From contig JAXHNP010000007.1 of NCBI GenBank assembly GCA_034520365.1, forward strand, positions 1 to 64,000: 64,000 bases of DNA, written 5' to 3'. This DNA is from Desulfobacterales bacterium (lineage in GTDB: Bacteria > Desulfobacterota > Desulfobacteria > Desulfobacterales > Desulfosalsimonadaceae). The notes below the pieces were generated by a model, which worked only from the letters and a program-made list of their open reading frames with translations, made no database searches and was not told the DNA's origin. Below are positions 1 through 64,000 of the stretch, piece after piece; positions within the stretch are counted from its first letter, which is position 1, and every line of letters begins with the position of its first letter. The position numbers and the translations under genes are program-made.

Positions 1-40
1 AATTTTAAACGCCCTTATCTAATTTGATCCCATATCCACC

Positions 41-2221
41 TTACTCATCATCTATAAGCAGCATAAGCACTCCGGGCAGGGCCTTGGGACGGAAATCGGC
101 CGTGAGGTTACGGTTTCTTGTCGCCTGGAAAGAGTACTCTTCATCGGTTGAGACAACGCAGGACCCTGCCAGGCCCGGCCATGTCTCGATCCAGTTGGTC
201 AAGGCAAAGCCCTGGTTCGGCAGAGCGGTCATGGTCACGATCGCTTCGTGATTGTAGGAGCCAGAACCTGTGACCATTCCGTAGTTCGATGGTCTGGCAG
301 ACCCTGTAATGTCGTAACTGTTTTGCATCTGGCTGAAATTTGCCTGCAGAGTGCGGTTGCCCGTGACCGTGAACATATACTGCTGGCTGCAGGAGACAAC
401 GGTATTCCCCTCGGTCCAATGGACGAAGACATATCCGGACTCGGCTGATGCATTCACTGTAGCGGTTGAACCATCAACATAGGTGCCGCTTCCGGTGACC
501 GTGCCCCCGTCCGTGGGGGCGGCGGATACGGTTATGGTGTGGTTGCTGATCCACTTGGCATAGAGGGTCACCGCCTCGTTTACCGTGTATAGAGCGCCTT
601 CCGCATAGTCCGTGCCCAACCCGTCGGCCTGGGTGTTCCATCCGGCAAAGGTGTAGCCAGTCCGGGCCAGGTTGCCGGTGTTCTCAGCCAGGGTCAGGTC
701 CACTCCGTGGGTCTTGATTTGATCGGCCGGGGCCGTGCCGCTGTCGGCCTCGTTGGCATCGTAAATCACGGCGTAAGTGTTGAGAGTCCATTTGGCATAG
801 AGGGTCACCGCCTCGTCTGCCGTGTATAGAGCGCCTTCGGCATAGTCCGTGCCCAACCCGTCGGCCTGGGTGTTCCAGCCGGCAAAGGTGTAGCCAGTCC
901 GGGCCAGGTTGCCGGTGTTCTCAGCCAGGGTCAGGTCCACTCCGTGGGTCTTGATTTGATCGGTTGGGGCCGTGCCGCTGTCGGCCTCGTTGGCATCGTA
1001 AATCACGGCGTAAGTGTTGAGAGTCCATTTGGCGTAGAGGGTCACGGCTTCATTGGCCGTATAAGTGCCGCCCGCGGCATAGTCCGTGCCCGAGCCGTCC
1101 GCAGCCGTGTTCCACCCCGCAAAGGTGTATCCGGTTTTGGCCAGATTGCCGCTGTTGGTGGCCAGAGTCAGATCAACATCATGCGTCTTGGTCTGATCGG
1201 CCGCGGCCGTGCCACTGTCGGCCCCGTTGGCGTTATAGGCAACGCGGTAGGTGTTGACAGTCCATTTGGCGTAGAGGGTCACGGCTTCATTGGCCGTATA
1301 AGTGCCGCCCGCGGCATAGTCCGTGCCCGAGCTGTCCGCAGCCGTGTTCCACCCCGCAAAGGTGTATCCGGTTTTGGCCAGATTGCCGCTGTTGGTGGCC
1401 AGGGTCAGATCTACATCGTGCGTCTTGGTCTGATCGGCCGGGGCCGTGCCGCTGTCGGCCCCGTTGGCGTTATAAGTAACGGGGTAGGTGTTGACAGTCC
1501 ATTTGGCGTAGAGGGTCACGGCTTCATTGGCCGTATAAGTGCCGCCCGCGGCATAGTCCGTGCCCGAGCCGTCCGCAGCCGTGTTCCACCCCGCAAAAGT
1601 GTATCCGATTTTGGCCAGATTGCCACTGTTGGTGGCCAGGGTCAGATCAACATCGTGCGTCTTGGTCTGATCGGCCGGGGCCGTTCCGCTGTCGGCCCCG
1701 TTGGCGTTATAGGCAACGGGGTAGGTCGTCGGGTCGGTTTTCACTTTGTAGGCCGTGTTGTCCTGGGCCGTCCCCGCAAGTTTGATCCACCCCATGTTTT
1801 CGCTCCACGCGTGCCCGGAAAAGTCCCCCGTGGCCAGGTCGATGCTCACCCCGCCATTTGTTGGGCTGAAGTTGATCCATCCAGCGTTCTCGCTCCAGGC
1901 ATAGCCCGAAAGGGCCCCGGTGCCGGCGTCGCGGTTCACGCCCCAGTTAGTCGCATTGGTGTTGGCATAAGGACCCCCGGCGTCCGCGCCCAGCTTGATC
2001 CACCCGATATTTTCCGCCCACACGTAGCCCGTCAAATAGGTCGCTTCCACAGTTGCCTGCGCACTGGTAGACCGCCAGTTGTGCCAGCCCGCATTCTCAC
2101 TCCAGGCATATTTGAAGGTCGCGTCGATATTGCCTGCCCATACGATCTGCACACCAAAAAGGAGAAGACAAATCAGTCCCATGATTACTGAGCGGACAAT
2201 CGTTTCCATATTTCTCTTCAT
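41..2221 (-). CDS. Secreted InlB-repeat surface protein
   Basis: Predicted extracellular or cell-surface repeat protein. I chose the ATG at 2221 because an AAAGGAG ribosome site lies 7-8 nt upstream and the protein then opens with a clean signal peptide (MKRNMETIV..., cleaved near VWAG); an upstream in-frame start would add 36 residues without a signal. Domains in order: four degenerate WSENAGWI-type motifs (about residues 35-165), five 79-residue InlB B / Listeria-Bacteroides repeats (YNANGADSGTAP...YTFAGWNT...VTLYAKWT), then two divergent InlB-type repeats with GGTVTGSGTY-like cores. It ends in KALPGVLMLLIDDE, the hydrophobic-acidic tail shared with other secreted proteins here. Substrate or partner unknown; adhesion or matrix display is an inference from the repeats. 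Confidence 0.85.
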   Translation of the reverse strand: MKRNMETIVRSVIMGLICLLLFGVQIVWAGNIDATFKYAWSENAGWHNWRSTSAQATVEATYLTGYVWAENIGWIKLGADAGGPYANTNATNWGVNRDAGTGALSGYAWSENAGWINFSPTNGGVSIDLATGDFSGHAWSENMGWIKLAGTAQDNTAYKVKTDPTTYPVAYNANGADSGTAPADQTKTHDVDLTLATNSGNLAKIGYTFAGWNTAADGSGTDYAAGGTYTANEAVTLYAKWTVNTYPVTYNANGADSGTAPADQTKTHDVDLTLATNSGNLAKTGYTFAGWNTAADSSGTDYAAGGTYTANEAVTLYAKWTVNTYRVAYNANGADSGTAAADQTKTHDVDLTLATNSGNLAKTGYTFAGWNTAADGSGTDYAAGGTYTANEAVTLYAKWTLNTYAVIYDANEADSGTAPTDQIKTHGVDLTLAENTGNLARTGYTFAGWNTQADGLGTDYAEGALYTADEAVTLYAKWTLNTYAVIYDANEADSGTAPADQIKTHGVDLTLAENTGNLARTGYTFAGWNTQADGLGTDYAEGALYTVNEAVTLYAKWISNHTITVSAAPTDGGTVTGSGTYVDGSTATVNASAESGYVFVHWTEGNTVVSCSQQYMFTVTGNRTLQANFSQMQNSYDITGSARPSNYGMVTGSGSYNHEAIVTMTALPNQGFALTNWIETWPGLAGSCVVSTDEEYSFQATRNRNLTADFRPKALPGVLMLLIDDE
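542..1726 (-). repeat. Five tandem 237-nt InlB-type coding repeats
   Basis: The 79-codon unit occurs five times head to tail inside the preceding gene. The two C-terminal units (542-1015) form one subfamily (DANEADSGTAP, AENTGNLARTG) and the three N-terminal units another (NANGADSGTA, ATNSGNLAKTG). Within a subfamily the DNA is almost identical, which points to recent expansion or gene conversion. Confidence 0.9.
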
Positions 2222-2444
2222 TTTCGATCTCCTTTGGTTCGACGTTACGCCTGCATACATGCCCAACGGAATCTCGTCGCATACCGGATGTAGTTGCGAA
2301 TTCATTCGCACGGATAGGTTAGGGGCCATTGTTAAACCCGCTGTACGGTTTAAGCCGCACCTACGAAACAGCTATCGGAACGATTCACCGCGGGCAGGGG
2401 GCCACCCCCTGCACCCCCGTCAAAGGTCCAAAGATTCAAAGGAT

Positions 2445-3368
2445 CTATTGTCCTCCGCGAACGGGCCACACATAGTACGTGTAGGTCTTATTGGCGTTGT
2501 AGACGCTGCCATAGCGCAGGTCCACGCCCCACACGTAGCTCGTATTGTACGCGCCCGTCGAACTGGACCAATAGTAGTTCGACTGCACGCCCGTAAAGGC
2601 ATCTCCCGATGACCACTTTCCTGTGTTGTCAGCATTGGACAAGGCCGGATTATAATACCGCCAGTCAATCAGGCTCAGGAGTTCCATCACGTTGGGGAGC
2701 CGCCAGTCGCCCTCTACTGAGCCGTCACTAAGACCGCACTCTCCGTCGTTGAGGGCGTTACAGAATGTCAAAGCATCCTCCCATGTGGCTCTGCCTGTAC
2801 TTCCAGTCGTACTGTTGTAATCGGCATTCTTCAGCCAGATCAACCCCGTCAGGTTGTCGGTCACCGTGCCGTCGCTGTTGTCTGTAAACCGGAGGTTGGG
2901 CCAGGCAACGCCTTTCTGAAGGTCGCCGTCAGATCCTTCTGGGGCAGGGTCGAGAGGAACTGTGGGTGTTTGCCCCGTCCTGGGAACCGGCGAGGGGTAG
3001 GTGGCAATGGTCCCGGTCCCGGTGCCGGTTTTAAGACCCCATTCACCGCTCTTGAGCCCCCAGAAGGTCTTGCCGCTGGCCACATCCGCCGCGCCAGCGC
3101 CATTGTCGTCATCCACGGCCGGGGCCTGCCCCATCACCTCGTCCAGGGTATGGCCACTCGAACCGGGCCCGGCCGAAGGCTCAGTGAAGGGCCCGGAACG
3201 CTTGGCCCCTGCAGCGCCTGTGTCCAGACGGTTGTAAAGGTCCTCCAGCGTGTACATGGCGCTGCCCGCACTGGTGGGATCGCCCGTGTCATCCAGGCTT
3301 CCCGCAAATCCGACATTTGAGATAAGCAAGATTAGTAAAATCACCAAAACAGCATTCACATGGCGCAT
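2445..3368 (-). CDS. Secreted DUF1566 (Lcl C-terminal, C-type-lectin-like) protein
   Basis: Secreted protein with an N-terminal signal peptide (MRHVNAVLVILLILLISNVGFAG). The ATG at 3368 is preferred over the one at 3380 because GGAGG lies 5 nt upstream of it. After a low-complexity linker comes a DUF1566 domain: FTDNSDGTVTDNLTGLIWLK, a WRLPNVMELLSL motif, YYWSSST, and a Tyr/Asn-rich end finishing in YYVWPVRGGQ. DUF1566 domains have a C-type-lectin-like fold and are known targets of diversity-generating retroelements; the Tyr/Asn/Ser/Thr-rich last 40 residues have that look, but no reverse transcriptase or template repeat is in this window. It lies tandem with the InlB-repeat gene and lacks the Leu-rich acidic tail. 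Confidence 0.85.
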   Translation of the reverse strand: MRHVNAVLVILLILLISNVGFAGSLDDTGDPTSAGSAMYTLEDLYNRLDTGAAGAKRSGPFTEPSAGPGSSGHTLDEVMGQAPAVDDDNGAGAADVASGKTFWGLKSGEWGLKTGTGTGTIATYPSPVPRTGQTPTVPLDPAPEGSDGDLQKGVAWPNLRFTDNSDGTVTDNLTGLIWLKNADYNSTTGSTGRATWEDALTFCNALNDGECGLSDGSVEGDWRLPNVMELLSLIDWRYYNPALSNADNTGKWSSGDAFTGVQSNYYWSSSTGAYNTSYVWGVDLRYGSVYNANKTYTYYVWPVRGGQ

Positions 3369-3938
3369 GTCATCCTCCATTTGTGTTTGAGAAACCCCGG
3401 TTCAAACCTCAAATCTTCACTGTAAACCTTAGCGATTTATGACTTCAAAAACGCAGAAAATTAGAAAACCACATCCCCTAACTGAGCCCCGGCCATTTTT
3501 AGCTGGCTTAGAAGCCCCAAGTCTCCGGTGTTCCGCCACCTTCTAAAACCAGAAAGACTTCCAACCCGAACCGGGCTCACTGAAAGCACATCAATTGGCG
3601 TTGTGGGATTTAAAAGGCGCTTCAAATCTAACGACCATCATGAAACTTTCACAACTTAAGTTATTCACAACCCTGGTTATTTGGGCGAGCATTGAAAGTG
3701 ACTTGCTTTTAAACGTGTTGAACGGGCACATCTTTTGGATAACTCATGCAATTCAAGGCAACAAAAACGTGAGATATGTATACGGTATCCGTTCTTTCTT
3801 CATACCCCAGGGGGGGTTACAGATAGCTTACGGATTCCGATTTTTTGCCGTTTTTGATATTTTTTTTGAAAAAGGAAGGCGCTGATAAAAAACCTCTGAA
3901 ACCCGTCCCGGATTCCAGGGAAACGGCAGGACTTTCGA
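3369..3938. other. Gene-free spacer with structured leader candidate
   Basis: No convincing gene. On the minus strand, ahead of the DUF1566 gene, about 3430-3580 holds several short inverted repeats (GGTG/CACC around 3535, CCCGGTTCGGG near 3565, TTCTGG...AGAA near 3545), so the transcript leader may fold. I could not match it to a known riboswitch. The rest (3590-3938), including a 96-codon plus-strand reading frame, shows no recognisable protein. Confidence 0.4.
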
Positions 3939-6900
3939 TCAGCTTCGGGGCTTGCCCTGGCGAAGAGAAAGGAGAATCGATTCAGTTTCCGGCGCAGGGG
4001 TTATCTGCAGGGCTGACAGGGCGTCCCTGCAGCGTTCATAAACGATCAACCCTTCGGCTGTTCGCCCCTGAAGCTGATAGCAGCGCATCAGTCCCTGATA
4101 AAACTTTTCGGCAAGCGCGTCCACTTCCAGGCCGCGCAGGTAAAGATCGACCGCTTTCCCTAAACGCCCTTCTCTTTCCCATGCCCGCGCCAGTACTCCG
4201 ACCGCATGGAGAAATCCGCTGCGGAGTCTGGTCACGGCGGGCCATGCCCAGGCATGAGCTTCTTCATTCTTCAGAAAATCGCCCTTATACAGTATCAGTA
4301 TCATTTCTGCCAGGCGGACAGCTTCATCCGAATCAAGGCCGCCATCGGCCAGGGCTTGATCAATCCGGCCGTAGAGATGATCAAGTGCCCACACATCCAC
4401 CCAGCAAATCCGATCATTTAACGACAGTTTCATTTCACTGAGTTCAACAGCCTTGTCGCAGCCGATGAGTTTGCGCAGACGGTGAAGGGTAGTGGTAAGT
4501 GCCTGCCGCGCCTTGTCTCCCTCAGCCTGGGGCCAGATGATGTCTTCAAGGCGGCCAAGTCCGACTTCGCTGCCGCCCAGGGCAATCAGCGCCTTTAGCA
4601 GTTCAAGCGGTTTTAGCTGCGGTTTGCCTTTGAACCGGAGGGGTTCTCCGTCAATGAGCGCTTCAAAGCGTCCCATAGTGAAAATCCTCACCCGCCAGGG
4701 CCAGTTTCTGATTATGACAGACGGCTTTTTCGGAAGCAGATTCCTGCTCCTTATGTCCTCCCTCACGAAATCCACCTCCATTTCCGCTTCAAGGGCCTCT
4801 GCATAGAGTTCCGTCATGATATCCGGGCGCCATCCCGGAAAGTTGAGGATCCCTTTTTCCTTTCTGATCCTTAGAGTTTTTCGCAAAGCTTCCCGCGCGC
4901 AGTCACGCCTTCCTGTTTTCAGGCTGAAATAGGCCTCATTGAGATGAGACAGCATATGCAACAGGTGACTCTGCATATCACGGCCGATGTCCCGGGCTCG
5001 GGCGGTAAGCTCTTTTGCTTTGTTTTCATCTCCGGTTTCAAAGCATATCTGAGCCGCTGTTATCGCGTTGAGCCCTTCAGGAAACGGGGTTCCCATTTCC
5101 CGTGAGATCCGCAGCGCTTCCATGCTGTACTGAAATGCCTGTTCCATATTGCCCTGCTGAAGATGGTACATGCCGCTCAGGTGATAAAAATGTGAAATAT
5201 CGAGATAATTTCGGCTGTTCAGGACAGGTCTCATCCTGTCCAGACAGTTTTTTGCTGCCCGGGCATCATCAAGGGAAATCATGGCGTATATACTCTGGGC
5301 GAGAAGTCTGTAGTCGAGAAGGTGTACGCCGCTCTTCCCGGCCACCTCAAGGCCCTGGTTCACCGCCTCCAGGCTCGCCTGAAAATCGGCGGTGAACCAT
5401 CCATGAACCGCCTGCTCCATCTTGACGGTCATAAAGTCGAGTGGTGACAAATCAGCCGTTTCCAGGAGTGCATTCATGATATCAATGAGCGCTCCGGCCT
5501 TATATATCTCACCCAGCCAGTAATAGTAATGCGAAAGATAACTACCGGCTATCAGGCGCAGGTTATCATGACCAGCGGAACGGATCAGATTAAACATCCG
5601 GGCTTCCCAGAGGTTCATGTCGGGATGATCAGGCTGCCTGAACATCAGGGCGGAAAAAATGGCGATGAGCGCCCTGGGCTCGAGTTCCCTGATTGGAAAG
5701 TCTATCGCGCTTTTCATCAGATGATTAAGCTCGTCAATCCATGGATCCAGCTCTTTGAAATCTCCCCATTCGGTCAGAATCGTTTCGGTTATGCCGGTAA
5801 TTGAAAGAATCAATCCCGACGTATCCTCCTGTTCTCTGAAACGCTCATATGCCCTGATAAGGAAGTGCCTGCTGATAAAAGGATCAAAAGGCAGACGGCA
5901 CTGAGCGTACCAGAACAGGAGCCACGGATCGGATGAGAGGATTTCCGGGGGAAGTTCACACAGCCATTGTTCGATAAGCTCCAGCCTTCCCTGGGCGGTG
6001 AGCGATTGGGCATGACTGCGGATTAGCTTGGCCTGTGAACCGTGATCACGGCATTGGCCATAGAGCTGAAAGGCATCTTCGAGGTTCCCATGCCGGACAA
6101 GTATATCGGCAGCCTTCCGAAACAGTTCCGTCAATTCTCCGGGATCTGATTCCTTCTCATTCCTTGACAGCAGAAATTCCCTGAACAGCGGATGAAACTG
6201 ATAGGATGTCCCGTTTTGGGCTTTTTTTTCAGTGAAATAATTCTTACGGTACATTTCGGCAAGGACCCGCCCGGCACCGGCAAAGCCTGTCAGTTCCCGG
6301 GCGGCTTCCGGTGTGAAGGACGGCAAACAGGCCGCCTGGAGAAGAAAGCGCCGAATTTCGGGTTCCATTTTGTCGAAAATTTCACCGGCAAAATAATTGA
6401 AGAAGAATTGCCTGGCCATTTCCTTTGAGGCCGGATCAGGCTCCTGCCCCGGACCACAATATTCGAGCATGATCACAAATCCAGCGGTCCAACCTTTTGT
6501 GTGTTCCAAAATCTCGGGCACGAATTCGATTGCTGATTTCCATTTATCATGGAGTCCTGCTATGCCCAGCGATTCCCCGCTGGTTAACGACAACTCCTCC
6601 GGCCCGATGATTCCTATCTTCCTGTTGACGACAAGTCTCGTCATTGCCGGAGGTGGAGATGCCCGGCTCAGAACAATGATGTTCAAACCCGGCGGCACCT
6701 GTTCCAGTCCGGCGTTCACAAGATTATGCAGCCCGGACTCCGGCGGGACTTCATGGTAATTGTCCAGGACAAGAAGGAAGGGTTTTTTCACCAGACTGAA
6801 CAATTCGCGGAAATATTGAACGGAATAGCTGGAAAGATTATTCAAATATTCAGGAGAGAGCCTGGGCAATGGTGATCCGGGCCAGGAGGCGGATTGTTTG

Positions 6901-7157
6901 ACTGCTTCGCTCATGTAATAAAAAAAATTGGCTGGTTCATGATCCGTCCTGTCCATCTGGTACCAAATGGAGGGAATTTGTTTCGACTTTATGTACGAAG
7001 CCGCCAGAGTTGTTTTACCGGCGCCGGGCAGACCGGATATCCATATCACGGAATGCCGCCGGTATTGGCAGATCCTATCGAACAACCGTGTTCTGTTGAA
7101 TACGGTGTAAAGACGGGGAGGCGATATTTTTGCTATTATATTCTTTTCCTGTCTCAA
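3939..7157 (-). CDS. STAND NTPase / BTAD-type transcriptional activator
   Basis: Large cytoplasmic regulator of 1072 residues. N-terminal P-loop NTPase of MalT/STAND type with Walker A GLPGAGKT (residues 42-49) and a LLVLDNYHE Walker B-like strand; a long helical TPR-like middle; then a C-terminal winged-helix DNA-binding domain (from about 830, RFEALIDGEPLRFKGKPQLK) followed by a bacterial transcriptional activation (BTAD) domain. Proteins of this build integrate a ligand signal, oligomerise and activate transcription. The start is a TTG at 7157 overlapping a TGA; an AGGAG lies about 14 nt upstream, which is long, so the exact start is uncertain. Its targets are not evident; neighbouring secreted-protein genes are candidates only by position. 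Confidence 0.85.
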   Translation of the reverse strand: MRQEKNIIAKISPPRLYTVFNRTRLFDRICQYRRHSVIWISGLPGAGKTTLAASYIKSKQIPSIWYQMDRTDHEPANFFYYMSEAVKQSASWPGSPLPRLSPEYLNNLSSYSVQYFRELFSLVKKPFLLVLDNYHEVPPESGLHNLVNAGLEQVPPGLNIIVLSRASPPPAMTRLVVNRKIGIIGPEELSLTSGESLGIAGLHDKWKSAIEFVPEILEHTKGWTAGFVIMLEYCGPGQEPDPASKEMARQFFFNYFAGEIFDKMEPEIRRFLLQAACLPSFTPEAARELTGFAGAGRVLAEMYRKNYFTEKKAQNGTSYQFHPLFREFLLSRNEKESDPGELTELFRKAADILVRHGNLEDAFQLYGQCRDHGSQAKLIRSHAQSLTAQGRLELIEQWLCELPPEILSSDPWLLFWYAQCRLPFDPFISRHFLIRAYERFREQEDTSGLILSITGITETILTEWGDFKELDPWIDELNHLMKSAIDFPIRELEPRALIAIFSALMFRQPDHPDMNLWEARMFNLIRSAGHDNLRLIAGSYLSHYYYWLGEIYKAGALIDIMNALLETADLSPLDFMTVKMEQAVHGWFTADFQASLEAVNQGLEVAGKSGVHLLDYRLLAQSIYAMISLDDARAAKNCLDRMRPVLNSRNYLDISHFYHLSGMYHLQQGNMEQAFQYSMEALRISREMGTPFPEGLNAITAAQICFETGDENKAKELTARARDIGRDMQSHLLHMLSHLNEAYFSLKTGRRDCAREALRKTLRIRKEKGILNFPGWRPDIMTELYAEALEAEMEVDFVREDIRSRNLLPKKPSVIIRNWPWRVRIFTMGRFEALIDGEPLRFKGKPQLKPLELLKALIALGGSEVGLGRLEDIIWPQAEGDKARQALTTTLHRLRKLIGCDKAVELSEMKLSLNDRICWVDVWALDHLYGRIDQALADGGLDSDEAVRLAEMILILYKGDFLKNEEAHAWAWPAVTRLRSGFLHAVGVLARAWEREGRLGKAVDLYLRGLEVDALAEKFYQGLMRCYQLQGRTAEGLIVYERCRDALSALQITPAPETESILLSLRQGKPRS

Positions 7158-7594
7158 ACCGAAAACAATGACTCCTGTCCGATGAACGGAAGATGAAGAG
7201 ATTCGTTGAAAAGTCGTGAGGATTGAAGGGGGCTGTACATCAGTGCTCTCCGGTGTTCTAAAAGAATCCGAATCATAAGTGCCCCCGGTTCTATTGCCAG
7301 TCTACCGTTGAACTGATTATATATTAAATCAATTCCCATTTCCAGTTTTGAATGAAATAACACAGGTTCTCTGCGGTTTATGGCGATGTAAAAGGCCAGA
7401 CCCCCCGGATTACCTCACCTTCCAGCAGCGTAAAAAATAATACCTCCCGCTGCCGCATCAGGGGAAAAAGGGTTTTATTTTTGATGTAATGGCGGTTTTT
7501 CAGGGATATGATCGGTTCTAAGCGAAGAATCGGCAACAGAAACCATAGACACGGCCAGGAATACAATGCGAAAATCTCAGGAAAGATATAAGCG
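7158..7594. other. Spacer without a supported gene
   Basis: Holds a 69-codon GTG-started minus-strand frame (7154-7363) whose stop overlaps the TTG of the regulator, but it has no good ribosome site and no recognisable family. Just before the PIN gene a plus-strand frame ends in ...MRKSQERYKR with its TGA overlapping the vapC-like ATG, the usual place for an antitoxin; the frame is interrupted upstream, so at most the end of a lost antitoxin is present. Confidence 0.3.
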
Positions 7595-8053
7595 ATGAAG
7601 GATTATCTTGATTCAGATCTGCTTATTTGGCACTTGAGAGGAGAACGCAAAGCCCTTAATCTGCTCAAAAGGCTTCGGGACAAAAAGCAGTTAGAGCTAT
7701 GGACTGGTGCCATGCAGCGTGCCGAAGTTGTCTTTTTCATGCGGCCGGAGGAGGAATCAAGCACTTTTTTACTCCTGGCGCAGCTTAAAACCGCACCGAT
7801 AGATCAAGAAATCATCGACAGAGCCGGAGAATTTTATCGCAAATGGAATCCCCACAGCGGAACTGATGTTAACGACGCCATTCTTGCAGCAACTGTCCGG
7901 CAAACAGGCGGCACAATATACACTTTGAATACCAAACACTATCCCATGCCCGCGAGGTTAACGTTCAACGTGCATGGTAGAGATGTGGCTTCCGGGCCGG
8001 TACAAACAGTTGTTGACAGCCCGCAGGCTGATCTGTTTCTATGCGGTGCGTGA
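7595..8053 (+). CDS. VapC-like PIN-domain ribonuclease, altered C-terminus
   Basis: Likely type II toxin RNase. The N-terminus MKDYLDSDLLIWHLRG carries the first PIN acidic residue; the region SGTDVNDAILAATVRQTG and IYTLNTKHYPM match the second acidic cluster and closing strand of VapC proteins. The ribosome site CAGGAAAG precedes the ATG. After KHYPM the protein runs about 33 further residues with no PIN similarity, through DNA that in another frame encodes a transposase C-terminus, so its native end has probably been replaced. No intact antitoxin gene lies upstream, unlike a standard vapBC pair. Activity cannot be judged from sequence. Confidence 0.7.
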   Translation: MKDYLDSDLLIWHLRGERKALNLLKRLRDKKQLELWTGAMQRAEVVFFMRPEEESSTFLLLAQLKTAPIDQEIIDRAGEFYRKWNPHSGTDVNDAILAATVRQTGGTIYTLNTKHYPMPARLTFNVHGRDVASGPVQTVVDSPQADLFLCGA

Positions 8054-8170
8054 ACTGGGCGTGAGCCTGGCCTCCCTGGCCCGCCGTTTCAATATTTCGG
8101 CGGTGGCGATCAGCAAGTCCGGGCGGGGTGCCGAGATCGCCGGGAAAGAGGGATATGAGCTTTACCTAAG
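7995..8170 (+). pseudogene. C-terminal remnant of a REP-associated tyrosine transposase
   Basis: In the frame beginning at 7995 the translation contains ARRLICFYAVRELGVSL then ASLARRFNISAVAISKSG, the helix-turn-helix tail typical of REP-associated tyrosine transposases (Y1 family). The catalytic HUH/Tyr domain is absent. The remnant overlaps the 3' end of the PIN gene in another frame, marking a fusion junction near 7960-7995. Confidence 0.6.
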
Positions 8171-8217
8171 CTATAAGTTAATAAGTTTGGTGCTTCCCTT
8201 TCGGCCCCGCGAATCCT

Positions 8218-9741
8218 TCAGCTGTCCATGAGCAGCAAATAAATGCCGGGACAAAGTTCCCTGGGGACTTCATATGCCCCCATATCCACAGCGCTTCCAA
8301 TGACTCGCGGCTGATATGCCCGGTCATAAGGGATCGGCTCCGTGGTGTTTCCATCTCCGTCCAAATCATGGGAGTCGGCAGGAAGGGCGGATGTGTCGCC
8401 AGCATCTGCCGCCGGACTGCCGGTCTGAAGTCTTAAATCGCCGTTGCCGGGATTTGTAAACAGAGGATCGGCGTCGATATTGTTCCCATCGTCTCGGCCC
8501 AGGTCACCGTCCCATCCGGTGCCGCTGCCGCCACAGCCCTGGATGTCGCTGTAGCCGATTCGGGGATAGGCAGAATAGTTGTATATCTGATCCCCCCCGT
8601 CTTCGGCCGTATTTCCCCATAAAATCGAATTGGTCAACTCTGGCTTGCAGTCGCCGCCATCTTCGCCGTTGCTGGCCACCGCCCCTCCCCATTTCCATGC
8701 CGCATTGCCGCTGAAAACTACGTTTGTGAGTACCGGATTGGTTGTGCCGGCATCAACGGCGTAATTATAAATGGCGCCGCCGCTGCTTTCAGACAGGTTG
8801 TCGACAAAAACCACGTTCGTCAGGACCGGGCTGCTGTAACCCATATTGCCGCCATCGTTAAACATGGCCCCGCCCCTGGCTCCGGCCCGGTTGCTGCTGA
8901 AGGTGACGTTGATCAGCTCGGGATCGCTGGGACCGCTTGTGCCATTGTTATACACCGCTCCGCCCCATGTTTCCGCCCGATTTCCGATGAAAATGACATT
9001 TTTGACCACAGGGCTGCATTCTTCCTCGGTCCCCTGGTAAGGGGTGTGATCCGTATTGCAGTAGATGGCGCCGCCTTTTCTGTTATCATCCGAGCCCTCC
9101 GCCTGCCCGGCGGTCACGATGAACCCGTCGATAACGGTGTTGTCCGTGATGATCCCGTTGGTGCCTCCGTTTAAATACATTACGTGAAAGGCGTTGCTGC
9201 CGGTAATGTCGGCCGGATTTGTTACGACACCATGCGCTTTGGTGGTGTCGTTCTGCTCGATATCCCCGCTAAGCACGGTCAGATTTTCTTCCCAGTCCCG
9301 CTGGTCGATAGCGGTTTCGCCTCCGGCAAATCCGCCGTAGAGTTTGACGTTGTCAAATTCCAGATCCTCGGGGTCTTCAGCGGCGTAGCCTCCCAGGCGG
9401 AAGTATTCGCCCGGACTGTCGTTTGTATGCTCCTTAAAGGTGCTTTTGCTGTCTTCATCAGGGTAGTATACTCCCTCGGCGACCCAGATTTCATAGTCTA
9501 TGCCGGCATTGTCGTCCGCGTTCGCTTTGTCGAGTGCATCCTGCAGGCATATATATGCATTCGCCCAGGAAGTGCCGTCATTGGCGCCACTAGCATCCGT
9601 GTCCACATACACTGTGACAGGTGTCGATTGGGCATGAATGCCGAAACTAAACAGAAAAACAAAGATTCCCGCAAGAATGCACACGATCCATGCCTGCATG
9701 CTCCGGACAGCAATGCTCGTCAAAAAATCGAAAAATCGCAT
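8218..9741 (-). CDS. Secreted parallel-beta-helix type protein
   Basis: Secreted 507-residue protein; signal peptide MRFFDFLTSIAVRSMQAWIVCILAG to about HAQS, AGGAG 10 nt before the ATG. The body begins with VYVDTDASGANDGTSWANAY and continues with repeated GGAIYN / GGAVYNN / NVTFSSNRA / NVVFSGNAA units, as in right-handed beta-helix or polymorphic-outer-membrane-type proteins that carry a choice-of-anchor Q region. The end, GAYEVPRELCPGIYLLLMDS, is the Leu-rich acidic tail type found on other secreted proteins in this window. Ligand unknown. Orientation and spacing suggest a single-gene transcript. Confidence 0.8.
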   Translation of the reverse strand: MRFFDFLTSIAVRSMQAWIVCILAGIFVFLFSFGIHAQSTPVTVYVDTDASGANDGTSWANAYICLQDALDKANADDNAGIDYEIWVAEGVYYPDEDSKSTFKEHTNDSPGEYFRLGGYAAEDPEDLEFDNVKLYGGFAGGETAIDQRDWEENLTVLSGDIEQNDTTKAHGVVTNPADITGSNAFHVMYLNGGTNGIITDNTVIDGFIVTAGQAEGSDDNRKGGAIYCNTDHTPYQGTEEECSPVVKNVIFIGNRAETWGGAVYNNGTSGPSDPELINVTFSSNRAGARGGAMFNDGGNMGYSSPVLTNVVFVDNLSESSGGAIYNYAVDAGTTNPVLTNVVFSGNAAWKWGGAVASNGEDGGDCKPELTNSILWGNTAEDGGDQIYNYSAYPRIGYSDIQGCGGSGTGWDGDLGRDDGNNIDADPLFTNPGNGDLRLQTGSPAADAGDTSALPADSHDLDGDGNTTEPIPYDRAYQPRVIGSAVDMGAYEVPRELCPGIYLLLMDS

Positions 9742-10031
9742 ATAAAACGTCTCCTTTCTTTCGGTTTGAAATTAACAGTTTGAAATCAAAAAAATTATCT
9801 TAAGCAGGAGTTGACAGTAAAAATATCCGGATATCTGTTATTCTGATTGAAGGGCTGGGGACTACTGGGAACTACCGGAGCTATGGGCTTGCGAGAGAAT
9901 CTGGGGATGCTACTGCATCTGAAACCCCATCAAAAAAGCTACTTTTTGATTAAAAATAATAGAAATATACTCCAGTGGAGTCAAGGGAAAAACAAAGAGC
10001 AAGCATCTCCTGAATGGGCTATTTTTGTGAG

Positions 10032-10745
10032 TTAGGAACTATAATCGAAATTGGTTTCGTTCGCCAACTTTTGGAGTTCCACTTTCCATAGACGAATGCG
10101 ATACCCATTGCTACCGCCACTATCAGCTGTGATTAAAAGCTCTTTGGCATCGGAGTAAACTTTGCTCCCCATCGTTAACCACCACTGCCGGATGCTTTCC
10201 ACAGCAAATGCAGAGGTATCATTATCAATACCAACATTAACCCAGCCAGAATCCTGTCTCAAACCATAACCCCCGTATGGAGAAGCTTTGCCGAGATTGG
10301 GATCTTTAAAATCATGAACATTAACTTTCTCCGGCTGTCCCTTGGGGCGATATTCTCGGCCATTGTTCTTGAAGGGACCAACGAGTTCCTTCTTTTTGGT
10401 GTCTACTGATATAACAGTTTGATTATTTGCTTGAAATAAGTTTTTGCTTTGATAAATATATTCAAACTGGGCATTACGGTCTGGATGAGAGGCTCCTTCC
10501 AATATTTTTTATTTGCTTGCAGACTATAACCCATCTCCTTTAAAAGCTCGCCAACCATACGATGGCTGGTGGCGTGCCCTTTTTCCTTTAATTCATCAGC
10601 GAGATTGTGCAGGCTCTTGCATGTCCAACGCAAAAAAGATTCTGGATCACCCCGGGTCAGGGGCTCAATGAGAGATACTAAATCAAATTTTAATGCCGGA
10701 TTTTTATCAATATTTATTTTGTTACAGTCCCTAAGTTTTTGATTT
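10032..10745 (-). pseudogene. ISAzo13-family transposase remnant
   Basis: Two frames together give the middle of an ISAzo13-type DDE transposase: upstream frame NPALKFDLVSLIEP, TRGDPESFLRWTCKSL and MVGELLKEMGYSLQANKKYW; downstream frame GASHPDRNAQFEYI, VISVDTKKKELVGPFKN and LLITADSGGSNGYRIRLWK. The frame changes near 10500, the N-terminus is absent and translation stops after NETNFDYSS, before the usual NRIEHRLF region. No terminal inverted repeats were recognised. Inactive debris. Confidence 0.8.
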
Positions 10746-10747
10746 TC

Positions 10748-10797
10748 TCAATCTAATATCTAATACCCAAAACCTAAGACCTGAAACTCCTTAGCAG
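10748..10797. repeat. Degenerate heptamer tandem repeat
   Basis: Seven-base periodic units (ATCTAAT, ATCTAAT, ACCCAAA, ACCTAAG, ACCTGAA) run between the transposase remnant and the lipid operon. The same family appears near 22.9 kb and, inverted, near 51.05 kb. Confidence 0.6.
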
Positions 10798-10801
10798 ATA
10801 C

Positions 10802-10834
10802 CCGTCACTGAATTGTTGCTGAATTTTTACCGAC
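10802..10834 (+). promoter_or_regulatory. Weak Pho-box-like operator ahead of the lipid operon
   Basis: Three consecutive 11-bp units, CCGTCACTGAA, TTGTTGCTGAA and TTTTTACCGAC, give the spacing of PhoB sites (7-bp half sites separated by 4 bp). Match to the enterobacterial consensus is only moderate (about 10 of 18). A TATTTAT at 10843 lies where a -10 could be. It is 154 bp from the start codon, so the call is tentative. Confidence 0.35.
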
Positions 10835-10987
10835 AAATCACCTATTTATCATGGAATCGTCAAATCCGATCCTTAACATCTCCTTTTAAATGAAAATGCG
10901 CCAGATCAAGGTATTGCTCTTTGTAAAACATTAGGGGATTAAACACCCATACAATAAGCTATACCGAAACCGACAGGAGATATATTA

Positions 10988-13480
10988 ATGGAAAAATCGG
11001 GATTAAAAATCGATTTGCACGTGCATTCGCAGTCATCCAAGCGGCCCTCGCAGTGGGTGCTTCAGAAATTAAACTGCCCGGAGAGTTTTACCAACCCGTT
11101 TAAGCTCTATGAAATCGCCAAGGCCCGGGGAATGGATTACGTCACCATTACCGATCATAATACCCTTTCGGGCGCCTTAGAGATTGCCCACTTAAGGGAT
11201 ACGTTCGTTAGCGAGGAGATCACCACCTATTTCCCGGAGGACCACTGCAAGCTTCATGTGCTGGCCCTCAATATCACCGAAGCCCAGCATGAAGATATTA
11301 GGCGGCTTCGTAAGAATGTATATGAGCTGGCCGGCTATCTGAACAAGACCGGGATTGTCCACATTCTGGCGCATCCGTTTTATGACATGAATCATAAGCT
11401 GACGATTGATTATTTTGAAAAACTTCTGCTGCTGTTTAAAAATTTCGAGTTAAACGGCTCCAGGGATGACTATCAGAACCAGGTACTGGCCGCCATTATT
11501 AATGGAATTACCCGGCATGACATTGAATTGCTTGCGGACAAACACAACATACCCCCCTATGGAAAAAATCCGTGGCAGAAAAACCTGACCGGCGGCTCAG
11601 ATGACCATTCCTCCCTTAATATCGCCCGGATGCATACCTGGGTCCCCGGGGCGGCCACCCTGCCGGAATTTTTTTCAGGACTTGAAACCGGACGCGCCGA
11701 GGTTGAAGGATCGGCGGCCACCCCCAAAACCCTGGGGCACAATCTATACGGAATCGCCTATCAGTTCTACAAATCCCAATTCAAACTCGAACGATATGTG
11801 CATAAAGACAGGCTGCTTCGATTTGTTGACTGTGCCCTGACCATACCTGATGAAACCGAAAACAAAGGGATATTAACCCGGCTGCAGGATTTTTTGATCT
11901 CCCGGCGGCCGTCGATTTCCTTTCTGCATGAACAGAATCCGGGCCTTATTGATATGATCCAGAAAAAAGGGCATTCACTTCTGGCGAAAAGTTCCCGGAT
12001 GCAGTGGATAACAAAGCACCCCCGGGATATGAAAATGGATAAAGAGGATGACTGGTTCCGGTTCGTCAATGATATCTCCGAATCCCTGATCCATAATGTC
12101 GGCGATAATATCATGGAGAATTTTTCCAAGGCCAGGCTCTTTAATATCTTCCAAACCATCGGGGCCGCCGGCTCTGTTTATTCCCTGCTGGCGCCCTATT
12201 TTCTGGCCTTTCGCCTGTTTACCAAGGACCGGAAATTTGCGGAAAAATGCCATGCCCAGTGTCTCGGCAAGGCGCCCGGGATTAACCCGGATAACTGCAG
12301 AATGGCCGTTTTTACGGATACGCTCCATGAAACCAACGGGGTCGCCCATACCATCCGGATGATGCTGGAAGCGGCGCAGAAAAATAATAAATCTCTCTCC
12401 GTACTTACCTGCGGCCCGGAACAGCAGTTGGCGGGGCAGGTTAATTTCGCACCGATCGGCGCTTATGAATTGCCGGAATACCCGCAATTAAAAATGTATT
12501 ATCCGCCGATTCTGCAGATGATGGATTATTGCTACCAAAATAATTTCACGCATATTCATTGCTCAACACCCGGCCCGGTGGGACTTGCCGGACTGGCCAT
12601 CGCCAAAATACTTGAGATTCCATTTTACGGAACCTATCACACGGCATTTCCCCAGTATGTATCGGAAATCACCGGGGATGAGGACCTTGCAGAAATGATG
12701 TGGAAGCTGATGAGCTGGTTCTATAACCAGATGGACATGGTTTATGTGCCCTCCCGGGAAACCGGAAAGGAACTCATCAAAAAAGGGATTCCGGAATCCA
12801 AAATCTGCCTATACCCGCGAGGGATCGACATCCAGCGGTTCCATCCCGCCAAACGAAACGGCTTCTGGAAAAGCAATTACCAATTAACCGACCAGGAGTT
12901 AAAGCTTTTATATGTCGGCCGCATATCCAGGGAAAAAAATCTGGAGATTCTGGTACAGGCGTTCAGGCAGATTGAAAAGCAGGCCCCCAATGTCCGGCTG
13001 ATTCTCGTGGGCGACGGCCCGTATCGAAAAGAGATGCAAAAGGAACTCAAGGGCTCCCGGGCAATGTTTACCGGCGAACTCACCGGGGAAGCCCTGGCCC
13101 AGGCCTATGCGTCAAGCGATGTGTTTGTTTTCCCCTCTTCCACGGATACCTTCGGCAACGTGGTTTTGGAGGCCCAGGCATCCGGAATTCCGGTCATCGT
13201 GACAGACCAGGGCGGCCCCAGGGAGAATTTAAAAGCGCCGCAATCCGGGCTCATTGTGCCGGCAGGTAATGCCCGGGCGCTCTCTGATGCAATTATCCAG
13301 CTCTGCAGCGATCCTCTGCAGCTTGACCGCATGAAGGCGGCTGCCCGCAAATATATGGAAAACCGCTCATTTGACCGCGCATTTTTGCGGACATGGGACC
13401 TGTATAAAAAAAATACGCCAACAAAAAACCCCATCGCAAAAAGCAATTCATTTGAACAAATTCTGGATCTGGCTTCCTGA
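10988..13480 (+). CDS. PHP phosphoesterase - GT4 glycosyltransferase fusion
   Basis: Single 830-residue fusion. The N-terminal PHP domain keeps the metal ligands: HVH (residues 11-13), TDH (D56,H57), LH at 90, AHP (H129) and SDDH (205-207). After a linker, residues about 437-815 form a GT-B GT4 domain (FTDTLHETNGVAHTIRMM, then YVGRISREKNLE and an EX7E-type segment SSTDTFGNVVLEA). CAGGAGA precedes the ATG. It is followed by btaA after 1 nt and btaB, so it belongs to a betaine-lipid operon. Inference: the PHP part releases diacylglycerol or removes a phosphate, and the GT4 part makes a glycolipid, a substitution for the PlcP/Agt phosphate-starvation route. Substrates are untested. Confidence 0.85.
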   Translation: MEKSGLKIDLHVHSQSSKRPSQWVLQKLNCPESFTNPFKLYEIAKARGMDYVTITDHNTLSGALEIAHLRDTFVSEEITTYFPEDHCKLHVLALNITEAQHEDIRRLRKNVYELAGYLNKTGIVHILAHPFYDMNHKLTIDYFEKLLLLFKNFELNGSRDDYQNQVLAAIINGITRHDIELLADKHNIPPYGKNPWQKNLTGGSDDHSSLNIARMHTWVPGAATLPEFFSGLETGRAEVEGSAATPKTLGHNLYGIAYQFYKSQFKLERYVHKDRLLRFVDCALTIPDETENKGILTRLQDFLISRRPSISFLHEQNPGLIDMIQKKGHSLLAKSSRMQWITKHPRDMKMDKEDDWFRFVNDISESLIHNVGDNIMENFSKARLFNIFQTIGAAGSVYSLLAPYFLAFRLFTKDRKFAEKCHAQCLGKAPGINPDNCRMAVFTDTLHETNGVAHTIRMMLEAAQKNNKSLSVLTCGPEQQLAGQVNFAPIGAYELPEYPQLKMYYPPILQMMDYCYQNNFTHIHCSTPGPVGLAGLAIAKILEIPFYGTYHTAFPQYVSEITGDEDLAEMMWKLMSWFYNQMDMVYVPSRETGKELIKKGIPESKICLYPRGIDIQRFHPAKRNGFWKSNYQLTDQELKLLYVGRISREKNLEILVQAFRQIEKQAPNVRLILVGDGPYRKEMQKELKGSRAMFTGELTGEALAQAYASSDVFVFPSSTDTFGNVVLEAQASGIPVIVTDQGGPRENLKAPQSGLIVPAGNARALSDAIIQLCSDPLQLDRMKAAARKYMENRSFDRAFLRTWDLYKKNTPTKNPIAKSNSFEQILDLAS

Positions 13481-13481
13481 T

Positions 13482-14657
13482 ATGGAAAATCTTCTAAAAT
13501 CTTTTGACAAATTCAACGACTGGTTTTTTCAGCACGTCCACGGCCACCACTTGATCTATAACACCTGCTGGGAGGACCCCTGGATTGATCGCCAGTTATT
13601 GAACCTAACGCCTGACAGCCGGGTGGTGATGATTACGAGCGCCGGCTGCAATGCCCTGGACTATCTGCTGGACGCACCGGCAGAGATTTATTCAATTGAC
13701 GTCAATCCCCGCCAGAATGCCCTGCTGGAATTAAAGCGCACCCTGATTCAGCATGGCAATTATGAAGACTTTTATCGCATGTTCGGAAACGGCGTGCATG
13801 AAAATTATCGCACCATATACGAAAATTTGCGGCATCACCTGCCCCGTTATGCCCGTGACTTCTGGTGCCGCAACATCGCTTACTTCAACAAAAAAAAGAA
13901 ATTCCGAAAATCATTTTATCATCACGGCACATCGGGTTTGCTAGCCTGGTGCCTGAGGGGTTACCTCTATCACATCAAGAAAAAGGCCCGCCCTTACCTT
14001 ATTGACCTGCTTTCCGCCAAAAATCTTCAGGAGCAGAGAATCGTCTATAAAAAGATAGAAACCCTGCTGTGGGACCGGTTCAACTCATGGCTGCTGCAGC
14101 GTCCGGCTTTCATGTCCATGGCGGGGGTCCCCGGGGCTCAGATCCGGCTGATCAAAGAAAACTATCCCGGCGGATTGAGCTGCTATATCAAGGACAAGCT
14201 AAGGCACGTATTCACCGAAGTGCCGATGCAGTCAAATTATTTCTGGCGGGTCTATCTCACCGGCAATTATTCTCCCGACTGCTGTCCGAATTATCTGAAA
14301 AAAGAAAACTTCAACTGCTTACGGGAAAGCATTCACAAAATAAAAACGTATACCACCACGTTGACCCATTTTTTAGAAACCCATCCGGGCAAATTCACAC
14401 ACTTTATCCTGCTTGATCACCAGGACTGGATGGCCGGGCATTCGCCGGAGGAGTTGATGGCAGAATGGGAATTGATATTAAAAAACAGCCAGCCGAAAAC
14501 GAAAATTTTATTCCGTTCCGCAGGTATCGATCACAGCTTTCTTCCCCATACGGCCAAATCCGCTTTGCAATTCAGGCCAGAGTTAAGCGAGCCGCTTCAC
14601 CGGCAGGACCGGGTGGGCACCTATGGCAGCCTCCATTTTGCGGAAGTTATCGGGTAA
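13482..14657 (+). CDS. btaA: S-adenosylmethionine:diacylglycerol 3-amino-3-carboxypropyltransferase
   Basis: DUF3419/BtaA family, 391 residues from the ATG at 13482, one base after the fusion gene's stop; longer in-frame starts would overlap that gene and are rejected. BtaA transfers the 3-amino-3-carboxypropyl group of SAM to diacylglycerol, the first step of DGTS betaine-lipid synthesis, at the cytoplasmic membrane. Visible motifs: YNTCWEDPWID, the SAM-binding ITSAGCNALDYLL with downstream SIDVNPRQNALLELK, and FILLDHQDWM near the end. Close spacing implies translational coupling with the upstream and downstream genes. Confidence 0.9.
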   Translation: MENLLKSFDKFNDWFFQHVHGHHLIYNTCWEDPWIDRQLLNLTPDSRVVMITSAGCNALDYLLDAPAEIYSIDVNPRQNALLELKRTLIQHGNYEDFYRMFGNGVHENYRTIYENLRHHLPRYARDFWCRNIAYFNKKKKFRKSFYHHGTSGLLAWCLRGYLYHIKKKARPYLIDLLSAKNLQEQRIVYKKIETLLWDRFNSWLLQRPAFMSMAGVPGAQIRLIKENYPGGLSCYIKDKLRHVFTEVPMQSNYFWRVYLTGNYSPDCCPNYLKKENFNCLRESIHKIKTYTTTLTHFLETHPGKFTHFILLDHQDWMAGHSPEELMAEWELILKNSQPKTKILFRSAGIDHSFLPHTAKSALQFRPELSEPLHRQDRVGTYGSLHFAEVIG

Positions 14658-14671
14658 AGGGCATACAGCAA

Positions 14672-15280
14672 ATGACAGCCGCATTGCAGCGATACTATAA
14701 AATACATTCGAAAATCTATGACGCCACGCGCTGGACGTTTCTTTTCGGCAGAAATCAATTGATTCAAACAATCGGCGAATCCTGTGCCCCCGGCAGAATT
14801 CTTGAAATCGGCTGCGGCACGGGCAAAAACCTGGCTGCTTTATCCCGCCTGTTCCCCAGCGCACACATCGTCGGCATGGACCTGTCAGCCGAAATGTTAT
14901 GCGTGGCCCGAAAACATTTGGGTAAACACAATCATCAGATCCGCCTGATCAATACGGCCTATGACCTGCCCCTAGATCCAGATCACCCCTTTGACCTGAT
15001 TGTCTTTTCGTATACACTCTCTATGATCAACCCGGGCTGGAGCCATGCCATCCGCTGTGCAGCGGCTGATCTCTCTCCAAACGGTCTTATTGCAGCCGTG
15101 GACTTCCATGACTCCCCGTTTGAACCTTTTAAAACATGGATGCAGATCAATCATGTGCGAATGGAAAGTCATCTGCTGCCGGAATTAACGCTGAATTTCC
15201 ATCCTGAAACGATGCACATCCGGGTTGCTTATGGCGGATTGTGGGAGTATTTTATTTATATCGGCAGAAAGCTGCCGTAA
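14672..15280 (+). CDS. btaB: Betaine lipid N-methyltransferase
   Basis: Class I SAM methyltransferase of 202 residues; the ATG at 14672 follows AAAGG and starts 14 nt after the btaA stop. An upstream in-frame start inside btaA adds a non-homologous N-terminus and was rejected. Motif I is ILEIGCGTGKN, followed by VGMDLSAEML and FDLIVFSYTLSMI. In BtaA-BtaB pairs it trimethylates the homoserine amine to give DGTS. Position directly behind btaA makes this role likely; sequence alone would only say methyltransferase. Confidence 0.85.
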   Translation: MTAALQRYYKIHSKIYDATRWTFLFGRNQLIQTIGESCAPGRILEIGCGTGKNLAALSRLFPSAHIVGMDLSAEMLCVARKHLGKHNHQIRLINTAYDLPLDPDHPFDLIVFSYTLSMINPGWSHAIRCAAADLSPNGLIAAVDFHDSPFEPFKTWMQINHVRMESHLLPELTLNFHPETMHIRVAYGGLWEYFIYIGRKLP

Positions 15281-15327
15281 AGTACGTGCCCCCCATCTGC
15301 TCCCGCCGAAAAAGATAAAAACGCGAT

Positions 15328-15361
15328 TTGTCACACAATTGTAACTTGACAAACCTATAAT
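15328..15361 (+). promoter_or_regulatory. Pho-box-like operator with -10 box
   Basis: TTGTCAC-ACAA-TTGTAAC (15328-15345) is a 7-4-7 direct repeat close to the PhoB consensus. TATAAT at 15356-15361 begins 10 bp after it, the geometry of Pho promoters where the box replaces the -35. An AAGGAGG ribosome site and the DUF5132 start follow at 15403-15417. Confidence 0.65.
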
Positions 15362-15416
15362 TCAACCTTCTAATACTTATTATAGGGCGTTTATCTATTT
15401 AAAAAGGAGGCGCACG

Positions 15417-15710
15417 ATGTTTAATTTTATTCGAAACGGTAATGTCGGTTACGGCATTGCGATCGGGGTCGGGGCTGCCATTCTGGTCCCCGTTGCCGCA
15501 AAAGTGATCGCCAGCGTCGGCAAGCCGCTGCTCAAAGAATCCATCAAGGGCAGTCTTTACCTGGTTGACAAGGGAAAAGTCGTTGCGGCCGAAACGCGCG
15601 AAACTTTCGAGGATTTAACCGCAGAGGCCAGATCCGAGCTGAATGAATCCACAAAAGCCGGTGAAGCAGCCAAGAAATCCGCCGCCACGGCCAGTAAAAA
15701 AGCCTCGTAA
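15417..15710 (+). CDS. DUF5132 family small membrane protein
   Basis: 97 residues. An N-terminal hydrophobic, glycine/alanine-rich segment (GYGIAIGVGAAILVPVAAKV) is followed by a charged amphipathic region (LVDKGKVVAAETRETFEDLT, then AEARSELNEST) and an Ala/Lys-rich tail. This matches DUF5132 proteins, whose function is unknown and which often neighbour HMA2-type proteins and P-type ATPases, as here. The ribosome site is a perfect AAGGAGG and the gene sits directly behind the Pho-like promoter, so high induced expression is plausible. Confidence 0.75.
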   Translation: MFNFIRNGNVGYGIAIGVGAAILVPVAAKVIASVGKPLLKESIKGSLYLVDKGKVVAAETRETFEDLTAEARSELNESTKAGEAAKKSAATASKKAS

Positions 15711-15711
15711 T

Positions 15712-15862
15712 TGATGGCTTCGCAAAAAGTCCAATATCTTTGTTGCGCTGCATCCCTCGGAATTTCACGTACTCCTATGTACGCTGCATTCCTCTGGATT
15801 TGCGCGCCGCGATCTTGAACATTTTGCTTTGCCATCTCACAATTGAGTTTTTACGAGACTGT
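15712..15862 (+). repeat. 150-bp palindromic element, inverted copy at 48.2 kb
   Basis: The stretch from TGATGGCTTCGCAAAAAGTC to GAGACTGT reappears reverse-complemented at 48201-48350. It contains an imperfect palindrome (GAATTTCACGTAC / GTACGCTGCATTC). Looks like a non-autonomous MITE-like or REP-like repeat; no gene inside. Confidence 0.75.
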
Positions 15863-15986
15863 TATAATTCGATTTTCAAAAAAATTTTTGATTTTTGCCG
15901 AGCCCCAAAAATCAAACCCGATATTTGTGCCTAAACTTCCTGCTAATGCCCAACTAAACGAGATATCAGACTAACAGGCGATTTTA

Positions 15987-16490
15987 ATGGATCTGCCAAC
16001 AGGAAAAATCGTTCACTTGACAAGCGGCCGGGCGCGGATTCGGATCGAGCAGAAAAAGAATGATCCGGCATTTTTTAAATCTCTGGAGGAAAACCTGAAA
16101 GGGATTGCCGGGGTCAAAGCCATCCACCCCAATCCGTTAACCGGCAGCCTGCTGATTGAAGGGGATTTTTCCGATGCCGGGCAATTGGCCGAGCTTTTAA
16201 ATACAGACAAGCTCTTTCAGCTGACAATACCCCAAGCAGACGGCACGCCGGTCAGGCAAAAAGTCTACCACTCCTTTACCGTAAGCAACCGCTTTGTCAA
16301 AAACCGCAGCCGGGGGGAACTTGACCTGCCGGTTCTGATTTTCCTGATGCTGGTGGGTACGGGTATTTACCAGTTGATGCGCTCGGAAGTCAGGCTTCCG
16401 CCCTGGTATACGGTTTTCTGGTATGCTCTTGGGGTTTTCACCAAGTCCTTGATGGACAGCGAAGCCATAGATGATGACGGCGGTGAATAA
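15987..16490 (+). CDS. HMA2-domain membrane protein
   Basis: 167 residues. The N-terminus carries an HMA-like fold marker, IVHLTSGRARIRI, without the CxxC metal-binding pair, then a ferredoxin-like VKAIHPNPLTGSLLIEGD strand pattern. The C-terminal half has two hydrophobic segments (LDLPVLIFLMLVGTGIYQLM and WYTVFWYALGVF). HMA2-type proteins are of unknown function. It precedes the P-type ATPase by 43 nt and shares its N-terminal H-x-x-x-G-R-x-R pattern, suggesting a joint role. Confidence 0.75.
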   Translation: MDLPTGKIVHLTSGRARIRIEQKKNDPAFFKSLEENLKGIAGVKAIHPNPLTGSLLIEGDFSDAGQLAELLNTDKLFQLTIPQADGTPVRQKVYHSFTVSNRFVKNRSRGELDLPVLIFLMLVGTGIYQLMRSEVRLPPWYTVFWYALGVFTKSLMDSEAIDDDGGE

Positions 16491-16533
16491 CCCGTAAGCC
16501 CACAACCCCCTAAAGCATGTATAGAGCTTACAA

Positions 16534-19500
16534 ATGAAAAATGCCGACCCGCATCCATTGCCCTCGGAATTTTTGGTCCAAACGGTTCACAGCCGGGTGC
16601 CCGGCCGGGGACGGTTCCGTATCTATGGGTTAAAAGCCGCTCCCTTTCTGAAACCGCAGATTGAAGAGGCGCTTTCCAGGCAAAAAGAGATTTCCCAAGT
16701 ATCTGTATCCGTTTCCACCGGCAAAGCACTGGTCTGCTTTGATGAGAACATTCCCCATGAAACCATTGCCGAACGGCTATTTCACATATTACATCCCAAT
16801 GCCTCCAACATCCCGTTTTCTGCCAATCTCTCACCTGACTCCCCTGCTGCAGGGGAAACAAACCCGATCGACCCGCAGACGTTTGCTGCCATGGAGGATT
16901 GGCACCGCCGAAGCATCTCGCGGACCATGGAAATACTTGGCGCCGAAGCCTCAGCCGGATTATCGGAGGATGCGGCAGCCGGTAAGCTGAAGTTATACGG
17001 GCGCAATATCCTGCCTCAGCGGCGCGAGCGGACCGGATTTTCCATCTTTGCCGACCAGTTTAAATCCCTGCCGGTTGGCCTGCTGGGGGCGGCGGCCGGC
17101 CTCTCCTTAGCCTTGGGTGCGATTGTGGATGCCGCGGTTATCGTGGGCGTCTTAGGCGTTAACTCGGTCATCGGGTTTGCCACGGAACGACAATCTGAAA
17201 AAACCATACAGACCCTCCAGAAAATTGTTCCCCCGCCAGTGCGGGTGATCAGAAAGAACAAGGCCGTCAAGATTGCCTCGGAAACCGCTGTGCCCGGCGA
17301 TATCCTTGTCTTAAAACCCGGTACTTATATTGCCGCCGATGCCCGGATTGTTGAGGCAACATCCCTGACCATTGATGAATCAAGTATTACCGGAGAGAGC
17401 CTGCCGGTGGAAAAATTCACCAAAGCGCTAAAGAAAAAAGACCTGCCGATATCCGAGCGGAAAAACATGGCCTTTATGGGCTCTGTTGTCACCGGCGGAT
17501 GGGGCAAGGCGGTCGTGGTGGCCACAGGACCGAATACTGCCTTCGGCCAGTACCAAGCCCTTCTGCAGGACACCACCCCGCCAAAACCGCCGATTGAAAC
17601 GAAGCTGGACCGGACCGGCAACCAGTTGGTGATGCTCTGGGGCGGAGTCTGTGCCGGGGTATTCGGTGTGGGGCTCTTAAGGGGGTTTAATATCTTAAAC
17701 CTCCTCCGGGTATCGGTTTCGCTGGCCGCGGCCGCGGTGCCGGAGGGCCTGCCTGCCGCCGCCACCACGACATTTGCGCTGGGCATGAATAAAATGCGTG
17801 AATACGGTATTCTGATCCGGCATCTGCCGGCTGTAGAAACCCTTGGGGCGGTGCAAACGATCTGCCTGGATAAAACCGGCACCATTACCCGGAACCGGAT
17901 GACCCTGGCTGAGGTCTATACCGGTAAAAAACGGCTGGATCTTGACAATGGTCGGCTTCAGCTGGCAGGCGAAGCAGTGGCATCCGGAAAGATCCCTGAG
18001 CTTGATCAGCTCCTGACTGTGGGCTTTCTCTGCAGCCAGGTGAAAATCAACGGCAATAATGAAAATTGTGATCCTGAACTGATCGGCTCCCCCACGGAAA
18101 ACGCCCTGGTGCATGCGGCGCTCAGGCATCATATGGATGTAAAATCCATCCGCAAGCAGCACAAACTTTTGGAAGTCAACCACCGGTCTGAAAAACACCC
18201 GATTATGAGTACCATCCACACGGCCCCGGCGGACAAGTTTCTGCACGCGGTCAAGGGCAGCCCCGCAGACGTGCTGGGGATGTGCGGCTTTCACATGGTT
18301 GATGGCGAAATCCGGCCCCTGACAGCCGAGGACCGCAAAAGCATAAAAGCCGAAAACAAGCGGATGGCCGGAAAGGCCTACCGGATCCTCGGGGCAGCCT
18401 TTCGAACCGTTGAGAACTTAAAACAGACCCGGTCACCCAATGGATACGTCTGGCTGGGCTTGATCGCTTTGCGGGATCCCCTCCGGCAGAATGTCAAGGC
18501 GGCCATACACGCATTCCACCAGGCCGGAATCCAGACCGTCATGATCACCGGAGATCAGCCCTTGACCGCTGAAGCCGTGGCCCGGGAACTTGATTTGAGC
18601 AACGGCCGGCCGCTCAAGTTAATGGATGTCGAGGAACTGGCGGGAGTGACGCCGGATGAATTAAAGGAACGGGCCGCGGAAGTCCATGTGTATGCCAGGG
18701 TCAGCCCGGCGCACAAGCTCAAAATCGTGCAGGCCATTCAGGCAAGCGGCAAAGTCGTGGCCATGACCGGCGACGGGATCAATGATGCGCCCGCGCTTAA
18801 AGCGGCGGATGTGGGCATCGCCATGGGCCGGGACGGCACGGACGTTGCCCGGGATGTGGCGGATGTGGTGCTTGCAAAGGACCATTTGGATACGATCATC
18901 CAGTCGGTCCGGCACGGCCGCACCACGTATGCCAATATCAAGAAATCCGTTCATTTCTTTTTGTCCACGAATTTTACCGAGATCATGCTCGTGGCCGCAT
19001 CCATGGGAGTTGGGCTGGGCTCCCCGCTTACCGCCATGCAGCTTCTCTGGATCAATATCATTTCGGATATTTTCCCGGGCCTTGCCCTGTCCCTTGAGCC
19101 GCCGGACACCGATGTGCTTGAGCACCCGCCCCGCCCCTATGATGAGCCTATATTCAACCGGTCTGATTATGGCACCATGATGCGGGAATCCGGCGTGATC
19201 ACGGGAACCGCCATGGGCGCTTACGGGTATGGGCTGCTGACATACGGATTTGGCGCCCAGGCCTCAGCCCTTGCCTTTCACAGCCTGACCCTGGGCCAGC
19301 TCCTGCATGCATTCAGCTGCCGGACGGAGAATCAAACTGTTTTATCCAGTTACCGGCGCCCCGGAAACAACTGGCTGAATCTCGCGGTTTTCGGGTCCAT
19401 CGGGCTGCACCTGAGTACCATGTTCGTCCCGGGCCTCCGAAACTTTCTGCAGCTGGCCCCCCTCAGGCCGGTCGACACGGCTATTGTTTTCGGCGCCGCC

Positions 19501-19602
19501 CTGCTCTCATTGACGGGCAATGAGACAATTAAAAGCCTCCTCCACTCCAAAACACCCGCCCAGATTGCCCGCAAACGGCTTCTAAGTAACTTCACGGTTT
19601 AA
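16534..19602 (+). CDS. P2-type cation-transporting ATPase with HMA2-like N-terminus
   Basis: 1022 residues, inner-membrane ion pump. After an HMA2-like segment (VHSRVPGRGRFRI, residues 18-30, no CxxC) comes a cation-ATPase N-terminal domain, actuator motif TGES (286-289), the M4 motif PEGLP (403-407) typical of Ca2+/Mn2+/Na+-type P2 pumps rather than CPx heavy-metal pumps, the phosphorylation site DKTGT (D446) and the hinge TGDGINDAP (745-753). A hydrophobic C-terminal block supplies the last transmembrane helices. Transported ion unknown. Family habit and the Pho-like promoter upstream suggest expression under phosphate stress; that is inference. Confidence 0.85.
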   Translation: MKNADPHPLPSEFLVQTVHSRVPGRGRFRIYGLKAAPFLKPQIEEALSRQKEISQVSVSVSTGKALVCFDENIPHETIAERLFHILHPNASNIPFSANLSPDSPAAGETNPIDPQTFAAMEDWHRRSISRTMEILGAEASAGLSEDAAAGKLKLYGRNILPQRRERTGFSIFADQFKSLPVGLLGAAAGLSLALGAIVDAAVIVGVLGVNSVIGFATERQSEKTIQTLQKIVPPPVRVIRKNKAVKIASETAVPGDILVLKPGTYIAADARIVEATSLTIDESSITGESLPVEKFTKALKKKDLPISERKNMAFMGSVVTGGWGKAVVVATGPNTAFGQYQALLQDTTPPKPPIETKLDRTGNQLVMLWGGVCAGVFGVGLLRGFNILNLLRVSVSLAAAAVPEGLPAAATTTFALGMNKMREYGILIRHLPAVETLGAVQTICLDKTGTITRNRMTLAEVYTGKKRLDLDNGRLQLAGEAVASGKIPELDQLLTVGFLCSQVKINGNNENCDPELIGSPTENALVHAALRHHMDVKSIRKQHKLLEVNHRSEKHPIMSTIHTAPADKFLHAVKGSPADVLGMCGFHMVDGEIRPLTAEDRKSIKAENKRMAGKAYRILGAAFRTVENLKQTRSPNGYVWLGLIALRDPLRQNVKAAIHAFHQAGIQTVMITGDQPLTAEAVARELDLSNGRPLKLMDVEELAGVTPDELKERAAEVHVYARVSPAHKLKIVQAIQASGKVVAMTGDGINDAPALKAADVGIAMGRDGTDVARDVADVVLAKDHLDTIIQSVRHGRTTYANIKKSVHFFLSTNFTEIMLVAASMGVGLGSPLTAMQLLWINIISDIFPGLALSLEPPDTDVLEHPPRPYDEPIFNRSDYGTMMRESGVITGTAMGAYGYGLLTYGFGAQASALAFHSLTLGQLLHAFSCRTENQTVLSSYRRPGNNWLNLAVFGSIGLHLSTMFVPGLRNFLQLAPLRPVDTAIVFGAALLSLTGNETIKSLLHSKTPAQIARKRLLSNFTV

Positions 19603-19622
19603 GGATTAATTATATTTGGGGG

Positions 19623-19994
19623 CTATATCAATACGGATAAAAACGAGAGGCCGGAGCCTTTCAGGGCCGTATCAACCATTACGCTCAAAGCGGCCCGTCC
19701 CACATATTTGCCGGCGTTGTTAAAGGACTCATTCAGATGGGTATCCAGCGTGGCCGCCTGTTTCAGATCAACATACTGGCAATCCTCAAAAATCTGAAGA
19801 ATCCGCTCGGGCGATAAAATCTCCGGATCATACCTCACGGTCAGGCTGCCGGTTAATGCGTTTGCGGAAACCTGCTTGATTCCGGAAGCATCCTTAAAAC
19901 AATTCCGGGCTTCATCCAATAGCGGCGGATTATCTCTAAACATCGGATTTCTGACCCGAAGCCGGCCGGGAATATGATGAATATAATGCGCCAT
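19623..19994 (-). CDS. Small HMA2-type protein
   Basis: 123 residues from the ATG at 19994 (AGGAG 9 nt upstream; the longer in-frame start lacks a site). The start MAHYIHHIPGRLRVRNP has the same H-x-P-G-R-x-R-V pattern as the ATPase and the membrane HMA2 protein; VSANALTGSLTVRYDPE is the matching second strand. The C-terminus ends in a short hydrophobic helix (ALSVMVDTALKGSGLSFLSVLI). Convergent with the ATPase gene, with its own Pho-like box upstream. Function unknown; a regulatory or accessory partner of the pump is possible. Confidence 0.75.
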   Translation of the reverse strand: MAHYIHHIPGRLRVRNPMFRDNPPLLDEARNCFKDASGIKQVSANALTGSLTVRYDPEILSPERILQIFEDCQYVDLKQAATLDTHLNESFNNAGKYVGRAALSVMVDTALKGSGLSFLSVLI

Positions 19995-20066
19995 TCTTTT
20001 ATTTCTCCTGTTTTTACAGATTTTATCTCTGGCAAACATACATTAATCATCAATTACCGGATAATT

Positions 20067-20084
20067 GTTACAAATTCGTTAAGG
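20067..20084 (-). promoter_or_regulatory. Pho-box-like operator of the small HMA2 gene
   Basis: On the minus strand CCTTAAC-GAAT-TTGTAAC; the second half site is identical to that of the 15.3 kb box. A TAATTG lies 10 bp downstream as a possible -10. Points to the gene starting at 19994. Confidence 0.45.
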
Positions 20085-20114
20085 GTATATTATTTTTTGA
20101 TTTCAAAGAGGCGG

Positions 20115-20825
20115 TCAAAACCCACAAAAACGCTTTAGGCTTTCAATTTCGTCCGCTGATAAATACCGCCACTGCCCGGCTTGTAAATCCCCGAGATGTA
20201 ATGTCGCCATGCGAACGCGGTGCAGGTGAACCACCTCGTTATTCAGGGTTTCTACCATACGGCGGATTTGCCGGTTCCTGCCCTCTTGCAGGATAATCCG
20301 AAATTCGTGACTGCCCTGCCGGTTAATTACCGCCGGCCGTGTGAGCTTGCCATCCAGTTCTACACCGCCTGCCAGGGCGGCCAGATCAGCGTCTGAAACC
20401 GGCTTTTGGGTCTTTACCGCGTATTCTTTCTCATGGTCAAAAGACGGATGGGTCAGATGATAATGCAGCTGTCCATTGTTGGTTAAAAGCAGAAGCCCGG
20501 TGGAGTCTTTATCCAGCCGCCCCACCGGATAGATACGATGGGGAATATCGATTAGATCGAGCACGATTTTGCGTTTGGCATGCCGGCAGCTGCTGATGTA
20601 GCCTGCAGGTTTATTCAGCATGATGTATATATCAGGCCCCGCGGAAGTGACAGCGCGTCCAGAGACTTCGACAACATCCTTATCCGGATCAATCTTAACC
20701 CCCATCTGAGTGATAACGCGGCCATTGACCTTGACTTTGCCCTCCCGGATATAAGCCTCTGCCTTTCGCCTGGAACACACTCCGGCTTCTGACAAAAATT
20801 TCTGTAGACGAATCATTTCATTCAT
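20115..20825 (-). CDS. 23S rRNA pseudouridine synthase, RsuA/RluB family
   Basis: 236 residues from the ATG at 20825, which has a GAGG about 10 nt upstream; the longer frame to 20879 is unlikely. The N-terminal S4 RNA-binding domain (RLQKFLSEAGVCSRRKAE) is followed by the catalytic segment PVGRLDKDSTGLLLLTNNG with the catalytic Asp, and the RNRQIRRMVE motif of the family. It isomerises a uridine in ribosomal RNA. RluB is the likeliest subfamily, but RsuA or RluE cannot be excluded from reading alone. A Pho-like box lies about 110 bp upstream on its strand, an unusual partner for an rRNA modification gene. Confidence 0.85.
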   Translation of the reverse strand: MNEMIRLQKFLSEAGVCSRRKAEAYIREGKVKVNGRVITQMGVKIDPDKDVVEVSGRAVTSAGPDIYIMLNKPAGYISSCRHAKRKIVLDLIDIPHRIYPVGRLDKDSTGLLLLTNNGQLHYHLTHPSFDHEKEYAVKTQKPVSDADLAALAGGVELDGKLTRPAVINRQGSHEFRIILQEGRNRQIRRMVETLNNEVVHLHRVRMATLHLGDLQAGQWRYLSADEIESLKRFCGF

Positions 20826-20932
20826 GGTGTTCTGCCTCAGTTCAAACGGGCCGCCCGCGTTAACGCCAATTTTCGACATAATTCAATAACTCTGCGGCAT
20901 TCGCTTGCCATATGCAAGCCTTCTTACACTTC

Positions 20933-20950
20933 ATGACAATTCTATGACAA
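20933..20950 (-). promoter_or_regulatory. Perfect 7-4-7 Pho-box-like repeat
   Basis: Minus strand TTGTCAT-AGAA-TTGTCAT: two identical half sites 4 bp apart. It points toward the pseudouridine synthase gene, but no convincing -10 lies 10 bp downstream, so it may act with the divergent box at 21027 on a common promoter region. Confidence 0.6.
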
Positions 20951-21026
20951 GCCCCTGAAACCTTAAAAATCATAAAAAGCCAATAGCCTATAAAGTGTTA
21001 CGAATTAATGGCGAAAATTCATGCGT

Positions 21027-21055
21027 TTGTCACAAAACAGTCACGATTTCTTAAC
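21027..21055 (+). promoter_or_regulatory. Pho-box-like operator with third half site
   Basis: TTGTCAC-AAAA-CAGTCAC (21027-21044), then GATT-TCTTAAC, a third 11-bp unit. The first 18 bases fit the PhoB consensus at nearly every position. It faces the porin-like remnant starting at 21164. Confidence 0.65.
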
Positions 21056-21163
21056 AGTAACAAAGGAATACCCCAAAGTAGCATGATTTTCGAGCCTTAA
21101 CGCAGGTTACGAAATAATGACCAGGCGCAACCGAATTTTAACAAAAGATCAGGAGGTATTAAC

Positions 21164-21412
21164 ATGAAATTTCAATCAGCATTTAAATGGTTGTCTGTTT
21201 GTATTTTGGTTGGCAGCCAGCACAAAAACATCTTCTATTCCTCCATGGCGCTGTGGGACGGGGATGTGCGGCCGGCCGGATTTGCGGCAAGACTTGACCT
21301 GGAACCGATTTTTGTCAATGCGGGCTATTTTCAGGTCAGATACGTGGATGCTGACATTGCCGAGAGGAACGCATTGCAGATCGGTATTGAATTTTTTAAC
21401 TGTGAACTGTGA
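21164..21412 (+). pseudogene. Internally deleted porin-like remnant
   Basis: The frame opens after AGGAGG with a signal-peptide start, MKFQSAFKWLSVCILVG, then jumps to SSMALWDGDVRPAGFAARLD and NAGYFQVRYVDAD, which resembles the barrel region of putative outer-membrane porins of the Porin_5 type. Only 82 codons remain and the last residues come from an intergenic heptamer repeat. Best read as a porin gene that has lost its middle and end. A phosphate-induced porin would fit the Pho-like box upstream. Family assignment is from memory of the motif and is moderate at best. Confidence 0.4.
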
Positions 21413-21446
21413 ACTGTGAACTGTGAACTTAGAACTCTGAACTGTG
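21403..21446. repeat. TGTGAAC heptamer tandem repeat
   Basis: Five to six copies of the heptamer (AACTGTG in another phase) lie between the porin remnant and argJ. A related GAACCGT/GAACCTT array is found at 39106-39180. Confidence 0.8.
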
Positions 21447-21455
21447 TGCCGGATA

Positions 21456-22628
21456 TCAGGTCCGGTAATCCGCGTTGATTTTGACATAATCAATGGAAAA
21501 ATCGCAGGTCCACACCGTGGCTGTGCCTGTGCCGTGATTGAGATCGATGGTGATCCGGAATTCCGGCCGCCGGATTGTCTGGGTCGCCTGGGCTTCCGCG
21601 GTATCCCCGGCCCATTCCCCGTTTTGCACGATTTTGACCGCGTCAAAATAGATATCTATCGATGCCGGCAGTATGTCCGCGCCTGAGCGGCCGACAGCCG
21701 CCATGATACGCCCCCAGTTGGCATCTTCGCCGAACAAGGCGGTTTTGACAAGATTCGAATTGGCCACTGTATCCGCCACTTTTCTGGCATCCAAATCAGA
21801 GGTGGCTCCCTTCACCCCAATCTCCACGAACTTGGTCGCCCCCTCCCCGTCCTTGACAATCATTTTGGCCAGGCTTGTGAGTAATTCATTCAAGGCGGCT
21901 TGAAACAGTTCCGCCGATTCTGCGTCTTCAATTTCTACCCCGGCGGCGCCCCCGGCCAGCAGCAGAACCGTGTCATTGGTGCTGGTGTCCCCGTCAATGG
22001 TGATCCGATTAAACGACTGCTCATTGGCGGTTTTAAGCATTTTCCCGAGGGTTTCCGGGGAGGCTGCGGCATCAGTTACCACAAAGCAGAGCATGGTGGC
22101 CATATCCGGCCGGATCATGCCCGCGCCCTTGGCCACGCCGGTTATCGTACAGGTTTTCTCTCCTATCCGGATATCCCGGGTTACGACTTTGGGCACCGTA
22201 TCCGTGGTCATCATGGCCTGGGCCAGATCCGGCCAGCCATCATAGGATAGACCGGAAATCAGGGCGGGCATGGTGGATTCAATTTTTCCGGTATCAAGCG
22301 GCTTTCCGATCACCCCGGTGGAGGCCGCCAGAACGGATTCTTCCGGAATCTGCAAAGCCTCGGCCGCCATTTTGGCCATGGCCCGGGCATCGGCCATGCC
22401 CTGGTTTCCGGTACAGCAGTTGGCGTTTCCGGAGTTTATCACCACGGCCCGGCAGCGGCCGGCCTTAATGCGCTCTTGGGTAAGTATCACCGGTGCCGCC
22501 TTTACCTGATTGGTTGTAAACACACCGGCCACCGCGGCATCTGTTTCTGAGTAGATCAGCCCGAGATCCGGGGCGCCTGTTTTTTTCAGCCCGGACCCCA
22601 CTGCGCCCGTCTTGAATCCGTTTACCAT
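21456..22628 (-). CDS. argJ: Glutamate N-acetyltransferase / amino-acid acetyltransferase
   Basis: Bifunctional ArgJ, 390 residues, cytoplasmic, arginine biosynthesis: transfers acetyl from N-acetylornithine to glutamate and may also use acetyl-CoA. The autocleavage motif KGAGMIRPDMATML is present, with the Ala177-Thr178 bond; Thr178 becomes the nucleophile. Other family signatures are VINSGNANCCTG and ANWGRIMAAVGRSG. GGAG lies 7 nt before the ATG. No other arginine genes adjoin. Confidence 0.95.
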   Translation of the reverse strand: MVNGFKTGAVGSGLKKTGAPDLGLIYSETDAAVAGVFTTNQVKAAPVILTQERIKAGRCRAVVINSGNANCCTGNQGMADARAMAKMAAEALQIPEESVLAASTGVIGKPLDTGKIESTMPALISGLSYDGWPDLAQAMMTTDTVPKVVTRDIRIGEKTCTITGVAKGAGMIRPDMATMLCFVVTDAAASPETLGKMLKTANEQSFNRITIDGDTSTNDTVLLLAGGAAGVEIEDAESAELFQAALNELLTSLAKMIVKDGEGATKFVEIGVKGATSDLDARKVADTVANSNLVKTALFGEDANWGRIMAAVGRSGADILPASIDIYFDAVKIVQNGEWAGDTAEAQATQTIRRPEFRITIDLNHGTGTATVWTCDFSIDYVKINADYRT

Positions 22629-22694
22629 TGTCTGCTCCGCTTGCTTGTTGATGTAAATCTGTTTTTACCCTCACCCTGACCCTCTCCCAGAGGG

Positions 22695-22801
22695 AGAGGG
22701 GGACAGCCTCCCCTGATTTTTTCAGAAGTAGAGGGGGACAGCCTCCCCTGATTTTTTCAGAAGTAGAGGGGGACAGCCTCCCCTGATTTTTTCAGAGATA
22801 G
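22695..22801. repeat. Three tandem 35-bp repeats
   Basis: The unit GGGGACAGCCTCCCCTGATT plus TTTTCAGAAGTAGA repeats with a period of exactly 35 bp upstream of argJ. Each unit contains the inverted pair GGGGA...TCCCC. No spacers, so not a CRISPR. Confidence 0.9.
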
Positions 22802-22902
22802 AGGGGAACGATTGGCATTGTGGTTGAATTAATTCCCGGATTTTGGCACCCTATCCCATAAAACCCTGAACATTTCAGAGTAAGATTAAGAGTAAGACGG
22901 AA

Positions 22903-22950
22903 AACCCTATACCCTATACCTTAAACCCTAAACCCTAAGCACCTAACACC
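22903..22950. repeat. ACCCTAA-type heptamer tandem repeat
   Basis: ACCCTAT, ACCCTAT, ACCTTAA, ACCCTAA, ACCCTAA follow with a 7-base period and run up to the truA start codon. Telomere-like in look, but an intergenic slippage repeat here. Confidence 0.75.
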
Positions 22951-23715
22951 TTGAACTTCAAACTCACCATCGAATACGACGGCACCGGCTACCACGGCTG
23001 GCAGCGGCAGAAAAATGCCCGGACCATCCAGGAAACCATCGAATCCGCCATCTCCGTAATGGTAAAGGCCCCGGTCCGGCTGACCGGCTCGGGGCGAACC
23101 GATGCCGGGGTGCATGCCCTGGGCCAGACGGCCAATTTTCACTGTGACAAAAACCTTCCGCCGGAGGCGTTTGTGGCAGGCTTAAACAGCCTGCTGCCGG
23201 ATGATATCGTGATCCGCGGCTGCGAAAAAGTACCCGATAACTTTCACGCCCAGTATGACGCCAAATTAAAAACCTACCGCTACCGGATCCTGAATCGTCC
23301 TATTCCGTCTGCCATCTGCCGGCAGTATGCCTGGTTTATTCCCCGGCCGCTGGATGTCACGGCCATGCGAAAGGCCGCCGCCCACCTTGTGGGCACCCAT
23401 GATTTTTCCTCGTTTGAGGCCAGCGGCAGCCCCAGATCCCATTCGCAGCGAACGGTTTATGACGCCCGGGTATTTACCCAAGCCGGGGATATCTTCTGCT
23501 TTGAAATTTTTGCCAACGGATTTTTGCGGTTCATGGTGCGAAATATCGCGGGTACGCTCGCAGATGCGGGCCTTGGCAAAATTACCCCGGAAAAATTCAA
23601 AGAAATTTTAACGGCTCAAAACCGCGCCCTGGCAAGTCCCACCGCCCCGGCCCACGGGCTGTTTCTGGTTGAGGTAAGCTATGCAGACACCGTGGCCGTG
23701 CCCTTAAGCCGCTGA
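22951..23715 (+). CDS. truA: tRNA pseudouridine(38-40) synthase
   Basis: 254 residues, cytoplasmic tRNA modification of positions 38-40. The catalytic motif GSGRTDAGVHALGQ has Asp51; N-terminal IEYDGTGYHGWQRQ and C-terminal FLRFMVRNIAGTL are family hallmarks. The start is a TTG at 22951 directly after a heptamer array, with no good ribosome site, so translation may be weak or depend on an upstream context. The 3' end overlaps the convergent ClC gene by 37 bp. Confidence 0.93.
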   Translation: MNFKLTIEYDGTGYHGWQRQKNARTIQETIESAISVMVKAPVRLTGSGRTDAGVHALGQTANFHCDKNLPPEAFVAGLNSLLPDDIVIRGCEKVPDNFHAQYDAKLKTYRYRILNRPIPSAICRQYAWFIPRPLDVTAMRKAAAHLVGTHDFSSFEASGSPRSHSQRTVYDARVFTQAGDIFCFEIFANGFLRFMVRNIAGTLADAGLGKITPEKFKEILTAQNRALASPTAPAHGLFLVEVSYADTVAVPLSR

Positions 23716-25508
23716 ATCTGCCGGTTATAGAAGGCGATCACATCCCGGCGGTTTAACATGCCCAAAAGCACCCCCAGATCGTCTTCCGCCACCACCGGCA
23801 GGCTGTCGATATTCTTGGTGGTAAATTTCTGCAGCACCGTATTCAAATCCTCTGATGCCGTGGTGGAGACCACCTCGGAGGTGGCGATATCCTTCATGAC
23901 CACCAGGTGCTCGATTTCCGGGGAAAACAGCACGCCCCGCACATCCGTGCTAGAAAAAATGCCCACCATCCGGTTGTTCTCATTCATCACCGGAAAATAA
24001 TGCTGCTTGGTTTTGGAGAAAAATGTCTTAAACTCTGAAAACGGCATATCCTGGGGGATGCTCTCCACCTTTCGGGCCAGGTGCATGAGATCCTTTACTT
24101 TCATCATCTGGAGCACATCCACCATGAATTCCCCGGCATGGGCGGGCGAGGCCACGCGATTCTGCACCTGCTTTTCGTAAATGGTCCAATTCTTGGCCCC
24201 CAGATACGTAATGGAGCAGACAAAAAGACTGGGCAGGAGCAGCTGATAGGAGTTGGTCATTTCGCTGACAAAAATGATGGTCGAGATGGGGGCATTGGAG
24301 ACCGCGGTAAAAAATCCGGCCATGCCCACCACCACAAACGCGCTGGGGTGTGCGACCACGTTGGGCATGAGCTGGTTAAAGATCTGGCCGACAACCCCGC
24401 CCATGGCCCCGCCGATAACCACGGACGGCCCGAACACCCCGCCGGAGCCGCCGGAGCCGATGGAAAAGGACGTGGTAAAGATCTTGCCGATGGCAATGGA
24501 GAAAAGAATTAAAATCGGCAATTGCCCATTTATAGCCTGCTGGGCAAACCCGTATCCAAAGGCCAGGGCCTGGGGCAGAAAAAAACCGATGATGCCCGTC
24601 AAGAGCCCGCCGATGGCCGGCTTGATGTGGTTGGGCAGGGAGATGCGCTTAAAAACTTGCATCGTTCCGTAAAAGGATTTCACATAAATGTAGCTAAGCA
24701 CCACCAGCACCATGGCAAGCACCGCATAGGGGCCGAGCTCCAGGGGATTTCGAAACATGACATCCGGTGAATCAAACAGCGAGCCCCAGCCGAACACAAT
24801 GCAGAACAGGCAATACGCCACCACCGAGGAAATCCCCGCCGGAATGATGACCTCGGATTCAAACTCCGGGTCCCGGTAGAGCACTTCCGAGGCGAACAGG
24901 GCGCCGGCCAGGGGCGCGCGGAAAATACTGCCGACGCCTGCGCCGATGCCGGCCGCGAGCATGATCCGGCGTTCGCGCTCCGAGAGGTTTAAGCGGGTGG
25001 CCAGAAACGAGCCGAATCCGGCGCCGATCTGGGCGATGGGCCCCTCCCGGCCGCCGGAGCCCCCGGTGGTCAGGGTGATGGCCGAGGCGATGGTTTTGAT
25101 GAGCGGAATCCGGCTCCGCATGTACCCGCCCTTGTTGTGATAGGCCTCAATGGCGGCATCCGTGCCGTGGCCTTCGGCTTCCGGGGCAAATGTATAGACC
25201 AGCCAGCCGCTTAAGATGCCGCCGAAGGCGGGCAGAAATAACAGAATCCAGCGATTAAAGGAAGTGCTGGTGGGGTGAAACAGGTGCTGCTCGCCCGCCG
25301 GCGCCGGCGGGCGGTAGCCGGCGATCATATCCATGAAAAAATGGCTGCCCGCCTGGCACAGGTAATGAAATACCACGGAGCCCAGCCCCGCGATAATGCC
25401 GATCAATACAAAATAAAACATCCATTTGCCGGCCCGGGCGAAATCAAACGGATTGAACCGCTGCCTGAAAGACGCTGCTATTTTCTGGGCTGGCAAAAAG
25501 ATATTCAT
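23679..25508 (-). CDS. ClC-type chloride channel/transporter with CBS domains
   Basis: 609 residues, inner membrane. ClC selectivity motifs are visible: GGSGGREGPIAQIG and GSGGSGGVFGPSVVIGG; the Glu of GREGP, the gating/proton residue, is retained. The last 150 residues form a CBS pair (VKDLMHLARKVESIPQDM, then DVRGVLFSPE), which binds adenine nucleotides in related proteins. Transports Cl- or another anion. The stop is 32 bp from the next gene's stop side and the upstream ribosome site is weak. Confidence 0.92.
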   Translation of the reverse strand: MNIFLPAQKIAASFRQRFNPFDFARAGKWMFYFVLIGIIAGLGSVVFHYLCQAGSHFFMDMIAGYRPPAPAGEQHLFHPTSTSFNRWILLFLPAFGGILSGWLVYTFAPEAEGHGTDAAIEAYHNKGGYMRSRIPLIKTIASAITLTTGGSGGREGPIAQIGAGFGSFLATRLNLSERERRIMLAAGIGAGVGSIFRAPLAGALFASEVLYRDPEFESEVIIPAGISSVVAYCLFCIVFGWGSLFDSPDVMFRNPLELGPYAVLAMVLVVLSYIYVKSFYGTMQVFKRISLPNHIKPAIGGLLTGIIGFFLPQALAFGYGFAQQAINGQLPILILFSIAIGKIFTTSFSIGSGGSGGVFGPSVVIGGAMGGVVGQIFNQLMPNVVAHPSAFVVVGMAGFFTAVSNAPISTIIFVSEMTNSYQLLLPSLFVCSITYLGAKNWTIYEKQVQNRVASPAHAGEFMVDVLQMMKVKDLMHLARKVESIPQDMPFSEFKTFFSKTKQHYFPVMNENNRMVGIFSSTDVRGVLFSPEIEHLVVMKDIATSEVVSTTASEDLNTVLQKFTTKNIDSLPVVAEDDLGVLLGMLNRRDVIAFYNRQIQRLKGTATVSA

Positions 25509-25540
25509 GGTAGACGCCGGTTATAGTTCAGGGCAGTCCG

Positions 25541-26851
25541 CTACCCGGTTAAATCCGCCACCGCCTGGCGCATGTCATCGAAAAGCGTCTGTATATCCGA
25601 GACCTCAAGACAGGAGAACGCGATCCGGATGTCGTGCTCCCCTAAAGCGATCACCCCGATCCCGTACTGATCCAGCAGATGCTTGCGCAGCTTTTCCGCG
25701 CCCACGGTTTTAAGCCGCACGCACATGAAATACCCGGAGTTAAACGGATAGACGGTCCAGGCATCATCGTATTTGGGATCTTTAAGGACCTGCTTGACTT
25801 TATCTGCCCGGGATTTCATCAGCTCAAACTTATGGGCCTTTTCCTCCGGATACGTGCTGCTTTCCATGGACTTTAAAACAATGGACTGGCTCAAGTGAGA
25901 GGCATTAGAGATATTTCCCCGCACGCAGCCCGCGGTTTTTCTCTCCAGCGCATCATATACAGTGGCCGGATCACCGTCAAAGCTCGCCCCATAGGTCATA
26001 AATCCGACCCGGAGGCCCCAGACGTAATTTTCTTTTGTGGCGCCGTCTAACTTAATGGGCAAAAGCCGGGGGTGGATGCCGCAGAGTCTTACAAAAATCG
26101 ATTCTTTAAGGGCGGACTCCTCATAAAAAAGCCCGAAATAGGCGTCATCGCAAATTACGATCACATTGGTGCCGGCTTCGGCCACCTCCTTTAAAACGCT
26201 TACCATGCGGTCGGCCTCATCCGCCGTGATTGTGTAGCCGGTGGGGTTGTGCGGAAAATTCAAAAGCACGCAGATCTTATCCCGGGTTTCCGCCTGCTTG
26301 CGCACGGTTTCGGCAAAAGCCGCCGTATTATAGCCGCCGGCATCTGTGAAAATGGGGTAATTGACGATGGCCGCTTTTTTGCGGACGCTTAAAATCATGT
26401 TGTAATTGCCCCACATCATATCCGGCAGGATGATCACATCGCCGGGATCCACCCACACGTCGGCGATCACACTGATGGCGTTGGTAATGCCGTTGGCCAC
26501 CACCGGCAGGCTGACAGACTTTCCGGCAAGGGACGGGTTTTTTTCAAAAAGCGCGTCCTTCCAGACTTTCCGCAGTTCCGGGAGCCCGAAGGAGGGGGCA
26601 TAGGTCAGCGCGTTTTCCGGCTCCAGCCCTTCCATCAGGGCCATGACCGAGGGAAGCGCCATGGGGCGCCCGTTTTCCTTGGCAATGCCGATGGTGGCAT
26701 TCAAGCGGTTTGCCTTTTCCTTGGCCTCAGCACTCTGGCTTAAAATGCCCTTGGGAAAAAAAAGCGCTTTTCCAACGTCTGAGAGCATATCGAATAAATG
26801 GGGGTTGGCCTCTTGGATGACAGCATTTAATTGTTCAGCAATCGGATTCAT
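25541..26851 (-). CDS. Class I/II pyridoxal-phosphate aminotransferase
   Basis: 436 residues, fold type I PLP enzyme. Features: LNFPHNPTGYTI (cofactor-proximal Asn), VICDDAYFGLF, the probable Schiff-base lysine in KLDGATKENYVWGLRVGF, and IRIAFSCL with the substrate-carboxylate Arg region. AGAAGGA precedes the ATG. The amino acid substrate is not evident; the longer N-terminus and GATKE motif set it apart from classic aspartate aminotransferases. It may form a transcript with the ClC gene 32 bp downstream. Confidence 0.88.
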   Translation of the reverse strand: MNPIAEQLNAVIQEANPHLFDMLSDVGKALFFPKGILSQSAEAKEKANRLNATIGIAKENGRPMALPSVMALMEGLEPENALTYAPSFGLPELRKVWKDALFEKNPSLAGKSVSLPVVANGITNAISVIADVWVDPGDVIILPDMMWGNYNMILSVRKKAAIVNYPIFTDAGGYNTAAFAETVRKQAETRDKICVLLNFPHNPTGYTITADEADRMVSVLKEVAEAGTNVIVICDDAYFGLFYEESALKESIFVRLCGIHPRLLPIKLDGATKENYVWGLRVGFMTYGASFDGDPATVYDALERKTAGCVRGNISNASHLSQSIVLKSMESSTYPEEKAHKFELMKSRADKVKQVLKDPKYDDAWTVYPFNSGYFMCVRLKTVGAEKLRKHLLDQYGIGVIALGEHDIRIAFSCLEVSDIQTLFDDMRQAVADLTG

Positions 26852-27111
26852 GAAAAATTCCTTCTTCTTTCTGCGATCGAAATTGTAATATCACACCACG
26901 GGGTGAACAACTTATCGTATTCCAGTCGTTTATTTAACCTTGACCATTATAACCAAGGAAATATATCTTTTTTTAACATTAATCGCAAGAATAATCCCGG
27001 GCAGCTCCTTTATGAAAATCGTCCATAAAGGGATTGAAAATCGTCCGCAAACATAATAATGAAAGCTAAACTCCCCTTCAATAAAAGGAAACAGCAGAGG
27101 TACAATAATAA

Positions 27112-27834
27112 ATGTTCGGGTTTATCACATCGACAGGGAGGACGGGCACCGACTTTTTCACGAAACTATTTAATAATCATATTGCCAACGCCTGGAGTCT
27201 TCATGAACCCCGACCCGCCTTCAGACGGCGGAGCCATCAGTTAATCGCCCGCAATCCCACATTATATGAAAAGTATTATTTTAAAATTCCGAGAATATAT
27301 CGTCACGCAAAAAAAAAAGAAGACGTCTATATCGAGACGAACTATCATCTCGCCGCATGCTTTCCTTTAATCCGGAGTGCATTTCCGGACGCCGTCATTA
27401 TACACATCATAAGGGATGGTAGAAAGGTCGTCACTTCCTGGCTTAACAGATATCGCTATATCATTGATCATCACGTCACCCCTTTTCATATACCCGATCA
27501 TCCGGACCAGAAAAACTGGGGCGAGTGGAACCCGCTACAAAAATTGAGCTGGTATTGGAAAACCGTCAATGAATATGCACTGCATAAAAGTCCGGATCTT
27601 TTTTTAAAATTTGAAGATATTTTTTCCGGAAACAACATGGCTGTCTATAACATTCTAAATAAATTCGATAACATTGAATATTCAAAAAAAGATGTCGACA
27701 ACTTCCTCCGGCAAAAAGTCAATAAAACCAAAATAAATTTTTTTCCCGACTATGATCAGTGGCCGTCGTATTGGAAAGAACAATTTTGGCAGATTGCCGG
27801 AGACACGATGGAAAAATTTGGATATACAGATTAA
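27112..27834 (+). CDS. Sulfotransferase family protein
   Basis: 240 residues. PAPS-binding 5' phosphosulfate loop near the N-terminus (TSTGRTGTDFFTKLF) and 3' phosphate-binding segment IIHIIRDGRKVVTSWLNRY. Transfers sulfate from PAPS to an acceptor; the position at the head of the LPS cluster suggests a surface glycan acceptor. AGAGG upstream of the ATG. The gene and the following ligase are visibly more A+T-rich than the GT4 genes after them, as is common for exchanged O-antigen segments. Confidence 0.85.
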   Translation: MFGFITSTGRTGTDFFTKLFNNHIANAWSLHEPRPAFRRRSHQLIARNPTLYEKYYFKIPRIYRHAKKKEDVYIETNYHLAACFPLIRSAFPDAVIIHIIRDGRKVVTSWLNRYRYIIDHHVTPFHIPDHPDQKNWGEWNPLQKLSWYWKTVNEYALHKSPDLFLKFEDIFSGNNMAVYNILNKFDNIEYSKKDVDNFLRQKVNKTKINFFPDYDQWPSYWKEQFWQIAGDTMEKFGYTD

Positions 27835-27868
27835 CTTGGGCGCCGAAAATAAGCCGCTCTTTTAAAGC

Positions 27869-29098
27869 ATGACAAATTACGTTCGAGTCCTTACATACAT
27901 CCTGATATTTATATTGCCGGCAGCGGCCAATCTGTTAGAACACGGCGGCAGTATAATATTTGCGATCCTGGTGTTATTTGGCATCGTTGCCTGGTTAAAC
28001 CGCAAATCCCGGCCGGTTTTTGATCGAAATGAAAAAATTATTATGGCTGCTTTTGCCGGTTATTTTTTCATGTGTTTAATATTTTTTCTGGCAAACGGAT
28101 TACTTAGAGAAGGAATGACCCTGGACTGGGAACTGGACCATGAAAGCCGTTTGCTCGGCTTTATTCCGATTTATTATCTCCTTATCCACTGGACCGGCAT
28201 GAAGAAATGGGTGTTTTGGTACGGTCTTGCTGCCGGAGCCCTCTGCTCGGTTGGTTATGCGCTGATACAGGCCCATATGCTGGCCTCCGGCAATCGGATA
28301 ACCGGCCCCTACAATCCCATCGCGTTTGGCAATCTGACGCTTGTTTGCGCGTTTATGGCATTATCCGGAATCCGCTATTTCTATCGCCGTCATCCCCTGC
28401 TCATTATCATTCCATTATTGGCTGTAATTGGCAGTATTCTTGTGGCGTTCCTATCCGGTACAAGGGGGACACTATTCCTCATTCCCATTTTAACCCTTTT
28501 ATTCCTAATTCAACTGGGCAGCTTCAAATATACCTGGATATACCGCATTATTGCCATATTGCTAATTTTGATACCATCGGTTGCCTATTTTCAATTATCA
28601 AGCGTCTCTGTCGATGACCGGCTTCGCGATAGCCTGCACGATGCCAGACAGTTTTTTTCCGGCGAAAGAGAAAAGCTCCAGGGAGAAGAAGCGTACCGAC
28701 TCCGCGTATGGACTGAAGGCTGGAAGATATATAAAAAGCATCCATTGTTTGGCGCCGGCAAAGACCAATTCATCCCGGAACTCCGCAAAAATACGGGACT
28801 CAAAGCGCCCCATCTGCACAATATGTTCCTTGAGTTCCTTGTCAGTTATGGCATTCTCGGTCCCATCGCATTGATTGCGATCCTTTTTACGCCACTAACC
28901 ATACTAATCCCGACAATCAGGCAGCATTACAATAATCCCCACATGGTTGATACCGCATTTTCAGGACTGAGTCTGATCAGTGCATTCCTGGTTTTTTCCT
29001 TGACCACGTGTATTTTTTACAAAAATATTTTTATTGCTATCTACATTATATTATTGGCGACGCTATTTACAATCATCAAGCACGAAAAGTGCGCATAA
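27869..29098 (+). CDS. O-antigen ligase-like membrane protein
   Basis: 409 residues with about ten hydrophobic segments and a large periplasmic loop carrying RLRVWTEGWKIYKKHPLFG and HLHNMFLEFLVSYG, the Wzy_C/WaaL signature. It attaches undecaprenyl-linked O-antigen to the lipid A core at the periplasmic face. WaaL versus Wzy polymerase cannot be separated by motif alone; the core-LPS neighbours favour WaaL. Its TAA overlaps the next ATG by one base, so translation is coupled. Confidence 0.85.
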   Translation: MTNYVRVLTYILIFILPAAANLLEHGGSIIFAILVLFGIVAWLNRKSRPVFDRNEKIIMAAFAGYFFMCLIFFLANGLLREGMTLDWELDHESRLLGFIPIYYLLIHWTGMKKWVFWYGLAAGALCSVGYALIQAHMLASGNRITGPYNPIAFGNLTLVCAFMALSGIRYFYRRHPLLIIIPLLAVIGSILVAFLSGTRGTLFLIPILTLLFLIQLGSFKYTWIYRIIAILLILIPSVAYFQLSSVSVDDRLRDSLHDARQFFSGEREKLQGEEAYRLRVWTEGWKIYKKHPLFGAGKDQFIPELRKNTGLKAPHLHNMFLEFLVSYGILGPIALIAILFTPLTILIPTIRQHYNNPHMVDTAFSGLSLISAFLVFSLTTCIFYKNIFIAIYIILLATLFTIIKHEKCA

Positions 29099-30243
29099 TG
29101 ATTAAAAAACACTTGAAAACCGGGACCAGCTCATCAGTGAAACCAATGCGCCTGCTCTGCATCGTCAATTGCAATGATCGGGTTGAAACCGAGCTGTTCA
29201 TCGGGCTCTGGCAAAAAGGGGTGGCCATTGACGTCATCTGCAATCCCCATGGCCCGAATTTCAAACGGCTTGAGGCCTCCGGCGTGCCGGTTTTGCCGCG
29301 GGGGTTTACCGGCCGGATCGACCCGGCGGGCATCCGGTTTATCCGGGATCAGCTGTCGGCCAAGCCCTATGACGCCATCTATGCGTTTAACAACAAAACC
29401 CTGTCCAATGCCCTGTTTGCCACACGCCGGATTCCGGTAAAAATCGTCTGCTACCGCGGCACCGTCGGCAACATCAGCTACTTGTCCCCCGGCTGCTGGA
29501 TCACCTTCCTCCATCCCCGGATCGACCGGATCATCTGCGTCTCCGAAGCGGTCAGGCAATACTTTCTTGAAAAAAAATGCCTGTGGTGGGGCTTCCAGCC
29601 CGAACAGCTGATGACTATCCACAAGGGACACAACCCGGAGTGGTATGAACAGCCGCCCCATGACTTAAGTGAATTCGGGATTCCGCCGCATGCCTTTGTG
29701 GTGGGCTGTATCGGCCGGAGCCGGCCGCATAAAGGCCTTAAATACTTGATTGAGGCCGCCCGCTGGCTGCCCAGGGAGGCGCCTATCCACTTTTTATTGG
29801 TGGGCGATCTGGAAGCGGATAAGAAACTGCACCGCCAAATTGCGGCCAGCCCGTTCAAAGACCGAATCCATTTGACCGGATACCGTTGGGATGCCAGGGC
29901 GATTACCGCGGCCTGCCATGTTTACGTGATGCCGGCCACCGCCCGGGAAGGGCTTTCCCGGGCAACGATCGAGGCCATGTCACGGGGCGTGCCGGCCATT
30001 GTGACCAACGCCGGCGGAAATTCCGAAATTGTAGAGGACGGCATAAGCGGGCGGGTGGTCCCGGCCCGGGACGGCCGGGCCATTGGCCGGGCGATTGAGA
30101 TGTTCTACCGGGACCCGGAAAAACGCTCAGCCATGGGGCAAGGCGCAAGGCAACGGATCATCAATGATTTCAACATCCGGCATACCATTGAAAAGACGTA
30201 TCAGATGCTGGATGCGCTGGTGAAAGACACATCAGATCATTAA
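29098..30243 (+). CDS. GT4 glycosyltransferase (LPS)
   Basis: 381 residues from the ATG at 29098, overlapping the ligase stop; an upstream start inside the ligase gene is rejected. GT-B fold with CIGRSRPHKGLKYLIEAA, and the EX7E donor-site stretch ATAREGLSRATIEAMSRG. Cytoplasmic or peripheral membrane, adding a sugar to the core or O-unit. Donor unknown. Followed 13 nt later by another GT4 gene. Confidence 0.88.
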   Translation: MIKKHLKTGTSSSVKPMRLLCIVNCNDRVETELFIGLWQKGVAIDVICNPHGPNFKRLEASGVPVLPRGFTGRIDPAGIRFIRDQLSAKPYDAIYAFNNKTLSNALFATRRIPVKIVCYRGTVGNISYLSPGCWITFLHPRIDRIICVSEAVRQYFLEKKCLWWGFQPEQLMTIHKGHNPEWYEQPPHDLSEFGIPPHAFVVGCIGRSRPHKGLKYLIEAARWLPREAPIHFLLVGDLEADKKLHRQIAASPFKDRIHLTGYRWDARAITAACHVYVMPATAREGLSRATIEAMSRGVPAIVTNAGGNSEIVEDGISGRVVPARDGRAIGRAIEMFYRDPEKRSAMGQGARQRIINDFNIRHTIEKTYQMLDALVKDTSDH

Positions 30244-30256
30244 AGGCGGAGCCATC

Positions 30257-31294
30257 GTGCGGATCACCCATATCAATCTGGCCAGAGGGTTTCGGGGCGG
30301 CGAGCGGCAGACCGCACTCTTGATCCAGTACCTGTCCAAACAATCCATTCCCCAATACCTGGTCTGCCGAACCGACTCGCCGCTCAGACAATATCTGATG
30401 GACACCCCGGGCCTGTCATTTATTCCCGCCAATCACTATGTGCACGGCCATTTCAAGCATCGGCAAGCCGCTGATCTCTGTCATGCCCACGAGGCCAAGG
30501 GCGCCTACTGGGCCTATATCCGGCGTATTTTCAAAAAAACGCCCTATGTGATCACCCGCCGGGTCTTAAACCCCTTGTCCCGGAACCCGTTGACACGATC
30601 GGTATACCGGCAGGCGCATGCGGTGGTGGCGCTTTCATCTGCGGTGAAAGCACAGATTGAGGCCTATGATCCGGTTCTAGATCAAATCAGGATTATTCCG
30701 AGTGCCAAATCGGATCTGCCGTTTGATCCTGGAAATGTCGCTGAATTAAAAAAACAATATCAAGGTAAATTCGTCATTGGCCACATCGGCGCCCTGGTGA
30801 ACAAGGACAAGGGGCAGCGCTATGTGATTGAGGCGGCCCGGGATTTAATGAATAAAATTCCGGAGCTTTATTTTATTTTCCTGGGCGAGGGAAAAGATAA
30901 ACCGATTTTCCAGGCGGCGGCTGAGGGACTTAGCAACATTGAATTTGCCGGTTTTAAGGGCAATGTGGGCGACTACCTGGCCGTAATGAACATACTGATG
31001 CTGCCGTCATTAAAAGAGGGGCTGGGCTCGATCATCCTGGATGCCATGGACTACCGTGTGCCGGTGATTGCCAGCACGGTGGGCGGCATTCCGGATATGA
31101 TAACCCATGGCGAAAACGGATGGCTGGTGCCGCCGGCAAACAGCCGGGCCATTGCCGAGGCCATTGAGATTCTGTATGCAGACATGGAAAAACGCCGCGC
31201 CATGGCGGAGGCCGGGTTTCAAACCGCCCGCCGGTATTCGGCGGATCATATCGGAGCATCCTACCTGAATCTTTACAAGGAAATCACGGGTTGA
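30257..31294 (+). CDS. GT4 glycosyltransferase (LPS)
   Basis: 345 residues, GTG start at 30257 behind AAAGGCGGAG. N-terminal INLARGFRGGERQTALL, Rossmann HIGALVNKDKGQRYVIEAA and the EX7E-like LPSLKEGLGSIILDAMDYR. Adds a sugar to LPS core or O-antigen; specificity unknown. Its 3' end overlaps the convergent heptosyltransferase by 11 bp. Confidence 0.88.
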   Translation: MRITHINLARGFRGGERQTALLIQYLSKQSIPQYLVCRTDSPLRQYLMDTPGLSFIPANHYVHGHFKHRQAADLCHAHEAKGAYWAYIRRIFKKTPYVITRRVLNPLSRNPLTRSVYRQAHAVVALSSAVKAQIEAYDPVLDQIRIIPSAKSDLPFDPGNVAELKKQYQGKFVIGHIGALVNKDKGQRYVIEAARDLMNKIPELYFIFLGEGKDKPIFQAAAEGLSNIEFAGFKGNVGDYLAVMNILMLPSLKEGLGSIILDAMDYRVPVIASTVGGIPDMITHGENGWLVPPANSRAIAEAIEILYADMEKRRAMAEAGFQTARRYSADHIGASYLNLYKEITG

Positions 31295-32303
31295 TGTGTT
31301 GATCCGCCACAATGGATTGGTACACCTGTTCCGGAAAAATCCCGTATAAACAGTTGTAATGCCCATAGGGGCATTTTCTTTTAAAGCACGGCGAGCATTC
31401 AATCCCCAGGCAATGAATGCGGGCTTTGGTGGAAAGCGGCGGCGTATATGACGGACTGCTGGAACCATAGATCACCTGCAGCGGGAGGTTTATCGCCGCC
31501 GCCACGTGCATCAGGCCGGAATCATTGGAAACAACATGGTCAGCGCAGCCCATCAAATCGATGGTATCCTCCAGGCGGGTTTTCCCGCAGAGGTTATGAT
31601 ACCACGGATTTTTGCCGGGATGGATGGCTTTGCCCAGCGACACTTCTTTTCCCGAGCCAAGGGTCCACACCTGGTAGCCGGCATCGATTAGCATCTCCGC
31701 CAGCCGCTGAAAAAACGGTATCGGCCATTGCTTGGCCGGCCCATATTCCGCTCCGGGGCAAAAACACACCACAGGTCGAACGGCGGCCAAGTTGAGATCC
31801 TTTTTCAGTTGCCGCTGATTTTCCCTGTCCACGGTCAATGCCGGATAAAACTCGACTGCCGGGGGCAAAGGGGCGTGTCTCTCCTGGGCTAAAGCCAGCA
31901 GCCGCAAAATCGTCTTATCCAGTTTCGCCCTGTCCAGGCGGCGCCGGTCGTTAAGCAAGCCAAATCGCCACTCCCCTGTGTACCCGGTACGCTTCGGAAT
32001 CCCGGCAAAAAAGGGAACCAAGGCGGATTTCCAAGTGCGCGGCGTGATAATGGCCCAATCATAGCCTTCCGCCTGGAGGGCGCGGCCGACGGCCAGGCGC
32101 TTGAAGAAGCGCAATTGGCCGTGCCCGACCGGCAGGGCAACGGCGTTTCGGATCTCGGCCATCCGGTACAGCAGCGGCAGAGACCACTCCGGCGCGACCA
32201 CATCGATAACGGCGCCGGGCCAATCCGATCGGCATTTTTTAAACAGACTCTGCGCCATGGTCATGTCCCCGACCCAGGACGGCGCAACCACCAATATCTT
32301 CAT
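31284..32303 (-). CDS. waaF: ADP-heptose:LPS heptosyltransferase, WaaF-like
   Basis: GT9 family, 339 residues from the ATG at 32303 (a TTG four codons upstream is possible). MKILVVAPSWVGDMTMAQSL is the WaaF start; later FCPGAEYGPAKQWP and VVSNDSGLMHVAAAINLP form the ADP-heptose site. Adds heptose to the inner core. A Cys-rich segment (CLGIECSPCFKRKCPYG) near the end is usual for this subgroup. Confidence 0.88.
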   Translation of the reverse strand: MKILVVAPSWVGDMTMAQSLFKKCRSDWPGAVIDVVAPEWSLPLLYRMAEIRNAVALPVGHGQLRFFKRLAVGRALQAEGYDWAIITPRTWKSALVPFFAGIPKRTGYTGEWRFGLLNDRRRLDRAKLDKTILRLLALAQERHAPLPPAVEFYPALTVDRENQRQLKKDLNLAAVRPVVCFCPGAEYGPAKQWPIPFFQRLAEMLIDAGYQVWTLGSGKEVSLGKAIHPGKNPWYHNLCGKTRLEDTIDLMGCADHVVSNDSGLMHVAAAINLPLQVIYGSSSPSYTPPLSTKARIHCLGIECSPCFKRKCPYGHYNCLYGIFPEQVYQSIVADQHINP

Positions 32304-32334
32304 GATGTCTTTCAATTAACAGGCGCGGGGCTGT

Positions 32335-32709
32335 TCAATATGAAGTGTACTGTTTTTCTTCCACCAGATCCGAGCCGAATTTCAAGTTGATTTCCCGTTT
32401 TACCGCGGCCCGCTCATCGTTGTTAAAATACACGCTTCGGGCAAGTGCGATGAATTCCCTGTCAAAACTTGCCGCCGCTTCTTTATCGCGGATTGCGTCC
32501 TCGATTTCCCAAAGCCGGGTATTGATTTCGTAAAGCCTTCCGTATTCCGGGCTTTGTACATCGATTCCCGCCGAATGCATTTCTGAATGCAATATTTCGA
32601 ATTCCCTGCGGATGTTTTTGAGCTTTTCCGGATCCGAAATCCGTTCGGATTTAATGGCAAGAATGGTCACCTTGTCGACCAGTTCGCCGATGGAGACATC
32701 GACTTTCAT
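32335..32709 (-). CDS. DUF6165 family protein
   Basis: 124 residues from the ATG at 32709 (GGAAAA site upstream); longer frames reach through non-coding DNA. MKVDVSIGELVDKVTILAIK and NTRLWEIEDAIRDKE are typical of DUF6165, a helical cytoplasmic family found near LPS genes, function unknown. A truncated paralogue lies at 36426-36606. It ends with EEKQYTSY, 20 bp before the waaF start, so the two are probably co-transcribed. Confidence 0.8.
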   Translation of the reverse strand: MKVDVSIGELVDKVTILAIKSERISDPEKLKNIRREFEILHSEMHSAGIDVQSPEYGRLYEINTRLWEIEDAIRDKEAAASFDREFIALARSVYFNNDERAAVKREINLKFGSDLVEEKQYTSY

Positions 32710-33018
32710 CGTCTTTTCCTTTCCGCGCACAGCCGGTACCGGGTTCAACAAAGCCATTGATTTTTTTTTCAAAACCATATAGTTTTGCAAATTTAATTGC
32801 AAGCACAATATCTTTTCAAGCAATCGGCGGCCCATCCCATAGGACCGTCCCAAGGGTTGAAAAAAGCCCATGCCGAAGTTGAATGTGAAGAAAATATGCC
32901 TGCTCACCTTTTTCACCCCCGCGCCCCATGGGTCATGTTCAGGATCAGTAATTCGAGGTCCTCGAGATACTTCCAAATAAACCAAAATATCGCATAAAAA
33001 GGATTTTCTTCTATTATT
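32710..33018. other. Divergent spacer with a 60-bp direct repeat
   Basis: No gene. The segment 32754-32812 (CCATTGATTTTT, then CCATATAGTTTTG) is repeated in the same orientation at 33702-33760, so the two copies flank the kinase-like gene. The minus-strand reading (TTGCAA, 15 bp, TATATG) could be the DUF6165 promoter. Confidence 0.5.
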
Positions 33019-33660
33019 ATGATAAATTCTTCCGAAAAAGACCTTCTTCTCATCCACAAAAAAAGAAAAAAAAATTTGATTACTGAAGTGTATCGCTATG
33101 ACCGGGTCATCGAAAAGCGGTTCCGCAAAACAGCCCTGTTTCCCGACATGCGCCGGGTATGGGCACTCGAGCACAATGCACTTAAAAGACTCGAGGGCTT
33201 GCCTGTGCCTACTTCATATGGGTTCGTCAAAAAAACAGGAGGGGGGGGCACAGAAATTATTTACGCCCGTGAATTTATCGACGGCCAATCCGTAAAACAA
33301 TTTTTCTTTTCGGATATAAAGCCTTTGGCAAAAATCATGGCTCGGATTCACAATCGGGGAGTAATCACCCGGGATCCTACCCCGGAAAACTTCATTAAAA
33401 CACCAGATGGAAAAATCCTTTTCATTGATTTCGGCCGCTCCGTATTACTGAATCCAAAAAATCCCGCTATGGTTTATTATTTAGGCAAAGAACTGGCCCG
33501 AATACACCATCATACTTTTCGAGATGACGACACCCTTTACATGCTTTTTAATAAAACCTATTTTCGCGTTTTGAAAGGCAATGCTGTCCGGCACAGGGCC
33601 ATCCGGCTTTTCAGCAATTTGCATTACAGACGAATGAGCCGAAAAATTCGGAAATTATAA
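33019..33660 (+). CDS. LPS kinase-like (WaaP/Kdo-kinase superfamily) protein
   Basis: 213 residues. Kinase-like core with ARIHNRGVITRDPTPENF (catalytic HRD-like loop with Asp and Asn) and ILFIDFGRS (DFG). Basic C-terminus (RRMSRKIRKL). Such enzymes phosphorylate Kdo or heptose of the LPS core at the cytoplasmic face. Substrate is inferred from context; a paralogue lies at 37714-38406. Local A+T content is higher than in waaA. Confidence 0.75.
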   Translation: MINSSEKDLLLIHKKRKKNLITEVYRYDRVIEKRFRKTALFPDMRRVWALEHNALKRLEGLPVPTSYGFVKKTGGGGTEIIYAREFIDGQSVKQFFFSDIKPLAKIMARIHNRGVITRDPTPENFIKTPDGKILFIDFGRSVLLNPKNPAMVYYLGKELARIHHHTFRDDDTLYMLFNKTYFRVLKGNAVRHRAIRLFSNLHYRRMSRKIRKL

Positions 33661-33845
33661 AACGGGAGGTAAAAAATCTTCCGGAAGCATCCGAAATGAA
33701 TCCATTGATTTTTAATGGCAGACCATATAGTTTTGAACTCTTGATTTCAAGTGCAATTATGATAAAAGCGGCGAATGAAAACTGGATTTGATGCGCTTTT
33801 TAAAATTCTTATCACCTGTAAAATAAACCGCCCAGAAAAGAAACA

Positions 33846-35174
33846 ATGAATCTTTTTTATACCGGATACACAGTACTTGCCAGCTTCGTATTTTTCCTCG
33901 CCCTGCCCTTTGCTCTGATATATGCCAGGATCACCGGCAAATACAGCGACCACCTGGAAGAACGCCTGGGGCGGATTCCCGGGAGATGTCTTGAAAAACT
34001 TCAGGGACATCCGCGGATATGGATTCATGCCGTATCTCTGGGCGAGGTCAGGGTGGCCGATGCTGTAATTGCTGCCCTGAAAAAAAGGATGCCGGAATGC
34101 TCCGTGCTGCTTTCCACCACGACCAAACACGGCAGAGAACTTGCCGAAACCCTTGATCCGGAAAATATACCCGTTGTTTACGCGCCGCTGGATCTCATCT
34201 TTTGTCTCCGCCCGGCCTTGTCAAGGATCCGGCCCCGGGCCGTGATATTTATCGAAACCGAGATCTGGCCGGCATGGGTTTTCGAGGCCCGGCGGGCAGG
34301 GGCTCGCGTAGCAATGCTAAACGGCAGGATTTCCCCCAGATCTTTTCCATCCTATCGCCGCATGCGTCCCCTTTTAAAACAGGTTTTGGCATGTTTTGAC
34401 ATTTTCAGCATGATACAGCCCGCAGACAGGGAACGGATAATTGCCCTGGGCGCACATCCTAAAAAGGCGGTGGCAAGCGGCAATGCCAAATACGAAAAAA
34501 TTGCCGCGGCCCTTGACCCGGATGCAGAAGCAAGAATGCGGCAGATCCTGGATCTGCCGGAAAACGCTCAGGTGCTTGTGGCCGGCAGCACCCGGGAAGG
34601 CGAAGAGGAAATCATCCTTGATGCCTATGAGAAGATATTGAAAATCTTTCCTGAAGCCATCCTTGTCATCGCGCCCAGGCATATTGAAAGAGCCGGGGCC
34701 ATAGCAACCCTTATAAACCGAAAAGGGCATTCCTGCGAGTTTCGGACGCGCATCGGAGACAAGGAAAATCTTCGCAGGGCAAAAATCGTGATTGTCGACA
34801 CCTTTGGAGAACTGTTTGACACCTACAGCACCGCCACGGTGGTTTTCTGCGGTGCAAGCCTTGTGCCGCTCGGGGGGCAGAACCCCTTCGAGCCAGCAGC
34901 CTGGGGAAAGCCCGTGCTTTACGGTCCTTCAATGGAAGATTTCACAGATGCAGTGGAAATGCTTGAGGCAGAAGGCGGCGGGGCAGCTGTGTCCGATTCA
35001 GAGGCGATGGCAGCAACGATAACACAACTGTTAAAAGATCCGAAACAACTGCAGTCCATGGGGGAGAATGCCAGAAAAGCCGTTTTCAAACACCGGGGCG
35101 CTGCTGATATCCATGCATCATATATTGAAAAATTATTAACAGGCAAACAGGGGGAAGTCGAAAATGCAGATTGA
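33846..35174 (+). CDS. waaA: 3-deoxy-D-manno-octulosonic acid transferase
   Basis: GT30 family, 442 residues. N-terminal membrane helix (TVLASFVFFLALPFALIYA), then IWIHAVSLGEVRVADAVI with the acidic catalytic residue, FIETEIWPAWV, and the C-terminal ADVVF/VPLGGQNPFEPAAWGKP signature. Adds Kdo from CMP-Kdo to lipid A precursor at the inner membrane. It overlaps the next gene by 11 bp. Confidence 0.95.
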   Translation: MNLFYTGYTVLASFVFFLALPFALIYARITGKYSDHLEERLGRIPGRCLEKLQGHPRIWIHAVSLGEVRVADAVIAALKKRMPECSVLLSTTTKHGRELAETLDPENIPVVYAPLDLIFCLRPALSRIRPRAVIFIETEIWPAWVFEARRAGARVAMLNGRISPRSFPSYRRMRPLLKQVLACFDIFSMIQPADRERIIALGAHPKKAVASGNAKYEKIAAALDPDAEARMRQILDLPENAQVLVAGSTREGEEEIILDAYEKILKIFPEAILVIAPRHIERAGAIATLINRKGHSCEFRTRIGDKENLRRAKIVIVDTFGELFDTYSTATVVFCGASLVPLGGQNPFEPAAWGKPVLYGPSMEDFTDAVEMLEAEGGGAAVSDSEAMAATITQLLKDPKQLQSMGENARKAVFKHRGAADIHASYIEKLLTGKQGEVENAD

Positions 35175-36357
35175 CCATGAAGCCGTAAAAACAATGGAGC
35201 AGGACCTTGACCCTCAAATCAGATCCAGTGTAGAAGAAGCCGCAAAAATGGCGGTCAGGGCCAAAAAGCGGGGCGGCAGGGTGGTTGCGGTTCTGGGCAG
35301 CGGCCCCAATATCCACGAAGGCATAACCACCCTGGTGGCTGAACTGATTTACAGGGGATTAATTGACGGGGTTTCAACAAGCTCGGCGGTTATCGCCCAT
35401 GAAATGGCCGGAACCCTTGAAAAGGTAAAACGGGTGGAGGGCAGTTCCCTGGGCTTTGCCCCGGACAAGCTTCCGCTGGACGGTAAAATGGAGGTCAGCC
35501 TTCTGGATGACAGTCAATTTGCGCAGTACCAGCAGGAACTGGTGCTGGATGAAGACTTGTTCCGACGGATGACAGAAGCAGAAGGAAACGAAATCATCAA
35601 GGTTGCCGGCAACATGGCCTATCCCACGGGCTTTCGCACCGAGCGACTGGCAAGGGACGTGTTGGCTCTTGCAAAACGATGCGGACGTCCGTTCGAGGAA
35701 ATCGCCGGTTTGGGCGCAGATCCGTATACCATGATAGGGGCGGGAGCTGCCATGGGCGTTCCCGTGCTTGTCACAATTCCCCAGTTGATAGGCGGCGGAG
35801 AGGTCGGGCTTGCCATCGGAGACAGCATCTCGGTTTCAAATCGGTGCAGCCGGCTGGCCCGCATGATGGGGGATGCAGACGTTATTATCGAATCGGCAGT
35901 TGCATTGACCCAGGAAATACACGACGGCCCGTTTGAGCTCTATACCGGCCACGGCATCTGGGCTGACTGGCAGGGGGAATGGACTTACAGCCTGAAGGAT
36001 AAAAACATCATACGGATTGATCTGGATCCGAACCTGGAAATGGCCTGGAAAAAGGAGCGGCAATCAGGAGACGTTTCCACGGCAATTGACCAGGGCCTGC
36101 CCAAAACCGTTACCATGAAAACCCCTTTCCGCATGGAGATGTCCGGATTTGCCCGGATACCGGGCAGTCTTCCGGTAATAGGCGATATCGGCACCATCTG
36201 GCCGGTAATGATATCTAAAATCGCGGAAGACCTGGGTATAAAACCGGAGATTATGAGCTATAAACAGACCCTGCCGGCAGGGAAAAAATTCAGGGAATGG
36301 ATCGTGGAAAACGTTTCCCCCCTTGACAAGGAAAAGATGCTCTCCGGCGTATACTGA
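35164..36357 (+). CDS. Unrecognised protein coupled to waaA
   Basis: 397 residues, no signal peptide or membrane helix. The N-terminal half has a Rossmann-like start (GGRVVAVLGSGPNIHEGITT, LVAELIYRGLIDGVSTSSAV) reminiscent of deoxyhypusine-synthase-like or LOR/SDH-type NAD-binding proteins; the middle carries GLGADPYTMIGAGAAMGVPV and IGGGEVGLAIGDSI. I do not recognise the family with confidence. Its ATG lies inside the waaA 3' end (11-bp overlap), so it is translated with waaA and a role in lipid A/Kdo metabolism or an unrelated cytoplasmic step is possible. Confidence 0.65.
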   Translation: MQIDHEAVKTMEQDLDPQIRSSVEEAAKMAVRAKKRGGRVVAVLGSGPNIHEGITTLVAELIYRGLIDGVSTSSAVIAHEMAGTLEKVKRVEGSSLGFAPDKLPLDGKMEVSLLDDSQFAQYQQELVLDEDLFRRMTEAEGNEIIKVAGNMAYPTGFRTERLARDVLALAKRCGRPFEEIAGLGADPYTMIGAGAAMGVPVLVTIPQLIGGGEVGLAIGDSISVSNRCSRLARMMGDADVIIESAVALTQEIHDGPFELYTGHGIWADWQGEWTYSLKDKNIIRIDLDPNLEMAWKKERQSGDVSTAIDQGLPKTVTMKTPFRMEMSGFARIPGSLPVIGDIGTIWPVMISKIAEDLGIKPEIMSYKQTLPAGKKFREWIVENVSPLDKEKMLSGVY

Positions 36358-36425
36358 ACCCAAATTGAGCGTTTCAAATTTTTAAAAGCCGCCTCGATCT
36401 TCCATTCGGAAAGACATAGCGCTTT

Positions 36426-36606
36426 TTAATAAGAAGTGTACTGTTTTTCTTCCACCAGGTTCGAGCCAAATTTCAGGTTGATCTGCCGTTCATCGTTTCT
36501 GAAATATACGCTTCCGGCCAGCGAGATAAAATCGTCGTCAAACGATTTTTCGACCCCCTTGGCCCGGATTAGGTCCTCGATCTCCCAGAGCTGAATGTTG
36601 AGTATT
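36426..36606 (-). pseudogene. Truncated DUF6165 paralogue
   Basis: Reading the minus strand gives LNIQLWEIEDLIRAKGVEKS, FDDDFISLAGSVYF, NDERQINLKFGSNL and EEKQYTSY with a stop at 36426, the last 58-59 residues of the DUF6165 protein at 32335. The N-terminal half and start codon are missing; the break near 36606 is followed by the GT9 gene's leader. A six-residue gap relative to the intact copy is also visible. Confidence 0.85.
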
Positions 36607-36661
36607 GCATGTTTGCATCAAATTCATTGATTTTGCGCGGCAAAATCCCTAAAAAAGGACC

Positions 36662-37717
36662 ATGCCTTATATTGAAGCCAAACGCATCTGCCTGATCCGG
36701 ACATCCGCCATCGGGGATACCGTGCATGCCCTGGCCATGATGAACGCCCTGCGGCACGGCTATCCGGATGCCCATATCACATGGGTGCTGCAGACAATCC
36801 CCTATGAAATGGTTAAGGAACAGCCGGGGATTGACCGGTTTATCACCTTTGACCGCAAGGGGAACATGGGGCAATGGCGCGCGCTTATCCAGCAGCTGAG
36901 GCGGGAAAAATTTGACCTGGTGATCGCCCCGCAGGCAAGCGCCAAGGTGAGCCTCCTGACCTTTTTATGCCGGGCAGAAATCAAACTCGGCTTTGACTGG
37001 CACCGCTCCCGGGAGCTTCTCTATCTTGTTACCAACCGGCACATCCTGGCGCGCCCCATGCAGCATGTGCAGGATCAATTTTTTGAATTTATCGAATACC
37101 TGAGCATAAAAGATTATCCGCTTAAATGGAATTTCCGCTTTACCGAGGCGGAGCGCGCCTGGCAGAACCAGTTTTTTGCCGACACCCAAAGACCGGTTAT
37201 CGGCTTTGTGATTGCCTCGGCCCACCCGGAGAAGGACTGGCCGCCGGCGTTTTACGCCAAGGTGATGGATGAACTGGATCAGCGCCTGGATCTAAAGCCC
37301 ATGATAATCGGCGGCCCCAGTGAAAAAGAGAGGCGGATTGCCGACGAAATTCTATCTTTGTGCCAATGCCGGCCCATTGTCGCACTTGAAAAACCCATCC
37401 GGCATACCATGCTCCAGCTGGACGGCTGCCGAATGGTCATATCCCCGGATACCGGCCCTTTGCATATTGCCGTGGCCCTTGATACGCCAACCATTGGCCT
37501 TTACGGCCATTCCAACCCAAAACGGTGCGGTCCCTATAAATTCCGGGATCTCTTGATTGACCAATACAATGAAGACGAGGCTTACGACGCCCCGATTACC
37601 CGGCGGACCAAACCCGGCCGGATGCATACCATTTACCCGGAAGCGGTGATTGAAAAAATCGAATACGGCCTTAAGGCTTATCCCGCTGATCCGCTGCATG
37701 GTGAAAACCGGTTATGA
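36662..37717 (+). CDS. GT9 family heptosyltransferase
   Basis: 351 residues. ICLIRTSAIGDTVHALAMMN at the N-terminus, FVIASAHPEKDWPPAFYAKV and VISPDTGPLHIAVALDTPTIG near the C-terminus mark a GT9 enzyme of WaaC/WaaQ type. Adds heptose to the LPS inner core. AAAAAAGGA precedes the ATG. Its stop overlaps the next ATG (ATGA), coupling it to the kinase gene. Confidence 0.88.
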   Translation: MPYIEAKRICLIRTSAIGDTVHALAMMNALRHGYPDAHITWVLQTIPYEMVKEQPGIDRFITFDRKGNMGQWRALIQQLRREKFDLVIAPQASAKVSLLTFLCRAEIKLGFDWHRSRELLYLVTNRHILARPMQHVQDQFFEFIEYLSIKDYPLKWNFRFTEAERAWQNQFFADTQRPVIGFVIASAHPEKDWPPAFYAKVMDELDQRLDLKPMIIGGPSEKERRIADEILSLCQCRPIVALEKPIRHTMLQLDGCRMVISPDTGPLHIAVALDTPTIGLYGHSNPKRCGPYKFRDLLIDQYNEDEAYDAPITRRTKPGRMHTIYPEAVIEKIEYGLKAYPADPLHGENRL

Positions 37718-38406
37718 CAGTATTTCAGAAACACCGGGCATACCGGTTCGGCTCTGCGGAAGGCTTGACCGAAGCCCAGATGGAGAGGCTGATAAGTTGT
37801 TTCAGCATGGATCGGCAGCCCGCCCAAGGGACCCTGGGCGGCCGCACCCGTATTCTTTCAGAAGAACTGCCGGGTATCGGCCGGGTGGTGATTAAGCCGT
37901 ATCACCGGGGCGGAATACTCCGGCATTTCAACCGGCGGACCTATATAAACACGGGCATGCCGCGCAGCCAGGCGGAATTTATGCGGCTTGATTACGTGCG
38001 GCAAATCGGGGTCAACGCCCCGGAACCGGTCGCCTTTGCCACCAGGGGAAGGCTTTTCTACCATGCCTGGCTTGTTACCAAAGAACTGCCGGCCGCCCGC
38101 AGCCTTGCCGATGCCGCCCTAAACCCGGCAAATCTGCCCGGCGATGCCGTTTCCCGGACCGCGGCGCATATCAACCGCCTGATCCGCCACCGCATCCTTC
38201 ACGTGGATCTGCATCCCGGAAATGTCCTGCTGGATGCCGAAAACCGGGTTTACATTATTGATTTTGACAAAGCCCGGATCACCAGGCAATCGACTGAACA
38301 ACTGGCACTACGTTATTGCCGAAGGTGGCAGCGGGCGGTGGCCAAGTACGGGCTGCCCGAAGAATTGAATGAATCGTTTCAGAGAGGGGTAGGGTGTAGG
38401 GTGTAG
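37714..38406 (+). CDS. LPS (Kdo) kinase-like protein
   Basis: 230 residues. Protein-kinase-like fold with RVVIKPYHRGG (Lys of the ATP site), ILHVDLHPGNVLLDAENRVY and IIDFDKARI, as in KdkA/WaaP enzymes that phosphorylate Kdo or heptose. Overlaps the GT9 stop by 4 bp. The last four residues (VGCRV) come from a short intergenic-type repeat, so the native C-terminus may be slightly altered. Confidence 0.82.
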   Translation: MTVFQKHRAYRFGSAEGLTEAQMERLISCFSMDRQPAQGTLGGRTRILSEELPGIGRVVIKPYHRGGILRHFNRRTYINTGMPRSQAEFMRLDYVRQIGVNAPEPVAFATRGRLFYHAWLVTKELPAARSLADAALNPANLPGDAVSRTAAHINRLIRHRILHVDLHPGNVLLDAENRVYIIDFDKARITRQSTEQLALRYCRRWQRAVAKYGLPEELNESFQRGVGCRV

Positions 38407-38412
38407 GCTTCC

Positions 38413-38502
38413 GCCTTGTCATTTCGGGGAGCGTCAGCGACGAGAAATCTTAAAATTCATGGAATAAAAAGATTTCTCGCTGACGCTCGATAATGACAAT
38501 TA
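38413..38502. repeat. Long palindromic repeat element
   Basis: Arms GAGCGTCAGCGACGAGAAAT and its near-exact complement, AAGATTTCTCGCTGACGCTC, enclose a 17-bp A+T-rich loop, with outer TTGTCAT/ATGACAA ends. A REP-like palindrome that could also terminate the LPS transcript. The outer TTGTCAT is not a 7-4-7 repeat, so not counted as a Pho box. Confidence 0.8.
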
Positions 38503-38521
38503 CGCCCATAGGGGGGCGAAA

Positions 38522-38800
38522 TTACTTTTTCATCCGTTTTGAGGCTTTGATCGGATTGATTTTCTGGGCTTTTTCCGAGCTTTCCATTGCCACGTGGGTG
38601 GCCAGATTGCAGTTGCCGTTTTTCCACTTGATGGTTGGGTCCGGCGCCACGGTGCAGAACCAGCCGCCTTCATACGCCTTGCTGCGGCTGCATCCGCTGC
38701 AGGACTCAAGGATTTCATAGCAGGAACCGCCGTTGAATGAGCAGCCGTTGGCTGTCATGAATGGACATTCTTCACCTTTTCTTACTGTTGTGCATTTCAT
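38522..38800 (-). CDS. PxxKW family cysteine-rich protein
   Basis: 92 residues, seven or eight cysteines in the pattern MKCTTVRKGEECPFMTANGC, CSFNGGSCYEI, SCSGCSR, WFCTVAPDPTIKWKNGNCN. The P-x-x-K-W motif (PTIKW) names this family, found mainly in Desulfobacterota; likely metal- or Fe-S-binding, function unknown. AAGGGGG ribosome site. Lone gene convergent with the LPS operon. Confidence 0.85.
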   Translation of the reverse strand: MKCTTVRKGEECPFMTANGCSFNGGSCYEILESCSGCSRSKAYEGGWFCTVAPDPTIKWKNGNCNLATHVAMESSEKAQKINPIKASKRMKK

Positions 38801-39193
38801 TGGTTTTCCCCCTTCATATGCTTAATAATAAACGACGACGCCGGAAAGCATAACCTGCCGGCGCCGTCAAAAAGTTTTAAACCTGTCAACCACCGTATCA
38901 ACTAAAATTTAAAAGATGAAAAATAATCCAAGGACATCTCAGTGTCAATCTTTTTTTGTATATTTTTACCTAAATTTTACATTCCAGCCAAAACAGGCCT
39001 TGTACCAAACCCAAAACCCGTGTAGAAAAACAGGCAGCAAAGAAATTTTAAAGGAAATCGCCTTTTTTATAGGCCGTTTCCAAAGCCAAAGGCACTGAGT
39101 CTTTTAAACATAGAACCGTGAACATAGAACCGTGAACTGTGAACCGTGAACCTTGAACCGTGAACCTTGAACCGTAAACTCAAAGAGATATAA
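38801..39193. other. Spacer before kdsD with heptamer array
   Basis: No gene seen. 39106-39180 is a tandem array of GAACCGT / GAACCTT / GAACATA heptamers, ending 14 bp before the kdsD ATG. The rest is A+T-rich with no recognised signals. Confidence 0.7.
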
Positions 39194-40171
39194 ATGATTC
39201 TGCAGCAGGCCAAAAACGTTCTAAAATTAGAGGCTGACGGCATTCTCAAGCTGGCCGAGCGCATTGATGAAAACTTTACCCGGCTCGTGGACATGATTTA
39301 TCAATCCCGCGGCCGGGTGCTTATCGCGGGCATCGGCAAATCCGGAATCATCGGCAGAAAAATCGTGGCCACCTTAAACAGCACCGGCACCCGGGCCATT
39401 TTTCTGCATCCGGTGGAAGCCATGCACGGGGATTTAGGCATGGTATCCGGCGATGACATCTTCATTGCCCTGTCCAACAGCGGGGAGACCGACGAGTTAA
39501 ACATCCTGCTGCCCAGCATAAAAAGCGCGGGCTGCCCGATTGTCGCGTTTACCGGAAATCCCCATTCCACCCTGGCCCAGGAAAGTGACCTGGTGATCGA
39601 TGTGGGCGTGGAGGCCGAGGCCTGTCCCCTTAACATGGCGCCGACCGTCAGCACCACCGCCCAGCTCGCCATGGGCGATGCCCTGGCCGTGGTGCTGATC
39701 GACAAGCGAAAATTTACCGCCCAGGATTTTCACAAATTCCACCCCGGCGGTTCGCTGGGCAAACGGCTTTCCTTTAATGCCCAGGAAGTCATGCTGACAG
39801 GCGATGCGGTTCCCCGGGTATATGAAGGCACGGATATCCATGAGGCGCTCACGGTGCTGGATCACAAGCGCCTGGGGTTGGTGATTATTTTAAACGATCA
39901 GGATGAGTTAAGCGGCATCATCACGGACGGCGATGTCCGCCGCATGGTGGTCAATCGGACGGAAATCCCCAATCATCCGGTGGAGGATTTGATGATTAAA
40001 GACCCCAAGCGGGTAACCCAGACCACGCCGCTCTATGATGCCCTCTATATCATGGAAGCCCACCAAATTACGGTTCTGCCGGTTGTTGACAGGGACAACC
40101 GGGTGGCCGGCATCCTCCATCTGCACGATATCCTGGGCAAAGGCGCCATTAAATTCAACGGCGGGGCATAG
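39194..40171 (+). CDS. kdsD: D-arabinose-5-phosphate isomerase
   Basis: 325 residues. SIS domain (VLIAGIGKSGIIGRKIVATL, SNSGETDELNILLP, and the HPGGSLGKRL loop) followed by two CBS domains (from about 200). Interconverts ribulose-5-P and arabinose-5-P, the first step of Kdo synthesis, feeding waaA here. AAAGAG upstream of the ATG. Confidence 0.95.
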   Translation: MILQQAKNVLKLEADGILKLAERIDENFTRLVDMIYQSRGRVLIAGIGKSGIIGRKIVATLNSTGTRAIFLHPVEAMHGDLGMVSGDDIFIALSNSGETDELNILLPSIKSAGCPIVAFTGNPHSTLAQESDLVIDVGVEAEACPLNMAPTVSTTAQLAMGDALAVVLIDKRKFTAQDFHKFHPGGSLGKRLSFNAQEVMLTGDAVPRVYEGTDIHEALTVLDHKRLGLVIILNDQDELSGIITDGDVRRMVVNRTEIPNHPVEDLMIKDPKRVTQTTPLYDALYIMEAHQITVLPVVDRDNRVAGILHLHDILGKGAIKFNGGA

Positions 40172-40175
40172 GCAA

Positions 40176-40260
40176 AGGTCGGCACGGTGGCCGACCCTAC
40201 GATTTTTTGCCCATGCGTAGCGTAGAAGGGCAGGCCACTGTGCCTGCCTGAAAATAAGTT
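40176..40260. repeat. Palindromic GGTCGGCAC...GTGCCTGCC element, copy 1
   Basis: GGTCGGCACGGTGGCCGACC followed by CTACGA and a matching inverted arm GGCAGGCCACTGTGCCTGCC. Further copies at 51088-51200 and, inverted, 63030-63128. A MITE-like intergenic repeat family. Confidence 0.75.
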
Positions 40261-40358
40261 GGCCGTTCTGTTTGCAATAGGCCCATTAAATATTTAAGTT
40301 TAACAAGTATCCCGATAAATTCGGGACATAAATTCAAAAATCATATTGAGGCAAACTT

Positions 40359-41687
40359 ATGTCTAAATTCAGCGATGCCAATACAGAAATTCAAAGCCTG
40401 GGCGAAGCCAAGATAAACTCGCCGATTCTAAGCGAGATGGACGGCACGAGTCCCAAGATCTTTAAAGACGACAATGACCGCATCCTCCTTGATGTCAATG
40501 CCGCGGACATCAACAAAATGATCCAGGAAGGCCATGCCCCGCCCTCTTTTGAACTGGCCGGCCCGCGGAAAAAAATCTTTTTTGATCCGAGCAAGCTCAA
40601 ATGCGCGCTGGTTACCTGCGGAGGCTTATGCCCGGGGCTTAACAACGTGATCCGCGCGGTGGTGCTTGAGCTCCATTACCGCTATCACGTCCGCCATATC
40701 TACGGCATCAGATACGGCCTCCAGGGTTTTATCCCGGACTATATGCACGATCTCGTGGAACTGAATCCGGATAAGGTGGTCCACATCCATGAAATGGGCG
40801 GCTCGATTCTTGGCTCATCCCGGGGGCCGCAGGATATCGAGGCGGTCGTGGACTGCCTGGAACGCCTAAACATCGGCATTCTCTTTATGATCGGCGGAGA
40901 CGGGACCCTGAAGGCGGCCACCCGCATTGTCGAGGAAATTGATCGCCGGGGGGCAAAAATCGGGGTGGTCGGCATCCCCAAAACCATTGATAACGACATT
41001 CACATGGTTTCAAAGTCTTTCGGATTTGATACGGCCGTGGATATCGCCACGGAAGCCATCAAGGGCGCCCATAAAGAGGCCGAGGGCTATCCCAACGGCA
41101 TCGGATTGATCAAGCTGATGGGCCGGCACTCCGGCTTTATTGCGGCCACCGCCGCGCTTGCCCAGCAGGATGTCAATTTTGCCCTGATCCCGGAGATTAA
41201 ATTTGAGCTTGAGGGGGAAAAGGGGCTCTTGACCAAGCTTGAAAAGCGTCTTAAAGCAAGGAAGCATGGGGTTATCCTGGTGGCTGAAGGCGCCGGGCAG
41301 AACTTCTTTGAGCAGGCTGAAAAAAAGTACGACCCCTCGGGAAACGTCAAGCTCTATGACATCGGGGTCTACCTAAAGGAGCGGATTCAGGCGTATTTTA
41401 AAGACCGGAACATGGAGATATCGCTTAAGTATATTGACCCGAGCTACATGGTCCGCAGCCTGCCGGCCAATGCCAATGACCATGTGTATTGCAGCTTCCT
41501 GGGCCGGGATGCGGTGCATGCCGGCATGGCCGGAAAAACCAACATGATTATCGGGTTCTGGAACAATTTTTTCGTAAACGTGCCCATGCCGCTGACCGCC
41601 GGTGAGCGCAAAAACGTGGACCCGCACGGCAAAATCTGGCAGACCGTCCTGGAATCCACCGGACAGGGGGCGTTGGTGAATGATTAA
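40359..41687 (+). CDS. 6-phosphofructokinase, TP0108-like clade
   Basis: 442 residues, glycolysis: fructose-6-P to fructose-1,6-bisP. Motifs: TCGGLCPGLNNVIR, MIGGDGTLKAATRI and GIPKTIDNDI. The Gly after GGD favours ATP use, while the Lys in PKTIDND is shared with PPi enzymes and the ATP-using TP0108-type group, so phosphoryl donor should be tested. Long N-terminus relative to the 320-residue E. coli enzyme. The stop overlaps the convergent lipoprotein gene by 4 bp. Confidence 0.9.
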   Translation: MSKFSDANTEIQSLGEAKINSPILSEMDGTSPKIFKDDNDRILLDVNAADINKMIQEGHAPPSFELAGPRKKIFFDPSKLKCALVTCGGLCPGLNNVIRAVVLELHYRYHVRHIYGIRYGLQGFIPDYMHDLVELNPDKVVHIHEMGGSILGSSRGPQDIEAVVDCLERLNIGILFMIGGDGTLKAATRIVEEIDRRGAKIGVVGIPKTIDNDIHMVSKSFGFDTAVDIATEAIKGAHKEAEGYPNGIGLIKLMGRHSGFIAATAALAQQDVNFALIPEIKFELEGEKGLLTKLEKRLKARKHGVILVAEGAGQNFFEQAEKKYDPSGNVKLYDIGVYLKERIQAYFKDRNMEISLKYIDPSYMVRSLPANANDHVYCSFLGRDAVHAGMAGKTNMIIGFWNNFFVNVPMPLTAGERKNVDPHGKIWQTVLESTGQGALVND

Positions 41688-43723
41688 AAACTAATCTCAA
41701 CAAACCGCCGCCCGCTCACTTTCAACAGATACAATTCCTTAATCACCTCACCCGTGTCATCAAACCGGGTTTTGCCGGTAATGCCGTCGTAGGGCGGCAT
41801 TGCCGGGAGCTGCTCCCGGATATAGGTCCTGCCGAAATACGGGGAGCGATCCAGCAGATCGATCAGCATCATGGCCGTATCAAAACCGATGGCCTCAAAA
41901 AAATCAGGTTCTTCCCCATAAACCCTTCTAAATTCATCGACAAAACGCCTTACCGCATCTGAGCGGCTTTCCGCATAAAAACCGGACGGACAGATGGCGC
42001 CCTGAACATACCGGCGCGCCATCTCTATGAACTGATCCGAATGCCACAGGTTGGTACCCAGTAAATAAACCTCATTAATATCGTAATATGCCAGCTGCGG
42101 GATGATCAGGCCCGCCTTTTCCGGGGAATCCGGGATGAATACGGCCTTAAAATCCACAATGGGTTCAGGCTCTTCCTCCGGGTCTAAAATACGATCACCC
42201 AATAAGCCGCGAATATACGGGGCGAGGCCCGCTTCATTGCGGCTTTCTGCATCAGGCCCGCTGTCCTCCCAGCCGATTCCCCACAATGCCTCAAACGGTG
42301 ACGGCTGCCATTCGAGCGGTCCGATCCGGGTTTTTGCTTCAATGTCTGCGGGCACGTCATAGTAAAGGCCCGCCAATTTTTTAATCGAATCGGAAAAGTC
42401 CGTATGCGCCGGGTTGTAATCCTCGAGCCCGACCACCGACGCCTTTCTGGCCAGGAGCTCATCCCAGAACAGGTTCATGAATGTCTCGCCATAATTCTCA
42501 TCCGGATAAAGCACCGCAAAGCGATCAATGTCCAGGGTTTCGGCTGCGTACCTGGCAAGCGTGCGCACCTGCATTTGAGGGGTGATAAAATTTCTGAAAA
42601 CAAACTCCCCGATCTCCGGGACGCCTGAGGACTGGGTGAGCGTAATAATGGGGATGCCGTGTTCCTGGGCGGCCTTTGCAGCCGCCTCACTTGTGGCAAT
42701 CGGCCCGATAATTGCGGTTACCCGCTTTTCGTTTAATTCCTCAACCGCTTTTATGGCCTGCTCCGGATCCGAGGCGGTGTCTGCCACAATCAAATGAATC
42801 GGCCGGCTCGACGCGTTTTGCCCGGAAATGGAAAGCGCCATTTCCAGGCCATGAAGCGCCTGCTTGCCATAAGCCGCGTATCTGCCGGTAAGCGGGAGAA
42901 GGCAGCCGATATTTATCTGATCGGCCGCGCCTGAGGCTTTGATCTCCTCCAGCCGCTCTTTTGCGGCCTCTGCCAGTTCATGATCCGGGTAGCGATCCAG
43001 AAAATCGGCCCATGTGGCCATGGCATCCCCCAGATTTCCTACATCCGCATAATTTTTTGCCATATGATACGTGAGATAACCGCTGGGCGGGCGGCCATCC
43101 AGGCGGGCCAACTCCGGCTTTAATGTCTCCGTGGACAGCCGGCTGATCGCGGCTTTGAGCCGGGGCAAAACTTCTTTTTCCGCCTTTTTCTTTTTGGCCC
43201 GGTCAAAGGCTTTCAAAAACGCAAAGTAGGCCTCCCTGGGCAAATCCAGGGCCATATACGCATCCCCGACACTCAAACCGGCCCGGACATATGCTTCCCG
43301 GGAAAGCTCATACGAAAAAACCGCGGCCGACCGGCGGATAACCGCCTCAAAATCCCCGGCATCGTATAAAACCGAAAGCATTTCTACGCCGGCCTGCCCC
43401 GCATAATCTGACTGGGGGTGCTTATTCATTACCTCTTTGAAATGCGAGACCGCCTGGGCATACTTTTCCTGCCGGCCTTTGATAATCCCCATCTGAACAA
43501 GGGCCTTTGGCATCATTTCCCCGTCCGGATACTGAGAGATGTACTGCTGGTAGAAGGAAAACGCCGCATCCAAGCGCTCTTCTTTAAAACTGGACTCGGC
43601 TTTGCGCAAAAGCTCCGCCCCGGGCTTTTCCTTCTCAAACACCCCCGGCACAACCCCTTTGGGCACACAAGCGGTGCAGGCAAGCAGCCCGCTTAAGGCC
43701 AATACAAGGAATAATCGCTTCAT
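41684..43723 (-). CDS. LpoA-like penicillin-binding-protein activator lipoprotein
   Basis: 679 residues. Signal and lipobox (SGLLAC, Cys16; alternative TAC at 17-19), then TPR-like repeats (ESSFKEERLDAAFSFYQQY...) to about residue 265, then a periplasmic-binding-protein-like domain starting INIGCLLPLTGRYAAYGKQA and NEKRVTAIIGPIATSEAAAK. This is the build of LpoA/YraM, the outer-membrane lipoprotein that activates PBP1A; a branched-chain amino acid receptor is less likely because of the TPR region and lipid anchor. Confidence 0.82.
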   Translation of the reverse strand: MKRLFLVLALSGLLACTACVPKGVVPGVFEKEKPGAELLRKAESSFKEERLDAAFSFYQQYISQYPDGEMMPKALVQMGIIKGRQEKYAQAVSHFKEVMNKHPQSDYAGQAGVEMLSVLYDAGDFEAVIRRSAAVFSYELSREAYVRAGLSVGDAYMALDLPREAYFAFLKAFDRAKKKKAEKEVLPRLKAAISRLSTETLKPELARLDGRPPSGYLTYHMAKNYADVGNLGDAMATWADFLDRYPDHELAEAAKERLEEIKASGAADQINIGCLLPLTGRYAAYGKQALHGLEMALSISGQNASSRPIHLIVADTASDPEQAIKAVEELNEKRVTAIIGPIATSEAAAKAAQEHGIPIITLTQSSGVPEIGEFVFRNFITPQMQVRTLARYAAETLDIDRFAVLYPDENYGETFMNLFWDELLARKASVVGLEDYNPAHTDFSDSIKKLAGLYYDVPADIEAKTRIGPLEWQPSPFEALWGIGWEDSGPDAESRNEAGLAPYIRGLLGDRILDPEEEPEPIVDFKAVFIPDSPEKAGLIIPQLAYYDINEVYLLGTNLWHSDQFIEMARRYVQGAICPSGFYAESRSDAVRRFVDEFRRVYGEEPDFFEAIGFDTAMMLIDLLDRSPYFGRTYIREQLPAMPPYDGITGKTRFDDTGEVIKELYLLKVSGRRFVEISF

Positions 43724-44050
43724 TTCTGAAATATGCTCATTTTATGGATGCCTCAGGCCAGCCCCCACGCCCGCCTGAGTTGATATTATCGCCAAATATG
43801 CCTCAAATATGCCATTGATACGAATCTTTAAAACAGGGGGCCCGGGATGTCAAGAAATGTAGCTATCCGTTATGGAAGCCTAAAGGCTTCCGCTACATTG
43901 TGTGCGCCATCAACTTAAATGCTCGGCATTTCTCCGATAACGGCACCATCCAGTAGGGGCCACCTTAGGTTGCCCTTATGGGAATGTAAAAGGATTGCGA
44001 TTGCAATTTACCCCTGAACACCTTATTTTAATGGTAACAGGAGAAAGATT
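43724..44050. other. Spacer with a short perfect palindrome
   Basis: No gene. GGAAGCC-TAAA-GGCTTCC at 43873-43890 is a perfect hairpin. A GAAAG-type site at 44043 serves the following hicB-like gene. Confidence 0.6.
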
Positions 44051-44281
44051 ATGAGCAAAGAATTTTATGTGGTCATAGAAAAAGACGAAGACGGCTTCTA
44101 TGTCGGTGAGGTTCCGGGATTGAAAGGCTGTTACTCTCAAGGCAAAAGCATTGAAGAGCTGATGAAAAACATGCGGGAAGTAATCGAACTCTGCATTGAA
44201 GATGAGCCGTTTGCCCAGGGTGAGTTTGTCGGCGTTCAAAAAGTGAGCATTGAACATGACCCTGCCAATGCTCAAGGCTAG
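44051..44281 (+). CDS. HicB-family antitoxin
   Basis: 76 residues: KEFYVVIEKDEDGFYVGEVP, GLKGCYSQGKSIEELMKNM and REVIELCIED match the partial RNase-H-like fold of HicB antitoxins. The GTAACAGGAGAAAG site precedes it. Normally paired with a HicA dsRNA-binding toxin; here only a broken hicA overlaps its end, so it is an orphan antitoxin. Confidence 0.8.
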   Translation: MSKEFYVVIEKDEDGFYVGEVPGLKGCYSQGKSIEELMKNMREVIELCIEDEPFAQGEFVGVQKVSIEHDPANAQG

Positions 44282-44348
44282 CGAGATAATCAGAGCTCTG
44301 GAGAAGCGAGGCTTTACCGCCGTGCGGCAGAAAAAAAAGTCGAATTGA
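44256..44348 (+). pseudogene. Truncated hicA toxin
   Basis: Frame starting at ATG 44256, overlapping the hicB end: MTLPMLKASEIIRALEKRGF, then TAVRQKKKSN and a TGA. This is the HicA N-terminus; the usual RQKGSH catalytic His motif is replaced by RQKKKSN in an A-run, suggesting a frameshift, and the remaining half is lost. Too short for ordinary gene callers. Confidence 0.75.
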
Positions 44349-44806
44349 CTCTGGATTAGCTTTTATCTGATTCATAAAAAAACAGAAGCAACCCGCCACT
44401 CAATGTCATTAACTTAAGCGCTTTTAATCCCTTCATAACATCTACACTTGGCTGTCGGTGATATCGAAAGCTTTATTGCCACAGAAAATTCAAAGGCACA
44501 AATTTTGATCTGGACGATTTGAAAGGATTCGGCTGATTGATGCGCAAGTCGTATCAGCGAATGCTCAATTCTTTTTTAAAAAAAGATAGGGGCATCAAAC
44601 GATGTAAGGGATTTTTTAATCAACTGGCTGACCAAGATTCACTCAGGTGCTACCCGAAATTAATATACTGTCCCCGGAAAAATCTCCCCCGAATTCCATG
44701 TATGGTGTCCCGGGAATTTGAATGCAGACGAAGTTGTTGGCTTGATTTGCCGGGATGATCATGTTTATAATTAAAATATAAAATCTGCATAGGGAGGAAA
44801 AAAACC
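44349..44806. other. Spacer without a supported gene
   Basis: Contains scattered reading frames but no recognisable protein. One 3' fragment reads RKFKGTNFDLDDLKGFG and stop near 44530, perhaps an antitoxin tail; too short to call. An AGGGAGGAAA ribosome site for the next gene lies at 44791. Confidence 0.3.
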
Positions 44807-45019
44807 ATGGCCAAACAAAAGTCGTCTTGCGTTGAGGAACTTTATCGGGAAATCGACACCACTCCAGAGGAATATTTACCAGCTCTTCTGGAAATTGTGA
44901 AAGGATTTCGCTTGGGAATTTTGAAACCGGCTGATGAAAGTTTCAAGCAAGGAATGCGTGATGTGATGGAAAACAATACCAGGCCCGTATCTGAACTTTG
45001 GAAAGGTATAGATGCCTGA
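44807..45019 (+). CDS. Antitoxin of a RelE/ParE-type pair
   Basis: 70 residues, helical and charged: SSCVEELYREIDTTPEEYLP, ALLEIVKGFRLGI, ending ELWKGIDA. No known DNA-binding motif can be read safely; assignment rests on size and an 8-bp overlap with the toxin gene. Strong AGGGAGG site. Expected to neutralise the downstream toxin and autoregulate the pair. Confidence 0.6.
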   Translation: MAKQKSSCVEELYREIDTTPEEYLPALLEIVKGFRLGILKPADESFKQGMRDVMENNTRPVSELWKGIDA

Positions 45020-45344
45020 GATCTCGTTTACCTTTGAATTTAAAAGAAATCTCAGAGCCTTGGCAAAAAAATATCGGTCAATACGATCTGATATTCAGCC
45101 GATTATAGATCAGCTGCAAAACGGAAACCTGCCGGGTGACCAGATTCCCGGTGTCAATTTAGCTGTTTTCAAGGTAAGGATACAAAATTCCGATATCCAG
45201 AAAGGGAAGCGTTCAGGCTACCGGTGTATTTATTACTTAAAAACCAGGGAAAAAATCTTTTTAGTCACGATATATTCCAAATCAGATCAGTCTGATATTT
45301 CCGCCAAAAAAATAAAGGAAATTCTCCAGGAAATGGGGTATTAA
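45012..45344 (+). CDS. RelE/ParE superfamily toxin
   Basis: 110 residues. SFTFEFKRNLRALAKKYRSI, GVNLAVFKVRIQNSD, KGKRSGYRCIYYLKTREKIF and VTIYSKSDQSDIS correspond to the RelE/ParE fold, with the central Arg and Tyr on the sheet and the C-terminal strand. Acts on ribosome-bound mRNA or gyrase. Overlaps the antitoxin gene, a complete TA pair next to two broken ones. Confidence 0.75.
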   Translation: MPEISFTFEFKRNLRALAKKYRSIRSDIQPIIDQLQNGNLPGDQIPGVNLAVFKVRIQNSDIQKGKRSGYRCIYYLKTREKIFLVTIYSKSDQSDISAKKIKEILQEMGY

Positions 45345-45519
45345 TTAAGGGTTCATGTGGCGGATTATGGTCATCGAAATACATGGTTATAATGATTCCT
45401 AAAAATCCTCGGGCCCTCCAAACAATTCCCGAAATCAATCTTGACTTTTAAAATATCCATGTTGTTTTTAAACCATGTTTAAACTATGGCTAAAGTTAGC
45501 TGAACACAAAAGCTGTCTG

Positions 45520-45751
45520 AAGGATTTATTCAGCGTCTCGAAAAACTGGCCATTATTGATGAAATCCAGCGTCACCCGCCCCTGACGGTAGCGGTCAAGT
45601 ATGCTGCTGACAAAGACTGGCGAAACCTGAAACAGTTTACAGACCGCCTGGAACGTCCGGTTAAACGCTTTCTTTTTTATTCCGGGCACACTACCGCAAA
45701 GAAAACGATATCCGCCTGATACCCATAAGCGCTCTTTACAGGGGAATCTGA
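45520..45751 (+). pseudogene. Remnant of an AAA+ ATPase with DUF4143
   Basis: The frame LEKLAIIDEIQRHP gives a Walker B strand joined directly to TVAVKYAADKDWRNLKQFTD and RPVKRFLFYSG, the C-terminus of DUF4143 ATPases; then the frame shifts to HYRKENDIRLIPISALYRG and stop. Internal deletion plus frameshift. Confidence 0.65.
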
Positions 45752-45835
45752 AACATGAGTCAAGCTGCTTGACCCTGGCTCAAGGAACCGGTATAAAATT
45801 ATAGAATACTCACTTAAACAAAAAGGGCCAAGCCA

Positions 45836-46417
45836 ATGAAGATTCGAAATATCCTTATTACCCTGACAGCACTCATTGCCTGCCTGTGGTTCACATTGCC
45901 GGCGCAGGCGGAATTTTACCAGTATACGGATGACAAGGGAGTTGTGCACTATACAGACGATTACAGCACAATTCCGGAGCCGTATCAATCACAGGTTGAC
46001 GCTCATCCGGAAACCCCGAAAGACAGCCCTGCTCAGGCAGGAGGCACGGAAGAGAAAAGCATCGGGCAAACCGCCCCGGCTGAGGATCAAACAGCGGAGA
46101 GGGTGCCGGGGGAAACGGCATCAGGGCAAACCGAAGCCGCGGAAGAGAAAGAGTCCTCATCGGCCGCCGGTGACCAGCTCACCCGGCAGCGCGAAGAGCT
46201 GGTCGAAAAAAAGGAACAGCTTGATCAGCAATATGAGGCACTTTTAGAAAAAAAGCAAGCGATCGAATCATCCCGCGAAGAAATGAGCGATGACGAGGAA
46301 ATCAAGGCCTACAATCAAAAAGTTCAGACGTTAAACGAAAAAATCAACCAGTACCACGAAAAAGAAAGCGCCCTGAAATCAAAAATTGAGGAATACAACC
46401 AGCGGATCAGAGAATAA
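45836..46417 (+). CDS. Secreted DUF4124 coiled-coil protein
   Basis: 193 residues. Signal peptide (MKIRNILITLTALIACLWFT...AQA), then a DUF4124 motif (FYQYTDDKGVVHYTDDYSTI), an acidic Ala/Glu linker and a long coiled coil (TRQREELVEKKEQLDQQYEA onwards) to the end. Periplasmic; function unknown. Convergent with the protease gene 14 bp downstream. Confidence 0.85.
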   Translation: MKIRNILITLTALIACLWFTLPAQAEFYQYTDDKGVVHYTDDYSTIPEPYQSQVDAHPETPKDSPAQAGGTEEKSIGQTAPAEDQTAERVPGETASGQTEAAEEKESSSAAGDQLTRQREELVEKKEQLDQQYEALLEKKQAIESSREEMSDDEEIKAYNQKVQTLNEKINQYHEKESALKSKIEEYNQRIRE

Positions 46418-46430
46418 CAACAGATTATTT

Positions 46431-47564
46431 TTAATCATCCTTGAGAAGCAATGGTATCCAGGGCATAAATTTTGGTTTGGCTCCGGGCAGGGTATATTGT
46501 CCCGTTTCTGTTGTGGTTTGGCCGCAGAGAACCGTTACCCCTTGATCAGCCGGCTTATCCCAGCCGGTGACGGCCTTGAATTCTATTGTATAATCGCCCG
46601 CCGGCAAATCCCATTCCGTTTCGTCGCTGCTTAGCCATATCTCTGTGCCGGCACGGCGCCACCGGGCCCCGTCAGCACAGGCCTCAGCAGGTTCGATGGC
46701 CACCTGCAGAGTGCCCATAGAATCCCGATAATCCGCGACCGCATCCATTGTCTCGCAAAGAAGCCGTGCATTGTCGCCGTCAGCCGCATCACCGGCAGGC
46801 GTGCCCTCATAGGTCACCAGGGGCGTTGAAAACAGGGGCGCACTCTGGTAATCTGGATATCCGTTCCCATCTTTATCACTATATGCCATAATAGTGTGGT
46901 ACCCCGCGCTCTTGGTGCCCGGAAAATACCACCCTGCCGAATAAGAAGCAAGCGCCTTGTTAGGTCCTGGATAACTTTTCTGATCCTTTGCATGATCTGC
47001 GCCCAGATTGTGACCTATCTCATGGTCCAGTGTCGTGCTGATGGCCACGGACTGAATGGCACTGGCGGTAAATGCGTAGCCCGGACTACCGCCGGGGTAT
47101 GAAAGCAGCCAGCCAACGCCGACCCATCCGTAAGGGGTTCCCGTATCCACGAGCAGAGCCACCACATCGGCGCCGTAGTCATCCCTCAGGGTATGTACCT
47201 CTGCAAAAGCCCCATCTCCGTATGTTATTGCATTCAAATCAGTATCAAGATTATAGTCAGTTCCGTTTTCGGTTTCTACATTCTCATGCGTATAATCCAC
47301 GGCCACCGAGTGAACCAGCCGGAACGAAATGTCCACCTCACTGTTCTGGAGGCTCAAATTCAGGCGGTTGACGGTATCCTGCGAAAATGCCGTCAACCCC
47401 CCGTTTTGCGCAACCCATGAGGTGGCGGTGGTATCATAGACCAGCATAATGTCGATGGTTGTCGATGGGGCGGCAGGCGCGGCTGCAAATAATATGAACA
47501 GGAGAACGGCCAATGAACATCCCATGCTGCGCAGCCGGTAAAATCTATTTTCAGGTATTTCCAT
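46431..47564 (-). CDS. Secreted reprolysin-like zinc metalloprotease
   Basis: 377 residues. The ATG at 47564 has AGGA 8 nt upstream and is preferred over 47597. Signal peptide ends near APAAPS. Catalytic motif HEIGHNLGADH (three zinc His, catalytic Glu) places it with M12-type metzincins; a Met-turn is likely in YHTIMAYSD. The C-terminal domain (VAIEPAEACADGARWRRAGT onwards) is PKD/beta-sandwich-like, and the protein ends in AKPKFMPWIPLLLKDD, the shared tail. The gene at 47632 just upstream encodes a prodomain-like protein, 67 bp away. Confidence 0.85.
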   Translation of the reverse strand: MEIPENRFYRLRSMGCSLAVLLFILFAAAPAAPSTTIDIMLVYDTTATSWVAQNGGLTAFSQDTVNRLNLSLQNSEVDISFRLVHSVAVDYTHENVETENGTDYNLDTDLNAITYGDGAFAEVHTLRDDYGADVVALLVDTGTPYGWVGVGWLLSYPGGSPGYAFTASAIQSVAISTTLDHEIGHNLGADHAKDQKSYPGPNKALASYSAGWYFPGTKSAGYHTIMAYSDKDGNGYPDYQSAPLFSTPLVTYEGTPAGDAADGDNARLLCETMDAVADYRDSMGTLQVAIEPAEACADGARWRRAGTEIWLSSDETEWDLPAGDYTIEFKAVTGWDKPADQGVTVLCGQTTTETGQYTLPGAKPKFMPWIPLLLKDD

Positions 47565-47631
47565 TCCAGGTCCTTTTCGAGCGGTTTGCTTCTTCATCCG
47601 GAGCTGATTGTTTTCCGCACCATTTGTCCGG

Positions 47632-48195
47632 TTAATTTTCCGGGGGAATCCTGGGCGGAAGGTGTTTCATGGGCGGCATCTTCTTCATGTCAATTTCTTG
47701 AACCTTTCCTTCGCCGGTTTCCGTATCCCCGACAACCCGGTACACCCTGGCCGCATCAAGGTCCTGAAGTGTAATAATGAAGCTTTCCGGTGTGACGGTT
47801 AGGGAAAATGTGGCCAGATCCCTGCCGGCCAAATGCCCATTCAGGGAAATAATATTGTGCTTCGGTCTTGCATCGGAGTCCACCTTAACCTGAAATTTCT
47901 GGCCACTGAAAAAAGACAACTCCAGGGACCGCCCGCGGAAGGATTGGGACGGCACCCCTCTTTTTCCGGCAGGCTTTGACCGCGGAAGGAATTTTTCTGC
48001 GGAAAAGGATACTGCCCCTTGTCTGTTTAAATACGCCTCGGCAGGCCGGCCTCCGTTATCATTAACCGTATTGTTTGATTGAATGGCTGAAGGCCGCAAT
48101 ACGTCAATGCTGTCAATTTCTGCGAAAACGCTGGCAGAAACCAACAAACCGCAGGTAAAAAATATAAGAAAAGCGCTTCGTTTTAAATTTTGCAT
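47632..48195 (-). CDS. Secreted metalloprotease-prodomain-like protein
   Basis: 187 residues from the ATG at 48195 (GTG one codon earlier possible). Signal peptide MQNLKRSAFLIFFTCGLLVS to about VFAE. The core (ELSFFSGQKFQVKVDSDARP, ISLNGHLAGRDLATFSLTVT, PESFIITLQDLDAARVYRVV) resembles the N-terminal prodomain that precedes reprolysin-like domains in related bacteria, here as a free-standing secreted protein next to the protease gene. It may act as a chaperone or inhibitor in trans. A frameshifted duplicate lies at 54810-55080. Confidence 0.65.
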   Translation of the reverse strand: MQNLKRSAFLIFFTCGLLVSASVFAEIDSIDVLRPSAIQSNNTVNDNGGRPAEAYLNRQGAVSFSAEKFLPRSKPAGKRGVPSQSFRGRSLELSFFSGQKFQVKVDSDARPKHNIISLNGHLAGRDLATFSLTVTPESFIITLQDLDAARVYRVVGDTETGEGKVQEIDMKKMPPMKHLPPRIPPEN

Positions 48196-48200
48196 CACTG

Positions 48201-48350
48201 ACAGTCTCGTATAAAGTCAATTTTGGGATGGCAAAGCAAAAAGTCAAAATCGCGGCGCGCAAATCCCGAGGAATGCAGCGTACTTAATCGTACGTGAAAT
48301 TCCGAGGGATGCAGCGCAACAAAGATATTGGACTTTTTGCGAAGCCATCA
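48201..48350 (-). repeat. 150-bp palindromic element, copy 2
   Basis: Reverse complement of the element at 15712-15862, from ACAGTCTCGT to GCGAAGCCATCA, lying in the promoter region of the prodomain gene. Central palindrome GCAGCGTAC-TTAATC-GTACGTG. Confidence 0.75.
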
Positions 48351-48377
48351 CTTTTTCAAAAAGCGGAATTCAAGATA

Positions 48378-50693
48378 TCACCCACCCAGAAGAAGATTTA
48401 ATATCGCGCCTATGGGAGGACCGCCAAAATAACTGGGCTGGGTTTCTGCATAAGCCAGTTCTTCAGACCGGGCAGCGAAGCCTGAAATGCCGTTTTGGGT
48501 GACAGTTCGTATTTCCAGGTAAAACGCTGTACCCAGAGCGACCCCCTCCGGAACATCCAGCCAGACTTCTTCGGCCCGACCGACAGAAATCCATGGACCG
48601 CTGGCCCAACTGAGGGTATCGGCGGATCGCCAGATTTGACGAACCTCATAGCAGAGAAGATCCGATGAATCCATTTCTGTCGATGTTTCCCAGGAAATGT
48701 ACGAAGAACCCTTGTCCCATTTTCCCGGTAATGTTTCTACCAAGGCCGGGGCTTCCGGCATGGAAGCAGCGCTCCATTCCAGGAAGGATTCATTGCCAAA
48801 CTTATCGAGAAGCCGGAAGGAAATCGTCCCCGTGGGTGGAGTACCAGGCAATACAGCCTGCCAGGTTTGCTCGTCTTTTGCCTGGAATTCAGTGGAGGGT
48901 TCGCCATTGATCTGGGCCAGGAACGACGCGGTATCCACCCCGGCCGTGTCATGCGCTATAAGTTCGAATCGGGTGGTGTAATGCGCCGGATCAGCTTCGC
49001 AGCCCAGGCGGAGGATGGGCCCTTCCCCGTCGATTTGCCCCAGATCCACATTCTGCCAGGTCCTGTCCACAGTCCCGTCAATTTCGACCCAGTCGCCTGT
49101 AGAAGCCAGGATCAGAGGCGTATCTGTAGCGGTCGTATCAGCGTAGACGGGTAAATCTCCAAGGTTGCTGGCCACCCGGGTGGAACCATCATAGTAGAAA
49201 TCAACAAAAGCCAGCTTGTTCGCGTCAGGGGTTGTGTCGTTTAGCTTCAAAACATTTTTTTGAACATTCTGTTTTATGGACTGGGGCGAGGTAATGATGC
49301 AATCATACGCTTCTCCTGCGGCGGTTTTAACCCCATATTTAAGAGAAAAGGCAGCGATTCCCGAACCTGGAACAATCATGGACGCACCCGTTTGCACCGC
49401 TACCCGTCCGGCCGTTCTTGCCCATTCTTCCGGCGTATTGGGCAGGTTGCCGTATGCCTCACACAATTCTCTGGAGACGCTGGCCAAAGGCGTCGTTCCC
49501 TGGATCACGCTTTGGTTGACGAACCCTGTCTTGCCGATCTCGATGATATCCGCAAGACAGGCGTTGGTGTAGACGTCCTGGATTACTTCAACAGTCGAGC
49601 CGTTGATAAAGCGCAGTCCAATCTGGGAAATCGTGCCCCATCCGGTGGCGAGGGAAAGTTTCGTTCCGGGCCTTAAAATATCCCCTTTTTGGACTGTACC
49701 GCTTCCGCCGATAACCCGTACTGTACCCTCCACCCGTATGACTTCGCAGTAGGCGCCGCTCAATCCCCTTTTGCGGACTGTTTCTTTAAACTCTATGTAC
49801 AGTTCTCCTCCCGCTGTTACCTCGTTGCTCTTGGTGGTCGATTCTTGCGAAACCTGGTCTGATGTCACATTTGAACTTAAGAAAATTTCAGGATCAGCAA
49901 ACGCAGCCACCCCGAATATGCCCTCTGCGTCCGTAGTTGCGGTAGTGGGCTCAAAAATGGCATTCACTCCGCTGATTGTCACCGGAATGTCAGCAGCAGG
50001 TTGCTCGTTCATGGTGTATTCGGAGTAGGCACTCAAGGGAGCGCCTTCATCACAGTCTTCACCAAAGCTGGTCTCTATGATCTGAAACCAATGGTCAATG
50101 GGACCGGCAGGGCGGTCCAAAATATCAAGCATTTCCAGCTCCTTAAAGACCCGATCAATATAGAATTTAACAGGTATTTCAGGCGGAAGGGTGAGCTTGT
50201 AGAGCAATCTTCTGTAGCCTGTACTGTAATTGATGGCGGCGGCAAACTCCGCCCAATACCCTGCCCCGCCTTCCATGGCCCCTGTGGAGACATTCAGATG
50301 GACGTTCTCCCACGGAATACCAGGGCCTTCTATTCGGATTGGCGTTTCCCCGGTGTAGTATGAAATGTCTTCTTCGGGAATGGATTCTAAGCGAAACTGA
50401 AGATGAAGTGTCACGTCACCCGAGGCGGTATTATAGGTGCCCGGTGCCAAGATTATTTCCATATCGGATATGGGGTCCTGAGAAATGGGCAGCTTCATTT
50501 TTACCCCCATATCTCCCCGATGAATGACTTCGTCAACAGTATCAAGAACAAGCATGGAACTGGATTGAGGACACCCGACCTCCAGCACCATTGCTGAAGC
50601 TAATGACGGCAAACCCAGGCAGGCGATGAGAAGGAATCCGACGATCAAAAAGGACGAAACGGGGCCTCGAATACATTTGGGGAGGGAATACAT
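48378..50693 (-). CDS. Large secreted protein with FecR-like segment
   Basis: 771 residues; signal peptide (ends near LASA), AGAGG upstream of the ATG. Middle part has a FecR-like stretch (GTVRVIGGSGTVQKGDILRP, TKLSLATGWGT, GLRFINGSTVEV); before it is a CarboxypepD-regulatory-like segment (DIPVTISGVNAIFEPTTATT) and after it beta-sandwich regions (WSAASMPEAPALVETLPG...). It ends in GGPPIGAILNLLLGG, a hydrophobic end like the shared tail but with Gly-Gly in place of the acidic residues. Overall family not recognised; extracellular role inferred. Confidence 0.7.
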   Translation of the reverse strand: MYSLPKCIRGPVSSFLIVGFLLIACLGLPSLASAMVLEVGCPQSSSMLVLDTVDEVIHRGDMGVKMKLPISQDPISDMEIILAPGTYNTASGDVTLHLQFRLESIPEEDISYYTGETPIRIEGPGIPWENVHLNVSTGAMEGGAGYWAEFAAAINYSTGYRRLLYKLTLPPEIPVKFYIDRVFKELEMLDILDRPAGPIDHWFQIIETSFGEDCDEGAPLSAYSEYTMNEQPAADIPVTISGVNAIFEPTTATTDAEGIFGVAAFADPEIFLSSNVTSDQVSQESTTKSNEVTAGGELYIEFKETVRKRGLSGAYCEVIRVEGTVRVIGGSGTVQKGDILRPGTKLSLATGWGTISQIGLRFINGSTVEVIQDVYTNACLADIIEIGKTGFVNQSVIQGTTPLASVSRELCEAYGNLPNTPEEWARTAGRVAVQTGASMIVPGSGIAAFSLKYGVKTAAGEAYDCIITSPQSIKQNVQKNVLKLNDTTPDANKLAFVDFYYDGSTRVASNLGDLPVYADTTATDTPLILASTGDWVEIDGTVDRTWQNVDLGQIDGEGPILRLGCEADPAHYTTRFELIAHDTAGVDTASFLAQINGEPSTEFQAKDEQTWQAVLPGTPPTGTISFRLLDKFGNESFLEWSAASMPEAPALVETLPGKWDKGSSYISWETSTEMDSSDLLCYEVRQIWRSADTLSWASGPWISVGRAEEVWLDVPEGVALGTAFYLEIRTVTQNGISGFAARSEELAYAETQPSYFGGPPIGAILNLLLGG

Positions 50694-51420
50694 GTTTACT
50701 GTTACCTCTGGCGCAAATAGTTACAATGTATTTCTTTTATTGAAAACGCATTTCCCAAATACGTTGTAAAACGGTTCTTTTGAGATAGCAAAATATATAC
50801 GATAAATCAAATGGCATTTTGGCAATAGTGACAAAGTGGGATTTAGGGGGATCTTCATCGTGACACAATACAAATCCCCCCAATCCCCCCTTTTTCAAAG
50901 TGGGGATGCGGCATAGCTCACGGTTTACAGTTTAAAAACTTAGTGCCTTAGTGCCTTAGTGCCTTTAAAGTTATTTTTAGCTCGGTCCCGGGCGGCAGCC
51001 CGGGGGGAATACTTCTAAGTAACTTGACGGGTTTTAGGTATTAGGTATTAGGTATTAGGTATTAGGTATTAGGCGAATGAAATCAAGAACTTATGGTCGG
51101 CACGGTGGCCGACCCTACGATGAATCGGGTTTTTCCCCATTCGTAGGGCGGGCCACCGTGCCCGCCTGAAAAATAGATAGAACAAATTTACCGTGCCTCA
51201 GTGCCTTTAAAGTTATTTTTAGCTCGGTCCCGGGCGCACGGCCCGGGAGGGAATACTTCCAAAGATAATATGGAATGGCGGTTACTGAGAGGTTATTTAG
51301 GGTCTGAACGAAACTATAAATTTAAATATTTAACACACTAAAGTTAGTGACATTGACGACAGATTGACGTTAAACTCAGATTAAAACAAAAATACTCCTG
51401 TACTGTTGGGCATTAGATGA
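50694..51420. repeat. Repeat-rich intergenic region
   Basis: No gene. In order: a CCCCCAATCCCCCC / GGGGGAT inverted pair (50845-50905); a 70-bp direct repeat containing GCCTTTAAAGTTATTTTTAG and CTCGGTCCCGGGC with a palindrome (50955-51020 and 51200-51262); five AGGTATT heptamers (51036-51073); the GGTCGGCACGGTGGCCGACC palindromic element (51088-51200). Typical debris of repeated insertion. Confidence 0.75.
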
Positions 51421-51421
51421 C

Positions 51422-51831
51422 CTGAGAAGCCACGCCAGAGCTGTCCGCGGAGGGCCATCAGATTCCCTGCCCCAGCGACCGACAATGAAGACGGTACGAT
51501 TACGGACCACAATACCGGCCTTGTATGGCAGAAATGCAGCCATGGGCAAACATGGGATGAAGCAACAAACGAATGCAGCGGAACGCCAGCCGCTTATAAC
51601 TGGCAGGAGGCCCTGGCTGCCGCTGAGGGTCTAAGACGGGCAAATCATACCGACTGGCGGCTGCCCGACATTAATGAACTCCAGACCCTGATTGATGACG
51701 CAACATCCAATCCGGCAATTTTTGACATTTTAGCCGATGATACCATCTCCGGTTATTACTGGTCGTCGACAACCTATCCCGGCGGTCTTGTTTCCTTATT
51801 CATCCAGCAGGAACAAAAAAATCCCTGGTAA
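51422..51831 (+). pseudogene. Broken DUF1566 gene
   Basis: From 51481 the frame reads DNEDGTITDHNTGLVWQKCS, WQEALAAAEGLRRANHTDWR, LPDINELQTLIDDA and GYYWSSTTYPGG, a DUF1566 domain; it lacks a start and its variable C-terminal end. Just upstream, in another frame, HARAVRGGPSDSLPQR is the end of a second such domain, so a multi-domain protein has been broken by a frameshift near 51465. At about 51785 the frame runs into the antisense of the next gene's tail codons and stops at 51831. Confidence 0.75.
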
Positions 51832-54297
51832 TGCCGCGGTGCCGGGATTGCCAAAAATACAGTCTATGCCGTCGGTGGTCTGCTCGCTCACTACGTCCAC
51901 AGGGTCGGCAGCAGCCATGGATTCCTTACGGTTGTACCATGCTGACGTACTGTCTGCGTAATTGTAGAATCTCACAAAATAAACAGCCGGTTGCAAATAT
52001 TTGCTTGGATTCCGGTTGTACCGACCGCAATTGTATGCATTCAAATAGTAATTGCAGGTGTAAGAGCCGGATTCATCATACACATAGACATTTCCGCTCA
52101 CCGGCCAAACCTGTTTGCCATCCTTGTAATAGGTACTCCTGCCGGTGATGGCCCCGCCCGGCTGAGATTCAATCGTGTGGTTATATTCGGTAATTTGACC
52201 GACTGTAACGGATATGGGGGAGACGCTGGCTGAGTCATAGTAATAATATTGGGAATAGGGGGTGACCTGAAAATTATAGCTGCCCGCGGGCAATCCCTGA
52301 ATCACATATACGCCGCAATTAATGCTTACGGAGCGTTGATAGCCTGTTGAATTCTCCTCAATTGCCACATTCCCGGAAACAAGGGCTGCGCCCGCCGGCG
52401 TCTTGACCCACCCCTGGATCGTCCCCCCAAAATCCAGTGTTGCGTTGATGTTTTGTACATCGCTGTCCGTTATGGTGATAGTATTTGCCGTATCCTTATC
52501 AGCCTTGTTATTGTACCATTCACTAATGCAGTTTGGCTGCCGGGAATTATAGGCTTCAAAATAAACTTTATAACTTCCTGCACTCACACCGGTAAATTGA
52601 TAGGCGCCGGTTCCATAATCTGAACTGTCATACTTGACAAAATTTCCGGTTGTCGTGTCGAGAAGCCGAACAGGGCAGTAACTAACCGGCACATCATTGG
52701 CGTCATAAACATAGCCGCTGATGGTAAAACCATCGCCCCCGCCTATTTCAGTGGTGAACTGAATGTCTATGCCCGAAGCGTCCGTCCCCGGGGTTACAGA
52801 AACCTCGTCGGCCTCGCCTAAGGACTGCTTGTTAATATAATATATAGGCTCATAGATGCCGGCCCTATCACTGGCTCTTAACCGATAATTGCCGCTTGCC
52901 AGCCCCTGGGCAGCATAGTGGCCGTTGCTGTCTGGATAAGCGTTTAGGACATAACTGCCGTCTGAATCATAAACCGAGACGTAGCAATTGGCATACCCAT
53001 TGCCGGCCAGATCCCGAACCGTCCCGGAAATACTGCCGCCCATATCCAGCGTGGCATTAATGCCGGTGCGGTGCTGCCCTTGAGACACGCTCAACTCGCT
53101 TGCACCGCAATAATGGGAATCATTGTTATACCACTCCTCCATATAGTTCTGATAATTCGAGAACCTCACTTTGTAAGAACCCGGCGCAAGCCGGGTGATG
53201 GTATAGTCTCCCGAGGCATCCGTCCGGGCAGATTCTCGCCTGTCATAATTGTAATAATCATCGGCATCATAGGCATATACCCAAAGGCTTTCAATACCAG
53301 CGCCGGATGAAGCGCTTACCTTTCCGGAGATGCTGCCGGCTTCCGCAAGGGCCGCATTGATACCTGAAGTGGTGGCGCCCGCTGTCACGCTGATGGCGTT
53401 GCTTTCACAGAAATTGGTTTTATTGTCATACCATTCAACTGAATAAGTACCGGCATAATCATAAAACCGCAATTTATAGGTACCTTCTCTGAGCCAGCCT
53501 ATGGAATAGGTGCCGTCGGTGCCGGTATAAACCGACATGATCATTTCCTGGTACTTGTTATAACAATAGACCCTGATGCCGCTAAGTGGTATGCCAGAGG
53601 CATCGCTCACCAAACCGGTGATCAACCCGCCGAGTTCCAGCTGCGCGTCGATCCCGGAAGTGGTATTGCCGCCGGTTACCCCCACGGGATCGGCGAATTT
53701 CATCACTGGCTTGTCATTGTAAAATTCTGAGGCGTGGCTCGGAGAATAGGACTGAAAATAAATTTTATACGTGTCAGGGGCAAGATTTCCGAGGTTATAG
53801 TAGCCTAAGGCCTCGTCCGTGAAAGTAGAGCCAACCGATCGACCATTTGAATCGTAAGCCCTTACCTCAGCATTGAACAATTCTGTCCCGCTTGGTCCGG
53901 AAACATAACCGGATATGGCCCCATGCTCCATTATTCCTTCAGTTTCGGAACTCAAGGCAGGCGGCTGCAGCTTTGATTCCAGAACCACGGGCATCAAGGG
54001 AATAACCGATTGCGTCTCTTGCGTTTCCGGACACAGGTTGGCGGCCTGAATGATTTCACCGCGATACCGGATCTGGTTTTCCACATTCTGGATAAACCTG
54101 GCGGCTATTCCCGAATCTGAAACAACACCGTCCATAGAACCGGTATCGCCCGGACCAAACAGGAAATCCGCAAACACGGCTTCGGAAAGAAACCTGCCCG
54201 GTTTGGATTCAAGGCCAATGCCGAACAGTATATAATCCTCTGTCATGTCTGCAATGGTAACATCATCGGCAAGCAACTCGTTTGCGACCATGGACAC
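51796..54297 (-). CDS. Secreted carboxypeptidase-regulatory-like repeat protein
   Basis: 833 residues from the GTG at 54297. About seven to eight CarboxypepD_reg/SD-B-like domains of about 85 residues, each with I-[ST]-G-x-V, D-x-x-G-x-Y and L-x-x-G-x-Y-K-[VI/L]-x-F (for example GSISGKVSASSGAGIESLWV, YKVRFSNYQNYMEEWYNN). Ends in TAALPGIFLFLLDE, the shared tail. In-frame DNA upstream to 54444 encodes KIIRTGLFFLCFTALGALSS, a convincing signal peptide, but the codon in front is TTA and a TGA precedes it; no ATG, GTG or TTG is available. Either the start codon has mutated or an unusual start is used. Confidence 0.8.
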   Translation of the reverse strand: MSMVANELLADDVTIADMTEDYILFGIGLESKPGRFLSEAVFADFLFGPGDTGSMDGVVSDSGIAARFIQNVENQIRYRGEIIQAANLCPETQETQSVIPLMPVVLESKLQPPALSSETEGIMEHGAISGYVSGPSGTELFNAEVRAYDSNGRSVGSTFTDEALGYYNLGNLAPDTYKIYFQSYSPSHASEFYNDKPVMKFADPVGVTGGNTTSGIDAQLELGGLITGLVSDASGIPLSGIRVYCYNKYQEMIMSVYTGTDGTYSIGWLREGTYKLRFYDYAGTYSVEWYDNKTNFCESNAISVTAGATTSGINAALAEAGSISGKVSASSGAGIESLWVYAYDADDYYNYDRRESARTDASGDYTITRLAPGSYKVRFSNYQNYMEEWYNNDSHYCGASELSVSQGQHRTGINATLDMGGSISGTVRDLAGNGYANCYVSVYDSDGSYVLNAYPDSNGHYAAQGLASGNYRLRASDRAGIYEPIYYINKQSLGEADEVSVTPGTDASGIDIQFTTEIGGGDGFTISGYVYDANDVPVSYCPVRLLDTTTGNFVKYDSSDYGTGAYQFTGVSAGSYKVYFEAYNSRQPNCISEWYNNKADKDTANTITITDSDVQNINATLDFGGTIQGWVKTPAGAALVSGNVAIEENSTGYQRSVSINCGVYVIQGLPAGSYNFQVTPYSQYYYYDSASVSPISVTVGQITEYNHTIESQPGGAITGRSTYYKDGKQVWPVSGNVYVYDESGSYTCNYYLNAYNCGRYNRNPSKYLQPAVYFVRFYNYADSTSAWYNRKESMAAADPVDVVSEQTTDGIDCIFGNPGTAALPGIFLFLLDE

Positions 54298-54785
54298 CGG
54301 ATATCCATCCGCTATGGAGGCCAGATACCAGTCGATAATTTTTGAGTGATCATTATCAGGAGGGGGGCAATTTCCCCAGGTGGAAGATAGGGCGCCAAGA
54401 GCGGTGAAACATAAGAAAAATAGTCCTGTCCGGATGATTTTTAATCAGCGAAAAATCCCGATGGCTGTTTTCTTTCAACTGGACGGGGCAAAATCCTCAC
54501 CCCGTGCAGACAAAAACAAATTAATCCCTGAGAATCGGCAATCTTTTTAAAGTGATATGAGGGTCGCAATGGTGGTAATGGTGGTAATGACAGTAATAAA
54601 CTAAATATAGAGTATCTTTCTGATATGTCAATATTTATATGCCATAAAGGCCTGTCCGGAAATGTTCAACAGCGATGTCCTTGAATGATTAAAATCACAG
54701 ATCAAGGTGGCCTGGATTGGCTATAACAGATAGTACGCGCTTGCCTCTGACGCGGGCTTGCCTCTGACGTATGTATCAACGGCTA
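54298..54785. other. Spacer with lost-start signal peptide
   Basis: 54298-54444 is the in-frame signal-peptide DNA of the preceding gene. 54555-54600 has a short GGTAAT-type microsatellite. Nothing else recognised. Confidence 0.5.
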
Positions 54786-54809
54786 TTATGATGGACGCGC
54801 CATTGGTGC

Positions 54810-55080
54810 GAGGGAAAATGTGGCCAGACTCTTGCCCGCCAAATGCCCATTCAGGGAAATAATGGTGTACTTCGGTCTTGCGTCGGAGTCCACTCTAACC
54901 TGAAATTTCTGACAGCTGAAAAAAGACAGCCCCAAAGCCCGCCCGCGGAAGGATCGGGACGGCACCGCTCTTTTTCCGGAGCCTTTGACGCAGAAGGAAT
55001 TCGTCTGTGAAAAAGGATACTTTTCCTTGTCTGGTTGCATACTCCGCGGCAGACTCGTCTCCGTTATCATTGCTGAAAAA
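54810..55080 (-). pseudogene. Frameshifted duplicate of the prodomain-like gene
   Basis: Minus-strand frames give NDNGDESAAEYATRQGKVSF then, after a frame change near 55000, VPSRSFRGRALGLSFFSCQK, FQVRVDSDARPKYTIISLNG and HLAGKSLATFSL, matching the protein at 47632 at most positions. Breaks off at about 54810 in unrelated sequence. No adjacent protease copy. Confidence 0.75.
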
Positions 55081-55284
55081 CCCGGAGCGAGCTGACCCAT
55101 CAAAAATAATTGTCGCTTGACACAATATATTGTAATTTGCCTGCGCATTGGAATTCCCGCACTCTGTTTGAGAGTGCTGAGCGGTCCTAAAATTCGCATA
55201 GCTGAAGTTTATAGCCGGAATGTGCACTTTTGAAGTCCGCACTATTTTCCTGAAATTCCTGGAAATTATTTGACTTTGAGTTTT

Positions 55285-55432
55285 GGCCACGGCATTGTAA
55301 AAACATAATAAAACCAAATCAATCGTGAGATTGGGACGGAAAGTCACGGGTCTTTTCGGTACTGGTTTTTCCCTTGATTCTGTTCAAAGACAGCCGGGCT
55401 GCCAAAATGTAGTGGTCCGGCTTTTTTTTGTG
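55285..55432 (+). ncRNA. GEMM-like (cyclic dinucleotide) riboswitch with terminator
   Basis: Conserved GEMM-I elements are visible: AAACC, a GTGA-capped helix (AATC-GTGA-GATT), GGGACGGAAAGTCACGGGTC (consensus GGGACGCAAAGCCACGGGUC, two changes), and later AGCCGGGCTGCC. The AGCCGG strand can pair instead with CCGGCT at 55417-55422 followed by eight T, a rho-independent terminator, the usual expression platform. It lies about 120 bp ahead of the S74 fibre gene. The 5' arm is longer than usual, so a degenerate or variant aptamer is possible; ligand (c-di-GMP or cGAMP) cannot be told. Confidence 0.5.
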
Positions 55433-55550
55433 TCAGGGGGCTTGCTCAAATTGATTTCAGGCCCTGCAAACGGTTATTGAACAAGGCCATAATGCGGAAA
55501 ATGGTAAAAGAAACTATAGGGATACACCAAAAGACATGGAGGGGAATCCA

Positions 55551-56972
55551 ATGAGAAAGAAAGCCATAATCTTAATTTTTTGGATGGGGGTATGCATTTC
55601 GTTTGCTGGCCAGGTTTTAGGGGCAACAGAAGAGCCGAGCAAAACGCTTTTCGGCGCTGGCGCAGGAACAAATTTAGAGGGGGATCGGAGCGCCACGTTT
55701 ATAGGCGCTTATGCCGGCTTCAACAACACCACCGGCAACTACAACACCTTTCTCGGGTACGATGCCGGCTTCTACAACACCGAAGGCTACCGAAACACCT
55801 TTCTCGGGAACAATGCCGGCTTCTACAACACCACCGGCTACTCCAACATCTTTCTCGGGGACTCTGCCGGCCTCTTCAACACCGAAGGCTACCAAAACAC
55901 CTTTCTCGGGAACTATGCCGGCTTCTACAACACCACCGGCTACTCCAACATCTTTCTCGGGTACTCTGCCGGCTACAACAACACCACCGGCTACCAAAAC
56001 ACCTTTCTCGGGTACTATGCCGGCCGCTCCAACACCACCGGCAACTACAACACCTTTCTCGGGTACGATGCCGGCTACAACAACACCACCGGCTACAGCA
56101 ACACCTTTCTCGGGTACTATGCCGGCCGCTTCAACACCGAAGGCTACCACAACACCTTTCTCGGGAACTATGCGGGCCACAACAACGCTGAAGGCGCCAG
56201 AAACATCTTTCTCGGGTACTTTGCCGGCTATAACAACACCACCGGCTACCAAAACACCTTTCTCGGGTACTATGCCGGCCGCTTTAACACCACCGGCTAC
56301 TACAACACCTTTCTCGGGAACTTTGCCGGCCTCTACAACACCGAAGGCTCTTCCAATATTTTTATTGGCAATCGTGCAGGTTATAACGAGACCGGCTCAA
56401 ACAAGCTGTATATCGACAACACGGAAACTGCCACCCCCCTGATTTACGGTGAATTCGACAATGACCTGGTCAAGATCCATGGCACCCTGGAAATGGCGGA
56501 AGCTGTAACCCCATCCGACGTCCGGATGAAAAAGAACATCCAGCCCCTCAGCGCCTCTTTAGATAAAGTCTCGATACTTGAAGGGGTGTCTTTTGAATGG
56601 AAAACAGAAGAGTATTCAGAGCGAGGCTTATCCGATGACAAACAGATCGGACTGATCGCCCAAGACGTGGAAAAGGTTCTGCCTGAACTGGTGAAAACCG
56701 GATCAGAGGGCTACAAGTCGGTATCCTATGCCAAGCTAACAGCGGTGTTAGTGGAGGCGGTCAAGGAATTGAATAGCGAGCATATCAAGACCATTGAGGA
56801 ACTTAAGAGTGAGAACGAAGCGCTTAAATCCAAGCTGGAAGGGCAGATGCAAGAGCAGCAAGCCCAGCTAAAAAAGCAACAGGCAATGCTTGAAGAGATT
56901 TTAAAAAACAGGGATTATTCATCATTGTCCAGCAACAGCAGCATCTGTATGGCGGCAGGCGGCGCCCAGTAG
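55551..56972 (+). CDS. Repeat fibre protein with peptidase S74 chaperone domain
   Basis: 473 residues from the ATG at 55551 (GGAGGGGA upstream). Signal peptide to about VLGAT, then thirteen 17-residue repeats with consensus G-x-x-AG-x-x-N-[TN]-[TE]-G-Y-x-N-[TI]-F-L (residues 52-272), a short linker, then the S74 intramolecular chaperone: SDVRMKKNIQPLSASLDKV (Ser-Lys dyad of the self-cleavage site), IGLIAQDVEKVLPELV and YAKLTAVLVEAVKEL, ending in a coiled coil. S74 domains trimerise and release fibre proteins. Probably a surface fibre switched by the riboswitch upstream. The 3' end overlaps the convergent gene by 58 bp. Confidence 0.85.
   Translation: MRKKAIILIFWMGVCISFAGQVLGATEEPSKTLFGAGAGTNLEGDRSATFIGAYAGFNNTTGNYNTFLGYDAGFYNTEGYRNTFLGNNAGFYNTTGYSNIFLGDSAGLFNTEGYQNTFLGNYAGFYNTTGYSNIFLGYSAGYNNTTGYQNTFLGYYAGRSNTTGNYNTFLGYDAGYNNTTGYSNTFLGYYAGRFNTEGYHNTFLGNYAGHNNAEGARNIFLGYFAGYNNTTGYQNTFLGYYAGRFNTTGYYNTFLGNFAGLYNTEGSSNIFIGNRAGYNETGSNKLYIDNTETATPLIYGEFDNDLVKIHGTLEMAEAVTPSDVRMKKNIQPLSASLDKVSILEGVSFEWKTEEYSERGLSDDKQIGLIAQDVEKVLPELVKTGSEGYKSVSYAKLTAVLVEAVKELNSEHIKTIEELKSENEALKSKLEGQMQEQQAQLKKQQAMLEEILKNRDYSSLSSNSSICMAAGGAQ
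55704..56366 (+). repeat. Thirteen 51-bp coding repeats
   Basis: Units of 17 codons in the S74 fibre gene. All are kept in phase; two other reading frames, including an antisense one (55674-56252), stay open through the array simply because 51 is a multiple of three. Copy number is a likely site of variation. Confidence 0.9.
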
Positions 56973-57427
56973 ATAGCCGTAAGGGTGCTGTCCAGAAAAT
57001 CCGGCACGCCATCACCATTGGCATCGTGAAATCCTTCCTGCATATCCGAGACGCCATCGTTATCGGTATCACCGGAGCCCTTTACTCTGTGCTCAACGCC
57101 GCACCCTGTCACAAAGGATATCGTGCTGGTGCTGCTTTTTTGAAAGGTGCTGTTGTTTTCCCAGGTGCCGCACAAGGTGATCTCACCTGATCCGTCAATG
57201 AATACGGCACCTTTATCAAGCGTAAAATGGCGGCAATAATCAATCAAGCCTTGTCCCAGGTTCAGGTTCCCGCCATCTTCAACCGTGAGATCAGTGCAGT
57301 TCATTTTAATTGTCTGGCCGTTTAGCTTAATTGTTCCGCCGGAGCCGATAATAATACCGCTTGCCGATACAGGGAGCGCATAGAGAAAGAAAAACAGGAG
57401 CGTAATTGATAAAACGAGCTTTTTCAT
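56915..57427 (-). CDS. Small secreted protein with EF-hand-like motif and shared tail
   Basis: 170 residues from the ATG at 57427, AGGAGG 7 nt upstream. Signal peptide MKKLVLSITLLFFFLYALPV to SASG. Beta-rich middle (GGTIKLNGQTIKMNCTDLTV, CRHFTLDKGAVFIDGSGEIT), then DTDNDGVSDMQEGFHDANGD with Ca2+-binding thrombospondin-3-like Asp pattern, and the tail APPAAIQMLLLLDNDE. Convergent with the S74 gene, which overlaps its tail codons by 58 bp. Function unknown. Confidence 0.75.
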   Translation of the reverse strand: MKKLVLSITLLFFFLYALPVSASGIIIGSGGTIKLNGQTIKMNCTDLTVEDGGNLNLGQGLIDYCRHFTLDKGAVFIDGSGEITLCGTWENNSTFQKSSTSTISFVTGCGVEHRVKGSGDTDNDGVSDMQEGFHDANGDGVPDFLDSTLTAIYWAPPAAIQMLLLLDNDE

Positions 57428-57583
57428 ATCTTGCCTCCTGGTTATGGGGTTGGCTTTCAAAGATTGGGTATATTTATATTTGTATCATAACGCCCTGCCA
57501 AGTCCAGATTTTTTAATATTACGATTCCGAGATACCTTGCCGATATATTCATCAGCGGAGCCAGCCTGATAAATCAACATTGT

Positions 57584-57699
57584 AAAAAGGCCCTGTCTGC
57601 TATCCAGTTAAAAGGGGAAGCGCAAGATGTGGTGGTGGCCTTAGGAGGGTCAGGGTCCCGGATTACTGTCTTTTCTGTTTGACAGTCCGGAGCGGCGTA
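57584..57699. repeat. 115-bp repeat element, copy 1
   Basis: Starts AAAAAGGCCCTGTCTGCTAT, ends GGAGCGGCGTA. Minus strand folds: CCGGACTGTC / GACAG-TAA-TCCGG around AAACAGAAAA, and GGACCCTG pairs with CAGGGCC followed by TTTTT. It lies about 160 bp upstream of the tail-bearing gene at 56915-57427. Related copies at 60178 and 62886. Confidence 0.8.
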
Positions 57700-57969
57700 T
57701 AGTCCAGTATAACTGAAGTTTTATAGCCGCATGGTGAAAGATCGTTGAATGACGATTGAAAAAAACATTCTCCACTGATCCGGCTTTCACACATACTATT
57801 TTGAAAAAAATCCAGAGCACCATATCTTGTGGCAGCGCAATGCTCTCCGGAAGTGCCGAAAAGCTATTGTATGCTTCAATGGAGTGCTGGGTTTTGAAGA
57901 TGAACACTGTTGCCTAATGTTGATTTTTATTCACAATTCAAGACCCGGTACCGATGTATTTACTTCGCT

Positions 57970-58812
57970 TTACGGCGCCTTGGTGACGGCATTGGATTGG
58001 AGGGTGACCTGTTCTGTGACGGAAAGAAGTCGACCGGTGACGCTGGCGTCGGTCAATACATTGACCTCTGGCCATGCGAAGATATTGCCGAAAAAGCTCG
58101 TCCCCGTCCCGAGGATTGTGGTTCCAGCCGTTCTCCAATAAACATTCTTGGCTTGCGCTCCATTGATAAGGACAATGTCGCCCCCTGGGGCGTCGGTGGT
58201 CAGATTGCCGTCGGTGGTGAAAATAAAGACGGAATCAGGGACGCCCTGAGCATCGAGAGTGAGATCGCCGGTCGTGATGGTGACGTTGGATGCTGTTTTA
58301 TAAACGCCACGGGTCATGGTCAGATTGCCGAGTTCACTGGGGCAGACCTGGGTTGCGGCGTTCGGATTGGGGTCAGCCGCCAGGAAATTATATGCGTTCC
58401 CCAGGTCGGTTCTCGACTGATCGAGAAAGGCGATGGTCGAGGCATACCCTGCAGGGATCAGGGCGGGATCTGTATCATCGTGCGCATAGGACAAACCATT
58501 GGTCAGTTCATCAAATTCGCCTGGGCTGGCCCCGGGGGTGAATCCCGCGTAATAAGAACGCGCCTGGTCGAAAATACCCAAATCTCCATTGACGATGGCA
58601 GAACCGCTCGTGGTGGTGATGGCCTGGGAGGCGAGGATGACGAAACGATCAACTTCACCCAGGGTTGGCGCCAGCGGATTGTTGGGCACTACATTAGGAC
58701 TTCCTATCACATAAAAGTCATCCCCAAGAACGATAGTAGTCGCAGTGCTTACACTAAATGATGTTAAAATAATGGCAATAACAAGACTTATTCTCAGAAG
58801 TATTCTATTCAT
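57970..58812 (-). CDS. Ice-binding family (DUF3494) secreted protein
   Basis: 280 residues. Signal peptide MNRILLRISLVIAIILTSFS to about STATT; then the DUF3494 fold: VILASQAITTTSGSAIVNGD, VYKTASNVTITTGDLTLDAQ, and WRTAGTTILGTGTSFFGNIF, with the closing VTGRLLSVTEQVTLQ. DUF3494 proteins form a beta-solenoid that binds ice in some members and may serve adhesion in others. No shared acidic tail. The plus-strand reading frame over it is a shadow. Confidence 0.85.
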   Translation of the reverse strand: MNRILLRISLVIAIILTSFSVSTATTIVLGDDFYVIGSPNVVPNNPLAPTLGEVDRFVILASQAITTTSGSAIVNGDLGIFDQARSYYAGFTPGASPGEFDELTNGLSYAHDDTDPALIPAGYASTIAFLDQSRTDLGNAYNFLAADPNPNAATQVCPSELGNLTMTRGVYKTASNVTITTGDLTLDAQGVPDSVFIFTTDGNLTTDAPGGDIVLINGAQAKNVYWRTAGTTILGTGTSFFGNIFAWPEVNVLTDASVTGRLLSVTEQVTLQSNAVTKAP

Positions 58813-59155
58813 TTTTTCGTTTCCCCTCTTCCTTTAATTTTAATACTACGTCCAGATTGGTTAAAAAGTGTTTGTTATGTCGAATACATTAAATTTCTGT
58901 TCATTTGATCAGCCCATTCGCCTGGTCTTTATGAGATGCAAGCACTGGGGTGGATCGCAGCTTTACGATCCAACGTACAATAACAAATCCGAGGAGGCAC
59001 ACCAGCAGCTGTTCCCAATCCGCACCCGCGAAAGCTTAAATCCGGCCAGGGCAATGCCCATCCGCAGTATCATGCTGATGAAGGACCAAAATGAGGGATT
59101 TAAGGAGGAAGAATAAGGCATTGCTTTTCATGATTCAACCATCTCAGAAATCGTC
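58813..59155. other. Spacer without a supported gene
   Basis: Holds an 82-codon plus-strand frame (58868-59116) with no recognisable family. No promoter or hairpin stood out. Confidence 0.3.
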
Positions 59156-59364
59156 TTATATGTCAAGTTTTAACAGGCGCTTCATTTTGTGGTAGGTGCG
59201 AGGGTCGATTTTGAATGGTCGGCAGATTATGTTGGATGAATCGATGATGTCCGAAAAATTGTGAAAATCTATGCCGTTTTCACCGATTTTGAATGCACCG
59301 ATCCTGCATGCCTCAATTTCTATTATTGCATCCAGGCATCGGAAAACGGGAGTTGAAAACAGGA
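59156..59364 (-). pseudogene. Unrecognised gene fragment
   Basis: Minus strand frame RCLDAIIEIEACRIGAFKIG, NGIDFHNFSDIIDSSNIICR, PFKIDPRTYHKMKRLLKLDI and TAA, with no start codon before an upstream TGA. The hydrophobic-polar pattern looks protein-coding, but I do not recognise it. It sits beside IS91 debris and may be a gene cut by that element. Confidence 0.4.
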
Positions 59365-59392
59365 ATCATCATACGTCAACTCCGGAATATGC

Positions 59393-59832
59393 TCAGATTT
59401 TTTTGACCGGCGGATCATGGTTACGGATATCCCAGAGGTCCAGATGCACCAGAATTTTCCGGATGGTGTCCGACTCCTCGATAAAGGCGATGGTCTTCAT
59501 AGTTCCCTGACACTTCGGGCACTTTAGCGGGTCCACATGATACACCTTCTGAATCAGCCGGAAATAGCTTTTCCGAATGTCGCAGGATGTCAGAACCGGT
59601 TCCATCAATGTTGGCAACGCATCATCCGCCCCGGATTTCTTTCTCATGCCCCGGGATTTGTTTGAATAGTAACCATAGTACTGGCACATCTGCTCCCCCC
59701 GGTTTGGAATATGGGTGGTCAGTTGCGCCAGCCAGTCCAGCGCGTCAAAGGTTTTGGATGAGTCGTCATTCTTGGACTGATAAATCACCCTAGTCGTCCC
59801 GGATTTTGTATCACGGCGCCAACGGGACGACC
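59393..59832 (-). pseudogene. IS91-family transposase C-terminal remnant
   Basis: SGTTRVIYQSKNDDSSKTFD, THIPNRGEQMCQYYGYYSN, then the zinc-ribbon PLKCPKCQGTMKTIAFIEE are the C-terminus of IS91-type (Y2 HUH) transposases. The catalytic N-terminal half is missing; the native stop appears retained at 59393. IS91 elements move by rolling circle and can carry adjacent genes. Confidence 0.8.
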
Positions 59833-60177
59833 GGTGCCGCCAAAATCGGTAAAAACTACGCGGATTTCCGGAATTTAGCGGGCACCCTCGATTCCACTGC
59901 TACGATCTATCTAACCCCAAAAAACTGCCAACCCATTGCACAATAGTGACTAAAACGACAGTATTCCAAATTTTTTAAGGATGGAGAATATCGATAACAT
60001 CATGCCCTTTTACAACTCGGTAATCGGCACAATATATAGTGGAAGGGATTACGCCATGGACTTTGATTTAATTTAAATCAAGAATTCATAGCATTGCGCG
60101 CATTTTAGGGGTGTTGAAATTCTCAACATGCTTGCCATAATGTTGATCAATAATTTCAATAGGTGAGTGAAGAATGT

Positions 60178-60291
60178 AAAAAGGACCTGTCAGCTATCCT
60201 GTAAAGATGGGGCATACAATATGTGGTAGTGACCTGTGGCGGACCAAGGGCCGGCATTACTGTCTTTTCTGCTTGATAGTGCTCAGCAGGT
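60178..60291. repeat. 115-bp repeat element, copy 3 (diverged)
   Basis: AAAAAGGACCTGTCAGCTAT to about 60291. Conserved with the others: CAGAAAAGACAGTAAT and CACATxTTG on the minus strand and the terminal GGxCCTTTTT. It lies downstream of the LamG gene (60407-62548), with copy 2 upstream in the same orientation. The remaining sequence 59833-60406 shows no gene. Confidence 0.7.
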
Positions 60292-60339
60292 AGGGGAAGT
60301 GTTCATATACCTATTAGCCGTAATGCCAAAAAAATCAGG

Positions 60340-60377
60340 TTTTCAAAAGAAGAGCCCCGGTTGGGAGCCAGGGCTAT
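60340..60377 (-). terminator. Intrinsic terminator of the LamG gene
   Basis: Minus strand: AGCCCTGG-CTCCCAA-CCGGGGCT followed by CTTCTTTT, about 30 bp after the stop at 60407. Confidence 0.75.
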
Positions 60378-60406
60378 ATCTTTATTTAGATTAAGAAAAC
60401 CAATTA

Positions 60407-62548
60407 TTATTTCGGATAGACATAATACGCTATGCCTTCATACTTATATGCAGGCAAATTTTCTATTATATTGTTTTTCTCAGCCTCACTCACTGTATAG
60501 AAATGAAAACCTATCGATTTTTTAAAAAATCGATATAAAGGTATCGTGCCATCGGCTCTTTCGGGAAAAGCATAATACGCAATCCCCTCATATTTGAACC
60601 TTTCCATCTCTTTCACATTATTCTTTTCATTTTCCGATACCGTATAAAAATGCACTCCTGTTGTCTTTTTGAAAAACCGATAAACGGGTTTCGATATTTC
60701 TGACTTATGCCTTGGCACTTTAAATGCCGGGCCCTCATATTTAAAATGTGGTAGCGTTTTAACATGATCTCTTTCTGTTTCACTGGCAGTATAAAAATGC
60801 ACTCCCTTTAAGGGTTTATAGAAGCGATAGACCGTTCTCTTCGGAAAACAACCACAGTCAATATCATTGCAGTCAATATCGCCGTCACAGTCATTGTCTA
60901 TTCCATCGTAACAGAGTTCAATGGCTGCTGGATTGACATAGGGATCATTGTCATTGCAGTCTCCCTGACTAACGGTATATCCATCTCCATCATTGTCAGG
61001 GCTATCTTCCAAATAAAGAGATTGAATTTCTTGATTTGAAAGGGAGCGATTGTATACTCTCACATCATCTACTTTTCCATCGGTAAAAATCCAACGGAGT
61101 GATGGCACATTTGTCTTGTAATTCCCAATAGCTCCATTTGCACTTGAATAACTCAAGCCCGAACCCGTCCCGCTATCAATCATAAATCCAGCCATCTCGG
61201 TTCCGTTTACAAATATTTGCATATTCTTATGCGCATTAAATTTTGCAACGATATGGTACCAACGATTGATTCTAATAACTGAATCAAAGGTCTGATAGTT
61301 TTGACGATTGGAAGGCGCGGAATATCCCTCCGTATAGCCAATTCCAATTTCTCCGGTTTTATGAATCCCAATAGATAAGCCATAGCGATAACTGCCGCTG
61401 TCGTTCTGATCATTTCTGAAAACTGAAGCATTATCATTTATTTGGTCCAATTTTACCCAAAGGCTAATCGTCGCAGGAAATTGAGGTTTTACATTATTGC
61501 CAATGTCAATGTAGTCATCAATACCATCTAAATTATAAGCACTGTTTGGATTTCCATGCCTATCAGTTGCTAAAGTAGCACCATTTAAGGTCCCATGATT
61601 ACCGTTCCCGCTTGCATCATTGGCATTGCCATTAAATGGCCAATAGGCAACAAGCCCAGAAGTGGGAAGATTTGAACAGCCCTCGTCGATTACACCATTA
61701 CAATTATTGTCTTTCCCGTCGCAAAGCTCAATGGCTCCTGGATTTATATACCGATCATTATCATTGCAATCACCTTCGCTTTCAGTGTAGCCATCGCCGT
61801 CATCGTCAAAATCGTTTTCATTATAAAGGGTTCGGATTTCTTGGTTTGAAAGCGAGCGATTATATACTCTCACATCATCTACTTTTCCATCGGTAAAAAT
61901 CCAACGGAGTGATGGCACATTTGTCTTGTAATTCCCAATAGCTCCATTTGCACTTGAATAACTCAAGCCCGAACCCGTCCCGCTATCAATCATAAATCCA
62001 GCCATCTCGGTTCCGTTTACAAATATTTGCATATTCTTATGCGCATTAAATTTTGCAACGATATGGTACCAACGATTGATTCTAATAACTGAATCAAAGG
62101 TCTGATAGTTTTGACGATTGGAAGGCGCGGAATATCCCTCCGTATAGCCAATTCCAATTTCTCCGGTTTTATGAATCCCAATAGATAAGCCATAGCGATA
62201 ACTGCCGCTGTCGTTCTGATCATTTCTGAAAACTGAAGCATTATCATTTATTTGGTCCAATTTTACCCAAAGGCTAATCGTCGCAGGAAATTGAGGTTTT
62301 ACATTATTGCCAATGTCAATGTAGTCATCAATACCATCTAAATTATAAGCACTGTTTGGATTTCCATGCCTATCAGTTGCTAAAGTAGCACCATTTAAGG
62401 TCCCATGATTACCGTTCCCGCTTGCATCATTGGCATTGCCATTAAATGGCCAATAGGCAACTAAACCATTATTTAAGTCAGCATGTGCCAGTCCAACAGA
62501 TAAAAACAAAAATAAAAAGATAAATACAAATGGTTTGAGACTCCTCAT
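60407..62548 (-). CDS. Secreted LamG protein with MopE-type motifs and DUF5648 repeats
   Basis: 713 residues. Signal peptide MRSLKPFVFIFLFLFLSVGL to AHAD. Two LamG/concanavalin-like domains (GLVAYWPFNGNANDASGNGN, VDDVRVYNRSLSNQEI), each followed by a MopE-type Ca2+-binding motif (DDDGDGYTESEGDCNDNDRY; DNDGDGYTVSQGDCNDNDPY), then three DUF5648 repeats (VYRFYKPLKGVHFYTASETE type). Ends YYVYPK without the shared tail. More A+T-rich than its neighbours, framed by direct repeats at 60178 and 62886, so it looks acquired. Role: carbohydrate binding or adhesion, inferred. Confidence 0.85.
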   Translation of the reverse strand: MRSLKPFVFIFLFLFLSVGLAHADLNNGLVAYWPFNGNANDASGNGNHGTLNGATLATDRHGNPNSAYNLDGIDDYIDIGNNVKPQFPATISLWVKLDQINDNASVFRNDQNDSGSYRYGLSIGIHKTGEIGIGYTEGYSAPSNRQNYQTFDSVIRINRWYHIVAKFNAHKNMQIFVNGTEMAGFMIDSGTGSGLSYSSANGAIGNYKTNVPSLRWIFTDGKVDDVRVYNRSLSNQEIRTLYNENDFDDDGDGYTESEGDCNDNDRYINPGAIELCDGKDNNCNGVIDEGCSNLPTSGLVAYWPFNGNANDASGNGNHGTLNGATLATDRHGNPNSAYNLDGIDDYIDIGNNVKPQFPATISLWVKLDQINDNASVFRNDQNDSGSYRYGLSIGIHKTGEIGIGYTEGYSAPSNRQNYQTFDSVIRINRWYHIVAKFNAHKNMQIFVNGTEMAGFMIDSGTGSGLSYSSANGAIGNYKTNVPSLRWIFTDGKVDDVRVYNRSLSNQEIQSLYLEDSPDNDGDGYTVSQGDCNDNDPYVNPAAIELCYDGIDNDCDGDIDCNDIDCGCFPKRTVYRFYKPLKGVHFYTASETERDHVKTLPHFKYEGPAFKVPRHKSEISKPVYRFFKKTTGVHFYTVSENEKNNVKEMERFKYEGIAYYAFPERADGTIPLYRFFKKSIGFHFYTVSEAEKNNIIENLPAYKYEGIAYYVYPK
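61056..62461 (-). repeat. Near-identical internal duplication, 810-bp period
   Basis: The LamG coding stretch 61056-61651 recurs at 61866-62461 with no difference in the lines compared (for example 61201-61440 and 62011-62250). The 214 bp between differ. Indicates a very recent duplication or gene conversion. Confidence 0.9.
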
Positions 62549-62885
62549 CCTTTTGCCCTCCCATACCTTCCTTGAATGCTAAGTTAAAGTTTAAACAAAA
62601 CTAACGCTTCCGGGATATGATTATAAAAAGACTTTTTTGGGTAAGATTGATACTATGAGTAGAATAAATGACAGGAGTTTGCATCATCTTTGACTCAAAT
62701 GTATTTGAGAAAAGTTCAAATAACATGTAGTTGCCATTGAAAAACGGATTGATAAAATGAAAAACAATTAAAGCAAAAATTTTAGAATAAATAAAGAAAA
62801 AAATCGGAAAGATAAAAATTTAAATATTTGACTGAACAAAAAACCTTATCCTGCCCTCAGAATTTGAAGTTCATGGTAAGCACTT

Positions 62886-63003
62886 TAAAAAGGCCCTGTC
62901 AGTTATCCAATTAAAAGGAGAAGCACAAGATGTGGTGGTGGTTTTAGGAGGGCCAGGGTCCCGGATTACTGTCTTTTCTGTTTGACTGTCCGGAGCGGCG
63001 TAG
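62886..63003. repeat. 115-bp repeat element, copy 2
   Basis: AAAAAGGCCCTGTCAGTTAT to GGAGCGGCGTAG, about 90% like copy 1. It sits about 340 bp upstream of the LamG gene in the same orientation as copy 3 downstream. The rest of 62549-63261 has no gene. Confidence 0.8.
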
Positions 63004-63029
63004 ATGCTTGCATAAATATCGTTTTTGCA

Positions 63030-63128
63030 CGGTAAATTTGTTCTATCTATTTTTCAGGCGGGCACGGTGGCCCGCCCTACGCGACAATGCCGACATTTTG
63101 ATAGGGTCGGCCACCGTGCCGACCTTAC
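63030..63128. repeat. Palindromic GGTCGGCAC element, copy 3 (inverted)
   Basis: GGTAAATTTGTTCTATCTAT, then GGGCACGGTGGCCCGCCCTA and GGTCGGCCACCGTGCCGACC; the reverse complement of the 51.1 kb copy, including its AATAGATAGAACAAATTTACC end. Confidence 0.75.
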
Positions 63129-63210
63129 ATGCGAACAACCCCATGGTTATTGTGTTGTTCGCCAGAACAAATTCACCGTGATCGTTTTTGACCGAAGGTT
63201 CACTTTTGAT

Positions 63211-63243
63211 ATAAAAAGGCAGGATGGTGAGAGCCCTGCCTTA
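63211..63243 (-). terminator. Intrinsic terminator of the last gene
   Basis: Minus strand AAGGCAGGG-CTCTCACCAT-CCTGCCTTTTT: an eight-pair G+C-rich stem with a T-run, 19 bp past the stop at 63262. Confidence 0.85.
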
Positions 63244-63261
63244 AACGAGATTTACTATATA

Positions 63262-64000
63262 TTAATCTGATAAAAGCAACATTAGAGCTGGCAAGGCTTT
63301 TGTATTAATATCAGTTTTCAACTCCCATCCACTTGCTCCGCCATTCATCTCATGTTTTACGATCCAACTCCCAGGTGCATAATATTCCTGTTCAAAAACG
63401 GTTCCGCCTAATTTGGAAACATTTAATTTAACAACACCTGAAAATGGGCCGCTACCAGTTCCCAACGAAGGAACCGTGAGGTCGGTTCCAAGCACTTCTT
63501 TAGAGTCCACATCATGTTCGAAAGGATAAAAAACTTGTCCTGCAACTGGGTCGGCTGGCATGGTCAAATAAGCCCCGGCGGCCCCATGCGTTACAGCGAC
63601 TTCATACATGCCATTGTACCCTTTAAGGCTCCAAATGCATTGATCTGTGTCTTCAGCCAACCACGTATAATACCACTCCGTGTCTACATCTGGATCCGGA
63701 TCATTGCCAAAACCGCGGACCATGACTTTTACGCATTCGACTCCGTCCACAATTTCCTTGCCAACTGTTTCTATGTAACGCTCATAACCCGCCAGTGTCC
63801 CAAATCCTTCATATTCCAGTTTTCCACCTATTGTATCGGCACCGGAAGGCATCAATGGATTGGTAAATGTTGCTGAATTAGCGTCAAATGTATGATCCTT
63901 AATATTGGGGTCCCGCTCCCCGGCGTCCACGGCACCATTAAAATTGACATCCTCCTGACCGTCGGTCAGACCATCATAATCGGAGTCCGGATTTAGTGGA
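63262..64000 (-). CDS. Secreted protein with shared tail, partial at window edge
   Basis: At least 245 residues; the frame is still open at 64000 (reading DSDYDGLTDGQEDVNFNG, a thrombospondin-3/EF-hand-like Asp-rich linker), so the start lies outside. Followed by a beta-rich domain (YEGFGTLAGYERYIETVGKE, VKVMVRGFGNDPDPD, WYYTWLAEDTDQCIWSLKGY) of unknown family. Ends TKALPALMLLLSD, the shared tail. A terminator follows. Confidence 0.75.
   Translation of the reverse strand, partial: PLNPDSDYDGLTDGQEDVNFNGAVDAGERDPNIKDHTFDANSATFTNPLMPSGADTIGGKLEYEGFGTLAGYERYIETVGKEIVDGVECVKVMVRGFGNDPDPDVDTEWYYTWLAEDTDQCIWSLKGYNGMYEVAVTHGAAGAYLTMPADPVAGQVFYPFEHDVDSKEVLGTDLTVPSLGTGSGPFSGVVKLNVSKLGGTVFEQEYYAPGSWIVKHEMNGGASGWELKTDINTKALPALMLLLSD

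Follow-up and report, generated by a model that had tools for sequence, protein, structure and literature searches.

The last ~44 codons of a gene for a 311-residue DUF1566 protein very probably represent a diversity-generating retroelement (DGR) variable region (VR) by recent ancestry, and the protein may be considered an orphan target, most likely one that was kept while its DGR core (avd, template repeat and reverse transcriptase) was lost. The gene lies in a 64,000-nucleotide stretch of a Desulfobacterales genome (the window, C7:1-64000), whose assembly comprises 4.33 Mb in 8 contigs and is 99.39% complete. The initial annotation had proposed, from the composition of the tail, that it is the hypervariable target of a DGR. 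The assignment to a DGR-type target is well supported by comparative sequence evidence, namely a codon-position signature, the template columns of a relative and a shared 3' element. Present action of a retroelement from elsewhere, which the annotation had allowed for, is not supported, since the assembly, though 99.39% complete, yielded neither a cognate template nor a cognate RT. Here G000 denotes the window's own genome, other G numbers the genomes compared, and L numbers loci. The features discussed are collected in Table 1.

Table 1. Positions in the window of the DUF1566 gene, its tail, the sequence behind it and the neighbouring gene.
Feature	Position	Strand	Basis
DUF1566/Lcl_C protein gene, 311 aa	2445..3380	-	ORF and translation, Pfam, predicted fold
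Lcl_C (PF07603) domain	2457..2870	-	profile match, E=7.7e-29
Probable variable region (VR) by origin, residues 268-311	2448..2579	-	codon-position comparison, G030 template
Core of variable columns, residues 276-301	2478..2555	-	homologue comparison, G030 template
T-rich octamer-phase repeat (TTTGRNNN)x3, immediately behind the stop; sole such match in the window	2420..2440	-
GC-rich hairpin, 8-bp stem, 3-nt loop (TGG)	2394..2412	-
Whole putative 3' target-site element, model R1 match	2380..2455	-	55.8 bits, rough E=3.4e-12, only match in the window
Neighbour gene, YAWSENAGW-like N-terminal motifs and List_Bact_rpt/InlB-like repeats	41..2329 (start perhaps ~2221)	-

The DUF1566 protein, whose C-terminal end reads ...YYWSSSTGAYNTSYVWGVDLRYGSVYNANKTYTYYVWPVRGGQ, consists of a signal-like N-terminus (by eye), a poorly modelled middle and a C-type-lectin-like C-terminal domain. 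PF07603 (Lcl_C, formerly DUF1566) spans residues 171-308 in Pfam (E=1.4e-28) and scores 100 bits against a curated cut-off of 34.9. In the predicted structure, the blocks over residues 161-310 mostly have pLDDT values of 74-92, with 58-63 at residues 241-260. Among PDB entries the model is closest to the C-terminal domain of Legionella Lcl (E=1.2e-4), with C-type lectins ranking below it (E=0.016 and weaker). As modelled, the tail would place variable residues near the C-terminus of a C-type-lectin-like fold, and the protein is probably exported and surface-located. It shares Pfam domain and fold with the Legionella domain (PDB 8q4e; PMC11162425); in Lcl, unlike here, conservation of that domain among L. 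pneumophila strains is described as exceeding 97%, and the protein has a collagen-like region (PMC11162425). Named homologues of the window protein are found closest in desulfobacterial MAGs, and otherwise in Gammaproteobacteria, Nitrospirae and Gemmatimonadota. Further DUF1566 domains are located on C7, at window positions 51493-51777 and at G000:C7:90790-91674, and the 3' element model R1, described below, has no match in their loci.

The composition of the tail is as the initial annotation had described it. Tyr, Asn, Ser and Thr account for 21 of the last 43 residues, and the codons named are present among the last 46, stop included (TAC 6, TAT 3, AAC 2, AAT 2, AGC 2). As a signature of adenine-directed mutagenesis they are not diagnostic: Tyr- and Ser-rich tails are common among homologues, so that composition is by itself no evidence of mutagenesis. 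Adenine enrichment was likewise rejected as a mark of the tail, its share being 0.218 both in the last 156 bases and in the rest of the gene.

The codon-position signature emerges from comparison with the nearest homologue, which among 79 genomes searched is that of G076 (71% identical), from another family of the same order; the pair was picked for being nearest and not for its tail. Of the 202 differences between the two genes over residues 30-267, 119 fall on third and 83 on first or second positions, compared with 7 and 30 (37 in total) over the tail, residues 268-311, a contrast (Fisher p=9.0e-6) drawn from a single homologue pair at order-level distance. Residues differ at 18 of the 44 tail positions. 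The third base is kept in 14 of these 18 replaced codons versus 21/64 in the body, and codons in which both first and second bases changed while the third was kept number 8/18 in the tail versus 4/64 in the body, examples (window/G076) being AAC/CGC, TAC/CTC, GGC/CAC and CGC/TTC. Such a pattern is the outcome that rewriting of AAY template codons would be expected to produce.

The template of a relative makes it possible to ask where these changes fall. G030, from the same family as the window genome, possesses a homologous DUF1566 target in the order target-Avd-TR-RT, with the Avd-like protein 3' of the target and an RT carrying a C-terminal MutS domain I. In a three-sequence alignment, this target is 59% identical to the window DUF1566 protein (P0001), and over 132 bases its VR and TR mismatch at 18 template adenines and at one other base. 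The G030 template has AAC or AAT at 14 of the 26 core columns (residues 276-301). Residues differing between the window and G076 occupy 12 of its 15 AAC/AAT columns versus 6 of the 29 others (p=2.6e-4), and at the nucleotide level 22 of the 37 differences lie on its adenines (p=4e-4) and 15 outside them, the template serving as a proxy and not being the cognate one. DGR RTs with a C-terminal MutS domain I (PF01624) are encoded at L064 (13260-14741) and L102 (6410-8038). Further TR/VR pairs in relatives are found at L107 (G013), L108 (G003, same genus) and L105 (G070:C6).

Among the control comparisons, pairs with a common template resemble the window-G076 pair, and a conserved DUF1566 gene of the own genome does not. 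Tail differences at codon positions 1/2/3 are 8/8/1 and 15/11/3 in control pairs with one common template (G070 and G034, respectively), and 15/13/7 between the window and G076. They are 2/2/22 between the DUF1566 gene on C6 of the own genome and its same-genus orthologue, and 16/15/19 between the G032 and G030 targets, which have no known common template and lack the signature. In a screen of 215 DUF1566 domain pairs with identities of 45% or more, a single self-pair included, four reach p ~0.001 or less: window-G076 (p=1.6e-4) and three among G070 domains on C1 and C10, including one verified variable region. G070 and G034 both contain complete or partial DGRs with DUF1566-type targets. Since the C1 domains of G070 share the signature with C10, targets in G070 are apparently remote, one DGR seemingly serving DUF1566 genes on another contig. 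Among 12 other homologue pairs, taken from loci where no template is clear, the signature reaches p<0.05 in only two; many such tails may therefore be old or changed by other means.

The sequence behind the stop codon was compared with that behind proven variable regions. The octamer repeat was scored as a chain of at least three T-runs, 7-9 bases apart, within 100 bases, and was sought behind 29 variable regions. These derive from a blind search of 35 RT loci that yielded a pair in 23; of the 32 pairs listed three were dropped, two because the sequence following the VR was too short and one as a reverse-strand reading. The chain follows 16/29 variable regions versus 0/29 templates, and occurs in 1.5% of random stretches from the same loci; a binomial p would be too small here because some of the 29 share a DGR. 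It also stands behind two mid-gene variable regions (L102, L103), which argues against a plain terminator. Other gene ends carry it in 7 of 259 cases, four of these being DUF1566 genes (window, G076, G032, G053). In 79 viral loci with 59 VR readings, the chain follows 9/59 VRs versus 1/59 TRs over a background of 1.1%, a weaker result than in the first set, from a test run after the idea arose and including three reverse-strand readings (one among the nine) that are probably not real VRs. A different T-rich octamer-phase tract, approximately (CCTTTTAC)n by eye, lies behind the VR in L155, L156, L157, L159, L161, L163, L164 and L105. These loci are DGRs, apparently with another target type, and the tract is absent behind the template.

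The window also contains a putative cis hairpin downstream of the VR, with a loop other than GRNA. As a general mark the hairpin was rejected as too weak alone, being found after 6/29 VRs, 1/29 TRs and 92/2991 random stretches, and G076 has none by the measure used. A covariance model of the whole element (R1) was built from 12 stretches behind other DUF1566 genes, leaving out the window, G076 and verified VRs. Over 60 sources R1 gives 31 matches at E<=0.1, 12 of them training stretches; the remainder include G076 and the verified VRs of L145, L167, L148, L151 and L102. Among 15 matches outside the window whose context was read, ten follow a DUF1566-type end and one, L145, a verified VR, while L136, L135, L144 and L059 at 11850 (4/15) follow neither. 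At the same threshold R1 finds five of ten loci with TTTGR-type tracts after verified VRs and misses L064, L103, L149, L150 and L169. No R1 match was found in the loci of seven other DUF1566 domains of the own genome. The open-licence literature searched yielded no description of a repeat downstream of a VR, and in PMC3240598, as searched, tandem repeats and direct repeats are mentioned 0 times each.

The initial annotation had noted that neither an RT nor a template repeat is in the window, and this is correct: the sole RVT_1 match in the genome (E<=0.001) is on C5, and a template for the tail was found nowhere in the assembly. The genome check that it had recommended found a DGR RT, in a prophage on C5, with a template that matches only itself and its own VR. 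Templates were sought by the rule that each template base equals the VR base or is A, and since this rule recovered the C5 template from the C5 variable region with 0 mismatches, it is able to find a true template. For two overlapping parts of the tail, of 67 and 61 bases and together spanning 2464-2580, it returned only the tail itself from the assembly (<=3 mismatches). BLAST of the gene end against the assembly (E<=10) returned itself, two DUF1566 paralogues that align over conserved sequence further upstream, and nine short matches (15-29 bases), none of them a template. No DGR RT near that of G030 was found in the 8 contigs, where the G030 RT query gave only the C5 RT (34% and 30% in two segments) besides a MutS-like match. 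Three Avd proteins used as tblastn queries had no match in the window, nor in any of five further loci of the own genome, and the tail template pattern had no exact match in viral contigs. A search of 389 relatives with a combined inferred template was empty, but it was insensitive, missing the real G030 template as well. In G076, the G030 RT query gave nothing at E<=1e-6, and no template for the G076 tail was found.

The C5 DGR is located at G000:C5 ~53.3-56.4 kb (L022 9260-12439) and comprises a 498-aa tail-like target with its VR, a template directly downstream and a 353-aa RT. A 132-aa ORF without Pfam or NCBIfam match stands at a site where one could expect an accessory protein. The target has a match to a phage tail family and sits among phage tail genes, and template and VR agree over 116 bases at every non-adenine template position.

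Loss of the core is suggested by the surroundings of related targets. P0001 alone found nothing in public genome contigs; an alignment-based search of the same contigs found 32 DUF1566 loci. A blind template finder reported a clear pair only at the G030 locus, its reports at L121 and L126 being runs of N and weak repeats, respectively. The G030 locus is also the only one of the 32 with a full-length RT of the G030 clade within the stretch examined, several contigs being short. Pieces of avd lie beside targets in Thiohalocapsa marina (with an internal stop) and in a deltaproteobacterial MAG, short start-like avd matches lie beside targets on a Gemmatimonadota chromosome, and RT pieces lie beside a target in a Parabeggiatoa MAG. 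In G032 an ORF start behind the target resembles avd by eye, with no BLAST match. These apparent remains suggest that the core has been lost within the DUF1566 target family. In 19 of the 32 public loci a neighbour with YAWSENAGW motifs has its centre at most 1.7 kb from that of the DUF1566 domain; G076 has no such neighbour. This pair of genes thus often persists without a DGR core. The neighbour is possibly a functional partner of the DGR target. On the Gemmatimonadota chromosome CP070758 (L126 7986-14021), five DUF1566 genes follow one another, interspersed with two short matches that resemble the start of avd.

The strongest alternative, though unlikely, is that an intact and active DGR lies off the assembly or works in trans from a different replicon. 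C7 ends 2.4 kb past the tail, where the window starts, and only the neighbour gene is visible there; moreover, the 3' element is still present behind the tail, and G070 apparently offers a case of one DGR serving DUF1566 genes on another contig. Third positions of the window and G076 are also closer in the tail (7/44) than in the body (119/236), which suggests recent rewriting. Against this alternative stand the completeness of the assembly, the failure of the G030 RT query to find more than the C5 RT and a MutS-like match, and the state of G076, which also lacks both an RT of the G030 clade and a template. Loss of the core with retention of the target is favoured over a DGR off the assembly or in trans.

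That tails were swapped by allelic recombination or transfer, with no new mutagenesis, is very improbable. Exchange of this kind may be illustrated by L138 of a Nitrospirae MAG (7953-10986), where tandem DUF1566 genes are identical over 540 bases, change next at a few sites and then diverge strongly in their tails, 22 of the 44 residues there being different and every codon position being affected. Near-identical octamer repeats stand behind the stops of these genes, and a single template for the pair was rejected, since it would need 46% adenine and two in-frame stops. For the window, exchange fails to explain either the conservation of third bases or the match to the AAY columns of the template. 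It is likewise very improbable that the tail arose without a DGR, as a normal ligand face of a DUF1566 protein subject to diversifying selection. DUF1566 tails do vary in general, and the composition of this one is that of the family, but selection would not hold third bases while first and second bases change (third-position differences of 119/202 in the body vs 7/37 in the tail). In addition, the other three strong pairs in the screen all come from G070, a DGR-bearing genome, and selection leaves the 3' element unexplained. Although no other DGR RT was found in the genome, the DGR of the C5 prophage can practically be dismissed as the mutator of the DUF1566 tail, because its template, with A read as N and <=3 mismatches allowed, finds only itself and its own VR.

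If the tail is indeed a former DGR variable region whose core was lost, a DGR RT would have copied a template RNA rich in AAC and AAT codons, with random bases placed opposite template adenines. The cDNA would then have replaced the tail stretch by retrohoming, perhaps helped by the octamer-plus-hairpin element behind the stop. Such rewriting would vary residues on the C-type-lectin-like domain of a probably exported protein, which might thereby bind different ligands, and the avd, template and RT would later have disappeared from the genome.

Parts of this picture are already known. DUF1566 is described as the commonest Pfam domain among DGR targets in PMC4159848 and PMC6642488, and a hairpin behind the VR in PMC3240598. 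The DGRs of G030, G070 and G034 are of the DUF1566-target kind that the first two sources describe, while the window target differs in having no cognate template or RT in its assembly. Like target sites of the BPP-1 type (PMC3240598), the window has an 8-bp GC-rich stem shortly downstream of the VR; unlike the BPP-1 site, with its 4-nt GRNA loop, the window hairpin has a 3-nt loop (TGG) and a T-rich octamer repeat between stop and hairpin. The remote variable proteins of cyanobacteria reported in PMC7517822 are likewise C-type-lectin-like targets far from any RT, but they have a DGR in the same genome, whereas no cognate one was found in the window genome. The method of a large metagenome DGR survey would, by its description in PMC8144416, miss targets not adjoining an RT. 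No precedent for an orphan target recognised by codon pattern and 3' element was found in the open-licence literature searched.

A wider proposal, which we regard as doubtful, is that the widespread two-gene locus of DUF1566 target and YAWSENAGW partner, which persists in several phyla, might be a site where transient DGR cores dock. The element of octamer repeat and hairpin behind the target would be the recognition signal, orphans would be diversified in trans by visiting DGRs, and the element could be used to detect DGR targets remote from an RT. Independently of this proposal, the present comparison suggests that a DGR target can be recognised without its RT or template, by the codon-position pattern between homologues together with the 3' element of proven VRs. 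Should the octamer repeat prove to be a genuine recognition signal, any genome could be searched for remote and orphan targets, and the repeat would provide a new, testable cis element for how the DGR cDNA finds the VR rather than the TR.
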